From the NCBI GenBank assembly GCA_937926445.1, contig CALBAK010000069.1, forward strand, positions 1 to 64,000: a stretch of 64,000 bases of DNA, read 5' to 3'. Every line of letters begins with the position of its first letter. Within the stretch, counting starts at the first letter, position 1. Origin of the DNA: an uncultured Alphaproteobacteria bacterium (GTDB lineage Bacteria; Pseudomonadota; Alphaproteobacteria; Geminicoccales; Geminicoccaceae). The position numbers and the translations under genes were made by a program. This document shows positions 1 to 64,000 of this stretch, one piece after another. The notes beneath the pieces were generated by a model. It saw only the letters and a list, made by a program, of their open reading frames with translations, ran no database searches and had not been told where the DNA came from.

Positions 1-1553
1 TTCTCGGTGCGGATGCCGTAGGCGCCGGGGGCGTAATAGCCCGGTTCGTTCGAGACGATCATGCCGGCTGCGAGCTTGGCGCCGCCGCCGGCCTTGGAGA
101 TCCGCTGCGGCCCCTCGTGGACGCAGAGATAGCTGCCCACGCCGTGGCCGGTGCCGTGGTCGAAATCCAGGCCGCGCCGCCAGAGCGCGAGCCGCGCGAG
201 ACAGTCGATCTGGCCGCCCGTGGTGCCGACCGGGAAGACGGCCTCGGCGATCGCGATGTGGCCTTTGAGGACCAGCGTGAAACGTTCCTTCACCGGCTGC
301 GGCACCGCGCCGAGGGCGATCGTGCGGGTGATGTCGGTCGTGGCGTCCCGGTACTGGCCGCCCGAATCGACGAGATAGACCGTGCCCGGCTCGAGCCGGC
401 GGTTGGTCGCGGGCGTGGTCCGGTAGTGCGGCAGGGCGGCGTTCGGCCCGTGCGCCGAGATCGTGGGGAAGCTCGCGCCCTCGAAGAGCGGGTCCTTGGC
501 CCGCTCGTACTCGAGCCGGTTGGCGGCCCCGAGCTCGTCGACCCCGGCCGGCAGCCCCTCCCGCTCGAGCCAAGCGAGGAAGCGGACGACTGCGGCCCCA
601 TCGCGCCGCTGGGCGGCGATCGCCCCTTCGATCTCGACCGGGTTCTTGATCGCCTTGGCGAGGCGGATCGGATTCTCGGCCTCGATCAGCCGAGCGCCGG
701 CCCGCTCGAGCCGATCGAGAAAGCCGAGATGGACCTCCGCCGGGTCGGCCAGAACCGCGCAACCGGCCGCGCCGAGCTCGTCGAGTGCCGAAAGGAGCCT
801 CGCGACCGGCTCGACCTCGACTGCGTCGTCGAGCCGAAGATCGGGCCCGAGCTTCTTCGGGTCGACGAGCCAGCGGCAGCGACCGTCCGCATCCAGGATC
901 GCGAAGGAAAGGCACAAGGGATTGTACGGCACGTCGCGGCCGCGGACGTTGAGCAGCCAGGCGACCGCGTCGGCCGCGGTGATCAGGAGATGGTCGGCGC
1001 CGAGCCGCCGCAGCTCGGCCGCGATCGCCTGCCGCTTCTCGGCCGAGCTCTTGCCGGCGAAGCGCTCGGGATGGGCGAAGGCGCGGGCCTCGGGTGGGGC
1101 CGGTCGGTCGAGCCAGATCCGATCCACGGGGTTCGGCTCGAGGAAGAGGAGCTCCGCGCCCTTGGCCCGGGCCGCCTTGCGCAACCGCTCCACCTCCTCG
1201 CGGCGGAGGAGGAAGGGGTCGAGCCCGAGCCTCAGGCCGGGCCGGAGATTGCCCTCGAGCCACCGCAGCGGCGGGGTCTCCGCCGTGTGGTGGCGCTCGA
1301 AGAGGGCGGCGTCGACCTCGCGCTCTAGCTGGACGGTGTAGCGGCCGTCGCTGAAGACGGCAGCCGTATCCTCGAGCACGATCACGGTCGCAGCCGAGCC
1401 CGTGAAGCCGGTGAGCCAGGCCACCCGCTCGGCGGAAGGCGGCAGATATTCACTGCCCTGTTCGTCGGTGCGCGGCAGGTAGAGGCCCTGGGCGCCGGCC
1501 TCGGCGAGCACGCGACGCAGGCGGGCGAGGCGATCGGCGAAGGGGGCGGCCAT
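1..1553 (-). CDS. Xaa-Pro aminopeptidase, M24B family (3' end cut by window edge)
   Basis: Cytoplasmic metallopeptidase that removes an N-terminal residue preceding proline. About 517 residues are present, against roughly 590-600 for the long bacterial and eukaryotic-type aminopeptidase P, so some 80 C-terminal residues lie outside the window. The N-terminal creatinase-like domains are followed by the pita-bread catalytic domain: the metal aspartates sit in DSGGQYRDATTDITRT near residues 394-405, the histidine in GHGVGSYLCVHE near 474 and a glutamate in NEPGYY near 500. The last metal glutamate is beyond the edge. ATG at 1551-1553 opens MAAPFADRLARLR, typical of the family. It is separated from infC by 300 bases that include a probable terminator, so it is likely transcribed independently. 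Confidence 0.93.
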   Translation of the reverse strand, partial: MAAPFADRLARLRRVLAEAGAQGLYLPRTDEQGSEYLPPSAERVAWLTGFTGSAATVIVLEDTAAVFSDGRYTVQLEREVDAALFERHHTAETPPLRWLEGNLRPGLRLGLDPFLLRREEVERLRKAARAKGAELLFLEPNPVDRIWLDRPAPPEARAFAHPERFAGKSSAEKRQAIAAELRRLGADHLLITAADAVAWLLNVRGRDVPYNPLCLSFAILDADGRCRWLVDPKKLGPDLRLDDAVEVEPVARLLSALDELGAAGCAVLADPAEVHLGFLDRLERAGARLIEAENPIRLAKAIKNPVEIEGAIAAQRRDGAAVVRFLAWLEREGLPAGVDELGAANRLEYERAKDPLFEGASFPTISAHGPNAALPHYRTTPATNRRLEPGTVYLVDSGGQYRDATTDITRTIALGAVPQPVKERFTLVLKGHIAIAEAVFPVGTTGGQIDCLARLALWRRGLDFDHGTGHGVGSYLCVHEGPQRISKAGGGAKLAAGMIVSNEPGYYAPGAYGIRTE

Positions 1554-1853
1554 GCGCGGGCTCCGGGCGGCTGCACGGCCTCGGACTTAGCCGAACCCCG
1601 AGGCGGCCGGGAAGACCGGCCGGCCGCGACCCGCGACGGTGGGCAGCGCACAGCCACGGCGAACGGGCGGCGGGGCCAGTGCCCGTGCCCCGATCGGACG
1701 CGACGACCGCCGAAAAAGGCGTGGCTTCCCCGCCGTTCGACCTCCAGCCAGACAGAGCCGCTCGCCGAGCGTAGCGAGGCGCCGGCTCGACCGTACGCGT
1801 GGATCCGTCTCGCACCCGGCTGCAGAGAGCCGGCCGGCGCGGCCCAGGGGTGC
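1554..1853. other. Intergenic region between infC and the aminopeptidase gene
   Basis: No convincing open frame on either strand. It contains a minus-strand terminator-like hairpin at 1713-1734 and a small inverted repeat at 1604-1622 (7-bp arms, 5-base loop) in the leader of the aminopeptidase gene. No promoter could be recognised. rpmI and rplT, which often follow infC, are absent here. Confidence 0.6.
1713..1734 (-). terminator. Probable Rho-independent terminator of thrS-infC
   Basis: Read on the minus strand: GGCGGGG, a three-base AAG loop, CCACGCC (one mismatch in a 7-bp stem), then five T. It lies about 120 bases past the infC stop codon and before the aminopeptidase gene on the same strand. 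The stem is short, so this is only moderately supported. Confidence 0.45.
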
Positions 1854-2378
1854 TCAGCGCAAGGGCGCCACCACCATGACCATCTGGCGGCCCTCGAGCT
1901 TCGGCATCTGCTCGACCTTGGCCCGGTCGGCGACGTCGTTCTTGATCCGCTCGAGCAGGCTCGTCGCCTGTTGGGCGTACGCCATCTCCCGTCCCCGGAA
2001 CCTCAGGGTGACCTTGACCTTGTCACCTTCGTCCAGGAACTCCTTCACCTTGCGCATCTTGATGTCGTAGTCGTTGTCGTCGATGCCCGGCCTCATCTTG
2101 ATCTCTTTGATCTCGATCACGCGCTGCTTCTTGCGCGCGGCGGCGGCCTTCTTCTGGGCTTCGTACTTGAACTTGCCGTAATCGAGGATCTTGCAGACCG
2201 GCGGGCGGGCGTTGGGCGAGATCTCGACCAGGTCCATCCCGACTTCTTCCGCCCTCGCGAGGGCTTCCCTCAGCGGCACGATCCCGACCATCTGGCCGTT
2301 CTCGTCGATCAACCGGACCTCCGGAGCGTCGATCATCCGATTGATCCGGTACTCTTCCTCACGTGCCGCTGCTGCCAT
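1854..2378 (-). CDS. infC: Translation initiation factor IF-3
   Basis: Binds the 30S subunit, blocks premature joining of 50S and checks start-codon/fMet-tRNA pairing. At 174 residues it is the usual length. The N-domain opens with REEEYRINRMIDAPEVRLID and contains the linker YGKFKYEAQKKAAAARKKQ. The C-domain carries EIKEIKMRPGIDDNDY and LRFRGREMAY, all diagnostic of IF-3. The start is an ordinary ATG at 2376-2378 with GGAGG about 13 bases upstream; many IF-3 genes use a rare AUU/AUC codon for autoregulation, which is not seen here unless the true start lies upstream. It follows thrS by 127 bases on the same strand, a conserved pairing. Confidence 0.97.
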   Translation of the reverse strand: MAAAAREEEYRINRMIDAPEVRLIDENGQMVGIVPLREALARAEEVGMDLVEISPNARPPVCKILDYGKFKYEAQKKAAAARKKQRVIEIKEIKMRPGIDDNDYDIKMRKVKEFLDEGDKVKVTLRFRGREMAYAQQATSLLERIKNDVADRAKVEQMPKLEGRQMVMVVAPLR

Positions 2379-2505
2379 GTACGCCGCTCTTCCTCCGTTT
2401 CACGCGCGCCCGAAGGCGCGTTCCGTCGCACTTGCGCGAACGGGCGCGCCGGCCAAGGGACCGCCGCGCCGTTCGACCGGCCGACCCTTTCCCGCCATGC
2501 GGCCC

Positions 2506-4473
2506 TCAGGTGCCGCGCGCGAGATCGGGCGGGGTCGACTCTCGAAGACATAAAGCGACCGCTGCGTCAAGCGCGAGGCTCTCCTGTCCCTGCCGGCCGA
2601 GCCGCCGCAGCGCCACCGTGCGCTCCACCCTCTCGCGCGCCCCCACCGCCAGGACCAAGGGCACTTTGGCGAGGCTGTGCTCGCGGACCTTGTAGCCGAT
2701 CTTGTCGGGCCGCAGATCGAGCTCGACCCGCACGCCCGCCGCTTCGAGCCGGGCTCCGACCTCGCGCGCGTAGTCGTCGGCCTCGTTCGTGATGGTCGCG
2801 ACCACCGCCTGCACCGGAGCGAGCCAGACCGGCAGCCGGCCGGCATAGTGCTCGATCAGGACGCCGATGAAGCGCTCGAGCGAGCCCAGGATCGCCCGGT
2901 GCAGCATGACCGGCCGGTGCTTGGCGCCGTCCGGCCCGATATAGGTGGCGTCGAGCCGCTCGGGCAGGACGAAGTCGACCTGCAGCGTGCCGCACTGCCA
3001 ATCGCGGCCGATCGCATCCTCGAGCACGAACTCGAGCTTGGGGCCGTAGAAGGCGCCCTCGCCGGGATTGAGCTCGGCCTCGACCCCGGCCGCCGCGCAG
3101 GCCTCGCGCAAAGCCCGCTCGGCATGGTCCCAGACCTCGTCGGTGCCGGCGCGCACGGCCGGCCGGTCGGAGAACTTCACCTTGAAGGAGGGGAAGCCGA
3201 GATCGGCATAGACCGAGCGCAGCAGATCGACGAAGGCCACGCTCTCGCTCGTGATCTGTTCGGGGGTGCAGAAGATGTGGGCGTCGTCCTGGGTGAAGGC
3301 ACGTACCCGCATGATCCCGTGCAGCGCGCCGGACGGTTCGTTCCGGTGGCAGGAGCCGAACTCGGCCATCCGCAGCGGCAGGTCGCGATAGCTCTTGATG
3401 CCCTGATTGAAGATCTGCACGTGGCAGGGGCAGTTCATGGGCTTCAAGGCGAAGGCCCGCTCCTCCGCCTCGAGGGTGAACATGTTGGCGCGGAACTTCT
3501 CCCAGTGGCCCGAACGCTCCCACAAGCTACGGTCGACGAGCTGCGGCGTGCGGACCTCGACATAGCCCGCGCCCTCGAGCCGGCGGCGGACATAGTTCTC
3601 GAGGGTGCGCCAGAGCACCCAGCCCTTGGGGTGCCAGAAGACCGCACCCGGCGCCTCCTCCTGGAGGTGGAAGAGGTCCATCTCCCGGCCGAGCCGGCGA
3701 TGGTCGCGCTTCTCCGCTTCCTCGAGTTGATGGAGATAGGCCTCGAGCGCGGCGCGGGTCGGAAAGGCCGTGCCGTAGATCCGCTGGAGCTGCGGATTGC
3801 GGTGGTCACCGCGCCAATAGGCACCGGCCACCTTCAAGAGCTTGAAGGCGCCGATCCGCCCGGTCGAGGGCCCGTGCGGGCCGCGGCAGAGGTCGAACCA
3901 GCCGTCCTGGTGGTAGATCGTGACCGGCTCGCCCTCCGGGATCGCATCCAGAAGCTCGAGCTTGAAGCGCTCGCCCATGGCCTCGAAGCGGCGCCGCGCT
4001 TCTTCCCGGCTGACCTCTTCGCGGCGGAACGGGACGTCGGCCTTCACGATCTCGGCCATCCGCGCCTCGATCTTGGCGAGATCGTCGCTCGAAAAGGGCT
4101 CGTCCCGATAGAAATCGTAATAGAACCCGGTCTCGATCGCGGGGCCGATCGTCACCTGCGTGCCGGGGAACAGCTCCTGCACCGCCTGCGCCATGACGTG
4201 CGCACAGTCGTGGCGCAACAGCGGCAGCGCCTCGGGGTCCTCCGCCCGCACGATCCGCACATGGGCGTCCTTCGGGATCGGCCGGTCGAGATCCCGGAGT
4301 TCGCCGTCGACCGCTACCGCCACGGCCGCCTCGGCCAACCGGCGGCCGATGGCGAGGGCCACCTCGCGGCCCGTGGGCGGCCGCTCGAACCGGCGGGTCG
4401 AGCCGTCGGGCAGGGTGATCGTCACTCCACCCGGGCGAGCGTCGATCGCGCGGGGCTCGGCGGCGGTCTGCAT
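2506..4473 (-). CDS. thrS: Threonyl-tRNA synthetase
   Basis: Class II aminoacyl-tRNA synthetase that charges tRNA-Thr in the cytoplasm. The 655 residues match the family. In order: an N-terminal TGS domain (to about residue 75), the editing domain with the [11 protein letters not shown] histidines, the catalytic core with [11 protein letters not shown], zinc cysteine in [10 protein letters not shown], motif 2 around [12 protein letters not shown], zinc histidine in FTQDDAHIF, and motif 3 histidine region [14 protein letters not shown]. The C-terminal anticodon-binding domain ends in an arginine-rich tail. ATG at 4471-4473. It is the upstream partner of infC. A TTGACA lies on this strand at 4570-4565 but lacks a credible -10 element. 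Confidence 0.97.
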
Positions 4474-4583
4474 GCGGCTCGGATCCGATCTCGTGGCTGG
4501 ATGCGCTGGCGTCCCGATCGTCGGCCGGACGCGCCGGCGCAGCGTGCCGTCGGCGCGGCCGCGGTGTCAACCGCGGGGCGACC

Positions 4584-5747
4584 TCAGCGCGCGGCCTCGC
4601 GCAGCATCCGGCTGTAGAGCTCGACCAGCCGCGGGCCGACCCGGCCGAGCGCGAAGCTCTCGGCGGCGAAGGCGCGGGCGCGGCCGGCGAGCCGCTCGCG
4701 CACCTCTTCGTCGAGGGCGAGGGCGCGTTCGAGTGCCCAGGCGAGCTCGGCCGGATCGCCGGCCGGGACGATCCAGCCCGTGGCGGCCGGCATGACGCAT
4801 TCGGGAAGCGCCCCGAGGCCCGAGACGATCACCGGCCGGCCCATGGCCTGGGAGGCGGCGATCACCCGGGCCGAAGGCAGGGGCTCGATCGCCGGCAGCA
4901 CGACGACATCGGCGAGCTGGAGGGCGGCGGGCTCGTCCTCGGGTGGAGCGCCGAAGCGGACCCTATCGCCCACCCCGGCCTCCCGGATCGCCCGCTCGAT
5001 CCGCCGCACGTAGCCGGGCTCGGCCTCTTCCGAGCCCACGAGCACGACCGCGAGGTCGGCACGAGCGAGCCGTGCGACCGCGGCGATCAGAACGAGATGG
5101 CCGTGCGCCGGCAGAAGAGGGCCGGGCACCACCACGACCCGGCGGCCGAGGTCGAGCCCCCAGCGCTCGGCCACCGCCACCACCCGCGGCCCGTGCACCC
5201 GCTCCGGATCGTGCTCGGCGAGATCGACCGCCGGCGGGATCACCGTGATCCGCTCGGCCGGCACGCCCCGGGTCTCGGCGAGCGTCTCGGCGACATAGTC
5301 GGAGACCGCGACGAGGCGCGGCGCCTCGAGGAGGACCTGTGTGCCGGCCGGCCGCTCGCCGAGCCCGCCGAGCGCGTGGATCGTGGCGAGCCAGGGCAGC
5401 CCCGCGCGGCGCGCTGCGGCGGCGGCCGCCGCCGCACCGGCCGGGCGCTGCAGGTGGACGATCCGCACCCGCTCGCGGCGCAGGAGCGCATCGAGCCGCC
5501 AGCGGCCGAAGAACCGCCGCCAGGGCGCCGCGTGCTCGGCCATCGGCTCGACCAGCCGGCCGCCGGCGCGGCGTACGACGTCGGCGCAGGAGCCTTCGGC
5601 GGCCGCCACGAGCGGCCGCCAGCCGGCGGCCACGAGGCTCCGGCAATAGTCGACCGTGCGCCGGCTCACACTGTCGGCCGGAAGCCCGTTCGCGACCAAG
5701 AGGGCCGTGGGCTCGTCGAGCCCGGCTCGCGGACGCGTCTCGCTCAA
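4584..5747 (-). CDS. Glycosyltransferase family 4 (group 1)
   Basis: Predicted retaining GT-B glycosyltransferase of unknown acceptor, probably in surface polysaccharide or glycolipid synthesis. The N-domain begins ALLVANGLPADSVSRRTVDYC. The C-domain has VVVVPGPLLPAHGHLVLI and the nucleotide-sugar loop EPLPSARVIAASQAMGRPVI, where the usual E-G-F/L-G-x-V motif is modified, followed by GLGALPECV and GWIVPAGDPAELA. I place the start at a TTG (5745-5747; LSETRPRAGLDEP), which gives 387 residues and leaves 113 bases to the divergent neighbour. An ATG at 5843 in the same frame would add an arginine/proline-rich, non-family-like extension and leave only 17 bases between the two genes. There is no operon partner on the downstream side within 110 bases. 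Confidence 0.8.
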   Translation of the reverse strand: MSETRPRAGLDEPTALLVANGLPADSVSRRTVDYCRSLVAAGWRPLVAAAEGSCADVVRRAGGRLVEPMAEHAAPWRRFFGRWRLDALLRRERVRIVHLQRPAGAAAAAAAARRAGLPWLATIHALGGLGERPAGTQVLLEAPRLVAVSDYVAETLAETRGVPAERITVIPPAVDLAEHDPERVHGPRVVAVAERWGLDLGRRVVVVPGPLLPAHGHLVLIAAVARLARADLAVVLVGSEEAEPGYVRRIERAIREAGVGDRVRFGAPPEDEPAALQLADVVVLPAIEPLPSARVIAASQAMGRPVIVSGLGALPECVMPAATGWIVPAGDPAELAWALERALALDEEVRERLAGRARAFAAESFALGRVGPRLVELYSRMLREAAR

Positions 5748-5860
5748 TGGGCCTCGATCCCGCGCGAGGACAGGGTACGGCGCCGGGTCCGGCCCGGCTC
5801 GCCGCGGCGGCGCCGCCCTGCTAGCAGATCGGCCGGCGAGCACAAGGCGAGCACAGGGTC

Positions 5861-6637
5861 ATGGCCGACGAGCCCTCCTTCCTGGAGCCCGAGCCCGGCA
5901 GACGGATCGCCTTCCGTCGCGTGGCCGGTGCGGGCCCCGAGCTCCTCTTCCTGTGCGGCCTGCGCTCCGACATGGAGGGCGCCAAGGCTTCGCGGCTCGC
6001 CGCGCTCGCCGCCGCCCGCGGCTGGGCCTGCACCCGCTTCGACTATCGCGGCCACGGCGCTTCATCCGGCCGCTACGAGGAGGGCACGATCGGCGATTGG
6101 CTCGCGGATGCGCTCCTGGTCCTCGACCGGGTGGTCGAGGGCCCGGTTCTTCTGGTCGGCTCCTCGATGGGCGGCTGGCAGGCCCTTCTCGTCGGCCTCG
6201 CCCGGCCGGATCGGCTGGCCGGCATGGTGCTCGTGGCTCCGGCGCCCGATTTCCCGCGCCGGCTCGTCCTCCCCGTCCTGAGCCACACCGAGCGGGAAGC
6301 CCTCGAGCGCGAGGGGGTCGTCTTCCTGCCCTCGGCCTATGGCGAGCCGCTGCCGCTCACCCGCCGGTTCGTCGAGGAATCGCGGGCTCACGAACTCCTC
6401 GACCGCGACCTGCCGTTCACCTGTCCGATCCACATCCTGCACGGCCGACGGGACGAGGACGTGCCGCTCGCCCTCTCGCTCGCCCTGATCGAACGGCTCG
6501 TTCGCGCCAAGGTGACGCTCGAAGTCGTCGAGGACGGCGACCATCGGCTCTCGCGCGAGAGCGATCTCGCCCGCCTCCAGGCGGCGGTCGAGCGCGTGCG
6601 GGCCCTGGCCCTGGGTGCTCCGCCGCCCGCTCTCTAG
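5861..6637 (+). CDS. Alpha/beta hydrolase (ABHD10/BAAT-like esterase or thioesterase)
   Basis: Cytoplasmic serine hydrolase of 258 residues with no signal peptide. The nucleophile elbow GSSMGG places Ser102 in G-x-S-x-G. The acid is probably Asp198 in HGRRDEDVP and the base His228 in EDGDHRLS. The FDYRGHGASSG segment at residues 60-70 is typical of the ABHD10-like/prolyl-oligopeptidase-like branch. The substrate cannot be inferred. Its stop codon overlaps that of the convergent cbbR gene in a shared CTAG (6634-6637), so the two transcripts necessarily overlap at their 3' ends. It is divergent from the GT4 gene and has no functional link to the cbb genes that I can see. Confidence 0.88.
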   Translation: MADEPSFLEPEPGRRIAFRRVAGAGPELLFLCGLRSDMEGAKASRLAALAAARGWACTRFDYRGHGASSGRYEEGTIGDWLADALLVLDRVVEGPVLLVGSSMGGWQALLVGLARPDRLAGMVLVAPAPDFPRRLVLPVLSHTEREALEREGVVFLPSAYGEPLPLTRRFVEESRAHELLDRDLPFTCPIHILHGRRDEDVPLALSLALIERLVRAKVTLEVVEDGDHRLSRESDLARLQAAVERVRALALGAPPPAL

Positions 6638-7635
6638 CCGATGGCCGCCCGCCGGTCCGCGGCCGCGGCGGGGGTTTCGGGCAGGGTCGGCAGGAAGCTC
6701 GCGGCCTCGCGGAGGAGATGCTCCCAGAGGGCGCGGGCGGCCGGCAGGATCCGCCGGTCGCGGCGGCGGACGAGGTACCAGGTCCGCACGATCGGCAAGC
6801 CCTCGACGTCGAGCACCGCGAGCCGGCCCTCGCGGACCTCGGCCGCGACCGTGTGGGCGGAGAGGAGGGCGATCCCCATTCCCGCCATGACCGCCTGCTT
6901 GATCGTCTCGTTCGAGCCGATCTCGGCCGCCCCGGGCAGGAGCAGCTCTTCGCTCACCGGCCGGATGCCGGCCCGCTCGAGCAGCCGGCGCAAGAGCGCG
7001 CGCGTGCCCGAGCCGGGCTCGCGCAAGAGGAAGCGCTCGTGGGCGAGCTCGCCGATCGGGATGCCGCGCGCGCCGACCCGCGGATGATCGGGCGGGGCCA
7101 CGATCACGTGCGGATGGTCGCCGAGGGTCGCCCGCTCGAGCGGCTGGTCCTCGGGCGGGTAGCCCATGATCGCGAGGTCGAGCTCGAGGCCGGCGAGTGC
7201 CGCCACGATCTGCTGTCGGTTGCCGACCCGGACCTTGAGCTCGACCCCGGGGCGGCTGCGCTGGAAGGCGGCGAGCGCGAAGGGCGCCCAATATTTGGCG
7301 GTACTGACCACGCCCACGGCGACGCTGCCGCGCTCGAGCCCGGCGAGGGCCCCGACCGCGGCGGCGCAGTCGGCGAGCGCCGCCTCGATCCGGTCGAGGG
7401 CCAAGAGCACCTCCTCGCCGGCCTCGCTCGGCCGCACCCCCTCGCGATCGCGGAGGGTGAGCGGCACCCTGCCGAGCGCTTCCTCGAGCAGCTTCAGCTG
7501 CTGGCTCACCGCCGGTGGCGTGAGGCCGAGCGTCTCGGCCGCGCCGCTGATCGAGCCGGCTCGCACATAGGCGCCGAAGGCGCGCAACTGGCGCAGGGAG
7601 GTCCGCCGCGCGAAGGGCGAAAGCTTCTCTTTCAT
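6634..7635 (-). CDS. cbbR: LysR-type transcriptional regulator CbbR of the Calvin-cycle operon
   Basis: DNA-binding activator of the adjacent cbb operon. It has 333 residues from ATG 7633-7635 (MKEKLSPFARRTS); an upstream in-frame ATG at 7647 would add four residues. The winged helix-turn-helix spans about residues 12-70 (LRQLRAFGAYVRAGSISGAA, then LTPPAVSQQLKLLEE). The effector-binding domain follows, with VGVVSTAKYWAPFALAAF and LAIMGYPPEDQPLER, the latter characteristic of CbbR proteins that sense cycle metabolites such as RuBP. It is divergent from cbbF across 141 bases that contain an inverted repeat, the arrangement standard for CbbR. No adjacent regA/regB. Confidence 0.93.
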   Translation of the reverse strand: MKEKLSPFARRTSLRQLRAFGAYVRAGSISGAAETLGLTPPAVSQQLKLLEEALGRVPLTLRDREGVRPSEAGEEVLLALDRIEAALADCAAAVGALAGLERGSVAVGVVSTAKYWAPFALAAFQRSRPGVELKVRVGNRQQIVAALAGLELDLAIMGYPPEDQPLERATLGDHPHVIVAPPDHPRVGARGIPIGELAHERFLLREPGSGTRALLRRLLERAGIRPVSEELLLPGAAEIGSNETIKQAVMAGMGIALLSAHTVAAEVREGRLAVLDVEGLPIVRTWYLVRRRDRRILPAARALWEHLLREAASFLPTLPETPAAAADRRAAIG

Positions 7636-7642
7636 AGCCGCA

Positions 7643-7664
7643 AACATTAAAAGATTCGGATGTT
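7643..7664. promoter_or_regulatory. Candidate CbbR operator: inverted repeat in the cbbR-cbbF intergenic region
   Basis: AACAT, 12 bases, ATGTT form a perfect 5-bp inverted repeat in the only AT-rich part of the 141-base divergent region. This matches the LysR-type T-N11-A interrupted dyad style. It sits directly upstream of the cbbR start and about 113 bases before the cbbF start, which suits both autoregulation and activation. A second hairpin-forming repeat (7693-7710, 6-bp arms) lies in the cbbF leader. No convincing -35/-10 pair was found. Confidence 0.45.
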
Positions 7665-7776
7665 GGCCGCCACCGTGGCACAAGGGCGAAGAGGCGGCCG
7701 CAGAGCCGCCCTCGAAGGGCCGGATCGAAGCGCCGCGGATTGCTCGGGCGATCCGCCGCGGGAGGCGGGGGAACCG

Positions 7777-8808
7777 ATGACCACACTCGCCGACTATCTC
7801 GACCGCTGGAGAGTGGGCGGTGCGGATCGCGCACCGGTGGCCGCCACGGTGGCGGCACTCGCGAAGGCCGCGGCCGAACTCTCCGAACTCGTACGCCTCG
7901 GGCCGCTCGCCGGCGACATGGCCGAGGTCGTGGCCGAGAGCCGCGACGGCACCGGCCAGAAAGCGCTCGACGTGCGCGCCGAAGAGCTGTTCGAGACCGC
8001 CCTGCGCGCCGCACCGGTCGCCTGGCTCGCCTCGGAGGAACTCGACCACGTCCTCGCACTGCGGCCCGGTGCGCCGCTCGCCGTGGCGCTCGACCCGCTC
8101 GACGGCTCGGCCAACATCGAGCAGGCCTCGATGATGGGTGCGCTGTTCTCGATCCTGCCGGCCGCCGCGAGCGGCGAGGCGAGCTTCCTCGTCCCGGGCG
8201 AGCGCCAGCTCGCCGCCGGCGTCGTGGTCTACGGCTCCTTCACCGCCCTCGTCCTGACGCTCGGCGAGAAGGTCGACCTGTTCGCTCTCGATCCGCGGAC
8301 CGGGCGTTTCGTGCTCCATCGGGAAGGCGTGCGCGTGCCCGCGGCTCGCCGCGAATACGCGATCAACGCCAGCAACGCCCGCCACTGGCCCTTGCCGATC
8401 AAGGCCTATGTCGAGGAATGTCTGGCCGGTGCGACGGGCCCGCGCGGGGTCGACTACAACATGCGCTGGGTCGCCTGCGTGGTGGCCGACCTCTACCGCA
8501 TTCTGGTCAAGGGCGGGATCTTCCTCTACCCGGGCGATGCGCGCGAAGGTTACGAGCACGGCCGGCTGCGCCTCCTCTACGAGGCCTTCCCGATCGCGCT
8601 CCTCATGGACCGGGCGGGCGGGCTCGCGACCGACGGCTTCCACCCGATCCTCGAGCTCGCACCCAAAGACCTGCACGAACGCACGCCCCTGATCTTCGGC
8701 TCCAAGGACAAGGTCGACCGGGTCGTCGAGCTGCACCACGCCAACATCCCGCCGGCCGGCCAGCGACCGCTCTTCGGCCAGCGCGGCCTGTTCAAGTCGG
8801 GCAGCTGA
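7777..8808 (+). CDS. cbbF: Class I fructose-1,6-bisphosphatase, Calvin-cycle form
   Basis: Hydrolyses fructose-1,6-bisphosphate (and probably sedoheptulose-1,7-bisphosphate in autotrophs) to regenerate RuBP. 343 residues from ATG 7777, with GGAGG eleven bases upstream. Metal-binding motif DPLDGSANIE begins at residue 106. Substrate-site motifs include INASNARHW, YNMRWVACVVADLYR and the C-terminal GRLRLLYEAFP. The usual length is 330-360. It is the first gene of the cbb operon; 29 bases separate it from cbbP. No separate SBPase gene is present. Confidence 0.95.
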   Translation: MTTLADYLDRWRVGGADRAPVAATVAALAKAAAELSELVRLGPLAGDMAEVVAESRDGTGQKALDVRAEELFETALRAAPVAWLASEELDHVLALRPGAPLAVALDPLDGSANIEQASMMGALFSILPAAASGEASFLVPGERQLAAGVVVYGSFTALVLTLGEKVDLFALDPRTGRFVLHREGVRVPAARREYAINASNARHWPLPIKAYVEECLAGATGPRGVDYNMRWVACVVADLYRILVKGGIFLYPGDAREGYEHGRLRLLYEAFPIALLMDRAGGLATDGFHPILELAPKDLHERTPLIFGSKDKVDRVVELHHANIPPAGQRPLFGQRGLFKSGS

Positions 8809-8837
8809 GCCGGCTTTCGGAGAGGGGGAGAAAGCCC

Positions 8838-9713
8838 GTGTCGGTGCGCCATCCGATCATCTCGATCACCGGTTCCTCGGGGGCCGGGACCACCACCGTC
8901 AAGCACACCTTCGAGCAGATCTTCCGCCGCGAAGGTATCAAGGCGGCCTGGATCGAGGGCGACGCCTTCCACCGTTGGAACCGCCAGGAGATGCGCCAGG
9001 CGATGGCCGAAGCGGCCGAGCGGGGCAATTTCCACCTGAGCCATTTTGGCGTCGAGGCCAATCTGCTCGAGGAGCTCGAGGCGGTCTTCGCCGAGTACGG
9101 CAGAAGCGGTACCGGTCGCACCCGGCACTATGTCCACGACGACCGCGAGGCCGAGCTCTACGGCGTCCCGCCCGGTCATTTCACCGAGTGGGAACCTCTG
9201 CCGCCCGACACCGATCTCCTCTTCTACGAGGGGCTGCACGGAGCGGTCGTCACCGACAAGGTCGACATCGCCAAGCACGCCGATCTCAAGATCGGCGTGG
9301 TGCCCGTCATCAACCTCGAGTGGATCCAGAAGATCCATCGCGACCGGGCCGCGCGCGGCTACACGACCGAGGCGGTGACCGACACGATCCTCCGGCGGAT
9401 GCCGGACTACGTCCGCTACATCTGTCCGCAGTTCACCCAGACCGACATCAACTTCCAGCGGGTGCCGGTGGTCGACACCTCGAACCCCTTCATCGCCCGT
9501 TGGATCCCGACCGCCGACGAATCGGTCGTGGTGATCCGCTTCCGCAATCCGCGGGGGATCGACTTTCCCTACCTGCTCTCGATGATCCAGGGCAGCTGGA
9601 TGTCGCGCGCGAACTCGATCGTGATCCCCGGCCCCAAGCAGGACCTGGCGATGCAGCTGATCCTCACGCCCTTGATCCTGCAACTCGTCGACCGCGCGCG
9701 GCGTGCCCGCTGA
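8838..9713 (+). CDS. cbbP: Phosphoribulokinase (bacterial type I)
   Basis: Phosphorylates ribulose-5-phosphate to RuBP, the step unique to the Calvin cycle. 291 residues from a GTG at 8838. The P-loop is [10 protein letters not shown] at residues 12-21, with TT in place of the common KT, as in other proteobacterial PRKs. Asp42 in IEGDAFHRW corresponds to the catalytic base. [14 protein letters not shown] and [14 protein letters not shown] carry substrate-binding arginines and lysines. The family is usually 285-295 residues and octameric, activated by NADH. It is cotranscribed between cbbF and cbbT. Confidence 0.97.
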
Positions 9714-9741
9714 GACCCCATCGCAACGAGGACGAGAGCGC

Positions 9742-11742
9742 ATGAGCGGCACCGTCGAGTTCCGCACCATGGCCAACGCCATCCGGGCGCTCGCCATGGA
9801 CGCGGTCGAGCAGGCCAAGAGCGGCCACCCGGGCATGCCCATGGGCATGGCGGACGCGGCCACCGTGCTCTGGACCCGCCATCTGCGCGTCGACCCGGCC
9901 GATCCCGACTGGCCCGACCGCGACCGCTTCGTACTCTCGGCCGGGCACGGCTCGATGCTGCTCTATGCGCTCCTCCATCTGACGGGCTTCCCGAAGATGG
10001 ACATGGAGCAGCTCCAGCGCTTCCGGCAGCTCCATTCGCTCACCCCCGGCCATCCCGAGTACGGCCACACCCCGGGGGTCGAGACCACCACCGGGCCTCT
10101 GGGCCAGGGGCTCGCGAACGCGGTCGGCATGGCGCTCGCCGAGCGGATGCTCGCCGCCCGCTTCGGGGCGGAGCTCGTCGACCACCGCACCTGGGTGATC
10201 GCCGGCGACGGCTGCCTCATGGAGGGGATCAGCCACGAGGCCGCGGCACTGGCCGGTCATCTGGGGCTCGGTCGGCTGATCGTGCTGTTCGACGACAACG
10301 GCATCTCGATCGACGGGCCCACGAAGCTCGCCACGAGCGAGGACGTGCGCGCCCGTTTCGCGGCCTACGGCTGGCACACGCTCGCGGTCGACGGCCACGA
10401 TCCGGAAGCGGTCGCCCGGGCGCTGGCCGAGGCCGAGGCCGATCCGCGCCCCTCGCTCGTGGCCTGCAAGACGATCATCGGCTACGGCGCGCCCAACAAG
10501 CAGGGCAGCGAATCGACCCACGGCGCGCCGCTCGGTGCCGCCGAGGTCGCGGCCGCCCGCGAGCGGCTCGGTTGGCACCATCCGCCCTTCGTGATCCCGG
10601 ACGAGATCTACGCCGCTTGGCGCTCCGCGATGCGCCGCGGTGCCGAGGCCCGAGCGGCCTGGAAGGCGCGCTTCGAGGCCGCCCCGGCCGAACTGCGGGC
10701 CGCTTTCGTCAAGGCGGTCGCGGGCGAGATCCGCGCCGAGGTCGAAGCCGCGATCGCCGCTCACAAAGCGAAGCTCGTGGAGGCGAAGCCCACGGTCGCC
10801 ACCCGCAAGGCCTCGGAGATGGCGCTCGAGGCCTTGACCGCGGCGGTGCCGGAGCTGGTCGGCGGCTCGGCCGATCTGACGCATTCGAACAACACGATCA
10901 CCAAGGCCACGAAGCCCATCCGGCCGGGCGAGTTCGCCGGTCGCTACGTCCATTACGGTGTGCGCGAGCACGCCATGGCGGCGGTCATGAACGGGATGGC
11001 GCTGCACAAGGGCCTCGTGCCCTATGGCGGCACCTTCCTCGTCTTCTCCGACTATGCCCGCAACGCCATCCGCCTCTCGGCCCTCATGGGGCTCAGGGTG
11101 GTCTACGTCATGACCCACGACAGCATCGGCCTCGGCGAGGATGGGCCGACCCACCAGCCGGTCGAGCATCTGGCCTCGTTGCGGGCGATCCCGAACCTCC
11201 TCGTCTTGCGCCCGGCCGATGCGGTCGAAACCGCCGAGTGCTGGGAAGTGGCGCTCGCCCGACGCAGCACGCCCTCGGTCCTCGCCTTGAGCCGCCAGAA
11301 CCTGCCGGCCGTCCGCACGAGCCCGAGCGAGGCCAATCTCTGCGCCCGCGGCGGCTACGTGCTCGCCGAGGCAGAGAGCGGGACGCGCGGGCTCACGATC
11401 CTGGCGACCGGCTCGGAGGTCCATCTCGCCCTCGAGGCGCGCAGCCGGTTGCAGGCGCGCGGCGTGCCGACCGCCGTCGTCTCCTTGCCCTGCTTCGAGC
11501 TGTTCGACGCCCAGGACGCCGCCTATCGCGCCGCGGTGCTCGGCAGCGCGCCGCGGATCGCGATCGAGGCGGCCTCGCCCTTCGGCTGGGCGCGCTACGT
11601 GGCGAGCGAGGACGACGTCGTCGCGGTGCGCGGCTTCGGCGCCTCGGCGCCGGCCGCCGACCTGTTCCGCCACTACGGCATCACCACCGATGCACTCTTG
11701 GCCCTGGCCGAACGCAAGCTCGCTTCGGTCTCGGCCGCCTGA
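9742..11742 (+). CDS. cbbT: Transketolase
   Basis: TPP-dependent transfer of two-carbon units, making xylulose-5-P, erythrose-4-P and ribose-5-P for RuBP regeneration. 666 residues from ATG 9742 ([20 protein letters not shown]). Domains: the TPP-pyrophosphate domain with [27 protein letters not shown] and GDGCLMEG near residue 155; the pyrimidine domain with [21 protein letters not shown] and the [16 protein letters not shown] signature; and the C-terminal domain. The length is normal. It lies 28 bases after cbbP and 17 before cbbA. No second transketolase is present in the window. Confidence 0.96.
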
Positions 11743-11759
11743 CCACCGGGAGGAACTCG

Positions 11760-14359
<2,600 letters not shown>

Positions 14360-14383
14360 GCCGACGGGCACAGGAGACCGATC

Positions 14384-14809
14384 ATGCACATCACGCAGGG
14401 AACCTTCAGCTTCTTGCCGCCCTTGACCGACGAGCAGATCCGGAAGCAGGTCGCGTATTGCATCTCCAAGGGCTGGGCGGTGAACATCGAGTTCACCGAC
14501 GACCCGCATCCCCGCAACACCTATTGGGAGATGTGGGGGCTGCCGATGTTCGATCTCCAGGACCCGGCAGCCGTCATGTACGAGCTCGCCGAGTGCCGCA
14601 AGGTCCACAAGGGCCGGGCCTACATCCGCATCTCGGCCTTCGACAGCACGCCCGGCTGGGAGAGCTTGCGCCTCTCCTTCATCACCGACCGGCCGGAGGA
14701 GGAGCCGGGCTTCGACCTGGTGCGGCAGGAATCCCGCGGCCGTACCATCCGCTACACCACGCGGCCCTACGCGACCGACAAGCCGAGCGGCGAGCGGTAC
14801 GGCAGCTGA
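14384..14809 (+). CDS. cbbS: RuBisCO small subunit, red type
   Basis: Caps the L8 core to form the L8S8 holoenzyme. At 141 residues it is longer than green-type small subunits, and the extra C-terminal segment ([21 protein letters not shown]) is the beta-hairpin extension typical of red-type enzymes. The N-terminal [19 protein letters not shown], central [20 protein letters not shown] and YIRISAFD are canonical. It starts 24 bases after cbbL with an AGGAGA site and is followed by cbbX after 11 bases. Confidence 0.97.
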
Positions 14810-14820
14810 GGAGGACGGCG

Positions 14821-15732
14821 ATGGCGGACGTGGCGGAGAGCAGGCCCGGAACGGTCGACCTCGAGGCCGCGTTCCGCGCCTCGGGGGTGGGCGAAGTGCT
14901 CGACGAGCTGGATCGCCAGCTCGTCGGGCTCGCCCCGGTCAAGCGGCGGATCCGCGAGATCGCGGCCCTCCTCCTGGTCGACAAGCTGCGGCGGGAACTC
15001 GGGCTTTCGAGCCAGCCGCCGACCCTGCACATGTCCTTCACGGGCAATCCCGGCACCGGCAAGACGACGGTCGCCCAGCGGATGGCCGACATCCTCAACC
15101 GGCTCGGCTACATCCGCACCAACAAGCTCGTCTCGGTCACCCGCGACGATCTCGTGGGCCAATACATCGGCCACACCGCCCCGAAGACCAAGGAGATGCT
15201 GAAGAAGGCGATGGGCGGGGTGCTCTTCATCGACGAAGCGTATTATCTCTACCGCCCGGAGAACGAGCGCGACTACGGCCAGGAGGCGATCGAGATCCTG
15301 CTCCAGGTGATGGAGAACAAACGCGACGATCTGGTCGTGATCCTCGCCGGCTACGCCGATCGGATGGACCGGTTCTTCCAGGCCAATCCCGGCATGCGCT
15401 CGCGCATCGCCCATCACATCGATTTTCCCGACTACACCAAAGACGAGCTCATGGCGATCGCCGAGCTCATGCTGGCCGAGCAGAACTACCGCTTCAGCCC
15501 GGAGGGGCGGGCCGCCTTCGAGCGCTATCTCGAGGCCCGCATGCGCCAGCCGCACTTCGCCAATGCCCGCTCGGTCCGCAACGCCCTCGACCGCGCCCGC
15601 CTGCGCCAAGCGGTGCGGCTCTTCGAGAGCCGTGGCCGGGGCTTGACGGTCGAGGATCTGCAGACGATCGGGCCGGAGGAGATCCTGGCGAGCCGGGTGT
15701 TGGCCGCCGCGCCGCAGGAGGAAGCCGCGTGA
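14821..15732 (+). CDS. cbbX: Red-type RuBisCO activase CbbX (AAA+ ATPase)
   Basis: Hexameric AAA+ motor that threads the CbbL C-terminal tail through its pore and releases inhibitory sugar phosphates from RuBisCO. 303 residues. Walker A GNPGTGKT at residues 75-82, pore-loop tyrosine in [12 protein letters not shown], Walker [12 protein letters not shown] near residue 133, sensor/arginine-finger region [16 protein letters not shown], and the lid domain [16 protein letters not shown]. CbbX proteins are usually 290-310 residues and allosterically activated by RuBP. The ATG at 14821 follows GAGGAGG. Its stop overlaps the GTG of rpe (GTGA), implying translational coupling. Confidence 0.97.
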
Positions 15733-16382
15733 GCCCAGAGGTCCTGATCGCGCCCTCGATCCTCTCGGCCGACTTCGCCCGGCTCGGCGAAGAGGTCCGC
15801 GCCGTCGACGAGGCCGGAGCGGACTGGATCCATCTCGACGTGATGGACGGCCATTTCGTGCCGAACATCACCTTCGGCCCGGACGTGGTGAAGGCGATCC
15901 GGCCCTGCTCGACGAAGTGTTTCGACACGCATCTGATGATCGAGCCGGCCGATCCCTATCTCGAGGCCTTCGCCAAGGCCGGGGCGGACCGGATCATCGT
16001 CCATGCCGAAGCCTGCACTCATCTCGACCGCACGCTCCAGGCGATCGCCGCCCTCGGCAAGAAGGCCGGGGTCTCCTTGAACCCGGCGACCCCGGAAACG
16101 GCCGTGGCCTATGTCCTCGACCGGATCGACCTCGTCCTCGTCATGACCGTCAACCCGGGCTTCGGCGGCCAGAAATTCATCCCCGCCCAGCTCGAGAAGA
16201 TCCGCCGGATCAAGGCGATGATCGGCGAGCGGCCGATCCGGATCGAAGTCGACGGCGGCATCACGCCCGAGACCGCACCGCTCGTCGTCGAGGCCGGGGC
16301 GAGCGTGCTCGTCGCGGGCTCGGCGGTCTTCGGTCGCCCGCCCTACGCCCAGGCGATCGCGGCCCTCCGCCCGCGCCGCTGA
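15729..16382 (+). CDS. rpe: Ribulose-phosphate 3-epimerase
   Basis: Interconverts ribulose-5-P and xylulose-5-P, linking transketolase products to phosphoribulokinase. 217 residues in a TIM barrel: [15 protein letters not shown] at the N-terminus, metal/catalytic [40 protein letters not shown] and [12 protein letters not shown] with the phosphate site AGSAVFG. The start is a GTG at 15729 overlapping the cbbX stop. It is the last gene of the cbb operon (also called cbbE) and is followed within two bases by a strong hairpin. Confidence 0.96.
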
Positions 16383-16383
16383 A

Positions 16384-16410
16384 GCCCGTCCGGGCCGCGT
16401 CCGGACGGGC
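16384..16410. terminator. Strong hairpin closing the cbb operon
   Basis: A perfect 10-bp stem (GCCCGTCCGG / CCGGACGGGC) with a seven-base loop begins two bases after the rpe stop. No T-run follows on either strand. It lies between convergent genes, so it could act for both the cbb operon and the coiled-coil gene, possibly with Rho. Confidence 0.55.
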
Positions 16411-16419
16411 AGGGGGCGC

Positions 16420-16962
16420 TCAGCCGCCGAGCTTCGCCACGAGGAACGCCCTGAGCTCGTCGACCTTGCCGTCGAGCCGCTCGAGCCGCTGCTCCACCCC
16501 GCCCAGGCGCTGCTCCACGCCGCCGAGCCGCTGTTCGACCCGCTCCAGCCGCTGCTCGGCTCCGTCCAGGCGTTGCGCGAGCCTGTCCAGCCGTGCCTCC
16601 ACGACCTCGAGCCGCCGGTCCATCCCGTGGAGGCGCTGCTCTACGCCGTCGAGGCGCCGGCTCACGCCGTCGAGGCGCTGCTCGACTCCATCCAGCCGTT
16701 CCTCGACCCGGTGCTGGCGGACCAGGAGCTCGTCGAGGGTGCGCTGCTGGGTCGCGAGCTGGGCGTCGACCGCGTTGGTCTGCACGCGGACCTGGTTCAG
16801 CGCGATCTCGATGCTCTGGAACTGAACGTTGATCGATTGCCGGAAATGGCTGAGCTCGGTCGCCAACAGGCGGAGCTGCTCGGCCATCGGGTCGACCTTC
16901 TGCAGGAGGCGTCGCACCTGCTCGCCGAGCAGGCGCAGGTCGAGGACGTCCCCACCGCTCAC
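16420..16962 (-). CDS. Heptad-repeat coiled-coil protein of unknown function
   Basis: 180 residues from a GTG (16960-16962) that has GGAGG six bases upstream; another GTG six codons earlier is less well placed. Residues 1-80 are a heptad-rich helix (LGEQVRRLLQKVDPMAEQL and LSHFRQSINVQFQSIEIALN). From residue 89, Arg-Leu recurs eleven times at an exact seven-residue interval in units like RLDGVEQ, RLGGVEQ and RLERLDG, and the protein ends DELRAFLVAKLGG. No transmembrane segment, signal peptide or enzyme domain is visible, so it is probably an elongated cytoplasmic oligomer. It resembles low-complexity coiled-coil proteins generally but I recognise no family. It is convergent with the cbb operon and divergent from the oxidoreductase gene. 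Confidence 0.72.
   Translation of the reverse strand: MSGGDVLDLRLLGEQVRRLLQKVDPMAEQLRLLATELSHFRQSINVQFQSIEIALNQVRVQTNAVDAQLATQQRTLDELLVRQHRVEERLDGVEQRLDGVSRRLDGVEQRLHGMDRRLEVVEARLDRLAQRLDGAEQRLERVEQRLGGVEQRLGGVEQRLERLDGKVDELRAFLVAKLGG
16468..16698 (-). repeat. Tandem 21-bp repeats encoding RLxxVEQ heptads
   Basis: Eleven consecutive seven-codon units inside the coiled-coil gene, recognisable on the plus strand as recurring GCCGTCGAGGCGCTGCTC-like blocks. The copies are diverged but in perfect register, so unit number may vary between strains by slippage. Confidence 0.7.
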
Positions 16963-17115
16963 GTGCCACCTCCGTGTCACCCCCTCTGTAGCACGAAAGC
17001 AACAGTCAGGCCATGCGGAAAGCGCGCCGCGATGCGCGCCCGGCTCCGCTCGCCGCCGCCTGACCCGCGCCCCATCTCGTGCTAGGCCGCCCGTGGATCA
17101 GGAACCGAGGCCGAC

Positions 17116-20100
17116 GTGACGCCACTCCTCTCCGTCTCGCTCGACGACAAGTACCGGCTCGAGCAGGGCCGCATCTATCTGACCGGCATCCAGGCGCTCG
17201 TTCGCCTGCCGATCGAGCAGAAGCGCCGCGACCGTCGCGCGGGATGGAACACCGCGGGCCTCGTCACGGGCTATCGCGGCTCGCCGCTCGGCGCCTACGA
17301 CCAGCAGCTCGCCGCCGCCAAACGGCTGCTCGAGGCCCACGACATCCTGCACCAGCCGGCGGTTAACGAAGATCTCGCCGCTACCGCCTGTCAGGGTACG
17401 CAGCAGGTCAACCTCGCGGGCGAGAGCCGCTTCGACGGCGTCTTCGCCATCTGGTACGGCAAGGGACCGGGGGTCGACCGCTCGGGTGACGCCATCCGCC
17501 ACGGCAATCTCTTCGGCACCGACCCGAAGGGCGGGGTGCTCCTCCTCCTGGGCGACGACCACATCTGCGAATCGAGCACGACCGCGCACCAGTCCGAATA
17601 CGCCATGGTGGATGCCATGGTGCCGGTCCTCAACCCCTCGGGGGTGCAGGAGATCCTCGAGTTCGGCCTCTACGGGATCGCGCTCTCGCGCTTCTCGGGT
17701 GCCTGGGTGGCCTTGAAGTGCATCCACGACACGGTCGAGAGCACGGCCTCGATCACCGTCGCCCCCGACCGGCCGGCGATCGTTTCGCCCGAGGAGGCGC
17801 TCCTGCCGCCGCTCCGCCGGCACATCGAGATCCCGCCCGAACTACCCTGGCCACCCATGGCGCTCGAGGTGGAGCGGCGGCTGCACACCGTGCGCATGCG
17901 GGCGGCCCGGCTGTTCGCCCGTACCAACCGGCTCGACCGGATCGTGCTCGGCGAGCCGGGTGCCCGCCTCGTCGTCGCCACGACCGGCAAATCCTGGCAG
18001 GACGTCGTGGCCGCCCTCGACGAGCTCGGCATCGACGCGGCCCGCGCCCGCGCGCTCGGCCTCGCGGTCTACAAGGTCGCGCTCACCTTCCCGCTCGAGC
18101 CCGAGGCGCTGATCGAAGCGGTACGCGGCAGCGAGCTCCTCCTGATCGTCGAGGAGAAGCGCGGGCTCGTCGAGTCCCAGGCCAAGGAGATCCTCTTCGA
18201 CCGCACCGAGCGGCCGCGGGTGATCGGCAAGACCGACGAACGGGGAGAGACGCTCTTTCCTTCCTGGGGCCAGCTCGAGCCCTTGCAGATCGCGATCGCG
18301 ATCGGCGAGCGGATCCTCGCCCGGACCGACGATGGCGAGCTCGCCGCCCGGGTCGAGGAGTTGCGTCGGCGGCGAGCGGCGATCCCGCAGGCCGGCGCGG
18401 GGCTCGTCCGGCTGCCCTGGTTCTGCCCGGGCTGCCCGCACAACACGAGCACCAAGGTGCCCGAGGGCTCGCGCGCGGTGGCCGGCATCGGCTGCCACTT
18501 CATGGTCACCTGGATGGGTCGGAACACGCTGGGTTGGACCCAGATGGGCGGCGAGGGGGCCTCATGGCTCGGCCAGGCGCCCTTCTCGAAGCGGACCCAC
18601 GTCTTCCAGAACATCGGCGACGGCACCTTCTATCATTCGGGTTCGCTCGCGGTGCGCGCCGCGGTCGCCTCCGGCGCCAACGTCACCTTCAAGATCCTCT
18701 ACAACGACGCGGTCGCCATGACCGGCGGCCAGAAGATGGAGACCGCGAACCTCGGCGTGCCGCAGATCACCCGCCTGTTGGAAGCCGAGGGGGTGAAGGC
18801 GATCGCGGTGGTCACGGACGAGCCCGACAAGTACCCGCTGCCGGGCGGCTTCGCCCCCGGGGTGACCGTCCACCACCGCGACGAGCTCGAGGCGGTGCAG
18901 CGCCGGTTCCGCGAAATTCCGGGGGTCACCGCGATCGTCTACGACCAGACCTGTGCCGCCGAGAAGCGAAGGCGCAGGAAGCGCGGTAGCTTCCCCGACC
19001 CGAACGAGCGGGTGGTGATCAACGAGCTCGTCTGCGAGGGCTGCGGCGATTGCGGCGTGCAGTCGAACTGCGTGGCGATCCAGCCCCTCGAGACCGAATA
19101 CGGGCGCAAGCGACAGATCGACCAGTCGGCCTGCAACAAGGATTTCTCCTGCATCCGAGGCTTCTGCCCCTCTTTCGTGAGCGTCGAGGGCGGGGTGCTC
19201 CGAAAGTCCGCGGCCGGGGTGCGCGAGGTGCCGTTTCCGGTCCTGCCCGATCCGGCGTTGCCGGCTCTCGACCGCAGCTACGGCATCGTCGTCGCCGGTA
19301 TCGGCGGCACGGGCGTGGTGACGATCGCGGCCCTTCTCGGCATGGCCGCGCATCTCGAGGGCAAAGGCTTCGTCGCTCTCGACATGATCGGCCTCGCCCA
19401 AAAGGGCGGGGCGGTCGTGAGCCACCTCCAGATCGCTCCCACCCCCGAGACGGTGGGCGCCCCACGGGTGCCGGTGGGCGGCGCCCGGCTGCTCCTCGGC
19501 TGCGATCTCGTCGTGGCGGCCGGAAGGACCGCGTTGCCGACGATCGGCCGCGGCACGACACGGGTGATCGCGAACAGCGAGGAGGTGCTGACGGGCGCCT
19601 TCACCCGCGATCCCGACCTCCTCTTCCCGGCCGAGCAGCTCGGGCGCACGCTCGAGGAGGCAGCGGGGCCCGGTCGGGTCGAGATCGTGGAGGCGAGCCG
19701 GCTGGCCGTGGCCCTTCTCGGCGATGCGATCGCCGCCAACCCGTTCCTCGTGGGCTGGGCCTACCAGCGGGGCCTGTTGCCGCTCTCCGAAGCTGCGATC
19801 CTGCGGGCGATCGAGCTCAACGGTGTGGCGGTCGACTTCAACCGGCGGGCCTTCCTCTGGGGCCGACGGGCGGCCTTCGACCTCGAGGCGGTGCGGCGGA
19901 TCGCCGGCCTCGGCGAGCCACGGCGGTCGCTTTCGCTCGCGGAGACGATCGCCGATCGGGTCCGCTTCCTGACCGACTATCAGGACGCGGCCTGGGCCGA
20001 GCGCTACCGCCGGACCGTCGAGCGGGTCCGCGCGGCGGAAGCGCGGATCGCCCCGGGCAGCGAGGCGCTCTCGCTCGCGGTCGCGAAGAACCTTTTCAAG

Positions 20101-20592
20101 CTCATGGCCTACAAGGACGAGTACGAGGTCGCCCGACTCATGTCGGGGGCCGCCTTCCGCGACCAGCTCGCCCGCACCTTCGAGCGATGGGACCGGCTCG
20201 CGTTCCACTTGGCGCCGCCGCTCCTGGCCGAGCGCGATCCGGCGAGCGGCCGCCTGCGGAAGAAACGCTACGGGCCCTGGATGCTGACCGCCTTCCGCTG
20301 GCTCGCGAAAGCGAAGCGGCTGCGCGGCACACCCTTCGACCCGTTCGGCCGGACCGCGGAGAGGCGCACCGAGCGGGCGCTGATCGGCGAGTACGAGGCC
20401 CTGGTCGACGAGCTCCTGGCCCGGGTCTCGGTCGAGCGGCTGCCGCTCGCGGTCGAGCTCGCGCGCTTGCCGGAAGGCATCCGCGGCTTCGGCCACGTCA
20501 AGGAGGCGAACCTCACCCGGGTGCGCGAGCGCTGGCGCCAGCTGCTCGATCGTTGGCGTGCCGGGGAGGCCATACTGCGGGCCGCCGAGTAG
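17116..20592 (+). CDS. Fused indolepyruvate ferredoxin oxidoreductase (IorA-IorB type)
   Basis: Oxidatively decarboxylates arylpyruvates (or related 2-oxo acids) to acyl-CoA with transfer of electrons to ferredoxin, in aromatic amino-acid catabolism. 1158 residues, the size of the single-chain proteobacterial form. Order: pyrimidine-binding domain with TGIQALVRLP and GYRGSPLGAYDQQL; TPP domain with CPGCPHNTSTK (near residue 438) and GDGTFYHSGSLAVR (near 501) through YNDAVAMTGGQ; a cysteine cluster CEGCGDCGVQSNC and CNKDFSCIRGFC near residues 638-685 for iron-sulfur binding; a gamma domain GIGGTGVVTIAALLGMA from about 720; and a C-terminal DUF6537-like region. GTG start at 17116. No ferredoxin gene is adjacent. 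Confidence 0.92.
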   Translation: MTPLLSVSLDDKYRLEQGRIYLTGIQALVRLPIEQKRRDRRAGWNTAGLVTGYRGSPLGAYDQQLAAAKRLLEAHDILHQPAVNEDLAATACQGTQQVNLAGESRFDGVFAIWYGKGPGVDRSGDAIRHGNLFGTDPKGGVLLLLGDDHICESSTTAHQSEYAMVDAMVPVLNPSGVQEILEFGLYGIALSRFSGAWVALKCIHDTVESTASITVAPDRPAIVSPEEALLPPLRRHIEIPPELPWPPMALEVERRLHTVRMRAARLFARTNRLDRIVLGEPGARLVVATTGKSWQDVVAALDELGIDAARARALGLAVYKVALTFPLEPEALIEAVRGSELLLIVEEKRGLVESQAKEILFDRTERPRVIGKTDERGETLFPSWGQLEPLQIAIAIGERILARTDDGELAARVEELRRRRAAIPQAGAGLVRLPWFCPGCPHNTSTKVPEGSRAVAGIGCHFMVTWMGRNTLGWTQMGGEGASWLGQAPFSKRTHVFQNIGDGTFYHSGSLAVRAAVASGANVTFKILYNDAVAMTGGQKMETANLGVPQITRLLEAEGVKAIAVVTDEPDKYPLPGGFAPGVTVHHRDELEAVQRRFREIPGVTAIVYDQTCAAEKRRRRKRGSFPDPNERVVINELVCEGCGDCGVQSNCVAIQPLETEYGRKRQIDQSACNKDFSCIRGFCPSFVSVEGGVLRKSAAGVREVPFPVLPDPALPALDRSYGIVVAGIGGTGVVTIAALLGMAAHLEGKGFVALDMIGLAQKGGAVVSHLQIAPTPETVGAPRVPVGGARLLLGCDLVVAAGRTALPTIGRGTTRVIANSEEVLTGAFTRDPDLLFPAEQLGRTLEEAAGPGRVEIVEASRLAVALLGDAIAANPFLVGWAYQRGLLPLSEAAILRAIELNGVAVDFNRRAFLWGRRAAFDLEAVRRIAGLGEPRRSLSLAETIADRVRFLTDYQDAAWAERYRRTVERVRAAEARIAPGSEALSLAVAKNLFKLMAYKDEYEVARLMSGAAFRDQLARTFERWDRLAFHLAPPLLAERDPASGRLRKKRYGPWMLTAFRWLAKAKRLRGTPFDPFGRTAERRTERALIGEYEALVDELLARVSVERLPLAVELARLPEGIRGFGHVKEANLTRVRERWRQLLDRWRAGEAILRAAE

Positions 20593-20654
20593 CCGGCGGG
20601 CCCCGCGGCAGGCGGAGGCAACCCCGTGCATGCAACACTGTCACGCACCGGCGG

Positions 20655-20682
20655 TTGCGCGACGCGCCGGCTGGACTAGGAT
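20655..20682 (+). promoter_or_regulatory. Possible promoter of the SMP-30-like gene
   Basis: TTGCGC, 16 bases, TAGGAT in the 186-base gap between the oxidoreductase stop and the next start. The hexamers are a moderate match to the housekeeping consensus and lie about 96 bases before the ATG. Confidence 0.35.
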
Positions 20683-20778
20683 CACCGAGCTCGAGGGAGG
20701 CGACGTCGAACGGCCGGACCACCGGCCGAGGGGAGGCGCGCTCCCTCGAGCGAGGCTAACGTCAGGGAGCAGCCATCC

Positions 20779-21918
20779 ATGGCTCGCGTGCAACTCCACC
20801 GCTTCATCGATCTCGCGGAACCCGTCGCCCGCAAGGACGATCCCGATTCGCCGGCGCGCCGCGACTTCCTCAAGGCGGCGGCCGGTGTGGCCGCCTTGAC
20901 CGGCATGTCGAGCGAGGCCTTCGCCCGCAACTTCGATCCGAACGCCGAGCCCGTCCGTTACCCCGAGCCCGACGTCGTCGTGCTCGACAAGCGGTTCCGC
21001 TACAAGCTCGGCAACACGCCGATCCGGCGGCATTACAAGGGCACGCTCTGGGCCGAGGGCTGCGCCTGGAACGGCTCCTCGCGCTACCTGGTCTGGTCGG
21101 ACATCCCACGGGCGGAGAATTTGCGCTGGCTCGAGGAGGACGAGCACGTCTCCCGCCGCTTCCGGCCGTTCTCGCGTCATTCCAACGGCAACACCTTCGA
21201 CTATCAAGGCCGGCAGATCAGCTTCTGCCACGAGCCCGCTTCGGTGATCCGCTACGAGCACGACGGCACGATCACGGTGTTGGCCGAGACCTTCGAGGGC
21301 GAGCGCTTCAATGCCCCGAACGACGGCATGGTACACCCGGACGACGGCTCGATCTGGTTCACCGACCCGGGCTACGGCGCGCTCATGAACTACGAGGGCA
21401 AGCGATACAATCGGGATCCGCGGCCCTTCCGCAAGGAAGCGATCTATCGGATCGACGCCAAGACCGGCAAGATCACCAAGGTCGCCGACGAACCCTTCAA
21501 ACCCAACGGCATGTGCTTCAGCCACGACTACAAGAAAGTCTACGTGGCCGATACCGGCCTCTCGCACTATGCCGACAAAGGTGCGAAGTCGATCATCTGG
21601 CAGTACGACGTCGACGGCGAGAAGCTCAAGAATCCACGCACGTTCTGCTCGATGGAGATGGACGGCAAGGTCGGCTTCGCCGACGGCATCCGCTGCGACG
21701 AGGACGGCAACGTCTGGGCCGCCACCGGTTGGGTCGGCGACGGCTACGACGGCGTCCAGATCTTCGCCCCGGACGGCACGCGGATCGGCCTCATCCGCCT
21801 GCCCGAGATCTGCGGCAATCTCTGCTTCGGCGGCACCAAGCGCAACCAGCTCTTCATGGCCGCCTCGCAGTCGCTCTACTCGGTCTTCGTCGAGACCCGC
21901 GGCGCCCACATCACCTGA
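20779..21918 (+). CDS. Tat-exported SMP-30/gluconolactonase-like beta-propeller protein
   Basis: Probable periplasmic sugar-lactonase-type hydrolase. 379 residues. A twin-arginine signal is clear: ARRDFLK at residues 26-32, hydrophobic AAAGVAALTGMSS, then AFA cleavage near residue 49. The mature part follows SMP-30/gluconolactonase order: LWAEGCAWNGSSRYLVWSD (metal glutamate), NAPNDGMVHPDDGSIWFTDP (metal asparagine region), KPNGMCFSHDYKKVYVADT and FADGIRCDEDGNVWAA. ATG 20779 has GGGAG nine bases upstream. It is convergent with the lipid operon. Substrate unknown; the start is well supported by the Tat signal. Confidence 0.88.
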   Translation: MARVQLHRFIDLAEPVARKDDPDSPARRDFLKAAAGVAALTGMSSEAFARNFDPNAEPVRYPEPDVVVLDKRFRYKLGNTPIRRHYKGTLWAEGCAWNGSSRYLVWSDIPRAENLRWLEEDEHVSRRFRPFSRHSNGNTFDYQGRQISFCHEPASVIRYEHDGTITVLAETFEGERFNAPNDGMVHPDDGSIWFTDPGYGALMNYEGKRYNRDPRPFRKEAIYRIDAKTGKITKVADEPFKPNGMCFSHDYKKVYVADTGLSHYADKGAKSIIWQYDVDGEKLKNPRTFCSMEMDGKVGFADGIRCDEDGNVWAATGWVGDGYDGVQIFAPDGTRIGLIRLPEICGNLCFGGTKRNQLFMAASQSLYSVFVETRGAHIT

Positions 21919-21945
21919 AAGGGCAGGCCGGTTCGAGGACGCGGG

Positions 21946-21967
21946 ACGGCGGTCTCCGGGCCGCCGT
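21946..21967. terminator. Hairpin between convergent genes
   Basis: ACGGCGG, eight-base loop, CCGCCGT: a 7-bp perfect stem in the 54 bases separating the SMP-30-like and methyltransferase stop codons. Flanking GG/CC could extend the stem past a two-base bulge. No T-run. Confidence 0.35.
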
Positions 21968-21972
21968 GTCCG

Positions 21973-22653
21973 CTATAGGGCCGCCCTCTCCCCGTCGGCC
22001 GGCGGCTCGAGGACGTGCAGCGTGACCCCGTCGCCCATCCGATGGGCATGGAGAAGCGTGCGCAGGCCCGCCTCGGCCAGGTGCCGTTCGGTGGTGGGGT
22101 CGAAGCGGGCGGCGAAGGCCCAGCGCAGCCAGCCTGAAAGCAGCCGCATCCACCAGCGCACGGCGGTGCGCGAGGAGCGGTGATAGTCCAGGAGGAGAAT
22201 GCGCCCACCCGGCCGGGTCACCCGCGCGAGTTCCCGCAAGGCCGGCAGCTGCAGCTCGTCCGGCAGGCAGAGGAGTACGAAGGTCGCCACGACCGTGTCG
22301 AACGACCCGTCCGCGAAGCCGAGCTCGAGCAGGTTCATCCGCCGGAGTTCGACCGAAAGGCCGAGCCGTGAAGCGCGGGCGCGGGCGCGGGCCAGCATGG
22401 CCGGGCTCGCGTCGATGCCGACGACCGAAGCGTCCTTCGGATAGAAGGGCATGTTGCAGCCGGTGCCGACGCCCACGTCGAGCAGCCGGCCGGGCAGCGC
22501 ATGGGCGAAGAGCTCGGCTCGCAGCCGCCGCTTCCAGCTCCACTCGTAGAGCCCGTCCAGGACGTCGTAGACCGGGGCGATGCGCTCGTAGGCGCGCAGC
22601 ACCTCCCGAACCTGGGCCTCGACCTCGGCCGACCGTTCGGTCGCGGTGGTCAC
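21973..22653 (-). CDS. Class I SAM-dependent methyltransferase (UbiE/PmtA-like)
   Basis: Predicted lipid or small-molecule methyltransferase, 226 residues. N-terminal YERIAPVYDVLDGLYEW is typical of UbiE/PmtA-like enzymes. Motif I is LLDVGVGTGCNMPFYP near residue 55, motif post-I VVGIDASPAML, motif II FDTVVATFVLLCLPD and motif III LARVTRPGGRILLLDYHRS. There is a hydrophobic patch WWMRLLSGWLRWAF after motif III, suggesting membrane association. The GTG start (22651-22653) overlaps the stop of the upstream desaturase, so translation is coupled. As third gene of the operon it probably acts on the lipid made by its partners; phosphatidylethanolamine methylation is one alternative. Confidence 0.85.
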   Translation of the reverse strand: MTTATERSAEVEAQVREVLRAYERIAPVYDVLDGLYEWSWKRRLRAELFAHALPGRLLDVGVGTGCNMPFYPKDASVVGIDASPAMLARARARASRLGLSVELRRMNLLELGFADGSFDTVVATFVLLCLPDELQLPALRELARVTRPGGRILLLDYHRSSRTAVRWWMRLLSGWLRWAFAARFDPTTERHLAEAGLRTLLHAHRMGDGVTLHVLEPPADGERAAL

Positions 22654-23606
22654 GGCCCTGCCTCCGTCGCGGGAACGGGGATCGGCCCCCGGAGCTGCCG
22701 CCAGGGGCGCAGCAGATAATGGCCGTCGAAGCCGCGGCCGTCCGCTTCGAAGGCCGCCGGCAGAGCCGACCAGGGCAGGTCCGGGTGGCGATGGTGGGTG
22801 CCGTGCAGATTGGCGTTGAGCACGAAGGCCCGCACCGGAGCGGGGGCTTCGAGATCGTAGCCCTGGCCCGGATCGGCGAGCGGGCCGCCATAATGTGGCG
22901 CGTTGTCGAGGAAGGAGACGAGGAAGGCGCGGCCCGCGAGCGCCGCTACGAGTACGGGCCAATGCTCGCCGTAGAGAAGGGCCGAGGCCGAAAGGAGCGC
23001 CAGGATCGCGATCGCCTCGAGGCGGATCGCCGCGAGCGTGCGCGGCTCCAGCAGCATCCGCTCGGCCCGCTCGGCCATGCCGCCGGCATCCGCCGCACCC
23101 TCGTAGAAGACGCGCCGGACGAGCGGCCGCAGGAGCGGTCGGGGCAAGAGGCTCAAGGGCCCGCTCGCCACCTCGAAGGCGTAGAGGCCGAAGAGCAGAC
23201 GCGGATAGTAGAGGAGCACGGCCAGCAGGCGCGAGCGGCGGGCCGGGTCGTAGAGTTCGGGCCGCTCGCTGGCTCGGGCATTGAGCGCGTGGTGCGAGAG
23301 ATGGCCGAAGCGCAGGCAGGCATAGGGCGCGCCGAACAGCACCGCGAGCAGCCGGCCGAGCCGGTCCGACGCGCGCCGGTCGGGCAGGAGATGGCCGTGG
23401 ATCGCCTCGTGGATCAGCCCCCAGTGCGGCACGATCGCGAAGACCGCCGGTAAGGCCAGGAGGAGGGCCGCGGCACCGGCCGTCGGCAGGAGGAGCGGCA
23501 GGCCGAACAGGAGCCAGAGGCTCGCGGCCACGACCCCGGCCGCGGCCACCAGATTGGCGCCGACCGGCAGGGCGGCGGGGGTGCCGGCCGACACGGGCCG
23601 GCTCAT
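22650..23606 (-). CDS. Membrane fatty acid desaturase/hydroxylase-type di-iron protein
   Basis: 318-residue integral membrane oxidase that introduces a double bond or hydroxyl into an acyl or sphingoid chain. The three histidine boxes are present: HEAIH (66-70), HLSHH (102-106) and HGTHH (268-272) in LNANLHGTHHRHPDLPW, plus an extra NAPHYG. Hydrophobic segments at about 15-60, 84-100, 127-147, 197-213 and 217-232 fit a four-helix desaturase. ATG at 23604-23606 overlaps the stop of the GT21-like gene (ATGA) and its stop overlaps the methyltransferase start. Chain position and substrate cannot be read from sequence. Confidence 0.88.
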   Translation of the reverse strand: MSRPVSAGTPAALPVGANLVAAAGVVAASLWLLFGLPLLLPTAGAAALLLALPAVFAIVPHWGLIHEAIHGHLLPDRRASDRLGRLLAVLFGAPYACLRFGHLSHHALNARASERPELYDPARRSRLLAVLLYYPRLLFGLYAFEVASGPLSLLPRPLLRPLVRRVFYEGAADAGGMAERAERMLLEPRTLAAIRLEAIAILALLSASALLYGEHWPVLVAALAGRAFLVSFLDNAPHYGGPLADPGQGYDLEAPAPVRAFVLNANLHGTHHRHPDLPWSALPAAFEADGRGFDGHYLLRPWRQLRGPIPVPATEAGP

Positions 23607-24748
23607 GCACCGCCCAGGGTCGTGCCGCTCGCCGGTTCGGCGAGCCGCATGGCGTTGCCGCGCCAGACGAAGCCGTTGCCGACCCAGCCCTGAACCCACA
23701 GCACGGGGATCAGGAGGTCGCGCAGGAGCATGGCCGGCACCGTCCAGCGGCCGAGATGCCAGCCGGCGCTACCGGCGAGCGCCGCCTCGGCCGCGTACCA
23801 GAAGGCGAGGAGGAGCCCGAGCGCCGGCAGGACCGGCATGCCCGCGGCCCAGGCCCAGAGCCCGCAGGCGACGGCGGGGGCGAAGCAGCCCGAGCCGATC
23901 TCCGCCGTGTAGAAGTGCGGGAAGGTTTCGCGCCGCAGCCGCGCCCAGCGGACCTGGCGGCTCCAGACCTCCCGAAAGCTCCGCCGGCCGAGCGCCTGAT
24001 CGAAGGGGCGCGGCACGAGCCGGATGCGATAGCCCGCGCCGCGCAGGAGCTTGGTCGTGGCGGCGTCCTCCGCGGGCTCGGCTGCGAGCGCCTCGATTCC
24101 GCCGAGGGATTCGAGGATCGAGCGGCGGTAGAGCATCACTTTGCCCTGGGCGAAGCCTCGGCCCGCGATGTCGGCCGCGAGCTGCCAGCGGGTCTGGTAG
24201 GTGTTGAGGAAGGCCACCTCGAGTTCGGCCCAGAACCCCTCGGCGCGGGCGCCGATCGGCGGCGCGCAGACCAGGCCGGTGCCCGGTTTCCACTCGGCCA
24301 GGAGCCGTGCCAGGAAATCGACCGGCAGGACGACGTTGCTGTCGACCATGGCGATGTGGTCGAAGCGGGCGGCACGCCAGCCTTTGACCGTGTTGTTGAG
24401 CTTGGGGTTGATGCTGATTGGATCGTCGCCGACGAGCAGCCGGGCAGGCCTTTCGGGATGGGCGGCAATCAGCCGCTCGACCAGCGGCACCACCGGATCG
24501 TCCGCGTCCTTGACGCAGAAGAGGATCTCGTACTCGGGCCAGTCGAGGGCGAAGCTCGAGGCGAGCGCCTCCTCGAGATGGTTCTCGAGGCCGCGGACCG
24601 GGCGGAGGATCGTGACCGGTGGTCGCTCGGCCGGGCGGGCCGGCCGGCGTCGGTCGCGGGCGGCACGCCAGGCGACCAGGCCGGTGCTCGCCAGATGCGC
24701 GACCGCGCCGATGGCGCAGGCGCCGGAGGCCAGGCTGTCGAGCGGCAT
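23603..24748 (-). CDS. GT21-type glycosyltransferase (ceramide glucosyltransferase / HpnI-like)
   Basis: Membrane family-2-fold glycosyltransferase, 381 residues. N-terminal membrane anchor at residues 5-28, then PVTILRPVRGLE. The processive D,D,D,(Q/R)xxRW signature is complete: CVKDADDP (Asp81/83), MVDSN (Asp136), AEDAATTK (Asp228) and RQVRW (264-268). Two or three C-terminal membrane helices follow (VACGLWAWAAGMPVLPALGL and LRDLLIPVLWVQGWV). This architecture is shared by ceramide glucosyltransferases and the hopanoid protein HpnI. ATG at 24748 has GGGAGGAGCG before it. It heads a three-gene coupled operon with a desaturase and a methyltransferase; no hopanoid hpn genes are nearby, which favours a ceramide-like or other lipid acceptor. 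Confidence 0.86.
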   Translation of the reverse strand: MPLDSLASGACAIGAVAHLASTGLVAWRAARDRRRPARPAERPPVTILRPVRGLENHLEEALASSFALDWPEYEILFCVKDADDPVVPLVERLIAAHPERPARLLVGDDPISINPKLNNTVKGWRAARFDHIAMVDSNVVLPVDFLARLLAEWKPGTGLVCAPPIGARAEGFWAELEVAFLNTYQTRWQLAADIAGRGFAQGKVMLYRRSILESLGGIEALAAEPAEDAATTKLLRGAGYRIRLVPRPFDQALGRRSFREVWSRQVRWARLRRETFPHFYTAEIGSGCFAPAVACGLWAWAAGMPVLPALGLLLAFWYAAEAALAGSAGWHLGRWTVPAMLLRDLLIPVLWVQGWVGNGFVWRGNAMRLAEPASGTTLGGA

Positions 24749-24909
24749 CGCTCCTCCCGTCACGGACGCTCGGGCTTTCTCGAGGCTCCGTTCGAGGAAT
24801 GGTGCTAAGACCGCCGCGCGACAAGAGGATGACGAGGCCGAGCGAGCGGCGGCGGACCCGCGCCCCACCCGGCCGGGCGGCGGCGCGCGGTCGGCTCCTC
24901 GGGCGCCGC

Positions 24910-26145
24910 TCAGCGTCCGGCGGCGACCAGCTTGCAGTCCACGTAGTATTTGAAGATGTTGCGGACATAGACGACCGGCTCGCGGCTCACGACCTCGGCG
25001 GCTGCGATCTCGACATTGTCGAACCAGACGTTATTGTCGAACCAGACGTTGCGGTCGAGCCATATCGCCGCGGCCCGCCGGCGGGCCGCGGCGACGTTGC
25101 CGGGACCGGCATTGTAGGCGGCGAAGGCGAGCAGGGTCTGGTCGCGCGCGCCCATACCCCGCTCGGTGAAACAGCGGTCGCGCAAGAAGCGCAGATATTT
25201 CACCCCGGTGTGGATGTTCGGCTCGAGGAGGTGGATGCCCGGGATCCCGACATCGGGGTCGCGGGCGGTCTTCGGCATCACCTGCATCACGCCGACCGCA
25301 CCCAGCGGGCTGCGATTGGATCGGTCGAGCCCCGATTCCTGATAACCCTGAGCGGCGATCATCAGCCAGTCGAAGGCATAGCGGCCGGCATAGACCTCGA
25401 TGAGATCCGAGATCTCCTCGAACCGGGCGCGGTCCTCCGCTGCGAGCGCGTTGCGCGCCCGATCCAGGTTGCGGGCGTGGCGGGCCGAGAGGATGTTCCC
25501 GAGCCCCGTCCCGATCGCGATCTCGGGGACGAAGGCGTCGAGTTCGGCGAGAAGCCGCGGGCTGTCCTGACGCACCGCCCAGGCGAGCTCCTGGTCCCGC
25601 ACGAGCGCGAGATCGTCGTGCACGCGCAGATGGTCGAAGATCCGGGCGAGGAGCTCGGCGATCGGCTCGTCGAGCACGGTCGCCGGGAGCTGCCTGGCGT
25701 CGACCATCTTGCCGAGGTCCTCGGCTTCGAGGTTCTCGTCCGCTTCGACCACCGGGATCGGCGGATCGCCACGCGCCGTGCGCTCGGCGGCGAGCGAAGC
25801 CAGATGCTCGAAATAGCTGCTCGAACGGCGGACGTGCACGGGTGTGCGCAGCACCTCCTCTTGCAGCGCGACGGCGGCGGCCGGGCCGCTCACGAGGAGC
25901 TCGCGCACACCCCTTCGGTAGGGCCGGGTGAAGGCCACGAGCGTCTGCCGCTCGGGGTGATCGTGAGATTGCCGGCGGCGATGTCGGCCTTGTCCTCGAG
26001 CAACGTCGAGAAGAACCGCTGGCGCGCCGCTCTCGGGCGGCTCCTCCACGGGGCGGGCCCGTTGGGCACGCAGGCCGCATGGCAGGAGGCTCGCGAGTCC
26101 GCCGGCCGTAGGCGCGACCCAGAACCGCCTTCGTCCGATCCGCAC
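24910..26145 (-). CDS. MltF-like lytic transglycosylase with damaged N-terminal domain
   Basis: Periplasmic murein-cleaving enzyme with an SBP-like N-domain and an SLT C-domain. The C-domain is intact: catalytic Glu in QGYQESGLDR, GAVGVMQVMPKTA, IHTGVKYLRFL and FAAYNAGPGNVAAA, ending VEIAAAEVVSREPVVYVRNIFKYYV. From the GTG at 26143-26145 there is a short signal-like MRIGRRRFWVAPTAGG. The stretch after it is out of frame: a neighbouring frame reads FFSTLLEDKADIAAGNLTITP directly before ERQTLVAFTRPY, so one base seems to be missing near 25960. The first ~60-80 residues of the SBP domain are absent. An 18-bp duplication also inserts six residues near the C-terminus. It may be a pseudogene, or carry sequencing errors. 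Confidence 0.65.
   Translation of the reverse strand: MRIGRRRFWVAPTAGGLASLLPCGLRAQRARPVEEPPESGAPAVLLDVARGQGRHRRRQSHDHPERQTLVAFTRPYRRGVRELLVSGPAAAVALQEEVLRTPVHVRRSSSYFEHLASLAAERTARGDPPIPVVEADENLEAEDLGKMVDARQLPATVLDEPIAELLARIFDHLRVHDDLALVRDQELAWAVRQDSPRLLAELDAFVPEIAIGTGLGNILSARHARNLDRARNALAAEDRARFEEISDLIEVYAGRYAFDWLMIAAQGYQESGLDRSNRSPLGAVGVMQVMPKTARDPDVGIPGIHLLEPNIHTGVKYLRFLRDRCFTERGMGARDQTLLAFAAYNAGPGNVAAARRRAAAIWLDRNVWFDNNVWFDNVEIAAAEVVSREPVVYVRNIFKYYVDCKLVAAGR
25015..25050 (-). repeat. 18-bp perfect tandem duplication in the MltF-like gene
   Basis: ATTGTCGAACCAGACGTT occurs twice head to tail (25015-25032 and 25033-25050). In the minus frame it repeats the peptide NVWFDN, adding six residues without breaking the frame. 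Relatives have one copy of the equivalent W-F-x-N-V-E segment. Confidence 0.8.
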
Positions 26146-26242
26146 GCGCTCGCCCTCCGCGGGAAGGCCGGCGCGATCCTATCCTCGAGGCGCCCGTGGC
26201 GTCAGGAGCGGCGGGTCTCTTGTGGACGGCTCGGGCGTGCCG

Positions 26243-26641
26243 TCACTCAGCGAGTGACGAGCGCGGGTTCCAGGCGATCTCGAAGAGATGGCCGTCCGGG
26301 TCGACGGCCCAGGCAGCGTGGACACCCCAGGACGTCTCGTGGGGCGGCTTCGCGACCCTCCCACCGGCGGCGCGCCAGGCTTCGACGAGCCGATCGAGTT
26401 CGGCTCTCGTGTCGACGTTCAACGAGACGGCGACGCCGCAAACGCCCGCCACCGGCTCGATCCCCGCTTCGGCGGCGAACGCCGCGCGGTCCCAGAGCGC
26501 CAGGACCACCCTGCCCAGCGGGAAGAACACCACGCGGTCCTCGATCGCACGGCTCGCCGCCAGGCCCAGACGCTCGTAGAAGCTGCGCGCCCGCACCGGG
26601 TCGGCGACCACGAGCGTCACGAAGGTGATGCGTGCCGCCAC
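26243..26641 (-). CDS. VOC-fold (glyoxalase/bleomycin-resistance-like) protein
   Basis: 132 residues, single vicinal-oxygen-chelate domain built from two beta-alpha-beta-beta-beta modules. ITFVTLVVADPVRARSFYERLG opens the first; AVSLNVDTRAELDRLVEAWRAAGG and VDPDGHLFEIAW the second, the final Glu being the usual metal ligand position. There is no His at the classical first ligand site that I can identify, so metal binding is uncertain. GTG start at 26639-26641, eight bases after the aminotransferase stop on the same strand, hence probably cotranscribed. Function unknown; members range from lyases to drug-binding proteins. Confidence 0.8.
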   Translation of the reverse strand: MAARITFVTLVVADPVRARSFYERLGLAASRAIEDRVVFFPLGRVVLALWDRAAFAAEAGIEPVAGVCGVAVSLNVDTRAELDRLVEAWRAAGGRVAKPPHETSWGVHAAWAVDPDGHLFEIAWNPRSSLAE

Positions 26642-26649
26642 CCGGCGCC

Positions 26650-27822
26650 CTAGCGGTCGCGGCCGAGATGGGCGCGGATGCGGGCGCAGGCCTCCCGGAT
26701 CTGCTCGGTCGAGGCGGCATAGGAGAAGCGGATGTAGCCCTCGCCGAATTTACCGAAGCTCGTGCCGCTCACCACCGCGACACCGACCTTGTCCAGGAGT
26801 TCGTCCTGTAGGGTCCGCGAATCGCGGCCGGTGCCGGTGATGTTCGGGAAGGCGTAGAAGGCCCCGCCCGGCATCGGACAGCGGAAGCCCGGGATGGCGT
26901 TGAGCTCCTCGACGATTACCTTCCGCCGCCGGTCGAACGCCGCGACCATGGCGGCCACCGCCTCCTGGGGGCCCTTGAGGGCCTCGATGCCGGCCCATTG
27001 GGTGGCGGCATTGACGCAGGAATGAGTGTTGATGGCGAGCCGCGTGGCGTGCTCGACCAGCGCCTTCGGCCACACCCCCCAGCCCAGCCGCCACCCCGTC
27101 ATGGCGTAGGTCTTGGACCAGCCGTCGAGCAGGATGAGCCGGTCCTCGAGTTCGGGGTAGGCCGTCATCGAGGCGTGCGGCACGCCGTCGTAGACGATTC
27201 GGGCGTAGATCTCGTCGGACAGCACGACCACCTGCGGGTGGGCCCGCAGCCCGTCGACCAGCCGGTCGAGCTCCTCGCGCGGCACCACGCCACCCGTCGG
27301 GTTGGCCGGGCTGTTGACGATCAGAAGGCGTGTGCGGGGCGTGATCTGCGCCAGCACCTCCTCGGCCGAAAAGGCGTAGCCCTTGGCCTCGTGGAGCGCG
27401 ATCGGCACGGGCTTCGCCCCGGTCCACTCGATCAGCGAGCGGTAGATCGGAAAACCCGGGTCGGGGTACAGGATCTCCGCCCCCGGCTCGCCGAACATGG
27501 CGATCGCCATGAACATGGTGACCTTGCCGCCGGGGACGATGACGATCCGGTCCGGATCGACCTGGACCCCTCGCCGGTTCCACATGTCCTCGGCCACCGC
27601 CTCGCGCAGCGGCCGTATGCCGTTCGCCGGCGTGTAGCCGTGGTGGCCGTCGCGCAGTGCCTTGACTGCCGCCTCGACGATGTTGGGCGGGGTCGGGAAG
27701 TCGGGCTGGCCGATGCCGAGATTGATGATGTCGCGGCCGGCCTCCTCGAGGCGGGTGGCGCGCGCCAGCACCTCGAAGGCGCTCTCGGTGCCGAGACGGG
27801 CCATGCCGGCGGCGAGCTGCAT
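26650..27822 (-). CDS. Class I/II PLP-dependent aminotransferase
   Basis: Fold-type I aminotransferase, 390 residues, similar in layout to aspartate/aromatic/alanine-type transaminases. INLGIGQPDFPTPPNI lies at residues 33-48, VPGGKVTMFMAIAMFG binds cofactor phosphate, and NSPANPTGG holds Asn174. LSDEIYARI holds Asp203 and Tyr206; WSKTYAMTGWRLGW carries the Schiff-base Lys237 and Arg245. The substrate arginine is in EGYIRFSYAAS. ATG 27820-27822 is preceded by GGGGGAGGATCCG. Specificity is not predictable from motifs. It is followed by a VOC-fold gene and divergent from an unknown gene. Confidence 0.92.
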   Translation of the reverse strand: MQLAAGMARLGTESAFEVLARATRLEEAGRDIINLGIGQPDFPTPPNIVEAAVKALRDGHHGYTPANGIRPLREAVAEDMWNRRGVQVDPDRIVIVPGGKVTMFMAIAMFGEPGAEILYPDPGFPIYRSLIEWTGAKPVPIALHEAKGYAFSAEEVLAQITPRTRLLIVNSPANPTGGVVPREELDRLVDGLRAHPQVVVLSDEIYARIVYDGVPHASMTAYPELEDRLILLDGWSKTYAMTGWRLGWGVWPKALVEHATRLAINTHSCVNAATQWAGIEALKGPQEAVAAMVAAFDRRRKVIVEELNAIPGFRCPMPGGAFYAFPNITGTGRDSRTLQDELLDKVGVAVVSGTSFGKFGEGYIRFSYAASTEQIREACARIRAHLGRDR

Positions 27823-27928
27823 CGGATCCTCCCCCGCTGTCGCGGCGGCGGACCTTAGGGGTGGGGCAGGGGCGTGGCAAGGCGGCAACGGTCGGACCCG
27901 CTCCGCCGGAGAGGGGTTCGGGGTGTGC

Positions 27929-27934
27929 TATAAT
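27929..27934 (+). promoter_or_regulatory. Consensus -10 element upstream of the unknown gene
   Basis: A perfect TATAAT, rare in this GC-rich window, lies 20 bases before the ATG at 27955, with a CGGAGGA ribosome-binding site between them. There is no good -35 at 17 bp. If used, the 5' leader is only about a dozen bases. Confidence 0.5.
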
Positions 27935-27954
27935 GTTTTGTCTCGGAGGACACC

Positions 27955-28365
27955 ATGAGCTCGCACCACCGCTTCACCGGCGAGACCGGCCCCGATATCG
28001 GCGCGCGGCTGTTCTTCGCCAGCTGCCCCGACCCCGAGCGCGAGCGCTGCCGCGCGCAGGCCGAGGTGGACGGGGTCCGCTACCTCTATTTCGAGGACGT
28101 CCAGACCATCGGCACGCTGCGCTTGGGCATCCCCCCGGTGATGCGCTTCTTGCAGGTCGTGCTCGTCGTCGGCCCCGACGGTCTGCCCAAGAGGATGGTC
28201 CGACTGGAACATTTCACGCTCTTCGGCACGCAGTGTCTCTGCGTGCTCGAGCGCGACGGCCAACACCTCAATTTCGGTCCGGCCGAGCGCAGCGGCGCCG
28301 AGGAATTCCTCGCTCGGGCGATCGCGCTCGACCGCGAGCTGAACGAGGGACGGGTCGCCATTTGA
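27955..28365 (+). CDS. Conserved-looking protein of unknown function
   Basis: 136 residues that I do not recognise. It starts MSSHHRFTGETGPDIGARLF, has a charged Cys-containing stretch (SCPDPERERCRAQAE), then a beta-rich core with hydrophobic strands (RFLQVVLVVGPDG and HFTLFGTQCLCVLERDG) and an acidic helical C-terminus (AEEFLARAIALDRELNE). No signal peptide or membrane helix. Codon use matches the neighbours, and the good ribosome-binding site and TATAAT support expression. It is divergent from the aminotransferase gene and convergent with the amidase gene, so the neighbourhood gives no strong clue. Probably a small soluble cytoplasmic protein. Confidence 0.72.
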   Translation: MSSHHRFTGETGPDIGARLFFASCPDPERERCRAQAEVDGVRYLYFEDVQTIGTLRLGIPPVMRFLQVVLVVGPDGLPKRMVRLEHFTLFGTQCLCVLERDGQHLNFGPAERSGAEEFLARAIALDRELNEGRVAI

Positions 28366-28411
28366 GCCGCCGCCGCTCGGGCGACGGCCGAGCCGGGTCG
28401 CAGACATCGGT

Positions 28412-29830
28412 TCAGCCGGCGGCGAGCGGCGGCCGGTGCCGTGCCCACGGGCGCGCGCGCTCGAAGGCACGCGCCGCCTGCAGCACCTCGAGATCGCGAT
28501 GGCGCCCGGCCACGATCTGCAGCCCCACCGGCAGGCCTTCGGCCGTGAAGCCGCAGGGGCAGGTCGCGGCCGGCACCCAGGTGAGGTTGAAGGGGTAGGA
28601 GAAACCGGCCCAGCGGTGCCACTCCCAAGGGTGCTGTTCCCAATGCTCGGGGATCAGCCGGCCGGCCGGGAAGGCGGCGATCGAAAGGGTGGGGGTGAGC
28701 AGGAGATCGTAGCGCTCGAAGAGCGCCCGGACCCGGTCGTAGAGCTCGGCCCGCTGTTGCCGCGCGCGCACCCAGTCGGCCGCCGTGTAGCGCAGGCCGT
28801 CTCGGGTCAGCGCCACCAGCCCCGGGTCCATCCGATCGGCCCAGCGGTCCAAGAGCGGGCCGATGTTGCCGGCGTAAGTCGCGCTGTAGAAGCAGCGCTC
28901 CATGGGCCAGGGATCGGGCCAAGGCGACCCTTCGAGCGCCTCGACCGTCGCGCCCAGCTCTTCGAAGACGAGGGCGGCCCGCTCGCAAATCGTGCGGATC
29001 TCGGGATCGATCCGAAGACAACCGAGATCGGCGCTCCAGGCGATCCGCTTGCCCTTCATGTCCGCCTCGAGGCGGGAGAGATAGGGCTCGGGTGCGGCCT
29101 CGAGGCTCGTCGGGTCGCGATCGTCGGGCCCCGCCATCACCTCCATCATGAGGGCGGCGTCGGCCACTGTCCGCGTGATCGGGCCGATGTGCGAGATCAG
29201 GTCGTTGTTCGGCACCGGCCAGTAGGGCACCCGGCCGAAGCTGGGCTTGAAGCCGAACACCCCGCAGAAGGCGGCCGGCATGCGGATCGAGCCCGCGCCG
29301 TCCGAGCCCTGGTGCAGCCAGCCGATGCCGGCGGCCGCGCAGATCGCGGCCCCGGTCGAGGAGCCGCCGGCATTGTAGCCGTGCTTCCAGGGATTGTGGG
29401 AAATCCCCGTCAAGGGGCTGTCGCCGCAGCCCTTCCACCCCAGCTCGGGCACCGTGGTCTTGCCGAGGAACACGGCACCCGCCGCCCGCAGCCGCTCGAC
29501 CACGGGCGCGTCCACGTCCGGCACCCGGTCGGCGAAGATCCAGGAACCGCCCTTGGTCGGGATCCCCTTGGTGAAGAGGAGATCCTTCAAGGTCACGGGC
29601 AGGCCGTGCAGCGGCCGGACGGGTCCGCCGCGGGCGAGCTCGGCCTCGAGCGACTTCGCCTGTGCACGGGCCTGATCGAAGGTGGTGGTGACGAAGGCGT
29701 TGAGCGTCGGCTCGAGGGCCTCCGCCCGGGCGATCGCCAGCTCGACCAGCTCGACCGGGGAGAGTTCGCGCCGGCGCACCAGCGCCAGCACGTCGACGGC
29801 CGGAAGCCAACAGAGATCGGTGGCGGCCAT
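28412..29830 (-). CDS. Amidase-signature family amidohydrolase
   Basis: 472-residue Ser-cisSer-Lys hydrolase that cleaves carboxamides. The catalytic triad is visible: Lys82 in LPVTLKDLLFTKG, cis-Ser157 in NAGGSSTGAA and nucleophile Ser181 in GSDGAGSIRMPA. Then GVFGFKPSFGRVP, and C-terminal FSYPFNLTWVPAATCPCGF with GLPVGLQIVAG complete the family pattern. The length is typical of free amidases; there is no GatB/GatC neighbour, so it is not an obvious GatA. ATG at 29828-29830. It is a lone gene facing a gene-free region upstream. Substrate unknown. Confidence 0.92.
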   Translation of the reverse strand: MAATDLCWLPAVDVLALVRRRELSPVELVELAIARAEALEPTLNAFVTTTFDQARAQAKSLEAELARGGPVRPLHGLPVTLKDLLFTKGIPTKGGSWIFADRVPDVDAPVVERLRAAGAVFLGKTTVPELGWKGCGDSPLTGISHNPWKHGYNAGGSSTGAAICAAAGIGWLHQGSDGAGSIRMPAAFCGVFGFKPSFGRVPYWPVPNNDLISHIGPITRTVADAALMMEVMAGPDDRDPTSLEAAPEPYLSRLEADMKGKRIAWSADLGCLRIDPEIRTICERAALVFEELGATVEALEGSPWPDPWPMERCFYSATYAGNIGPLLDRWADRMDPGLVALTRDGLRYTAADWVRARQQRAELYDRVRALFERYDLLLTPTLSIAAFPAGRLIPEHWEQHPWEWHRWAGFSYPFNLTWVPAATCPCGFTAEGLPVGLQIVAGRHRDLEVLQAARAFERARPWARHRPPLAAG

Positions 29831-30589
29831 CGCCCGGACTCCTGCGGTTGCAGTGCCCCGACCCTAGCCCCGTCGGTCGCGGCTCGGCAGCCCGTTGCCG
29901 TGGCAGCGGCTATGCGTCGAAGGCGGGAAGGCGGGCGCCCGGAAGGTCCGCCGACGCCGGGTCGGCCGCTCCGGACAGCCTCGACCGGCGCGGCCGCGAG
30001 CGAACCGGAACGACCCGGTGGCGCGGATGCGGCAGCGAGCCGACGGGCGCGCGGCGCTCCTCCTCGCGGCCCCCGTCCCGGTGCGGTCGACGGTGCGTCG
30101 CGCCGAGCGATCGCGCCGCGGGTGCGGCGCTGCGCCCGTCGGGACGCGATGGCCGCCGCCGCAAGCCGGGCTCGCACCGATCCGGAGCCGACCCCGTTGC
30201 GGGGCGCGAGTTCCGCGCCGCCGACGGCCGACGTCCTCGGCCGGCACACGGCGACCGACCCGAGCCGAGCAGCGGTGTCGCGGCGGGAACGTCGGCCTTG
30301 GCGCGATCGCGCCATCGCCGGGGAAGCGGTCGGCGGCTCGAGGCCTTTCCCCCGCTCCCGCCTCTTCGCGCCTCGCAGCTCAGGGGTGGCGGCGCTCGCC
30401 GATCGGCACGAAGTGGCCGACGAGGCACCGCCCTGTTCGGCCGGGATCCGATCCGGGGATCGTCCCACCCCGTCGTAGCGAGCCGCCGCGCACGGCCCGG
30501 AGCTTCGCTTTCGCCGCGTCGGTCGCTCTGACCGACCCGTCCCACCGCCGCGACCTCGAGCGCCGTGGCGCCGGTTCCGAGCCAACGTC
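29831..30589. other. Gene-free interval (759 bp)
   Basis: No protein-like frame on either strand; the open frames are arginine/proline/alanine-rich low-complexity translations without ribosome-binding sites. I see no tRNA, hairpin-plus-T terminator or AT-rich promoter island. It separates the amidase start from the 3' end of the enolase-superfamily gene. Confidence 0.55.
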
Positions 30590-31711
30590 TCAGATGCTGC
30601 GGACGAGATATTTCTCGATCAGCACCGGATCGGGCTCGACCCCGAGACCCGGCGTGTCGGGGACGCGGAAGCAGCCGTCCTCGAGCCGGAACGGGTTTCT
30701 CGCGAGTGCCCGGCTGATCTCCGAAGGCTCGACGCAATATTCGAGGATCAGGGCGTTCGGCACCGCCGCCAGGAAGTGGAGCGAGGCCGCGGTGTTGATG
30801 TCGGTCGTGAAATTGTGATTGGCGACCGGGACGCCCTTGGATGCGGCGTAGGCCGCGATCGCGAGCGCCCGGGTCATGCCGCAGCGGGTGAGGTCGATCT
30901 GGGCGAGGCCGATCCCGCCCTCGTCGATCAGGCGCTCGAAGCCCCTGAGCGTGCACTCCTCCTCGCCCGCGGCGAGGCGCTGGTGGATGCGGGCCGCGAC
31001 CCGGCGGTAGCCCTCGAGATCGTCCGGGTGGAGGGGCTCCTCGATCCAGAAGAGATCGAACGGTTCGAAGGCCCGCGCCCGCTGGATCGTGGTCGTGGCG
31101 TCCCACACCAGGCCCACGTCCAACATGAGGTCGAAGTCGGGCCCGGCCGCCTTCCGCATCGCCTCGAGCATCCGCAGATCGAAGGCGAGGTCGGAGCGGC
31201 CGAACGGTTCCCAGCCGAACTTGGCGGCGGTGAAGCCCTGGTCCTTGCACCATTTCACCCGATCGGCGGTGGCCTCGGGCGTGAAGCGGAACATGTTCGA
31301 GGCGTAGACCCGGATCTTGTCGCGGTAGCGGCCGCCCGCCAGGTCCCAGACCGGCCGGCCCAGCGCCTTGCCCTTGATGTCCCAGAGCGCGAGGTCGATG
31401 CCGGCCATGGCGTGGACGAACAGGCCGTCGCGCCCGCAATACAGCGTCGCTTCGTACATCTTTTTCCAGAGTCGGCCGATCTCGAGCGGGTTCTCGCCGA
31501 TCAGGAGCTGGCGCAGGCCGCCCGCGATGGTGTGCGAGACCGGGGCCTCGATCGCCGCCTTGACCGCCCAAGGGCAGGAATCGACCTCGCCCCAGCCGAC
31601 GATGCCGGCATCGGTGGTGACGCGCACGAGGAGCGCGTCCTGGCTCGAATCGGTCCGGGCCTGGATCTGCGGCAGCCGTAGATAGAGTGCTTCGACCTCG
31701 GTGATCTTCAC
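30590..31711 (-). CDS. Mandelate racemase/muconate lactonizing-type enolase-superfamily enzyme
   Basis: 373-residue sugar-acid or hydroxy-acid dehydratase/racemase. The capping domain starts VKITEVEALYLRLPQIQ (GTG 31709-31711, GGAGG seven bases upstream). The barrel has Lys164 in AAKFGWEPFG, metal ligands Asp198 (DVGLVWDA), Glu224 (WIEEPLHPDD) and Glu250/251 (AAGEEEC), Asp273 in QIDLTRCGM and His299 in ANHNFTTDINTAA. The Asp/His dyad marks the mandelate racemase or galactonate/tartrate dehydratase side of the superfamily. No transporter or aldolase partner lies next to it, so the substrate is open. Confidence 0.9.
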   Translation of the reverse strand: MKITEVEALYLRLPQIQARTDSSQDALLVRVTTDAGIVGWGEVDSCPWAVKAAIEAPVSHTIAGGLRQLLIGENPLEIGRLWKKMYEATLYCGRDGLFVHAMAGIDLALWDIKGKALGRPVWDLAGGRYRDKIRVYASNMFRFTPEATADRVKWCKDQGFTAAKFGWEPFGRSDLAFDLRMLEAMRKAAGPDFDLMLDVGLVWDATTTIQRARAFEPFDLFWIEEPLHPDDLEGYRRVAARIHQRLAAGEEECTLRGFERLIDEGGIGLAQIDLTRCGMTRALAIAAYAASKGVPVANHNFTTDINTAASLHFLAAVPNALILEYCVEPSEISRALARNPFRLEDGCFRVPDTPGLGVEPDPVLIEKYLVRSI

Positions 31712-31879
31712 GGTTCCGCCTCCCCTGGCCGCTCCCGAAGAAGCTCCTAGGCAGGCGGCGGGAGGCCGGCAACCGCCGGCGCCGCCGGCCCGGGCATGCG
31801 GGGTCGGGCGGGTCGTGCGGCATCCCGTGGTGCGCGTGCCACGGCGTTCGCTTCGACGGCCGCCGTTCGTGACCACTTC

Positions 31880-31909
31880 TTTACTTCTGCCTGCTGATCG
31901 ATCTAGGGT
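31880..31909 (+). promoter_or_regulatory. Possible promoter of the small membrane-protein gene
   Basis: TTTACT, 18 bases, TAGGGT within an AT-rich island (about 31868-31919) that stands out from the surrounding GC-rich sequence. A start near 31917 would give a leader consisting of the 31920-31951 hairpin plus the ribosome-binding site. The match to consensus is weak. Confidence 0.3.
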
Positions 31910-31912
31910 TCG

Positions 31913-31951
31913 AAAAAAAGGGGTCGCCCGTCTGCTTGCCCCAGCGACCCC
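31913..31951 (-). terminator. Stem plus T7 on the minus strand; leader hairpin on the plus strand
   Basis: GGGGTCGC (31920-31927) pairs perfectly with GCGACCCC (31944-31951). Read on the minus strand the stem is followed by seven T, the form of a Rho-independent terminator, yet no minus-strand gene ends here. Read on the plus strand it is a 5' leader stem just before the small membrane-protein start. Confidence 0.55.
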
Positions 31952-31961
31952 CGGAGCCTGC

Positions 31962-32123
31962 GTGCCCATGCCGTCGATCGACCAGCCGTCGTCCGCCGAG
32001 AGCCTCGCCCGTCCGAGCGAGGCGGCCCCGGAGCCCGAGGTGTTCGGCGTGCTCGGACCCGTGCTCGTGGCGACTTTCCTGCTCTGGATCGCGGTCGTGG
32101 CGGCGGTCGGCAGCTCGGTCTGA
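31962..32123 (+). CDS. Candidate small single-span membrane protein
   Basis: 53 residues from GTG 31962 (CGGAG six bases upstream), or 51 from ATG 31968. An acidic, Pro/Ser-rich N-terminus (SIDQPSSAESLARPSEAAPEP) is followed by one hydrophobic helix, GVLGPVLVATFLLWIAVVAA, and the protein stops at VGSSV. The sharp switch from polar to hydrophobic residues is unlike the arginine-rich noise frames of this region. A signal-anchor or tail-anchored topology is likely. No family recognised; small subunits of respiratory complexes are one possibility, but no such genes are nearby. Confidence 0.5.
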   Translation: MPMPSIDQPSSAESLARPSEAAPEPEVFGVLGPVLVATFLLWIAVVAAVGSSV

Positions 32124-33572
32124 GCCGCGACTTCCGCGACCGCTTCCAGCGCCCCCGGTACGGGCGGGCCGACGGCAGCAGCTCGGTCCGCGACCGGGTC
32201 GCGCCCGTGCCCGTGTGCTGCGGCCGGCGGTCGGAGGCTCGCTCCCACCTGCGCATTCCAAGATCGGGCCGGCTCGTCCCGGTACCGACGCGGCGAAAGC
32301 GGGCAGCTCACGCGCCGCCGCCTTTCGGACCCGCCCGGACGCCCGCGCCGAGTCCGCCGCCGAGAGGCTCGATCGGTCGGATCGCCTCGACCGCCGGCAG
32401 GCGTCTGCGCACCCGAAAGCGCTCCCGGTCGGCTCTCGCCGGCGGCCGGCGGAGGGTTTGCGGCCACACTCGCGAGGTCGCGTCTTCGGCCGATCTCTCG
32501 AGGTCCTCGTGCCCGTCCGGACGCGCCCACGGATGCCCGGCTGCGCCGGCCGGAGGCGTGCGACCGGCGACCCCCCGGTCGCTCGCCCTCGCACAGCTGT
32601 GCCGATGGACGAGGCGACGGCCGAGCGCGTCCAGCCTGCGGCCCGGCGCTCGATTCCTCGGACCGGCCCGCCTCCCGGACCCCGCGAGCCCGACCGGCGA
32701 TCGGAAACCGACCTCGTCTCCGGCGTCGGCGAGCCGGTCGGGTCGACCGCCGAGCAGGCTGCGCGGTTCGCTGGCTCCACGAGCGGCCTGCGGCCGAGAC
32801 CGGGGTGGACGTGGCTGCCGACGGGGCCGATGCGCTGGGTCGGGGGACCGGAACACCGACGCCGGAGCGAGCTCGTCGGACCGATCGCCGTGCCGCGCAC
32901 CGAGACGGGACGGCTCGCGGCCGCTCGCGCCGTTCGGCCGAACCCGCGCCCGGATCGGGCAGGACCGCCTCGGCTGCCGCGCGCTGCGAACGCCTCGCGC
33001 CTCGGCTCGAGTCGTCGCGTCACTCTCTCGTGCCGGGAACTCCCTGCCGTCGCCGGAGCGCCCGGCGGCGCTCCGTTCGCGCTCGGGATACGCGCGAAAA
33101 GGTGAAGATCGCGTGAACGGCACGGGTCGGGGCGGCCGTCTCGCAGCGGTCCTCCCCATTTCTGCCGCCGTTCGAGAGCGTCTCCTCGTTCCCTCTGCCT
33201 GCCGGTCGATTCTTGACGGTCGCTTTCGATCTCGAGGGGGGCCGCGCTCTGCTCGGTCGACCCGGCGCCCTGCGGCCGCCGCCGGCGACGGCTGCGCCGG
33301 GCGCGCCTGTCCGGCGTTGCGACCGGGTCACGGGAGCGGCCGAAGTCCGACCCGCTTCGGCCGGCGCGAGCGAGGGCGAGGCGCCCGCGAAAGCCGAGCT
33401 CGCAGCGACGAGAAGCGACGCAGAGTTCGGGCGCTCGCCGCGGCACCGGGAGCACGATCGGCCCGTCCTTCGCGCTCGGCCGACACCCCGTGTCCGACGT
33501 CGGCGGTTCGCTCGGGGTGTCGAGGAGCGCGAGCGGGCCGCCGACGAACGGATCGCGCCCGAGTGAAAGCAA
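32124..33572. other. Gene-free interval (1.45 kb)
   Basis: The longest non-coding stretch in the window. All frames on both strands give low-complexity Arg/Pro/Ala/Gly translations with no family motifs and no proper ribosome-binding sites. A TTGACG at 33213 has no -10 partner. I see no tRNA, insertion-sequence ends or repeats. An unannotated small RNA cannot be excluded. Confidence 0.5.
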
Positions 33573-34724
33573 TCAGGCGACCGCACCTCGCCCTTCGATC
33601 GGCCAGACCGCCTCCACGGTGTCGCCGCGGACGCACACCAGATGGTCCCACAAGTTCACCGTCGGGTCGCAATGCGGGGCGATACAGCGCACGAGCGTGC
33701 CGACGCGCAGGCGCTCGCTGCCCGGCGGCAGGTCGATTCGGCCGAACTGGTCGCCGAACATCGAGTAGATCGAGCCGGGCGGAGCGCCCGCGGCAACGAC
33801 GGGTGCGGGGCCGTCGGTGGCGAAGCTTTTCGAGCCGGCATCGGTCGTGACGAAGCCGGGGTGCCGGTTGCTCACGACCCGCGTCCAGACGAAGAGGGCG
33901 GGCCGGAAGCGCTCGGTCTCGTCGCCGGTCAGGTCGCAGGCGAGATAGTCCACGTCCATGAACGGGTAGGATCCGACCTGGAGCTCGCTGAACACGCCGA
34001 GCCGCGCGTCCGGATCGTGTGTGCCCGTGCCGGAGCCGGTGACGATCCGGCAGGGGAGGCCGGCCTCGCCGAACGCGTCGCGGATCCGGGCGAGCTGCGC
34101 GTTGACCGACCGGGTCGCGACCTCGCGCTCGCGATAATCGCGGATGTGCTGGATTCGCCCGGCATAGCCCTGGATGCCCACGAGCTCGAGGGAGGGCAGG
34201 GAAGCGACCAGCCGGCCGAGCGCCAGGGCGTCCTCGAGCGAGGGCGCGCCGAAACGGTGCGAGCCCACGTCGACGACGACGAGCACGCGAAGGCGCTTCC
34301 CGGCGCCGTCCGTGGCGGCGGCGAGCTCGTGCACATTGTCCGGATCGTCGACCACGATCAGGAGCTCGCGCAACCGCGCATGGAGCGCGAGCAGACGACC
34401 GACCTTGCTCTCGCCCGTCACCGGGGCGGTGAGGAGGAGGCCGTCGATGCCCCCGCGCGCGAGCGCCTCGGCCTCGCCGAGCTTGGCGCAGCAGAAGCCC
34501 ACGACCTCCCCCGCCTCGAGCTGGCGGCGGGCCACGGTCACGCTCTTGTGGGTCTTGGCATGCGGCCGCAGCTTCACCCCGCGCGCCCGGGCGAACGCGG
34601 CCATGGCCGCGAGATTGGCCTCGAAGGCGTCGAGATCGAGGACGAGAGCAGGGGTGTCGAGCCGGATCGCCCCACCCGGCACCCCCACGAGCTTCTCGTT
34701 CCAGGCGAGGCTCTCCGGGTTCAT
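33573..34724 (-). CDS. D-threonine aldolase / D-serine dehydratase-like PLP enzyme
   Basis: Fold-type III (alanine-racemase-like barrel) enzyme, 383 residues, acting on D-hydroxy-amino acids with PLP and a divalent metal. The Schiff-base lysine is Lys57 in RPHAKTHKS. VVVDVGSHRFGA and IVTGSGTGTHDPDARLG bind cofactor, and GYAGRIQHIRDYRER is typical. The C-terminal metal site is His351-Cys-Asp353 in APHCDPTVNLWDH; the His-x-Asp spacing favours D-threonine aldolase over D-serine dehydratase, though a cysteine is also present. ATG 34722-34724 with AGGAGG upstream. It stands alone between two long non-coding stretches. Confidence 0.88.
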   Translation of the reverse strand: MNPESLAWNEKLVGVPGGAIRLDTPALVLDLDAFEANLAAMAAFARARGVKLRPHAKTHKSVTVARRQLEAGEVVGFCCAKLGEAEALARGGIDGLLLTAPVTGESKVGRLLALHARLRELLIVVDDPDNVHELAAATDGAGKRLRVLVVVDVGSHRFGAPSLEDALALGRLVASLPSLELVGIQGYAGRIQHIRDYREREVATRSVNAQLARIRDAFGEAGLPCRIVTGSGTGTHDPDARLGVFSELQVGSYPFMDVDYLACDLTGDETERFRPALFVWTRVVSNRHPGFVTTDAGSKSFATDGPAPVVAAGAPPGSIYSMFGDQFGRIDLPPGSERLRVGTLVRCIAPHCDPTVNLWDHLVCVRGDTVEAVWPIEGRGAVA

Positions 34725-35579
34725 CTTCGTCCCTCCTGCCGCGAGCTCTTCCCTCCTGCCGCCGGCTTCCCGGCCCGGCCGAGCCATTCGAGCGCGTCCG
34801 GCCGAAGGCCACCATCCTCCGCCCGGCGATTCCAGCTCTTCGACCCTCGCATCGTGTCGTCGCGTCACGCTCGCATGCTCGGTGCTCCGTGCCGATGCCC
34901 GACTGCCCGCCGGCGTCCCGTTCGCCTACGCGGAGGATGCACCCGGAAATCTCGAGAAAGTGTTGACAATCTCGACCTCCGCGGTCTCCGCGCGATGGCG
35001 CCGTCGGGTCTCCTCCCCGCTCGTCGACGGCTCGGCGTCCGAGCCGACCGCCGAACGGCTACGGACCCGCGCTCCATGTCCGGAGCCAGCGGGCGATCCG
35101 GGGCACCGCGGCCGCCGCGGAATTCGCTGCCCCATCGGCCGGCCGAACGCGCTGGCGTGCCTCTGAAGGGTTAACGCTTTCTTCACCGCTTCCCGGCATT
35201 CTGGCCTCGCCGGACGGCTGTCGCCGGGCAGCAAAGGTTCGGCCCAGCTTCGCCGGCGGACCCGAGGTTCGGCTCGAAGGACCGAGACTTCAAGCGTTCG
35301 ATGTCCGAGATCTCCTCGGCTCGACGGCAGGGCCGGCCGTGCCTCGATCACGCTCGAGTGCGCGCGGTCTTTCGCGCAGACCGTTCCCCGGGCGGCGCGC
35401 CCCGTCGGTGGCGTCCTCTCGGCCTGTACCCCGCTCGGCGGTATCGCGTGATCGAACCCGGTCGAATCCGCGGCGGCCCGCCCGTGCGGCCCGCCGATGG
35501 CGACCCCGGCCTCGGCGACGCTCGGGATACCGGCCACCAGCGCCCCGCACTCGCCGCGATCGTGCCCGAGCCGACCGGC
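34725..35579. other. Gene-free interval (855 bp) with a repeat-bearing AT-richer patch
   Basis: No credible coding frame. At 34948-34975 the octamer AATCTCGA occurs twice in direct orientation 20 bp apart, the first being part of the palindrome TCTCGAGA; a TTGACA lies between the copies but has no -10. A GTTAAC-containing patch occurs near 35170. The repeats could be a regulator site for the minus-strand aldolase-like gene about 230 bases away. Confidence 0.45.
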
Positions 35580-37901
35580 CTAAGCCGAAGATCGCTCGGG
35601 CCCCGCTCGATCGCGCGCGTCGCGAATGGCCCGCCAGACCCTCTCGGGATTGAGCGGCGGGTCGAGCCGATCGACGCCCAGGGGCCGCAAGGCGTCGCGC
35701 ACCGCCGCCAGGACCGCCGCCGGCGCGCCGTTGCTCGGGAGCTCGCCCAGGCCCTTCACGCCGAGCGGATTGCGGGTCGAGGGCGTGCCCAGAAAGGCGA
35801 GGTCGACGGCCGGCACATCGGCCGCGCGCGGGATCGCGTAGTCGAGGAGCGAGCCGGTCAGGAGCTGGCCGCTCGTCGGCTCGTAGACGATCCGCTCGAA
35901 GAGCGCCTCGCCGATCCCGGCTGCGACGCCGCCCTGGACCTGACCCGCCGCGAGCACCGGGTCGAGCACCCGGCCGATGTCGAGGGCGGTCGCGACCCGC
36001 ACCACCCGGACGAGTCCGGTCTCGGGGTCGACCTCGACCTCGGCCACGGTCACACCGGCGGGCCAGGTCTGGACCGGGTCGACCGAAGGCTGCTCGACGA
36101 GCAGCGGAGTGCCGCTGGCTGCCGCTTGCCGGGCGAGTTCGGCGAAGCCGACCCGCCGGTCGGTCCCGGCGACCAGGACCGCGGCGTCCTCGAGGCGGAG
36201 GTCGGCCGGCGCCGCCTCGAGCAGCTCGGCCGCGAGCATCCGGATCCGCTCGGCGAGCGCCGCGGAACCGCGATGGAGGCTCGCACCACTCACCACCATC
36301 GAAGAGGAGCCGCCCGTCCCGGGCCCGCTCGGGGAGAGGTCGGTGTCGCCCTGGCGGATCCGCACCCGCTCGGGCGAAAGGCCGAGCCGGCCCGCGACGA
36401 TGCGAGCGAGCACCGTGGCGTGGCCCTGGCCCGTGCTCCTTGTTCCGGTCCGGGCCTCGACGGTGCCGTCTTCGAGGAGCTCGAGCCGGGCGCACTCGCC
36501 CTGCAGCGCCCCGGTCGGGTGCAGATGGCAGGCGACGCCGAAGCCGAGCAAGCGGCCGCGAGCCCGGGCCTCGGCCCGCCGGCGGGGGCGGCCTTCCGGG
36601 TCGGCGAGGGCCAGGGCGCGCTCGAGGAGCGCCGGGGCGTCGAACGGCTCGTAGTCGTGGCCGAGCGGCGTGGTCCAGGGAAAATCTTCGGGACGCAAGA
36701 GGTTCCGCCGGCGGAGTGCCACCGGATCGAGGCCGAGCTCGTGGGCCGCCCGGTCTACCGCGGCCTCGAGCAGCGCGAACGTCTCGGGCTTGCCCGCACC
36801 CCGGATCGCATCGACCGGGGCCGTGTTCGTGTAGGCGCAGCGGACCCGCACGGCGATCGCCGGGATCCGGTAGAGACCCGAGATCACGCGGGAGAGGCCG
36901 GTCGTGGGGACGATCGCGGCGAGGCTCGAGAGCCAGGCGCCGAGACCCGCCACGGCGTCCACTCGAAGCGCCAGGAAGCGGCCCTGGCCGTCGAGGGCGA
37001 GCTCGAGCGCGGCATCGAGGTCGCGGGCCCGGGCATCGGCCGAGAAGTGCTCGGCCCGCTCGGCGGCCCAGCGGACCGGCCGGCCGAGCCGGCGGGCCGC
37101 CCAGGCGACGAGCGCGGTCTCGGGATAGGCCGGGAATTTCGGGCCGAAGCCGCCGCCCACGTCCTCGGTGATCACGCGAAGGCTCGAAGGTTCCCAACCG
37201 AGTGCGGCGAGTAGGAGTTTCTTCTGCAGATGCGGGCCCTGGCTCGTCACCGCGAGCGTGGTCCGCCGAGCCGCCGGCTCGTGCACGGCCCAGGCGGCCC
37301 GCGGTTCGAGGTACACGGCGGCGAGGCCGGCGGTGCGGTTCTCGACCCGTACGATCCGCGCGGCGCGGGCGAAAGCCGCCTCGACTGCGGCCGGATCGCC
37401 CTGCCGCCAGTCGATCGCGAGATTGCCCGGCACCTCGGGGTGGAGCTCGGCCGCACCCGGGGCGAGGGCCGCGCGCGGCTCGACGACCGCGGGGAGCGGC
37501 TCGAGCTCGACCGCGATCGCCTCGAGCGCGTCGCGGGCGAGCGCGTCGCTTTCGGCGACGACCAGGGCCAGAGCCTCGCCCGCATGGCGGACCCGGTCGC
37601 GGGCCAGAAGCGGTCGCGGCGGCTCGCGCAAGGGCCGACCCGCGGCATCCACGAGCCGGGCCTCGGCCGGGAGGGGTCCCAGTCCCGCCGCATCCAGTTC
37701 GGCCGCGGTCGCGACCAGCGCCACCCCGGGCAGGGCACGGGCAGCCCTCGTTTCGATCGCGCGGATCCGGGCGTGCGCGTGCTGGGCGCGCAGGAAGCGG
37801 GCGACGAACGCGCCCGCGGGCGCCGTGTCGTCGGTGAAACGGCCCCGGCCTTCGAGCAGCCGCCCGTCTTCGAGCCGCCGCCCCGGCGCGTCGCCCGCCA
37901 T
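35580..37901 (-). CDS. Orphan molybdenum hydroxylase large subunit (CoxL/XdhB-like)
   Basis: 773-residue molybdopterin-cytosine-dinucleotide-binding subunit of the xanthine dehydrogenase/CO dehydrogenase/aldehyde oxidase family. N-terminal RRLEDGRLLEGRGRFTDD; DVGGGFGPKF and IRGAGKPETFALLEAAVD (normally A-Y-R-G-A-G-R-P-E) bind the cofactor; RSTGQGHATVLARIVA is canonical; GVKGLGELPSNGAPAA holds the catalytic Glu. The CODH loop with its cysteine (A-Y-x-C-S-F-R) is absent, so it is not a CO dehydrogenase. No FAD (medium) or 2Fe-2S (small) subunit lies nearby. ATG 37899-37901 with GGAGG sits only 19 bases after the tRNA-Thr 3' end on the same strand. Confidence 0.88.
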   Translation of the reverse strand: MAGDAPGRRLEDGRLLEGRGRFTDDTAPAGAFVARFLRAQHAHARIRAIETRAARALPGVALVATAAELDAAGLGPLPAEARLVDAAGRPLREPPRPLLARDRVRHAGEALALVVAESDALARDALEAIAVELEPLPAVVEPRAALAPGAAELHPEVPGNLAIDWRQGDPAAVEAAFARAARIVRVENRTAGLAAVYLEPRAAWAVHEPAARRTTLAVTSQGPHLQKKLLLAALGWEPSSLRVITEDVGGGFGPKFPAYPETALVAWAARRLGRPVRWAAERAEHFSADARARDLDAALELALDGQGRFLALRVDAVAGLGAWLSSLAAIVPTTGLSRVISGLYRIPAIAVRVRCAYTNTAPVDAIRGAGKPETFALLEAAVDRAAHELGLDPVALRRRNLLRPEDFPWTTPLGHDYEPFDAPALLERALALADPEGRPRRRAEARARGRLLGFGVACHLHPTGALQGECARLELLEDGTVEARTGTRSTGQGHATVLARIVAGRLGLSPERVRIRQGDTDLSPSGPGTGGSSSMVVSGASLHRGSAALAERIRMLAAELLEAAPADLRLEDAAVLVAGTDRRVGFAELARQAAASGTPLLVEQPSVDPVQTWPAGVTVAEVEVDPETGLVRVVRVATALDIGRVLDPVLAAGQVQGGVAAGIGEALFERIVYEPTSGQLLTGSLLDYAIPRAADVPAVDLAFLGTPSTRNPLGVKGLGELPSNGAPAAVLAAVRDALRPLGVDRLDPPLNPERVWRAIRDARDRAGPERSSA

Positions 37902-37920
37902 CGCCGTCCTCCCGCCGGTC

Positions 37921-37995
37921 TGGTGCCGGCGGAGGGGATCGAACCCCCGACCTCCCGCTTACAAGGCGGATGCTCTACCGCTGAGCTACGCCGGC
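37921..37995 (-). tRNA. tRNA-Thr(UGU)
   Basis: Cloverleaf folds completely: 7-bp acceptor GCCGGCG/CGCCGGC, D-arm GCTC/GAGC, anticodon stem TCCGC/GCGGG with loop CTTGTAA (anticodon TGT at 37961-37963), T-arm with TTCGATC, and an encoded CCA. 75 nt in total. It is 11 bases downstream of rlmB and 19 bases upstream of the CoxL-like start. Confidence 0.95.
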
Positions 37996-38006
37996 CGCCG
38001 CCGAGC

Positions 38007-38777
38007 CTAGGGACGGGGCAGGCCCCGGGCAAGGAGATAGAGGGCGATGCCGGCGGCGACCGCGACATTCAGGCTCGCCATGCGCGGGGCGGTGGCGAGC
38101 TTCGCCACGAGGTCGCAATGCTCGACCACGAGCCGGCGCAGGCCCTTCTCCTCCGAGCCCAGCACGAGCGCCCGGCGCGGCCGGAAGGGCAGGGCCTCGA
38201 CCGGTGGCTCGGCCCGCGCCTCGAGCCCCACGATCCAGAAGCCCGCGCGCTTCAGGGCCTCGAGTGCCTGGACCAGGTTGGCGACTTCGACGATCGGGAC
38301 CATGTCGAGGGCGCCGCAGGCGGCCTTGGCGCAGGCGGGACCGAGGGGTGCCGAGCGGCGCTCGGGAACGATCACGCCGGCCACGTCGAGGGCGGCCGCA
38401 CTCCTCAGGATCGCCCCGAGGTTGCGCGGGTCCTGGATCCGGTCGAGGACGAGGACCAGGGCCTCCGCGCCCAGGCCGGCCAGGAGCGATTCGAGCGAGC
38501 GGTCCGGCAACGGGCCCACCAGGAGCGCGCAGCCCTGATGAACCACGTCCGGCGGCAGGAACCGAGCGAGCTCGGCCGGGGCGACCCGCTCGACGAGGAG
38601 CCCGGGCCGCTCGACGAGCCGGCCGAGACGTTCGAGCGCGGGGCCGGTGGCGAGCAGCCGGCGGCAGGGTCGCAAGGGGTTGTCGAGGGCGGCGGCGACC
38701 GCGTGGTGGCCATAGAACCAGAGCCCCTCGGGCGGGGCCGGGCGACGGTCCGGCGAGGTAGTGGGCGGGTCGTACAA
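38007..38777 (-). CDS. rlmB: 23S rRNA (guanosine-2'-O)-methyltransferase RlmB / TrmH family
   Basis: SPOUT-class enzyme that methylates the ribose of a 23S rRNA guanosine (G2251 in E. coli). The N-terminal L30e-like RNA-binding domain (LWFYGHHAVAAALDNP) is followed by the knotted domain with LVLDRIQDPRNLGAILRSAAALDV, ALVLGSEEKGLRRLVVEHCD and the terminal ASLNVAVAAGIALYLLARG, the three SpoU motifs. The start is uncertain: no ATG fits. TTG at 38775-38777 (256 residues) is the best choice, because an earlier start would run through the promoter of the divergent tRNA genes. Its position beside tRNA-Tyr is conserved in alphaproteobacteria. Confidence 0.9.
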   Translation of the reverse strand: MYDPPTTSPDRRPAPPEGLWFYGHHAVAAALDNPLRPCRRLLATGPALERLGRLVERPGLLVERVAPAELARFLPPDVVHQGCALLVGPLPDRSLESLLAGLGAEALVLVLDRIQDPRNLGAILRSAAALDVAGVIVPERRSAPLGPACAKAACGALDMVPIVEVANLVQALEALKRAGFWIVGLEARAEPPVEALPFRPRRALVLGSEEKGLRRLVVEHCDLVAKLATAPRMASLNVAVAAGIALYLLARGLPRP

Positions 38778-38814
38778 ACTGGTCTCGGGCTGAAGGGCGG
38801 GGCCGGCATAGCGA

Positions 38815-38843
38815 TTGACAAGGCCGCGGGAAAGCCCATATCT
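38815..38843 (+). promoter_or_regulatory. Promoter of the tRNA-Tyr/Gly/Trp-secE unit
   Basis: TTGACA (38815-38820), 17 bases, ATATCT (38838-38843), 27 bases before tRNA-Tyr. Perfect -35 with optimal spacing and the one AT-rich patch here. Confidence 0.7.
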
Positions 38844-38869
38844 CGCCCGGCCTCGAGCCGGGGACCGCT

Positions 38870-38955
38870 GGAGGGGTGGCCGAGCGGTCAAAGGCAGCAG
38901 ACTGTAAATCTGCCGACGAACGTCTACGTAGGTTCGAATCCTACCCCCTCCACCA
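38870..38955 (+). tRNA. tRNA-Tyr(GUA)
   Basis: 86 nt with encoded CCA. Acceptor GGAGGGG/CCCCTCC, anticodon loop CTGTAAA with GTA at 38904-38906, and the long class II variable arm (CCGACGAACGTCTACG region) expected of tRNA-Tyr. TTCGAAT T-loop. Confidence 0.96.
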
Positions 38956-38962
38956 CGGCCGG

Positions 38963-39036
<74 letters not shown>

Positions 39037-39150
39037 CTCTGTCGAAGAGCTCTTGCGCGGCCGGCAGGTCTGGCCTAAGGAGGCGCTCCGGGCGGTGGAC
39101 GAGGGTCCGCGGCACGCTGCTGTTCGACCGCGTCCGGGCGCGCCGGGTAG

Positions 39151-39226
39151 AGGAGTGTAGCTCAACTGGCAGAGCACCGGTCTCCAAAACCGGGGGTTGG
39201 GGGTTCGAGCCCCTCCACTCCTGCCA
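39151..39226 (+). tRNA. tRNA-Trp(CCA)
   Basis: 76 nt with encoded CCA. Acceptor AGGAGTG/CACTCCT, anticodon stem CCGGT/ACCGG, loop CTCCAAA with CCA at 39184-39186, T-loop TTCGAGC. The 114 bases before it, where many relatives carry a tuf copy, hold no gene. secE follows 64 bases later. Confidence 0.96.
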
Positions 39227-39290
39227 CCCGGACCGGATCCCGGCACGCCAGCTAGGAAGCGATCTCCGCCCGAGCTCGGGTCGAAGGACG

Positions 39291-39488
39291 ATGGCGAAGA
39301 CGTCGCCGGCGCAGTTCGTTCGCGAGGTGCGCCAAGAGCTGCAGAAGGTAACCTGGCCCTCCCGCAAGGAGCTGGTCGCCACCACTTTGAGCGTGGTGGC
39401 GATGTCGGCCCTGGCCGCGCTCTTCTTCTTCCTGGTCGACCAGGTGCTCGCCTGGTTCGTGCAGCTCGCGCTCGGGATCGGTCGCTGA
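39291..39488 (+). CDS. secE: Preprotein translocase subunit SecE
   Basis: Single-span clamp of the SecYEG channel in the inner membrane. 65 residues, the short form usual outside enterobacteria. The amphipathic helix FVREVRQELQKVTWPSRKEL, with the conserved V-x-W-P, precedes one transmembrane helix (ALAALFFFLVDQVLAWFVQLA). Its TGA overlaps the nusG ATG (TGATG), so the pair is translationally coupled. A GTCGAAGGACG leader provides the ribosome-binding site. Confidence 0.96.
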   Translation: MAKTSPAQFVREVRQELQKVTWPSRKELVATTLSVVAMSALAALFFFLVDQVLAWFVQLALGIGR

Positions 39489-40018
39489 TGGCCAAGCGCT
39501 GGTACATCATCCACGTCTATTCGGGCTTCGAGAAGAAGGTCCGTGACGCGCTGCGGGAGCAGGCCCAGCGGAAAGGTCTTTCTCACTATTTCGACGAGAT
39601 CCTCGTGCCGATGGAGGAAGTGGTCGAGGTCCATCGCGGCAAGAAGGTGCCGACCGAGCGCAAGTTCTTCCCGGGCTACGTGCTCGTTAAGATGGAGCTC
39701 AACGACGAGACCTGGTCGCTGGTGCGCAACACCGGCAAGGTGACAGGCTTCCTCGGGCCGGGCGGCAAGCCCGCGCCGATCCCCGACGCCGAGGCCGAGC
39801 GGATCATCCACCAGGTGGCCGAGGTCAAGGAGCACCCCAAGCCCACGATCAGCTTCGTGCCGGGCGACCAGGTGCGGGTCGCCGAGGGGCCGTTCGCCTC
39901 CTTCAGCGGCACGGTCGAGGAGGTCGACGAGGCCAAGGGGCGGCTCAAGGTACTGGTCTCGATTTTCGGCCGGGCGACCCCGGTCGAGCTCGAATATTCG
40001 CAGGTGGAGCGGACCTGA
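39488..40018 (+). CDS. nusG: Transcription termination/antitermination factor NusG
   Basis: Binds the RNA polymerase clamp, suppresses pausing and links to Rho or ribosomal S10. 176 residues. The NGN domain starts MAKRWYIIHVYSGFEKKVRDAL and includes KFFPGYVLVKMEL and TGKVTGFLG. A linker leads to the KOW domain, VPGDQVRVAEGPFASFSGTVEEVD, ending VELEYSQVERT. The length matches E. coli-type NusG without an insertion. The start overlaps the secE stop. Confidence 0.97.
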   Translation: MAKRWYIIHVYSGFEKKVRDALREQAQRKGLSHYFDEILVPMEEVVEVHRGKKVPTERKFFPGYVLVKMELNDETWSLVRNTGKVTGFLGPGGKPAPIPDAEAERIIHQVAEVKEHPKPTISFVPGDQVRVAEGPFASFSGTVEEVDEAKGRLKVLVSIFGRATPVELEYSQVERT

Positions 40019-40085
40019 CGCCGCTCGCTCGTAGCGGGAGCGCCCGGCTCGGGCGCGCACGAACCGCGCAGGAGGAGAAGGCCGG

Positions 40086-40517
40086 ATGGCCAAGAAGGTC
40101 GTGGGCTACATCAAGCTGCAGGTGCCGGCCGGCAAGGCCAACCCGTCGCCGCCCATCGGGCCGGCGCTGGGTCAGCGCGGCCTCAACATCATGCAGTTCT
40201 GCAAGGAGTTCAACGCCGCCACGCAGGGTCTCGAGCCGGGCATGCCGATCCCGGTCGTGATCACGGCCTATGCCGATCGGACCTTCAGCTTCACGACCCG
40301 CACGCCGCCCGCCTCCTACTATCTGAAGAAGGCGGCGGGGCTCGAGAAGGGCAGCCAGCAGCCGGGCAAGGCGGCGCCGGTTGGCAAGGTCACGATGGCG
40401 CAGATCCGCGAGATCGCCCAGGCCAAGATGAAGGACCTCAATGCGGTCGATCTCGAGGGAGCGGTCGAGATGATCAAGGGTTCGGCGCGCTCAATGGGCC
40501 TGCAGGTGGTGGAGTGA
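40086..40517 (+). CDS. rplK: 50S ribosomal protein L11
   Basis: Forms the GTPase-associated centre stalk base with 23S rRNA helices 43-44; needed for RelA-dependent (p)ppGpp synthesis. 143 residues. [25 protein letters not shown] is the signature thiostrepton-loop region (unaltered prolines), followed by the RNA-binding C-domain with [32 protein letters not shown] lies just upstream of ATG 40086. It is four bases from rplA. Confidence 0.97.
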
Positions 40518-40521
40518 GGCC

Positions 40522-41217
40522 ATGGCGCGCATCGGCAAGCGAATGAAGGCGGCGCTCGCCCTGGTCGACCGGACCAAGGCCTTGCCGCTCCCCGAGGCGG
40601 TCGAGCTGGTCAAGCAGACCGCCAAGGCCAAGTTCGACGAGACGATCGAGTTGGCGCTGGCACTCGGCGTCGACCCGCGGCACGCCGACCAGATGGTGCG
40701 CGGTACGGTGACGCTGCCGCACGGCACCGGCAAGACCGTGCGGGTAGCGGTGTTCGCTCGCGGCGAGCGGGCCGAGGAGGCGAGGGCGGCGGGAGCCGAC
40801 ATCGTCGGCGCCGAGGATCTCGCGGAGAAGATCCAGGCGGGCGAGATCGAGTTCGAGCGCTGCATCGCCACCCCGGACATGATGCCGCTGGTCGGCCGGC
40901 TCGGCCGCATCCTGGGTCCGCGCGGGCTCATGCCGAACCCCAAGCTCGGCACGGTGACGGCGAATGTCCGAGAGGCGGTCCAAGCTGCCAAGGGCGGCCA
41001 GATTCAATTCCGGGTCGAGAAGGCCGGCATCGTGCACGCGGGGGTGGGCAAGGCGAGCTTTCCCGAGGAGAAGCTCGTCGAAAACGTCAAGGCGCTCGTG
41101 GACGCCGTCAACCGGGCCAAGCCTTCGGGTGCCAAGGGCACCTATCTCAAGCGGGCGCATCTTTCCTCGACGATGGGCCCGGGCATCCGGCTCGAGATCG
41201 CGAGCCTCGTGAGCTGA
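40522..41217 (+). CDS. rplA: 50S ribosomal protein L1
   Basis: Builds the mobile L1 stalk that contacts E-site tRNA; in many bacteria it also represses its own operon by binding the rplK leader. 231 residues. [60 protein letters not shown] and [11 protein letters not shown] are standard. ATG 40522, GTGAGGCC upstream. Confidence 0.97.
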
Positions 41218-41242
41218 GAGCGGCGCCGCTCGAGAAAAGGGC

Positions 41243-41270
41243 TTGCGCTGCGATGGCAAGGCTGTATGGT
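41243..41270 (+). promoter_or_regulatory. Promoter of rplJ-rplL-rpoB-rpoC
   Basis: TTGCGC, 16 bases, TATGGT, 26 bases after rplA and about 157 before rplJ. The resulting leader contains a 5-bp hairpin at 41310-41325 followed by a weak T4 and is the expected site of L10-L12 autogenous control. Confidence 0.5.
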
Positions 41271-41426
41271 TGCGGGCCTCAGATGCACAGATCCGAAGGG
41301 TGGGCCGCGGGCGCCGAGAAGCGCCGGTGGCAGCTGTTTTGCGCTCTGCGTCGGGCACGGCCTTTGGTTGCCCGGGGCGGTCGGGCGGCTCGCGCGACGG
41401 GATCCGGGTGAGGGGCGGAGGCTGGG

Positions 41427-41942
41427 GTGCTGCGCGCCGAGAAATCTCAGGTCGTCGACCGGCTGCACGCGACGCTCGTGGACGCCGAGGTGGTCGTCGT
41501 GACCCACTACAAGGGGCTCACGGTGGCTGAGTTCGGCGAGCTCAGGGGTCAGCTGCGGGCGGTCGGCGGGACGCTCAAGGTGACCAAGAATCGGCTCGCG
41601 AAGCGGGCGCTCGACGGCACGCCGTTCACCGGTTTGGGCGACATGCTCAAGGGGCCGACCGCGATCGCGATCGCCCGCGAGCCGGTGGCGGTGCCGAAGG
41701 CGCTGGTCGAGTTCGCTCGGAAGAACGAGAAGCTCGCGATCGTGGGCGGCGGGCTCAAGGGTGCGGTGCTCGACGCGGCCGCCGTCAAGGCGCTCGCCGA
41801 GTTGCCGTCGCTCGACGTGCTGCGGGCGCAACTCGTGGGCCTCTTGCAGGCGCCGGCCTCGCGGCTCGTGGCGCTCCTGCAGGCGCCGGGCCAGCGACTC
41901 GCGCGGGTGCTCAAGGCTCATTCGGAGAAGCAGGCGGCCTGA
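41427..41942 (+). CDS. rplJ: 50S ribosomal protein L10
   Basis: Anchors the L7/L12 dimers to the ribosome and, with them, represses its own mRNA leader. 171 residues from GTG 41427, with GGGGCGGAGG upstream. The rRNA-binding domain has HYKGLTVAEFGELRGQLRAVGG and VTKNRLAKRAL; the C-terminal helix (VALLQAPGQRLARVLKAHSEK) binds L7/L12. The 209-base 5' gap matches the usual rplJ leader length. Confidence 0.96.
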   Translation: MLRAEKSQVVDRLHATLVDAEVVVVTHYKGLTVAEFGELRGQLRAVGGTLKVTKNRLAKRALDGTPFTGLGDMLKGPTAIAIAREPVAVPKALVEFARKNEKLAIVGGGLKGAVLDAAAVKALAELPSLDVLRAQLVGLLQAPASRLVALLQAPGQRLARVLKAHSEKQAA

Positions 41943-42017
41943 AGCCGGGCCGGGTGGGAATTCGGGCGCCGGGCGGCCGGCCGGCGCGCCAGCGGGGTTC
42001 GTGCAGGAGAGAGTGTG

Positions 42018-42401
42018 ATGGCGAATCTGGAGCAGCTCGTCGAGGATCTGTCGAAGCTGACCGTGCTCGAGGCGGCCCAGCTCTCGAAGATGCTCGAGGA
42101 GAAGTGGGGGGTCTCGGCGGCCGCGCCGGTGGCGGTGGCGGCGGTGGCCGGTGCGGCGGCTCCGGCCGCTGCGGCCCCGGTCGAGGAGAAGACCGAGTTC
42201 GACGTCATCCTGGCCTCGGCCGGTGCCAACAAGATCAACGTGATCAAGGAGGTGCGGGCGATCACCGGGCTCGGTCTCAAGGAGGCCAAGGACCTGGTCG
42301 AGGCCGCACCGAAGCCGGTCAAAGAGGGCGTCTCCAAAGACGAGGCGGCCAAGATCAAGGCCCAGCTCGAGGCCGCCGGCGCGACCGTCGAGGTCAAGTA
42401 A
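42018..42401 (+). CDS. rplL: 50S ribosomal protein L7/L12
   Basis: Multi-copy stalk protein that recruits elongation factors. 127 residues from ATG 42018; a GTG directly before it (42015) is a less likely start because AGGAGA then lies too close. The dimerisation domain ([21 protein letters not shown]) is joined by an alanine-rich hinge to the factor-binding domain with [20 protein letters not shown] and [19 protein letters not shown]. All conserved. A 207-base gap with a strong hairpin separates it from rpoB. Confidence 0.97.
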
Positions 42402-42512
42402 GGCGGCACTTGCGCCGCATTCCGCCCCGGCGGGGCGGCCTTCCGGTCGCGGTCGACCGCGGGGCTGGCCCGTCCGGGGACCGTCACGGGAATTCTGGGC
42501 GGACGGTGGTCC

Positions 42513-42538
42513 GGCCGTGGAACGCCTGTTCCACGGCC
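42513..42538 (+). promoter_or_regulatory. rplL-rpoB intercistronic hairpin (attenuator or processing site)
   Basis: GGCCGTGGAAC, four-base loop, GTTCCACGGCC: a perfect 11-bp stem 112 bases after rplL and 70 before rpoB. No T-run follows. The position matches the attenuator/RNase III site that sets the ribosomal-protein to polymerase ratio in E. coli. Confidence 0.6.
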
Positions 42539-42608
42539 CGTCCGTGTTGAGCGCCGCGCCGGACGGGCGAGCCGGCGGGGTGTTTCGAGGCAACGACGAG
42601 GGCGAGCG

Positions 42609-46745
<4,137 letters not shown>

Positions 46746-46797
46746 GCGGGCGGGTTCTAGGTCGGCGGGCGGAACGGCAGCGAGCGGGCGGACAGCG

Positions 46798-50970
<4,173 letters not shown>

Positions 50971-50975
50971 GCGGG

Positions 50976-51004
50976 GCGCGGCCGGCGCCGTGCGCCGGCC
51001 GCGC
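50976..51004 (+). terminator. Terminator hairpin after rpoC
   Basis: GCGCGGCCGGCG, five-base loop, CGCCGGCCGCGC: a perfect 12-bp stem starting five bases after the rpoC stop, followed by a CT-rich (CTTCTTC) rather than pure T stretch. It precedes a new promoter for rpsL. Confidence 0.6.
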
Positions 51005-51020
51005 CGCGGCTTCTTCGGGC

Positions 51021-51049
51021 TTGACGGGCTCGTTCCGCGAGCCTAAAAG
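51021..51049 (+). promoter_or_regulatory. Promoter of the str operon (rpsL-rpsG-fusA-tuf)
   Basis: TTGACG (51021-51026), 17 bases, TAAAAG (51044-51049), 183 bases before rpsL. This is among the best promoter matches in the window and lies just after the rpoC terminator. Confidence 0.7.
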
Positions 51050-51231
51050 GCGGGCCGCCATTGTCTTGGGTGCAGGCGGTGACCCTCGCGGATCAGACGC
51101 TGCACCGAACACAGGCGGCAAGGTTCGTGGCGGGAGACGACCGGGGCCGGGTGGCCGGCTGACGGTCGTTTTTCGTCGCAAGGCGCGCCCGTCGGGGCGC
51201 TGGGTCGGGCGACGGTCGAGGACGGTCAGGC

Positions 51232-51603
51232 ATGCCGACGATCAACCAGCTCGTGCGCAAGGGGCGGCAGCCCAAGCCGGAGCGCAACAAGGTGCCGGCG
51301 ATGCAGGCTTGCCCGCAGAAGCGGGGTGTGTGCACGCGCGTCTACACGACCACGCCCAAGAAGCCGAACTCGGCGCTGCGCAAGGTGGCTCGCGTGCGGC
51401 TGACCAACGGCTACGAGGTGACCTCCTACATCCCCGGCGAGGGGCACAATCTGCAGGAGCACTCGGTCGTGCTGATCCGCGGCGGCCGCGTCAAGGACCT
51501 GCCGGGCGTGCGCTACCACATCATCCGCGGCACGCTCGACACCCAGGGTGTGCAGGGGCGCAAGCAGGGGCGCTCCAAGTACGGCGTCAAGCGGCCGAAG
51601 TAA
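51232..51603 (+). CDS. rpsL: 30S ribosomal protein S12
   Basis: Decoding-centre protein. 123 residues. [14 protein letters not shown], the streptomycin-relevant lysines in [18 protein letters not shown] and [14 protein letters not shown] are wild type, and the conserved aspartate that can be methylthiolated is in the latter loop. C-terminal [15 protein letters not shown] is standard. First gene of the str operon, 12 bases from rpsG. Confidence 0.98.
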
Positions 51604-52083
<480 letters not shown>

Positions 52084-52109
52084 CGCAGGCACGGGCCGAG
52101 GCGACGACC

Positions 52110-54185
<2,076 letters not shown>

Positions 54186-54223
54186 CGGACGGGCTGCTGG
54201 CGGTTTCGAGCGGAGGACCCAGG

Positions 54224-55414
<1,191 letters not shown>

Positions 55415-55439
55415 GGTCTGCGGACACGGATCGCGCGCC

Positions 55440-55748
55440 ATGGAAACCCAGAACATCCGCATCCGCCTCAAGGCCTTCGATCACCGCGTGCTCGACCAGT
55501 CGGTGCGCGAGATCGTCGGCACGGCGAAGCGGACCGGCGCCAGGGTGCGCGGTCCGATCCCGCTCCCGAACCGGATCGAGCGGTTCACGGTCAACCGCTC
55601 GCCGCACATCGACAAGAAGAGCCGCGAGCAGTTCGAGATCCGGACGCACAAGCGGCTGCTCGACATCGTCGACCCGACGCCGCAGACCGTGGACGCGCTC
55701 ATGAAGCTCGACCTCGCGGCCGGCGTCGACGTCGAGATCAAGCTCTGA
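55440..55748 (+). CDS. rpsJ: 30S ribosomal protein S10
   Basis: Head protein of the 30S subunit and, as NusE, partner of NusB/NusG. 102 residues from ATG 55440 ([20 protein letters not shown]). [19 protein letters not shown] and [19 protein letters not shown] are conserved. First gene of the S10 operon, only 25 bases after tuf, so it is probably transcribed through from the str operon. Confidence 0.97.
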
Positions 55749-55758
55749 GGGAACGGCG

Positions 55759-56478
55759 ATGCGAACGGGGCTGCTCGCCCGCAAGGTCGGCATGACGCGG
55801 CTGTTCGGCGTGGACGGCAGCCACGTGCCGGTCACCGTGCTCAAGGTGGACAAGGCCGAGGTCGTGGCCGTGCGCACGCCCGAGAAGGACGGCTACTGCG
55901 CCGTCCAGCTCGGTGTCGGAAAGGCGAAGACCAAGAACGTCACCAAGCCGATGCGCGGCCATTTCGCCAAGGCCAAAGTCGAGCCGAAGGCGAAGCTCGT
56001 CGAGTTCCGGGTCTCGCCGGATGCGCTGCTCGAGGTGGGCAGCGAGGTGCACGTGGGCCACTTCGTGGCCGGTCAGCATGTCGACGTTTCGGCGGTCTCG
56101 ATCGGCAAAGGCTTCGCCGGTGCCATGAAGCGGCACAATTTCGGCGGGCTCCGGGCCAGTCACGGCGTGTCGATCTCGCACCGCTCGCACGGTTCGACCG
56201 GTAACCGCCAGGATCCGGGCAAGGTCTTCAAGGGCAAGAAGATGGCGGGCCACATGGGGGCCCGGCGGGTGACCGTGCAGAACCTCGAGGTCTTCGGCGT
56301 GGACCCGGCGACCGGCGTGATCCTGGTCAAAGGGGGCGTGCCGGGGGCGAAGGGCGCCTGGGTCGAGGTGCGCGACGCCGTGAAGCGGGCGCTGCCCAAG
56401 GAGGCGCCGTTCCCGGCTGCGATCGTCAAGGCAGGCGAGGAGGCCCAGGCGATCGTCCACGAGGAGCCGGAGGCCTGA
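55759..56478 (+). CDS. rplC: 50S ribosomal protein L3
   Basis: Early assembly protein near the peptidyl-transferase centre. 239 residues. [39 protein letters not shown], the extended loop [20 protein letters not shown] and [18 protein letters not shown] are as expected. The alanine/glutamate-rich C-terminal tail is a usual alphaproteobacterial extension. Two bases separate it from rplD. Confidence 0.97.
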
Positions 56479-56480
56479 GC

Positions 56481-57101
56481 ATGCAGCTCCCCGTGATGAA
56501 CCTGGAGGCGCAGGAGGTCGGGACCATCGAGCTCGACGAGGCGATCTTCGGCGTCGAGGTCCGACCCGACATCCTCCAGCGCGTGGTAGTCTGGCAACTC
56601 GCCAAGCGGCGAGCCGGAACCCACAAGGTGAAGACCCGGGGCGAGGTCAACCGCTCCGGCTCGAAGATCTACAAGCAGAAGGGCACCGGGCGGGCGCGGC
56701 ACGGTTCGCGTCGGGTCAACATCTTCCGCGGCGGTGGCGTCGCCTTCGGCCCGGTGGTGCGCAGCCACGCGATCGACCTGCCCAAGAAGGTCCGGGCGCT
56801 CGGCCTCAAATGTGCGCTCTCGGCCAAGGCCAAGGAGGGCAAACTCGTCGTGGTCGACGAGCTGCGGCTCGACGAGCCGAAGACCAAGCGGGTGCGGGCG
56901 GCGCTCGAACGACTCGGGCTGCGCTCGGTGCTGCTCGTCGGCGGCAAGGAGATCGACCGCAACTTCGCGCTCGGCGCACGCAACCTGCCGGAGGTCGGCC
57001 TGCTGCCGGTCCAGGGTGCCAACGTCTACGACATCCTGCGGCGCGATACCCTCGTGCTCACCAAGGAGGCGGTGCAGGGCCTCGTGGAGCGGCTCGCATG
57101 A
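56481..57101 (+). CDS. rplD: 50S ribosomal protein L4
   Basis: Lines the exit tunnel and, in enterobacteria, represses the S10 operon. 206 residues. [20 protein letters not shown], the tunnel loop [19 protein letters not shown] (lysine of macrolide interest intact) and GRAHFGPVV-like [19 protein letters not shown] are present. C-terminal [17 protein letters not shown]. The stop overlaps the rplW ATG. Confidence 0.97.
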
Positions 57102-57391
57102 TCCGACCTTCTACCTACGACGTCATTGTCGCGCCTGTGATCACCGAGAAGGCGACGCTGCTTTCGGAGAAGAACCAGATCGTCTTCAGGGTCCGGCCGG
57201 ATGCGACCAAGCCGCAGATCAAGGCGGCGGTCGAAGCGCTGTTCAATGTCAAGGTGACGGCCGTCAACACGATGAACGTGAAGGGCAAGGTTAAGCGGTT
57301 CCGCGGCCGGCCGGGCAAGCGGCCGGACACCAAGAAGGCGATCGTGACGCTCGCCGAGGGCTCGCGGATCGACGTGACGACGGGGATCTGA
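57098..57391 (+). CDS. rplW: 50S ribosomal protein L23
   Basis: Tunnel-exit protein that docks SRP and trigger factor. 97 residues. [21 protein letters not shown], the docking-glutamate region near residue 18, [20 protein letters not shown] and [14 protein letters not shown] are conserved. ATG 57098 overlaps the rplD TGA (ATGA), giving translational coupling. Confidence 0.97.
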
Positions 57392-57395
57392 GGCG

Positions 57396-58238
57396 ATGGC
57401 GCTCAAGAGCTACAAGCCCACGAGCCCGGGCCGCCGGCAGCTGGTGCTCGTCGACCGCTCCGAGCTCCACAAGGGCAAGCCGGTCAAGGCCCTGACCCGC
57501 GGCAAACCGTCCACCGGCGGGCGCAACCATCACGGCCACATCACCGTCCGCTTCCGAGGCGGCGGCCACAAGCGGTCCTATCGGACGATCGACTTCCGGC
57601 GGCGTAAGTGGGACGTGCCGGCGACCGTGGAGCGGCTCGAGTACGATCCGAACCGGACCGGCTTCATCGCGCTGTTGCGCTACGCCGACGGCGAGCAGTC
57701 CTACATCCTGGCTCCCCAGCGGCTCGCCCCGGGCGACACGGTGGTGGCCGGCGAGAAGGTCGACATCAAACCCGGCAACGCCGCGCCGCTCAAGAACATT
57801 CCGGTCGGCACGATCGTCCACAACGTCGAGCTCAAGATCGGCAAGGGCGGGCAGCTCGCTCGCGCGGCCGGAACCTTCGCCCAACTGATCGGCCGCGACG
57901 GCGACTACGCGCAGATTCGGCTCATGTCGGGCGAGATCCGGCTCGTGCACCAGAACTGCATGGCTACGGTGGGCGCGGTCTCCAATCCGGACCATCAGAA
58001 CGTCAACTGGGGCAAGGCCGGGCGGATGCGCTGGAAGGGTCGGCGGCCGCACAATCGTGGCGTGTCGATGAACCCCATCGACCATCCGCACGGTGGCGGC
58101 GAGGGGCGGACCTCGGGCGGTCGCCATCCGGTGAGCCCGTGGGGCCAGCCGACCAAGGGGCACAAGACGAGGCGCAACAAGCGGACCACCGGGATGATCG
58201 TGCGCAGCCGGCATCTGGCGAAGAAGAGGGGTGGCTGA
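57396..58238 (+). CDS. rplB: 50S ribosomal protein L2
   Basis: Binds the peptidyl-transferase domain and bridge B7b. 280 residues. [58 protein letters not shown] and the catalytic-histidine loop [20 protein letters not shown] are conserved. The C-terminal [17 protein letters not shown] is basic. Three bases before rpsS. Confidence 0.98.
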
Positions 58239-58241
58239 GCC

Positions 58242-58520
58242 ATGCCGCGGTCGGTCTGGAAGGGCCCGTTCGTCGACGGCTATCTGTTCGACAAGGTCGA
58301 GAAGGTGCGCGCTTCCGGGCGCAACGACATCATCAAGACCTGGTCGCGGCGGTCGACCATCGTGCCCGACTTCGTGGGCCTGACCTTCGCCGTGCACAAC
58401 GGCAAGAAGTTCGTGCCGGTCTACGTCACGGAGAACATGGTCGGGCACAAGCTCGGCGAGTTCGCGCCGACCCGCACGTTCCACGGCCACGGCGCCGACA
58501 AGAAGGTCAAGAGGAAGTAG
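58242..58520 (+). CDS. rpsS: 30S ribosomal protein S19
   Basis: Head protein contacting A-site tRNA and S13. 92 residues. [61 protein letters not shown] and [17 protein letters not shown] are all typical. One base separates its stop from the rplV start. Confidence 0.97.
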
Positions 58521-58521
58521 G

Positions 58522-58902
58522 ATGGGTAAGCCCAAGCAGGAGCGGCGGCTGTCCGAGAGCGAGGCCCTGGCGCAGGGTCTCATGCTCCGGGTGAGCCCGA
58601 GGAAGCTCGATCTGGTGGCCGGGCTCATCCGCGGGCTGCCCGCCGGCAAGGCCGTGACCACGCTCGCCTTCACCCGCAAGCGAGCGGCGGCGACGGTCAA
58701 GAAGGTGCTCGAGAGCGCCATCGCCAACGCCGAGAACAATCACGGGCTCGATGTCGACCGGCTCGTCGTGGCCGAGGCCAGTGTGGGCAAGCAGCTCGTC
58801 ATGAAGCGATTGCACGCGCGGGCGCGCGGACGGGCCGGCCGGATCCACAAATATTGGAGCCGGCTCAGGATCGTCGTGCGGCAAGTCGAGGAGGCCGCCT
58901 GA
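58522..58902 (+). CDS. rplV: 50S ribosomal protein L22
   Basis: Tunnel-constriction protein. 126 residues. [41 protein letters not shown] and the beta-hairpin [20 protein letters not shown] (macrolide-relevant loop intact) identify it. Its stop overlaps the rpsC start (TGATG). Confidence 0.97.
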
Positions 58903-59609
58903 TGGGCCAGAAGGTCAACCCGGTCGGGCTCAGGCTCGGCATCCATCGCACCTGGGACTCGCGCTGGTACGCCGATGCCGACTACGCCAAGCTCCTGGCC
59001 GAGGATCTGAAGATCCGCGCCTTCCTCGAGAGGCGGCTCGCGCAAGCGGGTGTCAGCCGGGTGATCGTCGAGCGGCCGGCAAAGAAGGCTCGGGTGACGA
59101 TCCACACCGCCCGGCCGGGTGTGGTGATCGGCAAGAAGGGCCAGGAGATCGAGACGCTGCGGCGAGAGCTCGCCCAGCGCTGCTCGGGCGACGTCACGCT
59201 CAACATCGTCGAGGTGCGGAAGCCCGAACTCGACGCCAAGCTCGTGGCCGAGAACATCGCCCAGCAGCTCGAGAAGCGCGTGACCTTCCGCCGCGCCATG
59301 AAGCGCGCGGTGCAGTCGGCCATGCGGCTCGGCGCCCAGGGGATCAAGGTAACCTGCGGCGGCCGGCTCGGAGGTGCGGAGATCGCGCGCACGGAATGGT
59401 ACCGCGAGGGGCGAGTGCCGCTGCACACGCTGCGGGCCAACATCGATTTCGGTCGGGCGACCGCCAAGACGCCCTACGGCACCTGCGGGGTGAAGGTGTG
59501 GGTCTATCGCGGCGAGATCCTCGAGCACGATCCGATGGCGTACGACCGTAGGCTGGCGGAAGCGGGGCCGAGCCAGCGGTCGGAGAGCCGGCGCGGGAGC
59601 GAGGCCTGA
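58902..59609 (+). CDS. rpsC: 30S ribosomal protein S3
   Basis: mRNA-entry helicase component with a KH domain. 235 residues from ATG 58902. [22 protein letters not shown] motif [39 protein letters not shown] and the C-domain [19 protein letters not shown]. The tail ([12 protein letters not shown]) is low-complexity. The stop overlaps the rplP ATG. Confidence 0.97.
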
Positions 59610-60028
59610 TGCTGCAGCCCAATCGCACGAAATTCCGCAAGGCGCACAAGGGACGGATCCACGGGCTGGCGAAGGGCGGCTACAGCCTTACCTTCGGTGC
59701 CTACGGGATGAAGGCGCTCGAGCCCGAACGGGTGACCGCACGGCAGATCGAGGCGGCGCGGCGGGCGATCACGCGCCATCTCAAGCGTGCCGGGCGGGTC
59801 TGGATCCGCGTCTTTCCGGACGTGCCGGTGAGCAAGAAGCCGGCCGAGGTCCGGATGGGGAAGGGCAAGGGCTCGGTCGAGTACTGGGTGTGCCGGGTCA
59901 AGCCGGGGCGCATCTTGTTCGAGATCGACGGTGTGCCGCCCGAGCTCGCGGCCGAGGCGATCGAGCGCGGCGCGGCGAAACTGCCGATCCGCACGAAGTT
60001 CGTGACGCGCGTGCAGGAAGGGGTTTGA
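59609..60028 (+). CDS. rplP: 50S ribosomal protein L16
   Basis: Near the A-site and central protuberance. 139 residues. [40 protein letters not shown], the loop [20 protein letters not shown] with the conserved arginine that is hydroxylated in some species, and [15 protein letters not shown]. Overlaps rpsC by one base. Confidence 0.97.
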
Positions 60029-60032
60029 GGTG

Positions 60033-60239
60033 ATGACGGCGGCGGAGCTGCGGGCGCAGACCGACGACCAGCTCGGACAGAGGCTGTTGGACCTCAAGAA
60101 AGAGCAGTTCAACCTGCGCTTCCAGAAGGCGACGGGCCAGCTCGAGAACACCCGGCGGGTGCGCGAGGTGCGGCGCGAGATCGCGCGGGTTCTCACGGTG
60201 ATGAACGAGCGGCGCCGGGCGGCCGCGGCGAAGGCTTGA
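60033..60239 (+). CDS. rpmC: 50S ribosomal protein L29
   Basis: Small two-helix protein at the tunnel exit. 68 residues from ATG 60033; a GTG directly before it is the alternative start. [40 protein letters not shown] and [16 protein letters not shown] are conserved. GGGTTTGAGG upstream. Confidence 0.95.
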
Positions 60240-60251
60240 GGGACGAGGGCG

Positions 60252-60506
60252 ATGCCGAGGCGGGTGCTGCAGGGCACGGTGGTCAGCGACAAGGCCGACA
60301 AGACGATCGTCGTGCGCGTCGATCGGCGCGTCATGCATCCGATCTACGGCAAGACGGTCAAGCGCTCGAAGAAGTACATGGCGCACGACCCGGAGAACCG
60401 GTTCAAGGTCGGCGACATCGTCAAGATCCGCGAGTGCCGGCCGCTCTCGGCGCGCAAGCGCTGGGAGGTGCTGGTCGAGGGCGGCGAGAGCGGGGCCCAG
60501 GGGTGA
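60252..60506 (+). CDS. rpsQ: 30S ribosomal protein S17
   Basis: Primary 16S-rRNA-binding protein with an OB fold. 84 residues. [40 protein letters not shown] and [20 protein letters not shown] are typical. Twelve bases after rpmC and ten before rplN. Confidence 0.97.
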
Positions 60507-60516
60507 GGATCCAGCC

Positions 60517-60885
60517 ATGATCATGCCGGAGACCGATCTCGAGGTGGCCGACAATTCGGGCGCGCGGCGGGTGGAGTGCATCCGTGTGCTCGGCGGCTCG
60601 CACCGCAAATGGGGCACGGTGGGCGACGTGATCGTGGTCGCCATCAAAGAGGCGATTCCGCGCGGCAAGGTGAAGAAGGGCGAGGTGGCGAAAGCGGTGA
60701 TCGTGCGCACCGCCAAGGAGATCCACCGGCCGGACGGCAGCTCGATCCGCTTCGACAAGAACGCGGCGGTGCTGATCAACAACCAGGGCGAGCCGATCGG
60801 GACGCGGATCTTCGGGCCCGTGACGCGCGAGCTGCGGGCCAAGAAGTTCATGAAGATCATCTCGCTGGCGCCCGAGGTGCTCTGA
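60517..60885 (+). CDS. rplN: 50S ribosomal protein L14
   Basis: Intersubunit-bridge protein and binding site of silencing factor RsfS. 122 residues. [60 protein letters not shown] and [20 protein letters not shown]. Its stop overlaps the rplX ATG (TGATG). Confidence 0.98.
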
Positions 60886-61205
60886 TGGCGGCCAAGATCA
60901 AGAAGGGCGACAAGGTCGTCGTCACGACCGGTCGCGACAAGGGCAAGCAGGGCGAAGTGCTCAAGGTCTTTCCCGACGAGGGGCGGGCAATCGTGCAGGG
61001 CGTGCGGCTCGTCAAGCGGCACACCAAGCCGTCGGCCAAGAACCCGCAGGGCGGGATCGTGACCAAAGAGGCGCCGATCAGCATCGCCAATCTCGCCCAT
61101 CTCGACCCCAAGGACGGCAAGCCGACCCGGGTCGGGTTCCGCTTTCTCGAGGACGGCCGCAAGGTGCGCTACGCCAAGCGCTCCGGCGAGCTGATCGACC
61201 GCTGA
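60885..61205 (+). CDS. rplX: 50S ribosomal protein L24
   Basis: Assembly initiator with a KOW motif. 106 residues from ATG 60885. [20 protein letters not shown] with [11 protein letters not shown] is the KOW motif; [20 protein letters not shown] and [20 protein letters not shown] follow. Ends KRSGELIDR. Ten bases before rplE. Confidence 0.97.
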
Positions 61206-61215
61206 GGGACGCGTC

Positions 61216-61755
61216 ATGGCGAGGCTCAAGGAATATTACGAGAGCACGGTCCGCCCGCAGCTGGTCGAGCGGTTCGGTTACAAGAACCCGTTCGAGGTGC
61301 CGCGCCTCGAGAAGATCGTGTTGAACATGGGCGTGGGCGAGGCGGTCGCCGACCGCAAGAAGCTCGAGAACGCGATGCGCGACATGGCGCAGATCGCGGG
61401 CCAGAAGCCGGTAGCCTGTCGGGCCCGGAAGTCGGTCGCCAATTTCAAGGTCCGCAAGGGCATGCCGATCGGCTGCAAGGTCACGCTGCGCCGCGAGCGG
61501 ATGTACGAGTTCCTCGATCGGCTGATCAACATCGCGCTGCCGCGGGTGCGGGACTTCCGCGGGGTGCCGGAGAAGGCGTTCGACGGCCGCGGCAACTACG
61601 CCTTCGGCATCAAGGAGCAGATCGTCTTCCCGGAGATCAACTTCGACGAGGTGGACGAGGTGCGGGGCATGGACATCATCATCTGCACCACCGCCAAGAC
61701 GAACGAGGAGGCGAAAGCGCTCCTCGCCGGCTTCAACATGCCGTTCCGGAAGTGA
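61216..61755 (+). CDS. rplE: 50S ribosomal protein L5
   Basis: 5S-rRNA-binding protein of the central protuberance. 179 residues. [80 protein letters not shown] and [12 protein letters not shown]-like [22 protein letters not shown] 61216. Three bases before rpsN. Confidence 0.97.
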
Positions 61756-61758
61756 GCC

Positions 61759-62064
61759 ATGGCCAAGAAGAGCGCGATCGAGAAGAACGAGCGTCGCCGT
61801 CGCCTTGTCGCGAAGTTCAAGGCCAAACGCATCGAGCTCAAGAAGATCGTGATGGACAAGAGCCGCGATCCCGAGGAGCGCTTCGAGGCGACCCTCGCGC
61901 TCGCGGCCCTGCCGCGCAACGGGGCGGCCGTGCGGGTGCGCAATCGCTGCACGCTCACCGGGCGGCCGCGCGGTTACTACCGGAAATTCGGGCTGTCGCG
62001 CATCGCGTTGCGCGAACTGGCGGGCCAGGGCCAGGTGCCGGGCTGCGTCAAGGCGAGCTGGTGA
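61759..62064 (+). CDS. rpsN: 30S ribosomal protein S14 (zinc-free C- form)
   Basis: Head protein near the A-site. 101 residues, the long form. [40 protein letters not shown] and [19 protein letters not shown]. In the zinc-binding short form this region has four cysteines (C-x-x-C pairs); only isolated cysteines are seen here, so it should not bind zinc. Confidence 0.97.
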
Positions 62065-62079
62065 GGGCGGGGAACGGTG

Positions 62080-62478
62080 ATGGTTGGCTCTGATCCGCTC
62101 GGCGACATGCTGACGCGCATCCGCAACGGGCAGCGGGCGCAGAAGAGCACGGTCCGCGCGCCGGCTTCCAAGCTGCGGGCGCGAGTCCTCGACGTGCTGA
62201 AGCGCGAAGGCTACATCCGCAACTACGAGACGATCGACGTGCGGCCCGGCATCAAGGAGCTGTCGATCGAGCTCAAATACCACAACGGCGAGCCGGTGAT
62301 CCGGGAGCTCAAGCGGGTCTCCAAGCCGGGCCGGCGGATCTATGCGGGGGTCAAGGACCTGCCGCGGGTCTACAACGGGCTCGGCATCGCCATCATCTCG
62401 ACGCCCAAGGGCGTGGTCTCGGACGCCGAGGCGCGCGAGCTCAAGGTCGGCGGCGAGATCCTCTGCACGGTGTTCTGA
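62080..62478 (+). CDS. rpsH: 30S ribosomal protein S8
   Basis: Central-domain 16S-rRNA binder that represses the spc operon in E. coli. 132 residues from ATG 62080; an immediately preceding GTG (62077) is less likely. [40 protein letters not shown] and [20 protein letters not shown] are conserved. Ends GGEILCTVF. Confidence 0.96.
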
Positions 62479-62481
62479 GCC

Positions 62482-63015
62482 ATGTCGCGCATCGGCAAAC
62501 ATCCCGTCCCCGTTCCCGCCGGCGTCACCGTCGCGGTCGAGGGCAACACGGTCCGCGCCAAGGGCAAGCTCGGCGAGCTCGCGCAAGTGCTGCCGCCCGA
62601 GGTCACGGTGGCGCTCGAAGGCGGGAAGATCGTGATCAAGCCGCGCTCGAGCGAGCAGCGGGCCAAGGCCATGTGGGGCCTCTCTCGCTCGCTCGTGGCC
62701 AATCTGGTCAAGGGTGTCGCCGAGGGCTTCAGCCGCAAGCTCGAGATCAACGGGGTGGGCTACCGCGCCGCGGCGGACGACAAGATCCTGACCCTCCAGC
62801 TCGGTTACAGCCACGACATCAAGTACGCCATCCCGCCCGACATCAAGATCACCTGCGAGAGTCCGACGCAGATCACGATCAGCGGCGCCGATCGGCAGAA
62901 GGTCGGCCAGATCGCCGCCGAGATCAGGAGCTTCCGCAAGCCCGAGCCCTACAAGGGCAAGGGGATCAAGTACGCGGAGGAGGTGATCCTCCGCAAGGAA
63001 GGCAAGAAGAAGTGA
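62482..63015 (+). CDS. rplF: 50S ribosomal protein L6
   Basis: Stalk-base protein next to the sarcin-ricin loop. 177 residues, two related domains. [60 protein letters not shown] and the signature [20 protein letters not shown]. Two bases before rplR's leader. Confidence 0.97.
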
Positions 63016-63017
63016 CC

Positions 63018-63380
63018 ATGCTCAGCGCAGAGGAGCGGTTCGAGCGACGGGCGCGGCGCGTCCGCTACCGGATCCGCGTCGAATCGGGCGGCCGGCCGCG
63101 GCTCACCGTGCATCGCTCGAGCCGGCACATCTACGGGCAGATCATCGACGACTCGCAGGGCCGCACGCTCGCCGCTGCTTCGACGCTCGACCGCGAGCTC
63201 AGGGGCGAGCTCAAGACCGGCGCCGACAAGGCGGCGGCCAGACGAGTGGGTCTCTTGCTCGCCCAGCGCGCCAAGGCGGCCGGGATCGAGGCCGTCGTGT
63301 TCGACCGCGGCGGCTACAAATATCACGGCCGGGTGCAGGCCCTGGCCGAGGGCGCCCGCGAGGGCGGGCTCGTCTTCTGA
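63018..63380 (+). CDS. rplR: 50S ribosomal protein L18
   Basis: 5S-rRNA-binding protein of the central protuberance. 120 residues from ATG 63018. [40 protein letters not shown] and [20 protein letters not shown] are typical. It follows the rplF stop by two bases. Confidence 0.97.
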
Positions 63381-63392
63381 GGGCTGGAAGGG

Positions 63393-63950
63393 ATGGCACG
63401 AGGGCGCGAGCGGACGGCCGGGGAAGAGCGCGGCGAGAGCGAGCTGATCGACCGGCTCGTGAGCGTGAACCGGGTCGCCAAGGTGGTGAAGGGCGGCCGG
63501 CGGTTCGGCTTCTCCGCACTGGTGGTGGTGGGCGACGGCAAGGGCCGGGTGGGCTACGGCTCCGGCAAGGCGCGCGAGGTGCCGGAGGCCGTGCGCAAGG
63601 CCACCGAGCAGGCCAAGCGGGCCATGATCCGGGTGCCGCTGCGGCAGGGCCGGACGCTGCATCACGACGTGCAGGGCCGGTTCGGCGCCGGGGCGGTGGT
63701 GCTGCGCGCAGCCCCGCCGGGCACCGGCATCATCGCCGGCGGGCCGATGCGGGCCGTGTTCGAGGCGCTCGGGATCGGCGACGTGGTCGCCAAATCGCTG
63801 GGCTCGAGCAACCCGCACAACATGGTCAAGGCGACCTTCGCGGCCCTCCAGCAGGTCTGCTCGCCGCGCACGATCGCCGCCAAGCGCGGCAAAAAGGTGA
63901 GCGATCTCGTCGGCCGGCGCGAGGGTGTAGAAGGGGCGCGTTCGGAGTGA
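63393..63950 (+). CDS. rpsE: 30S ribosomal protein S5
   Basis: mRNA-entry and fidelity protein. 185 residues. [40 protein letters not shown] (spectinomycin loop region intact), [20 protein letters not shown] and [20 protein letters not shown]- and C-terminal extensions are the usual alphaproteobacterial length. Confidence 0.97.
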
Positions 63951-63970
63951 GGTCGTCCGGGAGCACGCCG

Positions 63971-64000
63971 ATGGCCAACGCCAAGCTCAAGATCACCCAG
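63971..64000 (+). CDS. rpmD: 50S ribosomal protein L30 (first 10 codons; cut by window edge)
   Basis: ATG 63971 opens MANAKLKITQ, the expected start of L30, directly after rpsE with GGGAGCACGCCG upstream. Identification rests on this decapeptide and on spc-operon order (rpsE-rpmD-rplO). Confidence 0.85.
   Translation, partial: MANAKLKITQ

What the first reader, a model, noticed from the sequence alone, without database searches (positions are those of the whole stretch)
31880..32123. Small membrane-protein gene with a leader hairpin that doubles as a minus-strand terminator
An AT-rich island, a perfect 8-bp stem (31920-31927/31944-31951), a T7 run in minus orientation, and a 51-53 codon frame with one clean transmembrane helix lie together inside a gene-poor stretch. 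On the minus strand the stem plus T7 would end a transcript that has no annotated gene, so an unannotated minus-strand RNA in 31952-33572 is possible.
Basis: partly seen in the sequence, partly recalled or inferred. Interest (0 to 1): 0.5.

Follow-up and report, generated by a model that had tools for sequence, protein, structure and literature searches.

The report
Conserved small membrane-protein gene, hairpin leader
The sequence holds a real, so far unnamed gene for a 51-53 residue one-helix membrane protein with a conserved promoter-like region and RNA hairpin in front of it; the hairpin could also end transcription on the other strand, but no separate hidden RNA is needed to explain it.

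Summary
The 51-53 codon frame at 31962/31968-32123 is a genuine gene: found at the same place in 6 of 6 genomes of its genus (Geminicoccaceae) and in 10 of 31 family genomes, under purifying selection (dN/dS 0.06-0.33 in 15 pairs), encoding one C-terminal helix with the invariant pattern ExFGxxGPxLxxxFxLW. It fits no Pfam or NCBIfam family. The AT-rich island is a conserved promoter-like stretch (CTTTAC, 18 nt, [CG]TA) ending in the window's only A6+ run. The hairpin recurs in all six; in three it needs U-G pairs that exist only in plus-strand RNA, so a plus-strand leader fits better than a minus-strand terminator. A terminator-like form on the minus strand passes a fixed rule in 3 of 6. Its natural client is the convergent D-serine-dehydratase-like gene, whose stop lies 9-36 nt from the small gene's stop in 5 of 5 relatives; here a 1449-nt non-coding spacer parts them. 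An unannotated conserved minus-strand RNA is not supported. An orphan small-protein family, otherwise of a known kind.

The parts
31879..31884 (+). CTTTAC, invariant in 6 of 6 genomes of the genus; probable -35 element
   Evidence: alignments; the consensus scan found no sigma-70 site, so the label is inference from conservation and spacing
31903..31905 (+). [CG]TA, always 18 nt after CTTTAC; probable core of the -10 element
   Evidence: sequences
31913..31919 (+). A7 tract; probable first bases of the mRNA; read on the minus strand it is the T-tract of a terminator-like site
   Evidence: only A6+/T6+ run in the window; an A-rich tract (A4 to A7) lies at this place in 6 of 6
31920..31951 (+). 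leader hairpin, 8-bp perfect stem, 16-nt loop
   Evidence: stem at the homologous place in 6 of 6 (6 to 10 pairs); three depend on U-G pairs of the plus-strand RNA
31920..31951 (-). the same stem as a terminator-like site on the minus strand, followed by T7
   Evidence: a fixed terminator rule is met in W, G001 and G005, not in G004, G002, G003
31935..31942 (+). CTTGCCCC in the hairpin loop, conserved (one C to T change in G002)
   Evidence: a pattern built on it is found once per genome, at this locus, in 5 of 6 genomes
31953..31956 (+). GGAG, probable ribosome-binding site, 5 nt before GTG and 11 nt before ATG
   Evidence: GGAGCCTGCGTG invariant in 6 of 6
31962..32123 (+). small membrane-protein gene; GTG start 31962 (53 codons) or ATG start 31968 (51 codons); stop TGA
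32040..32117 (+). single helix, residues 25-50, presumably membrane-spanning
   Evidence: AlphaFold2 model, hydropathy
32124..33572 (.). non-coding, 76% G+C spacer present only in this genome between the two convergent genes
   Evidence: gap 1449 nt here, 9-36 nt in 5 relatives; no periodicity; no homologue in the genus
33573..34724 (-). D-serine-dehydratase-like gene (Ala_racemase_N + D-ser_dehydrat), convergent with the small gene
   Evidence: Pfam; synteny
30590..31711 (-). enolase-superfamily (mandelate racemase/muconate lactonizing) gene, divergent from the small gene
   Evidence: Pfam; synteny

Best explanation
31879-32123 is a short, vertically inherited, single-gene transcription unit. 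Inferred: RNA polymerase starts near the A-tract, the mRNA begins with A-rich bases and folds a hairpin that ends 1 nt before the ribosome-binding site, and translation from GTG 31962 or ATG 31968 makes a 51-53 residue protein with a variable, acidic N-terminal tail and one membrane helix. The hairpin most likely works in the plus-strand mRNA, protecting its 5' end and keeping the ribosome-binding site open. The protein is probably a small accessory or regulatory partner of a larger membrane protein, touching it through the invariant boundary motif ExFGxxGPxL and the helix face with F and W. On the opposite strand the stem plus T-tract can stop transcripts running in from the convergent D-serine-dehydratase-like gene, as a secondary or lineage-dependent use. 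Shown: conservation, coding selection, synteny, recurrence of the stem and strand bias of its wobble pairs. Not shown: transcription, translation, membrane location, partner.
For: Protein found in 6 of 6 genus genomes and 10 of 31 family genomes. Same neighbours in 6 of 6: enolase-superfamily gene (-), small gene (+), D-serine-dehydratase-like gene (-) (in G003 the caller missed the small gene itself, which searches place there). dN/dS 0.064-0.326 in 15 of 15 pairs over the last 29 residues; W against each of 5 relatives: 9-13 third-position changes, 1-5 first, 1-3 second. Twelve invariant residues in 10 sequences. Leader more conserved than the DNA before it: 44 of 95 W bases invariant in 31876-31970 against 19 of 133 in 31743-31875. 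Stem at the homologous place in 6 of 6 (8, 6, 10, 8, 9, 10 pairs with U-G allowed); G001, G002 and G003 each need a U-G at a different position, which would be A-C on the minus strand. Leader pattern occurs once per genome, at this locus, in 5 of 6. Helix 25-50.
Against: The -35/-10 labels rest on conservation only: the consensus scan found no promoter in 29500-35500. The 6-bp stem of G004 is matched or beaten in 335 of 500 shuffles, W's in 25, G005's in 43. RNAfold gives other plus-strand folds for G004 and G005, and a longer minus-strand stem for G004. The A-tract beside the stem is not explained by a plus-strand role. Only six genomes carry the leader. The function of the protein is inferred from size and topology alone: no Pfam, NCBIfam or solved-structure relative, and its neighbours outside the genus differ.
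Confidence: 0.68

Rival explanations
1. The hairpin is mainly an intrinsic terminator on the minus strand that ends the mRNA of the D-serine-dehydratase-like gene after it has crossed the small gene in antisense, and shields the enolase-superfamily gene; its place in the small gene's leader is incidental.
For: GC-rich stem plus T7 in the window, the only A6+/T6+ run in 64 kb. Rule met at this place in 3 of 6 genomes, while shuffled regions give 0.03-0.13 hits each. No other terminator-like site on either strand between the two neighbours in any of 6. In 5 of 5 relatives only 9-36 nt separate the convergent stops. G004's minus fold is strong.
Against: Rule not met in 3 of 6. In G001, G002 and G003 the stem holds A-C mismatches on the minus strand. 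Loops of 14-20 nt are long for a terminator. Sequence conservation continues through the ribosome-binding site, which a terminator would not need.
Confidence: 0.2
2. Type I toxin-antitoxin pair: the small hydrophobic peptide is a membrane toxin and a minus-strand RNA ending at the leader hairpin is its antisense antitoxin.
For: Size, single helix, structured leader abutting the ribosome-binding site, possible antisense terminator. The defining features of such pairs are recalled, not taken from a call.
Against: Fixed locus with the same neighbours in 6 of 6 genus genomes; no hit in 72,556 plasmid or 50,697 phage records or in viral contigs; an antisense gene in the spacer cannot be conserved because relatives lack the spacer. 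The PADLOC library was not searched.
Confidence: 0.06
3. The hairpin is a regulatory switch (for example a temperature- or ligand-responsive leader) controlling access to the ribosome-binding site.
For: Hairpin ends 1 nt before GGAG; the CTTGCCCC loop and GGAGCCTGCGTG are unusually constant.
Against: The ribosome-binding site is outside the homologous stem in all six; no Rfam family; the leader pattern is not reused elsewhere in five genomes.
Confidence: 0.1
4. Chance frame and chance hairpin in a GC-rich gap.
For: Eight-bp stems are common here (61 against 56 expected) and long open frames abound in the spacer.
Against: Conservation, coding-type substitution pattern and fixed synteny.
Confidence: 0.01

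Closest known systems
Small single-pass membrane regulators of bacteria (for example MgrB, which acts on PhoQ; PMC10576120, start of abstract seen in a search listing)
   Same: About 50 residues, one membrane helix, probable role as accessory partner of a larger membrane protein (inferred; MgrB's size is recalled)
   Different: No sequence relation shown; restricted to Geminicoccaceae in these searches; partner unknown
Excludon / overlapping convergent transcription (review PMC7154746, abstract and section 1.3 read)
   Same: Convergent genes whose stops lie 9-36 nt apart with no terminator-like site between them in 5 relatives
   Different: No transcript data; in the window a 1449-nt spacer parts the two genes
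mscL-arfA of E. coli (PMC10070815, passages seen)
   Same: A membrane-protein gene and a convergent gene end to end, where 3' overlap gives antisense control
   Different: Other proteins; there the 3' ends overlap, here the possible terminator sits at the 5' leader of the small gene, so overlap would cover the whole gene
Bidirectional transcription terminators (Ju et al. 2019, seen only as a reference-list entry in PMC10070815)
   Same: One palindrome lying where transcripts of both strands meet
   Different: Here the plus-strand side has no T-tract, so it is not expected to terminate in that direction

Membership tests
Protein-coding small ORF | Conserved in relatives with fewer amino-acid than silent changes | tested here: met
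   6 of 6 genus, 10 of 31 family; dN/dS 0.064-0.326, 15 of 15 pairs
Protein-coding small ORF | Translated in the cell | not testable with these tools
   no ribosome profiling or proteomics at hand
Single-pass membrane protein | One hydrophobic helix long enough to span a membrane | tested here: met
   helix 25-50, hydropathy 2.48; membrane location itself not tested
Known Pfam or NCBIfam family | Score above the curated cut-off | tested here: not met
   NCBIfam: 0 of 10 members match at E up to 1; Pfam: only DUF3099, in 2 of 10, best E 0.12; 11.8 bits against a cut-off of 23.2 for the window's member
Intrinsic terminator on the minus strand | GC-rich stem directly followed by a T-rich tract | tested here: inconclusive
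   met in W, G001, G005; not in G004, G002, G003
Intrinsic terminator on the minus strand | Stem kept by base changes that pair on that strand | tested here: not met
   U-G pairs of the plus strand in G001, G002, G003 are A-C on the minus strand
Type I toxin-antitoxin | Antisense RNA gene opposite the toxin gene | tested here: inconclusive
   terminator-like site only; no promoter evidence; relatives lack the spacer
Type I toxin-antitoxin | Peptide toxic when overexpressed | not testable with these tools
   needs an experiment
Excludon | Transcripts of the two genes overlap and affect each other | not testable with these tools
   needs strand-specific RNA-seq; only the arrangement is known
Known structured RNA | Match to an Rfam model | tested here: not met
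   27800-40100 searched at E up to 5: only tRNAs and sub-threshold hits at the tRNA genes

The most novel reading that the evidence does not exclude
One hairpin serves both strands of a convergent pair: it is the 5' leader of the small membrane-protein mRNA and the 3' end of the D-serine-dehydratase-like mRNA, whose 3' untranslated part would then be antisense to the whole small gene. The two genes would be expressed reciprocally in the relatives, and the 1449-nt spacer would have loosened that link in this species.
Probability: 0.18. Interest if true: 0.5.

Novelty: new member of a known kind. Interest (0 to 1): 0.32.

Why it matters
It adds an orphan family of small membrane proteins to a poorly studied alphaproteobacterial family, with a gene structure clear enough to test, and it gives a natural series (gaps of 9-36 nt in five relatives, 1449 nt in one) for asking whether convergent neighbours regulate each other through overlapping transcripts. 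It also shows that reading a stem plus a T-run from one sequence is not enough: comparison across six genomes points to the other strand.

Tried and rejected
Spacer 32124-33572 as a hidden gene: no codon periodicity (0.79/0.76/0.74 G+C by phase, against 0.91/0.50/0.74 in the neighbouring D-serine-dehydratase-like gene), and open frames no longer than order-2 random sequence gives; no Pfam family above cut-off. Its stop triplets are fewer than order-1 random sequence gives (7 against 17.7 on average), which I could not explain beyond composition. Spacer as a decayed copy of the D-serine-dehydratase-like gene: local alignment not above shuffles with one scoring scheme (198 against a maximum of 229 in 30), above them with the other (66 against a maximum of 58.5), probably because of the 81-bp block; tblastn of the called proteins gave only weak hits to this spacer in the part of the output I could see (it was cut), so unproven.

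The small gene as part of an aminotransferase operon: it lies just before that gene only in G010 and G021; 26 of 31 family genomes have the aminotransferase at the limit used, and among those 26 loci (up to about 1.5 kb flanks) only these two carry the motif. Relatives outside the family: one weak 15-residue match in 385 class genomes, taken as chance. Relatives in viral contigs, plasmids and phages: none. Solved structures: nothing below E 0.09. No paper search was made for this protein family itself, so I do not claim that it is absent from print.

A first alignment left loci on the minus strand unturned and was discarded; one search replaces it. My gene caller is a simple codon-usage script; some start sites it gives are doubtful, and it did not call the small gene in G003 and G018.

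Full report
What is there. The window is part of a 3.71-Mb, 120-contig genome. Its nearest named relatives are Geminicoccaceae: contig lengths and positions tie G005 to KatS3mg117 (AP024683), G004 to HOT.CON.139, G002 to SKYG96, G001 to SKYB19, G003 to SRBZ.bins.76, G015 to Marinimicrococcus flavescens, G021 and G010 to HKST-UBA13 and HKST-UBA14. That the genus lives in hot springs is my inference from isolate names.

Chance. Perfect 8-bp stems with loops of 3-20 nt number 61 in the window and 56 on average in 20 order-2 shuffles, so the stem alone is nothing. The A7 is the only A or T run of six or more in 64 kb, and the pair of stem and run appeared in 0 of 20 shuffles.

The gene. The peptide has matches at E below 1e-3 in 10 of the 60 genomes searched: all 6 of the genus and 4 others (33 of 60 pass the loose limit of 1, mostly fragments inside long frames). 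A profile gives 10 of 31 family genomes, the same ten, and 4 of 385 class genomes, three of them of the genus and one a weak 15-residue match. The last 29 residues are nearly fixed in the genus while the N-terminal tail drifts; across ten sequences E24, F26, G27, G30, P31, L33, F37, L39, W40, A46 and V51 never change besides the start. Silent changes dominate: dN/dS 0.064-0.326 in 15 of 15 pairs. AlphaFold2 gives one confident helix, residues 25-50, and a low-confidence tail. No Pfam or NCBIfam family fits. Both GTG 31962 and ATG 31968 are kept in 6 of 6; GGAG stands 5 nt before GTG and 11 before ATG, which favours GTG slightly.

The leader. In 6 of 6 genomes CTTTAC is followed after exactly 18 nt by [CG]TA, then an A-rich tract, the stem, CTTG[CT]CCC and GGAGCCTGCGTGnnnATG. 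Of W bases, 44 of 95 are invariant in 31876-31970 against 19 of 133 in 31743-31875. The pattern of loop, 3' arm and GGAGCC is found once per genome, at this locus, in 5 of 6 genomes; G002 misses the pattern, and the only control hit, with the pattern reversed, was one in G002. So it is a private leader, not a repeated element.

Which strand. Allowing U-G, the stem has 8, 6, 10, 8, 9 and 10 pairs in W, G004, G001, G005, G002 and G003. Counting Watson-Crick pairs only, the longest stem falls to 6, 4 and 5 in G001, G002 and G003, whose stems each hold a U-G pair at a different position; on the minus strand those are A-C mismatches. Against shuffles the stems are reached in 25, 335, 8, 43, 17 and 3 of 500, so G004 contributes nothing. 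G004 also has a strong minus-strand fold, and RNAfold prefers other plus-strand folds for G004 and G005. On the minus strand W, G004 and G005 gain pairs (10, 13 and 10) by wobbles of their own. The balance favours a structure that works in the plus-strand mRNA, at moderate strength on six sequences.

The minus-strand terminator. With a fixed rule (six or more pairs, loop up to 20, T-rich tail) the site passes in W, G001 and G005 and fails in G004, G002 and G003. No other site on either strand passes between the flanking genes in any of the six; shuffled regions give 0.03-0.13 hits each, and the whole window has 11 such sites, 7 plus and 4 minus. In the five relatives the D-serine-dehydratase-like stop is 9, 13, 16, 18 or 36 nt from the small gene's stop, so a transcript from that gene would have to cross the small gene before reaching this hairpin. 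That makes its mRNA the natural client and removes the need for an unannotated RNA. This remains inference.

The spacer. 32124-33572 exists only in this genome among the six. It is 76% G+C, shows no codon periodicity and has no counterpart in the genus beyond short scattered matches. It holds an 81-bp block 77% identical to 34845-34925, which lies just before the D-serine-dehydratase-like gene, so a partial local duplication may have contributed. An assembly fault cannot be excluded.

Compared with what is known. It works like other small single-pass membrane proteins, but no family membership could be shown. The gene pair resembles the convergent arrangements discussed as excludons (PMC7154746, abstract and section 1.3 read) and the mscL-arfA pair (PMC10070815, passages seen), but there is no transcript evidence here.

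Verdict. Observation confirmed; interpretation partly supported. A real, conserved orphan gene of a known kind, with a leader hairpin on the sense strand and an optional terminator use on the other strand.

Noticed in passing
33000-33080 and 34845-34925: 81-bp block repeated at 77% identity, once inside the spacer and once just upstream of the D-serine-dehydratase-like gene; possible trace of a partial duplication.
   Followed up: partly
29831-30589, 32124-33572, 34725-35579: Long gaps between genes are richer in G+C (0.78, 0.76, 0.72) than the called genes (0.69), opposite to what I recall as usual; few TA and stop triplets.
   Followed up: partly
31859-31902 and 33164-33210: Two short near-repeats almost in register (GCCGCCGTTCG..., CTCTGCCTGC...) link the small gene's promoter region with a stretch inside the spacer.
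   Followed up: no
34725-35579: In G004, G005 and G002 the place of this gap is taken by called genes (131 and 236, 419, and 426 residues, some with calcium-binding-repeat-like sequence by eye); the window, G001 and G003 lack them.
   Followed up: no
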